In this document: positions 1 through 5,434 of the stretch, in pieces
Layout: each line of letters begins with the position of its first letter
Numbering within the stretch: position 1 is the first letter of the stretch
NCBI GenBank assembly: GCA_021808195.1
Contig: JAKBCE010000173.1
Coordinates: 1-5,434 of the forward strand
From: Pseudomonadota bacterium
GTDB taxonomy: Bacteria > Pseudomonadota > Gammaproteobacteria > Steroidobacterales > Steroidobacteraceae
Length of the DNA: 5,434 nt
Direction of reading: 5' to 3'
Notes under the pieces: generated by a model
Seen by the model: the letters and a program-made list of their open reading frames with translations, nothing else
What the model was told of the DNA's origin: nothing
Database searches by the model: none
Made by a program: the position numbers and the translations under genes

Positions 1-611
1 AGCGGCGGCAGCGTGACGGGCGTGCGGATCAGCACTGCGTGGCTCTCGAGCACGGTCTCGACCTCGCGCAGGTGATTGGCCTGCAGGGTCGAGCCGGTCG
101 AGACCAGATCGCAGATCAGATCGGCGCGTCCCAGGCGCGGGGCGATCTCCACGGCCCCGGAGAGCGTGACGATGTCCGCGGCAATCGAACGCTCGCGCAG
201 GTAGTGCTCGAGCAGGTACGGATAGGTCGTGGCGATGCGCTTGCCTTCGAGGCTGCGCCGACCGTCGAACGGCTGGCCTTCGGGCACCGCGAGGGAGAGC
301 CGGCAGCGGCCGAAATCCAGCGTGCGCAGCGCCTCGAAGCGCACCGGATGGCCGCGTGCGGCGAGCTCGTGGCGTTTCTCCTCGAGCACGTTCAGTCCGA
401 CCAGCCCGAGGTCACACACGTCCTCCTGCACCAGGTCCGGGATGTCGTCGTCGCGCACGAACAGCACGTCGAGCGGCATGTTCTCCCCGAACGCCATCAG
501 CTGGTCCTTGCCGCGGGAGATCTTCAGGCCACAGCGGATGAGCAGATCGAGCGACGGATCGGTCAGGCGGCCGGATTTCTGGATGGCGAGCTTCAGACGC
601 GGTTCATCCAT
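1..611 (-). CDS. hisG: ATP phosphoribosyltransferase HisG, long form (3' end outside window)
   Basis: HisG catalyses the first step of histidine biosynthesis, joining ATP and PRPP to give phosphoribosyl-ATP in the cytoplasm. The visible 203 residues follow the E. coli protein closely from its N-terminus: QKSGRL near residue 11, ENMPLDVLFVRDDDIP around 43-58, the LDFGRCRLSLA strand near 98-108, and the family signature at residues 155-176 (E-x5-G ... DLVSTGSTL, the PRPP-binding loop). This resembles the roughly 300-residue long form with a C-terminal ACT-like regulatory domain, which would lie beyond the left edge. The start ATG (611-609) has an AGGGG Shine-Dalgarno at 622-618 with a 6-nt spacer. 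It overlaps the end of the upstream TrpR-like gene by 8 bp (ATGGATGA), so the two are co-transcribed and probably translationally coupled. Other his genes would be expected further left. Identity is very secure; only the 3' end is missing. Confidence 0.97.
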   Translation of the reverse strand, partial: MDEPRLKLAIQKSGRLTDPSLDLLIRCGLKISRGKDQLMAFGENMPLDVLFVRDDDIPDLVQEDVCDLGLVGLNVLEEKRHELAARGHPVRFEALRTLDFGRCRLSLAVPEGQPFDGRRSLEGKRIATTYPYLLEHYLRERSIAADIVTLSGAVEIAPRLGRADLICDLVSTGSTLQANHLREVETVLESHAVLIRTPVTLPP

Positions 612-996
612 TGCGCGCCCCTTCGCGGCGACGGGGCGCAGTGGCCGGTTCGCTCGAGGCCGAGGCGGCGGCCCGGGCGGCATGCAGGTGCCATTTACCG
701 AGGCGCTGCGCGACCAGTCCGTAGCCACCGTTGCCGGTGGCGAGGAACCGTGCCACTCGGCCGATGGTCGTGACGCTGACGCCGGTGAGCTGATGAATTT
801 CCCGGTACGGCAGACCGCGGCTCAGGTAGTCGACGACCGACCAGCGATCGGACATCGCCTGCAGTTCCGCCGGGGTGCACAGGTCGCGGAAGAAGGCGCG
901 CACCTCCTCGGCATCGCGCAGGGCGGCGATCGCGGTGTACAGATTGCGCTCGGCGAGCGCTTCCTGGCGGGGCGTGAGGCTGCGGTGTGTTTTCAT
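604..996 (-). CDS. TrpR-superfamily (YerC/YecD-type) regulator, likely HisR-like repressor of the his operon
   Basis: A 130-residue, probably DNA-binding cytoplasmic protein. Residues about 16-92 match the TrpR superfamily and specifically the YerC/YecD group: AFFRDLCTPAELQAMSDRW at 34-52, a helix-turn-helix from about 63 to 85 (LPYREIHQLTGVSVTTIGR), then the typical NGGYG at 89-93. The last 25 residues are a low-complexity Ala/Ser/Arg tail not expected in the roughly 100-residue family core. It is the first gene of the transcript and overlaps hisG by 8 bp. YerC orthologues (named HisR in comparative-genomic work on Firmicutes) are linked to histidine regulation, so I infer a histidine-responsive repressor. 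The ligand cannot be read from the sequence. An operator-like dyad overlaps its promoter, suggesting autoregulation. No strong Shine-Dalgarno precedes the ATG at 996. True TrpR is the less likely alternative, because no trp genes are nearby. Confidence 0.92.
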   Translation of the reverse strand: MKTHRSLTPRQEALAERNLYTAIAALRDAEEVRAFFRDLCTPAELQAMSDRWSVVDYLSRGLPYREIHQLTGVSVTTIGRVARFLATGNGGYGLVAQRLGKWHLHAARAAASASSEPATAPRRREGARNG

Positions 997-1007
997 GCCG
1001 GCTAATC

Positions 1008-1025
1008 GTATTAACGTGCTAGTAC
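1008..1025. promoter_or_regulatory. TrpR-type operator-like dyad in front of the regulator-hisG operon
   Basis: The 18-bp sequence GTATTAACGTGCTAGTAC is an imperfect inverted repeat in which 12 of 18 positions agree with its own reverse complement. Its right half, CTAGTAC, equals the half-site of the E. coli trp operator (CTAGTTAACTAGTAC core), and the left half keeps GTA-TA. It lies 12 bp upstream of the regulator's start codon and overlaps the predicted -10 element and transcription start, the position expected for a repressor site. Binding by the adjacent TrpR-family protein is inference. Confidence 0.55.
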
Positions 1026-1032
1026 AATATCA
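1024..1032 (-). promoter_or_regulatory. Putative extended -10 promoter for the regulator-hisG operon
   Basis: Read on the minus strand, 1032 to 1024 gives TGATATTGT, which fits an extended -10 (TG-n-TATTGT against TATAAT). A possible weak -35 (CTGGCA, about 16 bp upstream) adds little. Transcription would start near 1017 and leave a leader of only about 20 nt before the ATG at 996. That is too short for a histidine leader peptide and attenuator, so repressor control is more plausible than attenuation. Confidence 0.4.
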
Positions 1033-1100
1033 CGATGGAACGGAGCATGCCAGAGGTTGCCGGGCGGCACGTCGTGCGCGGTGGTGCATGGTGCAAGACC

Positions 1101-1135
1101 CCCGCGGGCGCGGCCTCGGCCGCCGCGCCCGCGGG
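1101..1135. repeat. Perfect 14-bp GC-only inverted repeat (hairpin) in divergent intergenic region
   Basis: Bases 1101-1114 are exactly complementary to 1122-1135 around a 7-nt loop (1115-1121). All 14 pairs are G-C. There is no T-run after either arm on either strand, so it does not look like an intrinsic terminator. It lies between the leftward his promoter (near 1030) and the probable rightward promoter (1160-1187), outside both predicted transcripts. The inverted repeat is certain; any function (DNA cruciform, protein site, terminator of antisense transcripts) is unknown. Confidence 0.85.
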
Positions 1136-1159
1136 AGGGGGGCGGCCGGGATGTACGTA

Positions 1160-1187
1160 TTGGCAGACGCGCGGCGGTCCGTAGAGT
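1160..1187 (+). promoter_or_regulatory. Putative sigma70 promoter of the host attachment protein gene
   Basis: TTGGCA (1160-1165; 5 of 6 to the -35 consensus) is followed after 16 bp by TAGAGT (1182-1187; 4 of 6 to TATAAT). Transcription would start near 1194, giving a leader of about 40 nt to the ATG at 1233. The spacing is acceptable but the -10 is only moderate. Confidence 0.4.
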
Positions 1188-1232
1188 GAGGTTATCGGAG
1201 CCGGGAACAGGCCCGTCGCGGAGTCCAACGTC

Positions 1233-1697
1233 ATGCGTGTCCGGATCGTCGTAGCGGATCAGGCCGAGGCGCGTTTCTACGATGCCGTACCGCCCGAGGC
1301 GGGTTTGCACGTGAGCGGTCGACTGCTCGATCCGAGCGCGCACATGCATGAGCGCGACCTGGTCAGCGATCGGCCGGGGCGGGTATTCGATCATGCGCCG
1401 GCGGCCGGCACCCGGCGCGGTGCGGTGGCTCATCACGGTACCGGCGGGGAGCGCTCGGCGCGGCGTGATGCGGCCGTCGTCTTCGCCCGACGCATCGCCG
1501 AGCAGCTCGAGCAGGCCCACCAGCATGGGCAATTCGAGCGGCTGGTGCTGATGGCCAATCCGCGCTTCCTCGGCATGTTGCGCCGCACGCTGCCCACGGA
1601 GCTCGAGCGGTGCGTGGTCGCCGAGGTGCACAAGGACCTGGTGCACCAGAGCGATCAGGTGGTCAGCGCCCACATCCCGCCGCAGGCGCTGCGCTGA
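1233..1697 (+). CDS. Host attachment protein family (PF10116), biochemical function unknown
   Basis: A 154-residue predicted soluble protein of the family annotated 'protein required for attachment to host cells'. Recognisable family parts are the N-terminal strand RIVVADQAEARFYD (residues 4-17), the block ERDLVSDRPGRVFD (40-53), a helix ending in FERLVLMANPRFLGMLR (about 101-117), and VVAEVHKDLVHQS near the end (128-140). The length is normal for the family. There is no signal peptide or membrane segment, so it probably acts in the cytoplasm despite the family name, which came from an Agrobacterium attachment locus; the fold resembles eRF1/baeRF-like domains. The start is supported by GGAG at 1220-1223, nine nt upstream. 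It has its own upstream promoter candidate and is followed by the separate metX promoter, so it looks monocistronic. A 6-bp hairpin spans its stop codon without a T-run. Family membership is solid; role is not known. Confidence 0.88.
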   Translation: MRVRIVVADQAEARFYDAVPPEAGLHVSGRLLDPSAHMHERDLVSDRPGRVFDHAPAAGTRRGAVAHHGTGGERSARRDAAVVFARRIAEQLEQAHQHGQFERLVLMANPRFLGMLRRTLPTELERCVVAEVHKDLVHQSDQVVSAHIPPQALR

Positions 1698-1721
1698 GCG
1701 GCAGCGCTCGCACCGGCTTGC

Positions 1722-1750
1722 TTGACCGGGCGCACCGCTCCTCCTACACT
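1722..1750 (+). promoter_or_regulatory. Sigma70 promoter of the SAM riboswitch-metX-metB operon
   Basis: TTGACC (1722-1727; 5 of 6) and TACACT (1745-1750; 4 of 6) are separated by the optimal 17 bp. The predicted transcription start near 1757 falls immediately before the first base of riboswitch helix P1 at 1759. This placement, with the aptamer at the very 5' end of the transcript, strongly supports the call. Confidence 0.75.
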
Positions 1751-1758
1751 CGGCACAA

Positions 1759-1890
1759 CTCATCGAGACCGGCTGAGGGATAGGCCCTTAGACGCCGGGG
1801 CAACCGCCAGACCTAACCAGTCTGTTAAGGTGCCAACTCCTGCGATGCATCCGGATCCGACTGCGGGTCCGGAATGAATCGACAGATGAG
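1759..1890 (+). promoter_or_regulatory. SAM-I (S-box) riboswitch aptamer
   Basis: The RNA senses S-adenosylmethionine. The four-helix S-box fold is visible. P1 pairs 1759-1764 (CTCATC) with 1885-1890 (GATGAG). P2a pairs 1769-1773 with 1794-1798. A kink-turn with tandem G-A pairs (1775/1792, 1776/1791) leads to P2b GGG/CCC (1777-1779 with 1785-1787). GCAACC at 1800-1805 and AAGGTGCCAA at 1827-1836 are the conserved P3 base and core. Upper P3 is CAGAC/GTCTG (1808-1812 with 1820-1824). P4 is an 8-bp stem (1851-1858 with 1865-1872) extended below by GATGCAT (1844-1850) with ATGAATC (1874-1880). J1/2 GAGA (1765-1768) precedes P2. In P1 the A-U pair expected next to SAM is present (1762 with 1887). 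One deviation: L2 is ATAGG rather than the usual ACTGG. The downstream metX and metB genes are classic SAM-I targets. Confidence 0.95.
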
Positions 1891-1998
1891 CGAACTGTGT
1901 GGCTTCGCACCTCTTGGTGCGGGGATGGACGCAGCCCCCTGCCAGGCCCCTGGCAGGTCGCTCCGCGAGTGCTCGGTGACACGAGAGGATAGCGGAGC
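1888..1998 (+). promoter_or_regulatory. Expression platform: Shine-Dalgarno-sequestering hairpin with competing anti-sequester pairing
   Basis: The metX Shine-Dalgarno GGAG (1994-1997, 6 nt before the ATG) lies within GCGGAGC (1992-1998), which is exactly complementary to GCTCCGC (1960-1966); CTCG/CGAG (1972-1975 with 1982-1985) can close an inner stem. The anti-Shine-Dalgarno can instead pair with the aptamer: TCGCTC (1958-1963) is exactly complementary to GAGCGA (1888-1893), whose first three bases belong to the 3' strand of P1. SAM binding should keep P1 closed and allow sequestration; without SAM the alternative pairing would free the ribosome binding site. Two further hairpins lie between: CGCACC/GGTGCG (1906-1911 with 1916-1921) and CCTGCCAG/CTGGCAGG (1938-1945 with 1950-1957). 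No hairpin is followed by a T-run, so control of translation (possibly with Rho) is inferred. Confidence 0.7.
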
Positions 1999-2003
1999 CA
2001 TCC

Positions 2004-3044
2004 ATGAACGCGATTGCTGAGGTTCGCCCGATCGAGGCGCAGTCCCCTGTGCGGAGTGCACCAAGCGAGTCCGTGCGCGAAGGGATTTTCGAGATGCCCG
2101 GCGGCCTGCACCTGCACCACGGCGGGCGGCTGCCCGATGTGCGCATCGCGTGGCGGCTGGCCGGTGCGCCGAGCGCGCCCGTGGTCTGCGCGCTCGGGGG
2201 GATTTCCGCACATCGGCGCGTGTGTCTGACCGAGCAGCCCCGCCAGGGGTGGTGGTCCGAGATCGCCGGTCCCGGCCGTCCGCTCGACACCGAGCGCTGC
2301 CGGGTGCTGAGCTTCGATTATCTCGGCGGCAGCGGCGAGAGCACCGGTCCGCGTCCCGGGGAGGCATTCCCGAGCATCTCCACGTACGACCAGGCCGAAG
2401 TGCTCGCGCGCCTGCTCGATCACCTCGGCATCAAGGCGCTGCGGGCGATCGCCGGCGGATCCTACGGCGGCATGGTCGCACTCGCCTTCGGCGAGCGCTT
2501 CCCCGAGCGCGTCGGTGCGCTGATCGTCCTGTGCGCCACGGATCGGCCGCACCCGCTGGGATCGGCCTGGCGGGCGGTGCAGCGCGACATCGTGCGGTTT
2601 GGACTTCAGGCCGGCCGTCCGGCCGAAGCCCTCGCGCTCGCTCGGGCGCTCGCGATGTCCACGTACCGAAGTGGCGAGGAGTTCGCCGCGCGCTTCGCCG
2701 GCCCGCCGGTCTTCGAGGACGGCCGGGCGCGCCTGCCCGTCGAGCGGTATCTGGCCGCGCGCGGCGCGAGCTATGCGGCCGAACACCGTCCCGAGGCGTT
2801 CCTGTGTCTGTCCGAATCGATCGACCTGCACCGCGTCGAGGCGAACCGCATCTGCGTGCCGACCACGGCCGTGGCCGTGCGCGAGGACATGCTCGTGCCC
2901 CTGAGCGAGGTGCGCGCCCTGGTGGCGCGGCTGCATGCGGCGCGCCTGTGCGAGATCTCCTCGATCTACGGCCACGATGCGTTCCTGAAGGAATCCCAGC
3001 AACTTCGCGGCGTGTTCGCGCCGCTCTTCGAGAGCACCTGCTGA
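2004..3044 (+). CDS. metX: MetX-like homoserine O-acyltransferase
   Basis: This alpha/beta-hydrolase-fold enzyme acylates the hydroxyl of homoserine with acetyl- or succinyl-CoA, committing it to methionine synthesis. Family hallmarks in order: GGISAH near 65-70, QGWWSEIAGPGRPLDT at 81-96 (MetX consensus GWW...GPG..IDT), YLGGSGESTGP at 106-116, the nucleophile elbow GGSYGGM at 151-157, and GHDAFL at 323-328. The inferred catalytic triad is Ser153, Asp295 (REDMLVP) and His324. At 346 residues it is a little shorter than typical MetX (about 360-380), and the elbow has Tyr where most MetX have Met. The start is supported by GGAG at 1994-1997 and by the riboswitch ending just upstream. It is first in a two-gene operon and abuts metB with no gap. 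Acyl-donor choice cannot be read from the sequence. Serine O-succinyltransferase, a MetX relative, is a less likely alternative given SAM control and the metB neighbour. Confidence 0.9.
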   Translation: MNAIAEVRPIEAQSPVRSAPSESVREGIFEMPGGLHLHHGGRLPDVRIAWRLAGAPSAPVVCALGGISAHRRVCLTEQPRQGWWSEIAGPGRPLDTERCRVLSFDYLGGSGESTGPRPGEAFPSISTYDQAEVLARLLDHLGIKALRAIAGGSYGGMVALAFGERFPERVGALIVLCATDRPHPLGSAWRAVQRDIVRFGLQAGRPAEALALARALAMSTYRSGEEFAARFAGPPVFEDGRARLPVERYLAARGASYAAEHRPEAFLCLSESIDLHRVEANRICVPTTAVAVREDMLVPLSEVRALVARLHAARLCEISSIYGHDAFLKESQQLRGVFAPLFESTC

Positions 3045-4220
3045 ATGAGCCCGTCCAACGACCCGAAATCGCAAGTGACCCGCACCGTGCGCGCGGGCCT
3101 GGAGTCCGATCCCTCCACCGGCGCCGTCGTGCCGCCGATTCATCTGAGCTCGATGTTCGCGTTCCGCGCCTTCGGCGAGAAGGGCCGCTACGACTACACC
3201 CGCTCGGGCAATCCCACCCGCGACCTGCTGGGCGGAGCGCTCGCACAGCTCGAGGGCGGTGCCGGGGCGGTGGTCACGGCCACCGGCATGGCGGGCGTGA
3301 CGCTCACCGGGTACCTCGTGCCGGCCGGCGGGCGCATCGTGGCGCCGCACGATTGCTACGGCGGGACGTATCGGTTGTTCGATGCCTGGCGCCGTCGTGG
3401 TGAGCGCGAGGTGGAGTTCGTCAATTTTGCCGACGAGGCAGCACTGCGTGCCGCGCTGTCGCGCCCGGCCGCACTGCTGTGGATCGAGACCCCGAGCAAT
3501 CCGCTGCTGCGCATCACGGACATCGAGCAGGTCGCGGCGCTCGGCCATGCGGCCGGCGCGCGCGTGGCGGTCGACAACACCTTTCTGTCCCCGGCGTGGC
3601 AGCAGCCGCTCGCGCTCGGCGCCGATGTGGTGGTGCACTCCACGACCAAGTACCTCAATGGTCACAGTGACGTGGTCGGCGGTGCCGTGGTGGCGCGCGA
3701 GCGGGGTGTGCACGATGAGCTCGCCTGGTGGGCCAACTGCCTCGGGCTCACCGGTTCTCCGTTCGACAGCTTCCTCACCCTGCGCGGGCTGCGCACGCTG
3801 CATGCCCGGCTCGAGCATCACGGTCGCAATGCGCAGGCACTTGCCGAATGGCTCGCTGCCGAGCGCGGCGTGAACCGTGTGTACTATCCGGGCCTGGCGA
3901 GTCATGCCGGCCACGACGTGGCGCGGCGTCAGCAGCGCGGTTTTGGCGCGATCGTCACGGTCGAGCTCGCGGGTGGGCTCGCCGCGGTACGGGCGTTCTG
4001 CGAGGGTCTGGAGTATTTCTCGCTCGCCGAGTCACTCGGCGGCGTCGAGAGTCTGGTCGCGCATCCGGCGACCATGACCCATGCCGCGATGGATCCGCAA
4101 GCGCGCGCCAAGGCGGGGCTCACTGACGGTCTGATCCGACTGTCGGTCGGCATCGAGGCGCTGGAGGATCTGCGCGCCGACCTCGCTGCCGGGTTGGCGA
4201 GGGCGCGCGCGACGATTTAG
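3045..4220 (+). CDS. metB: Cystathionine gamma-synthase MetB (PLP enzyme)
   Basis: MetB replaces the acyl group of O-acylhomoserine with cysteine to make cystathionine, the transsulfuration step to methionine. The 391 residues follow E. coli MetB (386) throughout. PPIHLSS is at 30-36, RYDYTRSGNPTRD at 48-60 (phosphate-binding Tyr51 and Arg53), PHDCYGGTYRLFD at 101-113 with the PLP-stacking Tyr105, Asp177 in VDNTFLSP, and the PLP lysine Lys202 in HSTTKYLNGHSDVVGG. ELAWWANCLGLTGSPFDS, AESLGGVESL (328-337) and the substrate-carboxylate Arg365 complete the active site. ELAWWAN and the overall match favour true MetB over MetC, MetY or MetZ. The ATG directly follows the metX stop (TGA|ATG) with only a weak GAGAG about 10 nt upstream, so translation is probably coupled to metX. 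The stop overlaps that of the convergent lipoprotein gene. No homoserine dehydrogenase gene follows. Confidence 0.95.
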   Translation: MSPSNDPKSQVTRTVRAGLESDPSTGAVVPPIHLSSMFAFRAFGEKGRYDYTRSGNPTRDLLGGALAQLEGGAGAVVTATGMAGVTLTGYLVPAGGRIVAPHDCYGGTYRLFDAWRRRGEREVEFVNFADEAALRAALSRPAALLWIETPSNPLLRITDIEQVAALGHAAGARVAVDNTFLSPAWQQPLALGADVVVHSTTKYLNGHSDVVGGAVVARERGVHDELAWWANCLGLTGSPFDSFLTLRGLRTLHARLEHHGRNAQALAEWLAAERGVNRVYYPGLASHAGHDVARRQQRGFGAIVTVELAGGLAAVRAFCEGLEYFSLAESLGGVESLVAHPATMTHAAMDPQARAKAGLTDGLIRLSVGIEALEDLRADLAAGLARARATI

Positions 4221-5008
4221 CCGGCCGTGATGCGCTCGATCTTGCCGCGCACGGTGAACGCGGCGGTGTCGCGCCCGAGAATGAGAAAAATGCCGTACGC
4301 ACTGAGATAGACCATCCGGCTGCGCGAGCGGACGACGCCATCGCGCACGATGGTGCACGCAAGGGTGAGCGCACGACCCGGGAGCCTCACGAGCAGCCGG
4401 CTGGCGGGCTGCGCGTGAGGCTGCGCGGTGCAGGTCTCCTGAGTCGGCCGCCCGAGCCAGCGCAGCGTCATGTGATATTGGTGGCCCGGTTGCGGGTGCG
4501 CGATGCCTGGCGTCAGCCCCGAGAGCTGCTGCAGTCGCTGCGGGGCGCGTACGAACGCGAATCGCTCGTTGATGTGCTGGTGCTCGAGACTGAGCAGGCC
4601 GAGATAGCTCAGATTCAGATTCAGCGCCACCGGGAGTGTGTTGATCGAGATGCGCTCGCGGTCCTGCAGGTAGCCGTTGCCGATCGGCGTGAAGGTGTCG
4701 GTCACGCGCCCGGTGATGCTCTTGCCGTCCGCGGTGTCATGGCGCACGAACTGCCGCGTCACCACCAGGCGCTGAAAGGGCACTGAGGCGGTACCGGCCC
4801 GGGCGAGAGCGGCGCGGACCTCCGGCGGCAACAGCGCCGGCACATAGTGCACGGTCATGTACGCGTTCAGATGACGCGTCACTTGCGCGACCTTGAGGAA
4901 GGGCGCGTGCGCAGTGTGCGGCGCAGCGTTCGGCGGGGGCGAGGCGGCGCACGCGCTCACCCCCAGTGCGGCCAGTGCGCACCCCCAGCGAGTTCGATGA
5001 GCCCTCAT
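4217..5008 (-). CDS. Predicted lipoprotein of unknown function
   Basis: I do not recognise this 263-residue protein. Its N-terminus is a lipoprotein signal: basic MRAHRTRWG, a short hydrophobic stretch (10-17), then the lipobox VSAC with the lipidated cysteine at residue 20. An Ala/Pro-rich linker follows (21-36). The mature part looks beta-rich, with alternating strands such as RVTDTFTPI (101-109) and NLNLSYLGLLSL (130-141), plus RMVYLSAYGIFLILG near the end (231-245). Two cysteines, 193 and 218, could form a periplasmic disulfide. The start is strong: GGGAGG (minus strand, 5019-5014) with a 5-nt spacer. The gene lies 45 bp downstream of leuB on the same strand and may be read through from it. 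Its TAA (4219-4217) overlaps the convergent metB stop. Membrane-anchored location is well supported; function is unknown. Confidence 0.85.
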   Translation of the reverse strand: MRAHRTRWGCALAALGVSACAASPPPNAAPHTAHAPFLKVAQVTRHLNAYMTVHYVPALLPPEVRAALARAGTASVPFQRLVVTRQFVRHDTADGKSITGRVTDTFTPIGNGYLQDRERISINTLPVALNLNLSYLGLLSLEHQHINERFAFVRAPQRLQQLSGLTPGIAHPQPGHQYHMTLRWLGRPTQETCTAQPHAQPASRLLVRLPGRALTLACTIVRDGVVRSRSRMVYLSAYGIFLILGRDTAAFTVRGKIERITAG

Positions 5009-5053
5009 CGCAGCCTCCCGCGCCGCACCGGGCGCCCTGGTGATGATTCGATG

Positions 5054-5434
<381 letters not shown>

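Follow-up and report, generated by a model that had tools for sequence, protein, structure and literature searches.

Analysis of the window (the whole stretch of DNA examined, 5,434 nucleotides, from an uncultured gammaproteobacterium) revealed, in this order on the forward strand, a promoter-like site, a SAM-I riboswitch aptamer, a 111-base expression platform, and the genes metX and metB. The aptamer was identified with the RF00162 covariance model, which matched along its full length (model positions 1 to 108 of 108; E value, 3.1e-16) and above the gathering score of 44.4 bits, placing the element in the SAM-I class. Riboswitches of this class are found 5' of methionine or SAM genes, and here the aptamer precedes metX and metB. 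The features considered below are as follows.

1722 to 1750, forward strand: promoter-like site TTGACC-17-TACACT, 9 of 12 consensus matches
1757 to 1892, forward strand: SAM-I aptamer (P1 to P4), RF00162, 73 bits
1759 to 1767, forward strand: P1 5' strand (1759-1764) and the next three bases; 1760-1767 is the predicted partner of the mimic in the ON state
1885 to 1893, forward strand: P1 3' strand GATGAG (1885-1890) with a CG extension; in the ON model, 1888-1892(93) is the partner of the anti-SD
1895 to 1934, forward strand: P5 hairpin, whose internal loop is conserved; 12 of 15 pairs show two-sided changes
1901 to 1908, forward strand: GGCUUCGC, another copy of the anti-SD, located in the 5' arm of P5 and able to form 8 bp with 1992-1999
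1938 to 1957, forward strand: P6 hairpin; two-sided changes in 8 of 8 pairs
1959 to 1966, forward strand: anti-SD; 1960-1966 pairs with the SD, 1958/59-1963 with the P1 3' strand
1972 to 1979, forward strand: P1 mimic CUCGGUGA, a copy of the P1 3' strand inside the SD hairpin, between anti-SD and SD
1992 to 1998, forward strand: Shine-Dalgarno (SD) region GCGGAGC, mean column identity 0.97
2004 to 3044, forward strand: metX, homoserine O-succinyltransferase (NF006449, 345.1 bits; cut-off, 296)
3045 to 4220, forward strand: metB, cystathionine gamma-synthase (TIGR02080, 548.6 bits; cut-off, 504.55)

The ATG of metB abuts the metX stop codon with no gap between them, and MetX is 99% identical to that of G001, the nearest relative genome compared. 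In the genus, the genes 3' of the riboswitch are metX-metB or metB by itself. The -10 element of the promoter-like site ends 6 nt ahead of the first aptamer base, so the P1 5' strand is where the predicted transcript would start. A site with 9 of 12 matches and a -10 element ending 5 to 8 nt before the aptamer was present in 34 of the 53 leaders of the genus. No terminator-like site was detected between positions 1600 and 2100, and the intrinsic terminator with a T-run that characterizes transcriptional S-box leaders was thus not found in this region. The original prediction, which had described a SAM-I aptamer on metX-metB with no T-run after any leader hairpin, was confirmed on both points. 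The neighborhood also contains a gene for a Host_attach/baeRF family 12 protein immediately 5' of the riboswitch promoter (1233-1697, forward strand), a gene for a YerC/YecD TrpR-related protein, perhaps a histidine regulator, that adjoins hisG (604-996 and 3-614, both reverse strand), and a 263-residue reading frame without a Pfam or NCBIfam match (4217-5008, reverse strand).

The distribution of RF00162 was determined in three sets of genomes. Matches were obtained in 70 of 99 relatives (52 of the 58 that belong to the genus), in 138 of 246 genomes of the order, and in only 10 of 369 genomes drawn across the class. The riboswitch is therefore frequent in the order and rare across the class, a regional speciality of this order. 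Two sets of leaders were used for comparison: a genus set of 53 (52 relatives plus the window) and a full set of 160 in 32 groups, with 107 leaders outside the genus. The full set consisted of 71 leaders from the relatives, the window, 7 from the class draw, 21 from the order search, and 60 further leaders. The order leaders represent part of the genomes with an aptamer match, and L161 and L179 were left out because of wrong orientation or truncation. MetX of this group was also encountered in three records whose titles look mislabelled, namely, L123 and L132 (metagenome-assembled genome records titled Klebsiella pneumoniae) and L125 (titled Planktophila).

The original prediction rested on two pairings. 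The anti-SD strand 1960-1966 (GCTCCGC) is complementary to the SD region in 7 of 7 positions, as claimed, and all seven pairs are present in 50 of 53 genus leaders, which is the SD-sequestering hairpin expected of a translational riboswitch. The strand 1958-1963 (TCGCTC) is complementary to 1888-1893 (GAGCGA) in 6 of 6 positions, and three bases of the latter (1888-1890) do belong to the P1 3' strand (1885-1890). Within the window alone, the two pairings are weak evidence and only slightly out of the ordinary: when the intervening region was shuffled 200 times at the mononucleotide level, 3.5% and 5.5% of the shuffles equalled the two matches. The bases shared by the two helices are not striking, because the two best helices overlapped by at least three bases in 40% of shuffles. 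It is the comparison across leaders that decides. Across the 53 genus leaders, 98.9% of P7 cells were paired, and 86.6% of cells of the whole structure were paired, versus 39 to 45% in slid controls. The first five pairs of the P1 3'/anti-SD helix were kept in 52 of 53 genus leaders and all six in only 8; the score of this helix was reached by 49 of 53 genus leaders and equalled by 4 of 150 permuted strands. Outside the genus it fell to chance level (17 of 107 leaders reached the score; permuted mean, 21.8). The second pairing thus stood as a five-pair helix of the genus, and its sixth pair and any wider conservation did not. The further anti-SD copy in the P5 arm formed at least 7 such pairs in 23 of 53 genus leaders. 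These results indicate that the leader is real and functional-looking. Within the covarying P5 helix, the internal loop (1901-1903, GGC, facing 1924-1928, GAUGG) is also conserved, with columns 1925-1928 at 0.89 to 1.00 in the genus, and is possibly a tertiary contact or a binding site.

Comparison of the leaders revealed a third complementarity that the original prediction had missed. The octamer CUCGGUGA (1972-1979) can form 8 bp, including one G-U pair, with 1760-1767 on the P1 5' strand; a match of this kind was reached in 4.4% of shuffles. Four islands stand out in the genus alignment, the P1 extension (mean column identity, 0.98), the anti-SD (0.97), the mimic core 1974-1979 (0.98), and the SD (0.97), against 0.57 to 0.85 elsewhere and 0.57 to 0.66 in the stretches alongside the mimic core. 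The six pairs of the core were intact in 49 of 53 genus leaders (exceptions, L009, L038, L040, and L046), and all three pairings (7/7 in P7, 5/5 in the P1 3'/anti-SD helix, and 6/6 in the mimic core) were intact in 45. The full set was then searched for a helix, at least 7 bp in strength, that the P1 5' strand could form with the 105 bases 3' of the aptamer. Such a helix was found in 101 of 160 leaders (51 of 53 in the genus and 50 of 107 outside), and none of 300 strand permutations reached this number (mean, 11.7; maximum, 79 leaders); a run of 150 permutations agreed. Since the permuted strands faced the same related sequences, shared ancestry is partly controlled for, and the long tail of the permutations indicates that ancestry still matters. 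At the level of groups, the mimic occurred in at least half of the leaders in 13 of 32 groups (permuted mean, 1.7; maximum, 11), of which two are doubtful, f1.g25 with a lost platform and f1.g305 with a match at the start codon. Several groups within the same family (g294, g298, g3, and g306) had no mimic or only a short one. In two leaders with a divergent P1, the own strand found partners of 11 bp (L078) and 12 bp (L079), and no foreign strand did better. When strands were swapped among 12 leaders with other P1 5' strands (L021 being in the wrong orientation), only 2 beat every foreign strand.

The position of the mimic relative to the anti-SD also recurred outside the genus. Among 63 mimic-bearing leaders there, at least 6 anti-SD pairs were located just 5' of the mimic in 31 (60 shuffles: mean, 15.4; maximum, 21) and at least 7 pairs in 20 (shuffle mean, 6.0); with a threshold of at least 5 pairs, the count of 36 to 37 of 63 was not above shuffles (mean, 32.0). 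The alignment of orthologous leaders, proposed earlier as a check, showed both predicted pairings conserved in the genus. For the ON helices, covariation within the genus yielded nothing usable and paired cells were not above shuffles (99/500); a single compensated pair was seen in the P1 3'/anti-SD helix, in L011. Because the P1 5' strand is invariant in the genus, the ON helices can show conservation but hardly covariation.

To compare the alternative structures, the span 1757-2030 was folded. Constrained folding with P1 open or closed, also suggested with the original prediction, gave nearly equal energies of -125.0 kcal/mol for the OFF fold (P1 and the SD hairpin) and -124.7 kcal/mol for the ON fold (both exchanged helices), in a model that leaves SAM, Mg2+, and the order of transcription outside. 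Forcing either ON helix made the other form too. With the ON helices forced, a small local hairpin held the edges of the SD (unpaired probability, 0.04 to 0.11) and left its middle largely open (0.65 to 0.85). The plain fold was less favorable to the model: the unconstrained structure (-127.1 kcal/mol) contained the SD hairpin without P1, paired the P1 5' strand near the start codon, and left the SD an unpaired probability of about 0. When the SD hairpin alone was barred in the window, P1 was kept and the SD paired with the P5 copy at 1901-1908. The same constraint in the 53 leaders abolished P1 in 46 and produced the mimic helix (5 or more bp) in 17, the P1 3'/anti-SD helix (4 or more bp) in 27, and both in 9. 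The mimic helix and the SD hairpin could also coexist as a pseudoknot, with the SD staying hidden. Mutually exclusive pairings linking P1 to SD access are thus predicted: the genus conserves both alternative helices, and the folds have near-equal energies. The thermodynamics permit a switch, short of proof.

The location of the aptamer on metX-metB, the lack of an intrinsic terminator, the SD hairpin conserved in the genus, and the P1 3'/anti-SD pairing together make translational control the best reading, as the original prediction had it. That model was incomplete, since it lacked the mimic, which is far more widespread than the second pairing. We infer that SAM binding, strand exchange, and translation as the regulated step connect these elements, and that the leader is probably a SAM-I riboswitch controlling translation of metX, and of metB with it, in which the P1 mimic serves as the ON element. 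With SAM, P1 (1759-1764 with 1885-1890) would be closed, the anti-SD 1960-1966 would pair with the SD 1992-1998, and metX would be off. Without SAM, P1 would open and each of its strands would re-pair within the SD hairpin, 1760-1767 of the 5' strand with the mimic (1972-1979) and 1888-1892/93 of the 3' strand with the anti-SD (1958/59-1963). The two new helices would be nested and mutually helpful, and would jointly remove the anti-SD and loosen the SD.

A simpler scheme would have the P1 3'/anti-SD pairing (1888-1893 with 1958-1963) as the only ON helix, with 1972-1979 playing no switching role. The genus data agree with it, in the five pairs kept in 52 of 53 leaders, the score reached by 49 and matched by only 4 of 150 permuted strands, and the compensated pair in L011. 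However, it is unlikely, because outside the genus that helix is no more frequent than chance would have it (17 of 107 against a permuted mean of 21.8), because it leaves the SD-like conservation of the mimic core and the wide recurrence of the mimic unexplained, and because forcing that helix alone brings the mimic helix as well.

The closest studied relative of the switch proposed here is the SAM-IXcc riboswitch of the Xanthomonas campestris met operon. According to the portions of Tang et al. (2020; PMC7270179) consulted, reporters and probing showed this riboswitch to be mainly translational (98% repression in a translational versus 24% in a transcriptional fusion); in its SAM-free RNA the SD stays paired, and it is released by uncharged initiator tRNA, which is recognized by means other than simple base pairing. 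The leader in the window could be a dual switch of this type, in which a SAM-I aptamer is combined with an anti-SD that responds to uncharged initiator tRNA as well. The shared features in that description are the SAM-I aptamer, a gene order that likewise starts with homoserine O-succinyltransferase and metB, the absence of an intrinsic terminator, a platform of three hairpins (P5 to P7), SD/AUG sequestration, and an SD that is paired in the SAM-free fold, which is here a prediction (PMC7270179). The two differ in P7: in Xanthomonas, as the consulted text has it, anti-AUG and anti-SD arms form P7a and P7b, whereas in the window the outer arm is the anti-SD 1960-1966, with the P1 copy inside the hairpin and no anti-AUG outer strand. 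A dual switch is therefore decidedly unlikely here. Three leaders of the same class (L073, L076, and L078) resemble the published description and presumably come from Xanthomonas relatives; in these, it is the P1 copy that lies opposite the start codon.

Control of transcription instead of translation, through Rho or the stacked GC-rich hairpins, is very unlikely. Tang et al. report, in the same portions, a weak effect in the transcriptional fusion (about 24%) and partial attenuation by P5 to P7 (PMC7270179), and sequence alone leaves room for Rho sites, but the number of terminator-like sites is zero and the conserved islands are the anti-SD and the SD. Translation of a short upstream frame starting at the conserved RTG of the mimic (a purine-rich site followed by GTG or ATG) is a highly improbable means of controlling metX: AGGAG lies about 6 nt before GTG in many relatives and the frame runs in phase into metX in some, yet, as judged by reading the sequences, its frame and length vary among relatives, the frame that opens at 1976 in the window is not in register with metX, L009 has no start codon there, and the long matches to divergent P1 strands (L078 and L079) favor pairing.

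The preferred reading, a translational switch with the P1 mimic as ON element, also has counterparts among other known SAM-I systems. In the Bacillus subtilis yitJ S-box leader, which has an aptamer of this family, strand migration decides between P1 and a competing helix (PMC3656099, in the part consulted). There, one P1 strand and a downstream segment form an antiterminator and the output is termination, whereas the prediction for the window is that both P1 strands are recruited, with SD access as the output. In 2007, Barrick and Breaker inferred that some SAM-I leaders place the ribosome-binding site within the P1 stem (PMC2258182, excerpts); these are translational like the leader in the window but have no separate platform. 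L075 and L199 seem to be of that kind: in these leaders and in L197 and L202, all of the same family, the platform is seemingly lost, and a purine-rich site and start codon lie 3' of the P1 3' strand or overlap with it. Translational S-box riboswitches, and so translational SAM-I elements, are also the subject of Bhagdikar et al. (2020, J Biol Chem), judging by its title. The original prediction had held a translational SAM-I in a GC-rich proteobacterium to be worth recording; in view of the Xanthomonas experiments of 2020 (PMC7270179) and the P1-stem sites of 2007 (PMC2258182), translational SAM-I control is not new and the novelty is smaller than stated. Neither the placement of a P1 copy within the SD hairpin nor the occurrence of such copies across the order was recognized in the portions consulted of open-licence PubMed Central text, including PMC6230763 (the 2018 Xanthomonas paper) and PMC4239095 and with figures outside the scope; the arrangement may already have been published, Fig. 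2a of Tang et al. being one place where it could appear.

A broader proposition can be made, to which we give somewhat less than even weight. Leaders across the order would carry, within the SD hairpin, a copy of the P1 3' strand between the anti-SD and the SD, and on loss of SAM the extreme 5' end of the RNA would be able to invade that hairpin. In the genus, the anti-SD would at the same time be captured by the released P1 3' strand, giving a double strand exchange, and leaders of the Xanthomonas type would use the copy as the strand that blocks the start codon. A single self-copy principle might then underlie the translational SAM-I riboswitches of the class.

To our knowledge, few translational SAM-I switches have been studied by experiment. 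If the mimic is misread, an ordinary translational SAM-I riboswitch remains. The SAM-free Xanthomonas RNA still hid the SD, which, according to the text consulted, led its authors to turn to a tRNA co-signal (PMC7270179). A putative, conserved ON element made of RNA only in these relatives would be a testable alternative or complement to that co-signal, and the 160 natural leaders, with or without the mimic, offer ready comparisons.
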